Part shown: positions 1 through 9,325 of the stretch, one piece after another
How positions within the stretch are numbered: the first letter of the stretch is position 1
Layout: the number at the start of each line of letters is the position of its first letter
NCBI GenBank assembly: GCA_030611945.1
Contig: JAUWOV010000068.1
Span: forward strand, 1 to 9,325
DNA from: a bacterium
Lineage (GTDB): Bacteria > JAHJDO01
Length of the DNA stretch: 9,325 bases
Reading direction: 5' to 3'
The notes under the pieces: model-generated
Database searches by the model: none
What the model was told of the DNA's origin: nothing
What the model saw: only the letters and a program-made list of their open reading frames with translations
Made by a program: the position numbers and the translations under genes

Positions 1-456
1 ACGCGCAATGGCAACTCGTTGTCGTTCTCCGCCGGAAAGTTCATTCGGTTGATGAGATGTTCTCTGTGTGAGACCAACCGCCTCAATCTGTTGGAGGGCT
101 TTCTCCTTCAAATGACGCTATCCCGCATAGATTAAAGGAAGTTCCGCATTCTCCAAGGCAGTCATTCGGGGAAGCAGATGAAATTGCTGAAAGACAAAAC
201 CAGCTACACGATTTCTTAAAATAGCTGATTCATCATCGGTGAGATCGGTTATTTCTTTTTTCCCTAAATAGTATGAACCTGAATCAGGTTTATCCAGAAA
301 ACCTAATAGATGAAGAAGTGTTGATTTGCCGGAACCTGATGCCCCCATAATGGCAACAAATTCTCCGGGAGTAATCTTCAGGGATACATTGCGTAACGCC
401 TGCACTCCTATTTTGCCGGTTTTGTATGTCTTGTTTATATTCTTTAATTCTATCAC
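1..456 (-). CDS. MacB/LolD-type ABC transporter ATPase, 3'-partial, interrupted by in-frame TAG
   Basis: This is the nucleotide-binding subunit of a MacB/LolD-like ABC exporter, expected at the cytoplasmic face of the inner membrane. The start is GTG at 456; the GTG overlaps the TGA of the adaptor gene by four bases, which indicates translational coupling. Walker A (GASGSGKST) is at residues 38-46 and the Q-loop (VFQQFHLLP) near 88-96. An in-frame TAG at 118-120 follows residue 112 (LPLIYAG). The same frame then continues without a shift for 39 codons, reading as a normal ATPase and including the signature [13 protein letters not shown] up to the window edge. Walker B and the H-loop lie outside. 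The stop therefore interrupts an otherwise well-preserved gene: it is a recent nonsense mutation, a sequence error or, less likely, a read-through codon. The permease subunit should follow to the left. The family call is firm; functionality is uncertain. Confidence 0.88.
118..120 (-). other. In-frame amber stop inside the ABC ATPase
   Basis: On the minus strand this codon reads TAG, between GGA (Gly112) and CGT. The frame before and after it is the same, and the downstream residues ([16 protein letters not shown] and onward) are typical of the helical subdomain leading to the ABC signature. One base change from AAG, CAG, GAG or TGG would produce it. Confidence 0.9.
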
Positions 457-1418
457 TTCTTTTTTCTGCCAAAAGGACTAAAAGGATTACTGCCGCCCCC
501 GATGCCTTTTGATGGCATATACTTCTGGGTCTTAATTATTACTGTATCTTTCGCATTTAATCCTGAGATAATCTCTACATTGTCTTCACCCAAAATCCCA
601 AGCTCAACATAGCGCTTAATAGGTTTTTTATCTTTGCCTTGATTCAAGAGAATGAAATTCCCTTTTTCATCACGATTAATGGCTTCAAGAGGTATGATCA
701 AGATATCATCTTTGTTTGTCTCTATTATATTTACGTTTGCGCTCATGCCTGAGCGAAAAACATCGGGTACTCGTTGGGGAACAATTTCAACTTCATAAAT
801 AGTAACATTATTAACAACCTTGGATTCATAGGATATATGGTCTACTTTTGCGTCTACTTTTACTTGTGGATATGCATCTAAACTGATAATTGCTGTTTGA
901 CCGGGCTTTACTTTCCCGATATCGGTCTCATCAACCTGAGCATTAACAATTAGGCGGTCCGATAATACAATCACAGCATCAGAAGAAGTAACAGTCTGAC
1001 CCGGTTCAACTGCTCTAACAATTACCTCTCCGTCAATAGGAGCTACCAGAGGAGTAGGCTTATACGCATCCTGCCAGTATTTCATGCTTTTTTCGCCCTG
1101 CGCTCTGGCGGCATCTAAAAGAGCGGCTCTTTCCGTTGAGCTCATCCAGGTAAGGGTTTGCCCGATCTTTACTTTTTCACCCTCTTTAACCAAAATCTTT
1201 TCAATTCGTCCGCTGATCGTTGGCTTTAGCTCCAGGCGATTTTGAGGCTGTACTGTACCGGTCGTTGATATGAAATTTTGGATATTGCCATAAGCGGGCG
1301 TTATTACTTTGACAATTTCTTGAGAAACCTTGCCTCTATTTGTCCTTATTGCCACTACGCCGATGATAAGTAATGCTATTAATAAAACAGAATAGACTTT
1401 CCACTTCTTATTTTTCAT
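453..1418 (-). CDS. Periplasmic adaptor (membrane fusion protein) of a MacAB-type exporter, short-hairpin form
   Basis: This inner-membrane-anchored adaptor links an ABC or RND pump to a TolC-type channel. The 321 residues start at ATG 1418, which overlaps the end of the upstream outer-membrane factor gene by 11 bases; GGAGGGA at 1428-1434 lies about 10 bases upstream. A longer in-frame reading to 1484 lies entirely inside the upstream gene and precedes the membrane anchor, so it is rejected. One membrane segment lies at about 9-25. The lipoyl halves are at about 60-90 ([19 protein letters not shown]) and 122-145 ([19 protein letters not shown]). Only about 30 residues lie between them, so the helical hairpin is tiny. 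A beta-barrel follows at about 155-235, then a membrane-proximal domain to about 295. The tail is Gly/Ser- then Lys-rich. Its position directly before a MacB-type ATPase supports a MacA-like role. MacA is about 370 residues, and the missing length is mostly hairpin. Confidence 0.9.
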
Positions 1419-2706
1419 AATCCAACGTCCCTCCTTTTGCCTGGATCCAGTTAGCTTCATTAACCAAAACATTTGCCTGAGCATTCAAAAAAGATTTTTT
1501 TGCATTTACGAGATTATCTTCAATAATTATCCAATCATTAAAAGATGTAAGTCCTGTTGAATACTGCGCATTAGCTATCTTTGCCCGTTCCTCAGCTGCT
1601 TCAAGATATTTGCGTTGCACAGAGACCTTGTCTGCTGCATTCTGAAAATCCGTCCATGTTTCTTCTAATGTAAAAATGATACTATCTCTTCCACTTCTTT
1701 CATCTGCCTGCGCCTTATTCAGTCCTGCTTTTGCTTTAGAAACTTTAGCTATTCTGCTTCCACCTTCAAATATTGGCAAAGATACGCTTACACCAACCGA
1801 CCATGCGTATGTGTCCTCATCCGGCAGCCAATCCGAATTAGTTGTTCCTGTAGTGGCATTGGCGTAAATTTTAGGAAAAAAGTCAGCCTTAGCAGATTTC
1901 AAACTAAATCGAGCCGCTTCTTTCCTGGCAATAAGTTCATTTAAGAAAATCGTGTTATCAGCTAAATATTCAAAGTTTGGTTTTTGTCTATTAATATCTG
2001 TAATTTCGAAATCTCCATTTGCTTTAATAGATGCAAATTTTCCCCGCCCTAATTCTTTTGTTAACTGTCTTTGAGCCAGAGAAACACTCCTCTTCGCCTG
2101 AACGACTTCAAATTCAGCCTGAGCCAGATCAGCCTGAGAAGTCAACAAAGAACCCCTGTGTTCTCTGCCTGCTTCGTAACGCAATTTTACAAGTTTCGCG
2201 TTCTGTTTTCTGCGCAAAGCTATCTCTTCTGTCATAAAAACAAGTTTTTGGGTTCTTAGAAGTTCAGTAAAAGCAGTTCTTAATCTCAATCTTATATTGG
2301 AAGACGTTACTTCATAGCTGTATTGTAAAGCATCCATAGTTTTTGAAGCGGCCTTTGCATCATTAGCTGTTTTAAAGCCGTCAAATAATAATTGTCTTCC
2401 TGTTATACCGTATGAAGAAGCCTCATATTCTTTTTTAGCATCCGTTTCTGATTTTTTGTCGCTTGCATCAGCGCCTATCTGCGGCAGTATAGTGCTCATG
2501 GTAATTGACTTGTCTGCTCTTGATTGTTTTAAATTTTCTTGTGCTGAAATAAGATTAGGATGATTTTTAGCTGCTTCTATTACACAGTCATCCCAAGTTA
2601 ATATTTCCTCAGCATAAACATTATTCAAAAGAAAGCTCGAAAATAATACAATTACAGCTACAGGAATAGGAACAAGTCTGCGAGAAAGATTGCTTATGCT
2701 GTTCAT
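1408..2706 (-). CDS. TolC-family outer-membrane efflux protein (second copy)
   Basis: This is an outer-membrane channel for tripartite export, 432 residues long. It has an N-terminal signal peptide with basic residues (SRR), a hydrophobic core and probable cleavage after VYA near residue 32. The remainder is rich in long Ala/Gln/Lys helices, as expected of OEP repeats, with beta-strand-like segments such as YGITGRQLLFDGF and WSVGVSVSLPIFEGG marking the two half-repeats. No lipobox is present. The ATG at 2706 is three bases from the TAG of the RND gene and in the same frame. AAGGAG about 12 bases upstream, inside the RND gene end, is the best ribosome site, so coupling is likely. It is placed immediately before the MacA-like adaptor, so it most likely serves the ABC exporter, although sharing with the RND pump cannot be excluded. 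The downstream adaptor begins inside its last codons. Confidence 0.92.
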   Translation of the reverse strand: MNSISNLSRRLVPIPVAVIVLFSSFLLNNVYAEEILTWDDCVIEAAKNHPNLISAQENLKQSRADKSITMSTILPQIGADASDKKSETDAKKEYEASSYGITGRQLLFDGFKTANDAKAASKTMDALQYSYEVTSSNIRLRLRTAFTELLRTQKLVFMTEEIALRRKQNAKLVKLRYEAGREHRGSLLTSQADLAQAEFEVVQAKRSVSLAQRQLTKELGRGKFASIKANGDFEITDINRQKPNFEYLADNTIFLNELIARKEAARFSLKSAKADFFPKIYANATTGTTNSDWLPDEDTYAWSVGVSVSLPIFEGGSRIAKVSKAKAGLNKAQADERSGRDSIIFTLEETWTDFQNAADKVSVQRKYLEAAEERAKIANAQYSTGLTSFNDWIIIEDNLVNAKKSFLNAQANVLVNEANWIQAKGGTLDYEK

Positions 2707-2709
2707 CTT

Positions 2710-5700
2710 CTAAATCTTCTCCTTTTTAAAAAGAATTTTCCCACTAAATCTATGTATATACCAAAATGCAACCGGCGTAAATATAAAAGTAAAAAATATT
2801 GATGCCAGCATTCCGCCGATCATAACAATCCCCATAGAGGATTTCATCGGCATAACAGAGCCCAACTGCGGCAATACACCCAAAATAATTGCCAGAGAGG
2901 TCATAATAATCGGACGGAATTTCTGAGAAGCTCCCATCCAAAGGGCCTCAACAACAGCAACTCCCTCATTCATCTTAAGCATAGTATAATCCAAAAGAAG
3001 AATTGAATTATTAACAACAAGTCCTACAATCATAACAATTCCAAGCATAGAGGCAACATTAATGGAACCATCCAAAAAGAACAAGGCAAAGAAAACACCA
3101 ACAAATGAAGTGGCTACCGATAACAAAATAGCAGCAGGATAAAAGAAAGAATTCATCAGAGCGCACAACAACATATAGGTTAAAATAACAGCCAGTAAAA
3201 ACGCTTTCCCTGTTTCATGAGAAGATTCTGCTCCATGTTCAGCCCATTCAACATACCGATACCCATAGCCCTCTTCAAACACGATATCCTTAAATGCCGT
3301 ATCATCCAAAAATCCCATAACATATCCCGATGAAGATTTAGACAAATAACCTTCCAAGCGTATAACCCTGACTTTATCACGGTGCCGTATCATCGGTATT
3401 GATTTACCGTCCTGCAAATCGCCCAATTCAATAACAGGAATCATTCCTTTTTGTGAGATGATATCAATTTGCCTGATATCGTCAAAGTCTTCGATATAAC
3501 GGTCATCTAATTTCACGTTGATATCATATTCTTCACCAGCTTCCTTATAAGTATTGGAATCATCGCCGTAAACAGATGAACGTATAATATCGCCCACAAC
3601 GACATCCTGAAGGCCATATTCAATTAAACGCTGTTGATTAGGTATAAATCTAATCTCTTTCTTAGGCGTTTTATAAGAAGATTTAACAGAACGGAAATAT
3701 CCGCTCTCTTCTATTTTCTGCTTCATCGCTTTTGACAGAGAAATCAACTTTTGGTAATCTTTGCCGTAGACATTTATTGAAATATCTCCTTCCATGCCTC
3801 CGCGCGCTTCACCGCGTTCCAACATAATTTCAGCATCAGGGATTTGAGCCATAAAAGGAATGAGTTCATGAATAATATCGTCATCGCCGCGTTTTCGACG
3901 TGATGAAGGAACAAGATTTACTACAACAGCAGAATTTTCAACACCATCTTTACCAATGTCTGTTAGATAAGATTCCATCTCCGGTATTTTCCTAATACGT
4001 TCCTCGACAATCTTTGTTACCTCAAAAGTACGGTCAATCGTTGAGCCCTGCGGCATTTCAATCTTTACGGTAATCTTATCTTCATCCCATTTAGGCATAA
4101 AAGAATTTGAAACATAAGGCATAATGAATTTCGTTGAAAGAAGCATCACAATAACAAGGACAACCGTTGTCTTTGGAAAACGAAACATAAGCTTAAATGT
4201 TTTTTCGTATTGATCTCTAAGAAAATGCATCATTTTATTTGTCAAGCCTACAAGTGGAGCAAGCGGATTCATAAAACGACCCTTCTTTTCTATCCTCTTA
4301 TTTTTCTTTTTCAAAAAGAGGCTGCAAAGCATCGGGGTCAAACTGAATGAAGCAATAATAGAAAAAATAGTGGCGTAGATAACCGTTAACCCAAACGATT
4401 TAAAAAACTGGCCGATTATACCTCCCATAAAAGCGATTGGGGTAAAAACAACCAGATTAGTTCCTGCAGAAGCAAAAATAGCAGATGCTACTTCTTTAGT
4501 TCCGTTGATTGCCGCTTTAACATGATCATCTCCTTTGCCAAGATGCACCAGGACATTCTCCATGATAACAATGGCATTAGCGATCAGTGTTCCTAAAACA
4601 GTGGCAAAAGCCAAAAGTGTCATCATGTTTATTGTAAACCCAGACGCATCAACTAAAAACAGCGCTGAAATAAGCGAGGTCGGAATAACAATTGAAGCGA
4701 TGAACGTCAAGCTTGCCCGTCCTGTGAAAAAATAAAGTATAATCATGGTTAAAATAATACCCATAAGAATATTAAAATAGGTATCATTTGTTTCACTGAC
4801 GATAAAATCCGTGGTATCGGTTGCGATTTCCAACGACACCCCTTTAGGAAGAAGAGAACGGAATTCATCAAGTCGCTTTTTAACTTCTTTTGATATATCA
4901 ATGGCATTACCATCGGAAACTTTCCTAAGTGAAAGCCCGACTACGTTTTTACCGTTATATCGGGCAATCGTTTCAACTTTTTTAAAACTATCCTCTACGC
5001 GGGCAATTTCATTAAGAGGGAAACTCATACCTTCCCCTGAGACAACAATCATCGAGGATATTTCCTGAAGATTCTTAAATTCACCCAAAAAGCGAAGACT
5101 TAAAGAGTTTTCGCCTTTCTCTAACAGGCCTCCGGGAATATTCTTATTCTTAGCCATAATACTGTTGATAACATTGCGGATCGTAATAAAATGCTGTTTC
5201 ATCAACATTGGATCAAGAATAACGTTAATCTGCCTCTTCTTGCCTCCATATACCTCGACGTTTGCCACACCCTTAAGAGAAGAAAATCTATCCTTCAATT
5301 TTTTATCGGCGAATTCGTACAGATCCCGTCCGTCTAATATGTCGCTCGAAAGCACCAGATCCATAACCGGTTCTATCAGTGGATCGAATTTTTCTATGAT
5401 TGGGTTTTCAACAGCATCAGGCAGGTCATTTATAATAGCATCAACCTTATCTTTAACCTCAATAAATTTGATATTGACATCGGCGCTTAAAAGAAATTCA
5501 ATAGTAACAAACCCGAAATTATCAAATGACTGGCTTTTAAGCCATTTAATCTCGGAAAGCTCGGCTACCGCATCTTCTATCTTATTAACAACCAATGTTT
5601 CTACCTCAAGAGGCGTTGCTCCGGGATATACAGCCTTAACTGTAACAATAGGGAAATTGACCTGCGGCATTGATTCGGTACGTAAATTGAAATAAGAAAC

Positions 5701-5772
5701 AAAGCCAAGTACAACAAAGACCGCAATAAACATAACAGTCGTAACGGGACGTCTAACAAAAAATTCAATCAT
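2710..5772 (-). CDS. RND multidrug efflux permease, HAE-1/AcrB-like, without the canonical proton-relay residues
   Basis: This is an inner-membrane transporter that would carry substrates out through an adaptor and TolC-type channel. The 1020 residues are full length for HAE-1 pumps. The start ATG at 5772 (MIEFFVRRPV, typical of the family) has AAGGAG at 5780-5785 and overlaps the adaptor gene by 8 bases. TM1 is at about 10-28. A first periplasmic pore/docking region spans about 35-330, TM2-6 lie at about 333-487, and TM7 is near 535-552. A second periplasmic region runs to about 855, followed by TM8-12. Family landmarks are present: PGATPLEVE near 50, FRPIIMTSLA at 952-961 and E405. However, TM4 reads GTLIANAIVIMEN, giving Ala398/Asn399 where AcrB has Asp407/Asp408, and TM10 has Asn921 where AcrB has Lys940. 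The Arg971 equivalent (R953) is kept. The pump is therefore intact in length but its energy coupling is unclear. Confidence 0.95.
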   Translation of the reverse strand: MIEFFVRRPVTTVMFIAVFVVLGFVSYFNLRTESMPQVNFPIVTVKAVYPGATPLEVETLVVNKIEDAVAELSEIKWLKSQSFDNFGFVTIEFLLSADVNIKFIEVKDKVDAIINDLPDAVENPIIEKFDPLIEPVMDLVLSSDILDGRDLYEFADKKLKDRFSSLKGVANVEVYGGKKRQINVILDPMLMKQHFITIRNVINSIMAKNKNIPGGLLEKGENSLSLRFLGEFKNLQEISSMIVVSGEGMSFPLNEIARVEDSFKKVETIARYNGKNVVGLSLRKVSDGNAIDISKEVKKRLDEFRSLLPKGVSLEIATDTTDFIVSETNDTYFNILMGIILTMIILYFFTGRASLTFIASIVIPTSLISALFLVDASGFTINMMTLLAFATVLGTLIANAIVIMENVLVHLGKGDDHVKAAINGTKEVASAIFASAGTNLVVFTPIAFMGGIIGQFFKSFGLTVIYATIFSIIASFSLTPMLCSLFLKKKNKRIEKKGRFMNPLAPLVGLTNKMMHFLRDQYEKTFKLMFRFPKTTVVLVIVMLLSTKFIMPYVSNSFMPKWDEDKITVKIEMPQGSTIDRTFEVTKIVEERIRKIPEMESYLTDIGKDGVENSAVVVNLVPSSRRKRGDDDIIHELIPFMAQIPDAEIMLERGEARGGMEGDISINVYGKDYQKLISLSKAMKQKIEESGYFRSVKSSYKTPKKEIRFIPNQQRLIEYGLQDVVVGDIIRSSVYGDDSNTYKEAGEEYDINVKLDDRYIEDFDDIRQIDIISQKGMIPVIELGDLQDGKSIPMIRHRDKVRVIRLEGYLSKSSSGYVMGFLDDTAFKDIVFEEGYGYRYVEWAEHGAESSHETGKAFLLAVILTYMLLCALMNSFFYPAAILLSVATSFVGVFFALFFLDGSINVASMLGIVMIVGLVVNNSILLLDYTMLKMNEGVAVVEALWMGASQKFRPIIMTSLAIILGVLPQLGSVMPMKSSMGIVMIGGMLASIFFTFIFTPVAFWYIHRFSGKILFKKEKI

Positions 5773-6427
5773 TGCGAATCTCCTTAACTTTATCGTTATC
5801 AGAAAGCTGAGTAAATCCCCGCATGACAACATAGTCTCCTGCCTCTAATCCTTCTGCAATCACTGCGCCGTAACCATCACGTCTTTTAATAGCAACGGTT
5901 CTTTTATGTGCGTATCCATCGGCAACGACCCAGAGGATATATTTATCATCTTCTTTATTAATAATAGTATTCGGCACACAAATAACATTGGGAAGGGTAT
6001 CTATATGGACATATACAACAAGCCAATTTCCTACATCAGTCGGTTTCTTAAAAACGGCCTTTACGTAAAACATGCCTGTATCAAGTGAAATACTATTACT
6101 TATTTCAGTAATAGAACCGATAATATTGTTACTGACGGATTCAGCATAAATATCCTGACCTATTGCAAGTTTTTCCTGAGTAGCTTTAGGCACATATCCC
6201 TCAAAGGTTCTGTTATCAACCGACCGTAAAGTCAACTTTTCAAATAGAGGAATATCCTCCGGCAAAACCTTCTTCACAAAAACAGGTTTCCCGTTTTGCT
6301 GCCACTCGGAAAAAGTACTGATAATAGGCTTATTTCGCAGAGAACGCACCTGTTTTTGTTTTGCAATAATTAAAGCAACAAACAACAATAGGCAAATAAA
6401 ATATATCAAAATTTGTTTTTTACTCAC
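5765..6427 (-). CDS. Minimal periplasmic adaptor (membrane fusion protein) apparently lacking lipoyl and hairpin domains
   Basis: The 220-residue protein lies between an outer-membrane factor gene and an RND gene, the usual slot for the adaptor. It starts with GTG at 6427, overlaps the upstream gene by 8 bases, and has GGAGG at 6434-6438 six bases upstream. One membrane anchor lies at about 6-22. Residues 60-145 look like the adaptor beta-barrel (FEGYVPKATQEKLAIGQDIYAE), and 148-220 like the membrane-proximal domain, ending VIAEGLEAGDYVVMRGFTQL, a characteristic adaptor C-terminus. The paired lipoyl motifs and coiled-coil hairpin seen in ordinary 350-400-residue adaptors are not visible. Borrelia BesA, an RND adaptor without the hairpin, is a known precedent for part of this reduction. 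The reading frame is clean, so this looks like a designed short form, not a fragment. Its assignment to the adaptor family rests on context plus the C-terminal half. Confidence 0.8.
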   Translation of the reverse strand: MSKKQILIYFICLLLFVALIIAKQKQVRSLRNKPIISTFSEWQQNGKPVFVKKVLPEDIPLFEKLTLRSVDNRTFEGYVPKATQEKLAIGQDIYAESVSNNIIGSITEISNSISLDTGMFYVKAVFKKPTDVGNWLVVYVHIDTLPNVICVPNTIINKEDDKYILWVVADGYAHKRTVAIKRRDGYGAVIAEGLEAGDYVVMRGFTQLSDNDKVKEIRND

Positions 6428-7745
6428 TGACCGCCTCCGTTACCGCTAATTTTTTAATCTTTGCCAAAGTTACATTTATATTAAACAAGGTAGTCTCCTT
6501 ACCAATTTTTTGGTTTGTCAGACCCAACTCTGCGTCATTGAGATCGTTCACTGAAATCTGACCTGAGCGGAACAAATCCTGGCTCAAATTGAATGCCTCC
6601 TGCGCTAAATGGACTGCTTCCTGATTAGCCTCTAATGTTTTAACATATTCACGATATTCGCTTAAGGCCTTATCCAATTGGAGCAGATAATTTTTACTGT
6701 CTTTTTGATGCATGAGCTCGGCGTTTTGCTTATCTATCTTAGCCTGATGCAATTCTGCGCTTGTTTTACCTCCTGTAAAGATAGGAATATTGACCTTTAA
6801 TCCGGCAACGCCATAATCCTCAAGATTTTCATCGTCTATCTTATAATCATTGCTTATTCCCTGGTGATTCCATGTAACGAAAGCGGAAATCTCCGGGTAA
6901 TATGCCGCCCTTTTAGACTTAACAAGATATTCTTTTTCCTCAATTGCTTTTGCCAATGCTTTTATTGACGGCTGATTATTATATAAAGCTAGAACCAGTT
7001 CATCACGCTCTAACGGCTGATACTCGTCTAAAAACCTTTCTGCCAATTCTATTTTAGCCGCAGGTTTTGCGCCGATAGCAACTTTTAAAGTTTCAATTGC
7101 AGAATAATAATTAGCCTGAGCATTGTTTACAGTGGGCTTGCGCGAAGCAATATTCGCCGAGATTCTAATATTATCATACTTTGAAGCTCTGCCTTGAGCA
7201 GAACGCCGCTCAAGAATATCTTTATTCTCCTGTGACCGCTCATATGAGGCTTGTGCGATTTTCAAAATTCGTTTTGTAAAATATACATTGTAATACGAGA
7301 GTTTTGTCATGTAGATTATTTCCTGTTCGCTTGCCTCTCTATTCCACTGATTGACTTTTATCTTCTCTCGAGCTGCTAAAATAGGGAAGAATGTACGCCC
7401 GAATGTAAGGAGCTTTTGCTCTAAAGTCACTCCTGTATTAAAATCATATTCCTTTTTTGCGGCAGTAGCAGGAATATTCGGATATTCAAAATTCCGAGAC
7501 CAGTTAGATGAAACAGAGATATGCGGAAAAAGTTCGGATTTTTCTGCCTGCATTTGAGAACGACTGCGGTCAACCTCATTATCTTGTATCTGAACATCTT
7601 CGCTTGCTTTTATAGCCATGGTAATGGCATCTTTAAGGCTGATCCTTAAAACTTCCTCATCAGCTAAAACAATAGATAGATTCGCTAAAGATATAAAGCA
7701 TACTATTATTGTACCTATATAACCGTACCGTGATATTTTCTTCAT
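6420..7745 (-). CDS. TolC-family outer-membrane efflux protein (first copy)
   Basis: This is an outer-membrane channel, 441 residues, encoded just before the RND adaptor. The chosen start is ATG 7745, giving a good signal peptide (MKKISRYG followed by a hydrophobic core, cleavage probably after VLA near residue 28). A TTG at 7769 in the same frame lies inside the regulator gene and would add a poorly placed polar tail. Mature protein features fit the OEP family: long amphipathic helices rich in Ala/Gln/Glu, strand segments FNTGVTLEQKLLTFG and VAGLKVNIPIFTGG in the two half-repeats, and a second-half helix pair around SGQISVNDLNDAE. The gap to the regulator stop is 7 bases and AAGGGA sits about 13 bases upstream, so initiation may depend on coupling. 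The pairing with the 220-residue adaptor and RND permease is inferred from gene order. Confidence 0.92.
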   Translation of the reverse strand: MKKISRYGYIGTIIVCFISLANLSIVLADEEVLRISLKDAITMAIKASEDVQIQDNEVDRSRSQMQAEKSELFPHISVSSNWSRNFEYPNIPATAAKKEYDFNTGVTLEQKLLTFGRTFFPILAAREKIKVNQWNREASEQEIIYMTKLSYYNVYFTKRILKIAQASYERSQENKDILERRSAQGRASKYDNIRISANIASRKPTVNNAQANYYSAIETLKVAIGAKPAAKIELAERFLDEYQPLERDELVLALYNNQPSIKALAKAIEEKEYLVKSKRAAYYPEISAFVTWNHQGISNDYKIDDENLEDYGVAGLKVNIPIFTGGKTSAELHQAKIDKQNAELMHQKDSKNYLLQLDKALSEYREYVKTLEANQEAVHLAQEAFNLSQDLFRSGQISVNDLNDAELGLTNQKIGKETTLFNINVTLAKIKKLAVTEAVSE

Positions 7746-7752
7746 TATTCTG

Positions 7753-8418
7753 TCACTTTCCCTTATCAATTTTTACCGCCTTCCAGAGCAGCGCCAGTTG
7801 ACTGCGATACAATCTATTGATTTTATCAAAATCTTCTATTTCAATCGTAAGCGGCACACCTATTAAAACCGACATTAAATTAATAAGAATATCATCCGCC
7901 TTTATTCCTTTTGATATGGTTCCCTTTTTTTGCGCCTTATTGATAAGTTTCAAAAATAAATTCTTTATGGTTACAACATCTACTTTTTCAATGTCATTAT
8001 ATTCCGGAAAAGCAAAATATTTTTCCGCATCACTAAGCGCTTGCCCTTCACCATGTTTAATTCTCTCTGCAGTGAAAAGCGAAATTATTTCATAAAACAA
8101 GAATGGGGGACCTATCTCAATTGCCATAAGGTCAAATGCGTATTCAATCATCTTCAATGGCTCAAGCTGTTGTTCTTTTTTCTGTACTTCCCATGCAATT
8201 TTAAGAAGAGTGAGTCTTTCAAAATATCTGGCAAGCTCTATTTTATTGGAAAAGTAATTATAAAACGTACCTTCCGAGACCTCTACGGCATTACACACTT
8301 CTTTAATTGAAATGTCAGCAAATCGTGTTGATTTCAGACGTTCAAGAAAAGCTCTGGCAAGGGCGATTTTTGTTTTTGCGTATTTCTTCTCACGCAATGA
8401 ATACTTTTCCTCTGCCAT
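7753..8418 (-). CDS. TetR/AcrR-family transcriptional regulator, probable repressor of the export operon
   Basis: This cytoplasmic DNA-binding protein has 221 residues, a typical TetR-family length. The start is ATG 8418, preceded by a near-consensus AAGGAGG at 8424-8430; a TTG at 8475 would lie within the promoter and is rejected. Residues about 12-62 form the three-helix TetR DNA-binding domain, with the helix-turn-helix around 36-57 (ISIKEVCNAVEVSEGTFYNYF) and the family hallmark TFYNYFSNK. The rest is helical and of low conservation, as expected for a ligand-binding and dimerization domain. It is the first gene of the operon, 7 bases before the first outer-membrane factor, an arrangement typical of self-controlled efflux regulators. 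The palindrome between -35 and -10 of its promoter is the obvious candidate operator. The inducer cannot be read from the sequence. Confidence 0.92.
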   Translation of the reverse strand: MAEEKYSLREKKYAKTKIALARAFLERLKSTRFADISIKEVCNAVEVSEGTFYNYFSNKIELARYFERLTLLKIAWEVQKKEQQLEPLKMIEYAFDLMAIEIGPPFLFYEIISLFTAERIKHGEGQALSDAEKYFAFPEYNDIEKVDVVTIKNLFLKLINKAQKKGTISKGIKADDILINLMSVLIGVPLTIEIEDFDKINRLYRSQLALLWKAVKIDKGK

Positions 8419-8423
8419 TTCAA

Positions 8424-8430
8424 CCTCCTT
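8424..8430 (-). promoter_or_regulatory. Shine-Dalgarno site of the TetR-family regulator
   Basis: The minus strand reads AAGGAGG five bases before ATG 8418. It decides the start of the regulator gene. Confidence 0.85.
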
Positions 8431-8446
8431 TTTAAACTTCAGCGTA

Positions 8447-8475
8447 AGTAAAGCACGCTTTAATCTTGGTGTCAA
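8447..8475 (-). promoter_or_regulatory. Sigma70-like promoter of the regulator/export operon
   Basis: On the minus strand a perfect -35 TTGACA (8470-8475) is followed after exactly 17 bases by TTTACT (8447-8452), a 4-of-6 match to the -10 consensus. Transcription would begin near 8440, giving a leader of about 20 bases before the regulator. No other comparable promoter was seen between the genes to the left, which supports one long transcript. Confidence 0.75.
8449..8462. promoter_or_regulatory. Candidate TetR operator (inverted repeat TAAAGC-N2-GCTTTA)
   Basis: Two perfect 6-base arms are separated by two bases, overlapping the -10 hexamer and part of the -35/-10 spacer of the operon promoter. 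A dimer bound here would block RNA polymerase. Assigning it to the adjacent TetR-family protein is an inference from position and symmetry. Confidence 0.6.
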
Positions 8476-8619
8476 GTATATTTTTGTAGTTTACTATAAA
8501 TAGTTTATGATGGGACTAAAGAGAAAGACGTCATCGAAGGATTCGGAAAAAACGTTAGTGGTGATTATGAATAACAAAGTGGATAGTTCAGTAAAGATTA
8601 CTCAGAGCTTAAAATTGTA
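8476..8619. other. Intergenic stretch between the protease and the regulator, with an AT-rich repeat
   Basis: There is no convincing gene here. TAGTTTA occurs twice on the plus strand (8487-8493 and 8501-8507), start to start 14 bases apart. A short palindrome, ACTAT-N2-ATAGT, lies at 8493-8504. Both sit 18 bases or more upstream of the -35, where an activator or a second regulator site could lie. No terminator with a stem and T-run was found after the protease stop, so some read-through into the regulator is possible. Confidence 0.35.
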
Positions 8620-9084
8620 TTACTTGGACTTTCTTTTTTCCAGGGTTAATTCACCTTTTTCAGCATCTATCTTAAAAACAAAATTATTCAAAAAAGACAT
8701 GCCTAGCAGTCCATCAGATTCACCCGATATCTCTCTGTCAAGGATAATAACTCTTACATTATAAGCTTTTACTTTGCCGACTTTGATTTCTTTAATATTA
8801 ACTGCTCTGCCTTTCACTTTCTGTCCATTTGCCAATTCACACAGAACTTTTTTGCCTTTGTTCTTTTTTATCTTCAGCTTTTTGGCTATTCTTGCGGATA
8901 TTTGTGTATGAGTACACCCTGTATCCAGAACCAGTTGTGTTTTTACTTTCTTATTTAGAACAGCATTGGCAAACAGGGTATTGCCTATTTTAGTAAGTTT
9001 TATGACCTTTCTGCCGCCTGGTATCTTAACTACTGTTGCAACAAGCTTTCCTGTAGTTGTAATTAGTTTGCCCGTTGTCTGCAA
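8620..9084 (-). CDS. Retropepsin-like (clan AA) aspartic protease, possibly a lipoprotein
   Basis: This is a putative single-domain aspartic protease that would work as a dimer. Counting from the first usable codon, TTG 9084 (154 residues), the catalytic motif LVLDTGCTHTQIS has D54-T55-G56. The second family landmark, the hydrophobic-hydrophobic-Gly stretch before a terminal strand, is SDGLLGMSFLNNF near 122-134, followed by FKIDAEKGELTLEKR, as in many bacterial retropepsin-like proteins. The N-terminus carries short TTGKL repeats (3-7 and 10-14). The frame stays open up to 9264, and the extra residues look coding: a hydrophobic run ends in a lipobox, LNGC (Cys codon 9145-9147), then ALLKLPGQ. 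If that is the real N-terminus, the mature lipoprotein has about 175 residues. No ATG, GTG or TTG exists upstream of the lipobox in this frame, so the start is unresolved. No Shine-Dalgarno precedes TTG 9084. Substrate and physiological role are unknown. Confidence 0.75.
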   Translation of the reverse strand: MQTTGKLITTTGKLVATVVKIPGGRKVIKLTKIGNTLFANAVLNKKVKTQLVLDTGCTHTQISARIAKKLKIKKNKGKKVLCELANGQKVKGRAVNIKEIKVGKVKAYNVRVIILDREISGESDGLLGMSFLNNFVFKIDAEKGELTLEKRKSK

Positions 9085-9144
9085 CGTTACTACAACTATT
9101 TTCCCTGCAACTACTACTACCTGTCCCGGAAGTTTTAAAAGCGC

Positions 9145-9207
9145 GCATCCGTTTAAAAATAATGCGGCGCAAACAAAGATAGCTATAACCCAAAAACCTA
9201 GATAGAA
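9145..9207 (-). other. Possible lipoprotein signal segment in frame with the protease
   Basis: In the protease frame these codons read FYLGFWVIAIFVCAALFLNGC: a hydrophobic core ending in a good lipobox (Leu-Asn-Gly-Cys). The usual basic residues and a normal start codon are missing, so either the start is non-standard or a base is lost or gained upstream, for example in the T7 run at 9212-9218. Confidence 0.45.
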
Positions 9208-9240
9208 GCCTAAAAAAAGGTAGAAAGAAGCAGGCTCTGC

Positions 9241-9249
9241 TGGTATAAT
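9241..9249 (+). promoter_or_regulatory. Extended -10 promoter element of the plus-strand gene
   Basis: TGG-TATAAT is a perfect extended -10 (TGn followed by TATAAT). No good -35 is visible 17 bases upstream, which extended -10 promoters tolerate. Transcription would begin near 9256, about 39 bases before ATG 9295. On the opposite strand a weaker TTGGGT/TATTAT pair overlaps the same DNA and could drive the protease. Confidence 0.55.
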
Positions 9250-9264
9250 AGCAAAAACAGAGCA

Positions 9265-9279
9265 TCACCCAATGGGTGA
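9265..9279. promoter_or_regulatory. 15-bp palindrome in the divergent promoter region
   Basis: TCACCCA-A-TGGGTGA has two perfect 7-base arms around one base. It lies just downstream of the predicted start of the plus-strand transcript and over the possible -35 of the leftward protease promoter, so it looks like an operator shared by both. With a one-base centre it is a poor RNA hairpin and has no T-run directly after it, so a terminator is unlikely. Confidence 0.5.
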
Positions 9280-9294
9280 AAAACGGAGATAAAG

Positions 9295-9325
9295 ATGCTA
9301 TTAACAAAAAAGATGTCACAAGTCA
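9295..9325 (+). CDS. Start of an unidentified plus-strand gene, cut by the window edge
   Basis: Only about ten codons are visible: ATG at 9295, reading MLLTKKMSQV and then off the edge. Three signals support it as real: GGAG at 9285-9288 six bases before the ATG, the extended -10 at 9241-9249, and the palindrome between them. It is divergent from the protease. Too little protein is present to assign a family. Confidence 0.5.
   Translation, partial: MLLTKKMSQV

Follow-up and report, generated by a model that had tools for sequence, protein, structure and literature searches.

An ancient, conserved subfamily of AcrB-type RND proteins without the canonical proton-relay residues, in its own predicted tripartite operon

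Comparative analysis identifies the RND protein encoded in the window (the whole analysed stretch of 9,325 nucleotides) as a full-length AcrB-type pump of an ancient subfamily from which the protonatable aspartates of transmembrane segment 4 (TM4) have been lost with no substitute in the membrane core, under purifying selection and within a self-contained TetR-OMF-adaptor-RND cassette. A bolder reading, to which we assign a probability of roughly 0.55, is that an ancient AcrB-type branch present in several bacterial groups would export without any proton relay, on another ion or as a substrate-gated conduit, and that one subclade would join pump to outer-membrane factor (OMF) by a minimal adaptor with neither lipoyl domain nor hairpin. 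RND pumps are regarded as antiporters of protons, and it is the TM4 acidic pair that normally lets protons drive them.

The pump gene (2710..5772, on the reverse strand, as are all genes and codons of the window given below) encodes 1020 residues from its ATG. The product matches Pfam ACR_tran (PF00873) over its whole length (E 1e-209; 699 bits vs a cut-off of 28, residues 1-1007), above the gathering score, and falls under the curated cut-offs of the NCBIfam RND permease subfamilies NF033617, NF000282, TIGR00915 and TIGR00914 (best 637.7 vs 1250). Its AF2 monomer model (pLDDT 85.7) has the AcrB fold, with a TM-score of ~0.9 to AcrD, AcrB and MdtF. Two independent alignments place Ala398 (codon 4579-4581) and Asn399 (4576-4578) on AcrB D407 and D408, and Asn921 and Asn922 (3007..3012, TM10) on K940 and N941, exactly as an earlier note had read the replaced TM4 aspartates at 4576-4581 and the N921-N922 pair. 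Both marks of an AcrB-like antiporter, an acid at TM4 position 407 or 408 and the TM10 lysine, are thereby missing: no clade row has the acid, and Asn921 stands where the lysine would be. Glu405 (4558..4560; AcrB E414, a position with E or D in every RND of the comparison) and Arg953 (AcrB R973) had been described as kept, and they are, but the relay-associated R971 is replaced by Lys951 (2920..2922), an R-to-K change typical of the subclade (K in 26 of 28 clade rows, R in 22 of 22 outgroup rows). The window pump thus resembles HAE1 pumps of the AcrB/AcrD/MdtB type in its full-length ACR_tran domain, its fold and its operon with adaptor, OMF and TetR genes, and differs from them in the absence of both TM4 aspartates and the TM10 lysine and in this Arg-to-Lys replacement. 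Substituting the relay residues of AcrB abolishes extrusion (PMC8277102). Searches of the open-licence literature yielded no account of an HAE1 pump without the relay, which is not proof of absence.

A protein search using one genome per species finds 12 orthologues in Omnitrophota (55-75% identity) and a further one (39%) in a Rickettsiales metagenome-assembled genome (MAG), all without an acid at either TM4 position. Carriers of the window subclade number 30 of 384 Omnitrophota genomes, plus the Rickettsiales MAG. TM4 reads A/S-N in every subclade row examined and TM10 reads N-N in all rows covering it except for one N-D; the other relay-less rows have A/T/S-N in TM4. Because every clade member examined is without the acid, chance does not account for the pattern. 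No subclade member examined keeps D-D, so a change confined to a single genome is ruled out. Close RND pairs give dN/dS values of 0.06-0.09 (0.10-0.20 for the adaptor), reading frames are open in nearly all carriers (two matches have one stop each), and the operon is conserved, all of which bears out the view that this full-length gene is not decaying. TM4 is still among the most conserved segments by region-by-region ratios, a rough indication only since the groups differ in depth. Among 385 genomes sampled from the whole domain, 15 match a DNA pattern written for the TM4 motif without the relay (0 for the reversed control), and 175 match the aspartate version of the pattern.

In a quick tree of 88 RNDs, built with the TM4 and TM10 columns removed and with SH-aLRT support instead of bootstrap, 40 relay-less rows including the window form one clade (SH-aLRT 100), as proposed when the protein was first suggested to represent a distinct RND subfamily. 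This clade comprises the window subclade and lineages with T-N or A-N in other families, and it spans many families. Relay loss is, on this evidence from sequence and phylogeny, an old and inherited feature, conserved across bacterial groups. Four other relay-less rows (V-S-N) are placed elsewhere in the tree, and a single joint origin of all relay-less RNDs is rejected (p-AU 8e-98); a second relay-less lineage, as judged from this topology, arose separately. Members of the second lineage are found at L201:4740-7859, at L205:6556-9669 and in L120. The L201 and L205 adaptors have no hairpin and keep the lipoyl domain. Adjoining the relay-less operon in L201 is a further RND gene (11061-14120), apparently split in two frames and accompanied by an adaptor and an OMF gene separate from those of the relay-less operon.

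Comparison with the D-N/N-N pumps (e.g. L014, L116, L118, L121) shows which residue matters. These pumps also have N at D408 and N-N in TM10, but they keep D407 as their only TM4 acid, where the window subclade has A or S and the other relay-less lineages T, A or S. Loss of both acids had been singled out as the uncommon part, with Asn at the lysine site known from other pumps. The Asn at K940 does occur in the D-N/N-N group, but so does D408N; since these pumps are already without D408 and K940, the relay-less clade is distinguished from them by having lost D407 as well. A precedent for a natural RND protein without TM4/TM10 relay residues is mycobacterial MmpL7 (Ala287/Ala288), which transports lipid by a coupling that has not been identified (PMC8427324). 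MmpL7 differs from the window pump in belonging to the MmpL branch and in having Pro-Tyr in TM10. We know of no description of an OMF-adaptor operon like the window cassette for MmpL7.

The other cassette genes are a TetR-type regulator (7753..8475; Pfam TetR_N) and a TolC-like outer-membrane factor, OMF1 (6420..7769; Pfam OEP), both conserved in orthologous loci, and a short periplasmic adaptor of 220 residues (5765..6427). Orthologous loci long enough to judge have the TetR, OMF, short adaptor and RND genes in common and no other gene consistently, so that adaptor and OMF accompany the pump in one operon, as in tripartite systems. The adaptor consists of a TM anchor and the membrane-proximal and beta-barrel domains only, matching the NCBIfam model RND_mfp at profile positions 164-321 alone; alignments across the window subclade find both the lipoyl and the alpha-hairpin domains absent. 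Its AF2 model (pLDDT 87.5) has BesA as the best PDB match. BesA, the adaptor of the Borrelia BesABC system, encoded in the besCAB operon, is likewise without an alpha-hairpin (PMC3807786), but it keeps the lipoyl domain that the window adaptor is missing. The other relay-less lineages have OMF-adaptor-RND operons of their own, most with a TetR gene, and full-length adaptors with lipoyl and alpha-hairpin domains. The Rickettsiales locus (L045:5625-11033) encodes an OMF, a 196-residue short adaptor and a relay-less RND that is the only PF00873 match in the 0.8 Mb MAG. Upstream in the same locus, the frame at 5625-6089 was read by eye as a putative winged-helix regulator.

What would drive such a pump? 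Taken as a whole, the evidence gives about an even chance to a conserved RND variant that is uncoupled from the canonical proton relay and either serves as a gated conduit or draws on another ion for its driving force. The protein would still trimerise, and substrate would move from the periplasm to the OMF without the canonical TM4 relay. The likeliest mechanism, held tentatively, is a conduit under TetR control and gated by its substrate, with weak energisation or none. This is favored because the sole protonatable group of the D-N type pumps is gone and no new group has appeared in the membrane core, where an alignment search found no titratable substitute for the TM4 aspartates. It is favored also because the charges new to the subclade sit where TM2 and TM8 begin on the periplasmic side, close to the hinge between porter domain and membrane: Glu327 at TM2 (4792..4794; E in 28 of 28 clade rows and S, R, A or T in outgroups, although one member, L183, aligns with N in a separate alignment), and Glu853 with Lys856 at TM8 (3205..3216; 28 of 28 and 25 of 28 clade rows). 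Against the overall reading, Asp928 (AcrB E947; D/E) and Glu405, on the cytoplasmic side, could carry protons in some manner, Glu327, Glu853 and Lys856 are titratable on the periplasmic side, and the strong constraint on TM4 would fit an active ion-driven machine equally.

An ion-driven pump of another kind is possible, and almost as likely. A cation such as Na+ might bind at neutral Asn, Ser and Thr residues of the core (N399, N921, N922, S/T398, T395 and backbone), or protons might pass by way of E405, D928 and K951 or of the periplasmic E327, E853 and K856. Such a route would explain why N399, N921 and N922 are almost invariant with no acid to pair with, why TM4 is so constrained, and why E327, E853, K856 and K951 are typical of the subclade. 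However, D-N type pumps have those three asparagines too, so they constitute no new site; the side chain of Ala398 can provide no ligand for an ion; several other relay-less lineages have I, M or N in place of T958; and E405 and D928 occur in ordinary pumps too, and therefore represent no special compensation. The different ion or proton path envisaged in the earlier note keeps a fair, if lesser, chance, but the membrane core shows no new titratable residue.

Considerably less probable is a role as the non-energised partner of a canonical RND in a mixed trimer, as proposed for MdtC in MdtB2C. MdtC tolerates relay mutation better than MdtB (PMC4338810), a precedent for a relay-impaired subunit, but MdtB and MdtC both keep D-D and K in sequence, and the window has no partner. 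No canonical RND partner recurs among the genomes and relay-less operons examined, with the proviso that MAGs can be incomplete, and no tandem second RND gene lies inside any of those operons. In one carrier genome (G071) the relay-less pump is the only PF00873 match, and the other RNDs of three more (G000, G063, G064) are not of one family.

Coupling to a separate motor was also proposed, and the neighboring MacAB transporter, adjacent to the pump and running in the same direction, is a very improbable candidate for it. Two congeners do not have the pump cassette (2647..8629) at the corresponding position (blastn of the window vs L207 and L208). In those genomes (G002, G004) a protease gene adjoins an OMF2-MacA-MacB operon, with ~178 other bases between the parts that match the window. 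Native to the site are OMF2 (1408..2706; ~89-90% DNA identity to the congeners up to base 2646), the MacA-like adaptor (453..1484; outside the conserved cassette by congener and orthologous-locus comparison), the MacB-like ATPase gene (118..456) and, on the other side of the insertion, a clan AA (DTGA) aspartic protease gene (8620..9084). The first residues of OMF2 differ from those of the congeners, having changed along with the insertion. The protease (154 residues) is 90-92% identical in the congeners, which marks the contig as native and the cassette as most likely acquired; gain is favored over loss because the cassette is absent in four congeners and its position in the tree is nested. 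Mis-binning is ruled out, both flanks being ~89-92% identical to congeners. MacAB thus occurs natively where there is no pump, does not adjoin the pump in relatives, and in the window has a MacB frame broken by an in-frame TAG after 112 codons (654-655 residues open in congeners), which argues against MacAB as the motor. That TAG may be a real stop or an assembly error. With no consistent RND partner either, the proposal of coupling to another motor finds no support.

Sequencing error, gene decay or a single-genome substitution, which a 9.3 kb MAG contig with a premature stop in the neighboring MacB might bring to mind, is refuted by identical residues in ~30 genomes with the low dN/dS and open frames described above, leaving it a negligible chance.

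Since relay loss is old, inherited and conserved, the pumps of this family probably have another driving force or serve as gated channels. A conserved relay-less family shows that the RND fold is maintained without the relay, and opens the way to asking what powers transport or stands in for the proton step; in the same way, the reduced adaptor provides a test of which adaptor domains tripartite assembly needs.
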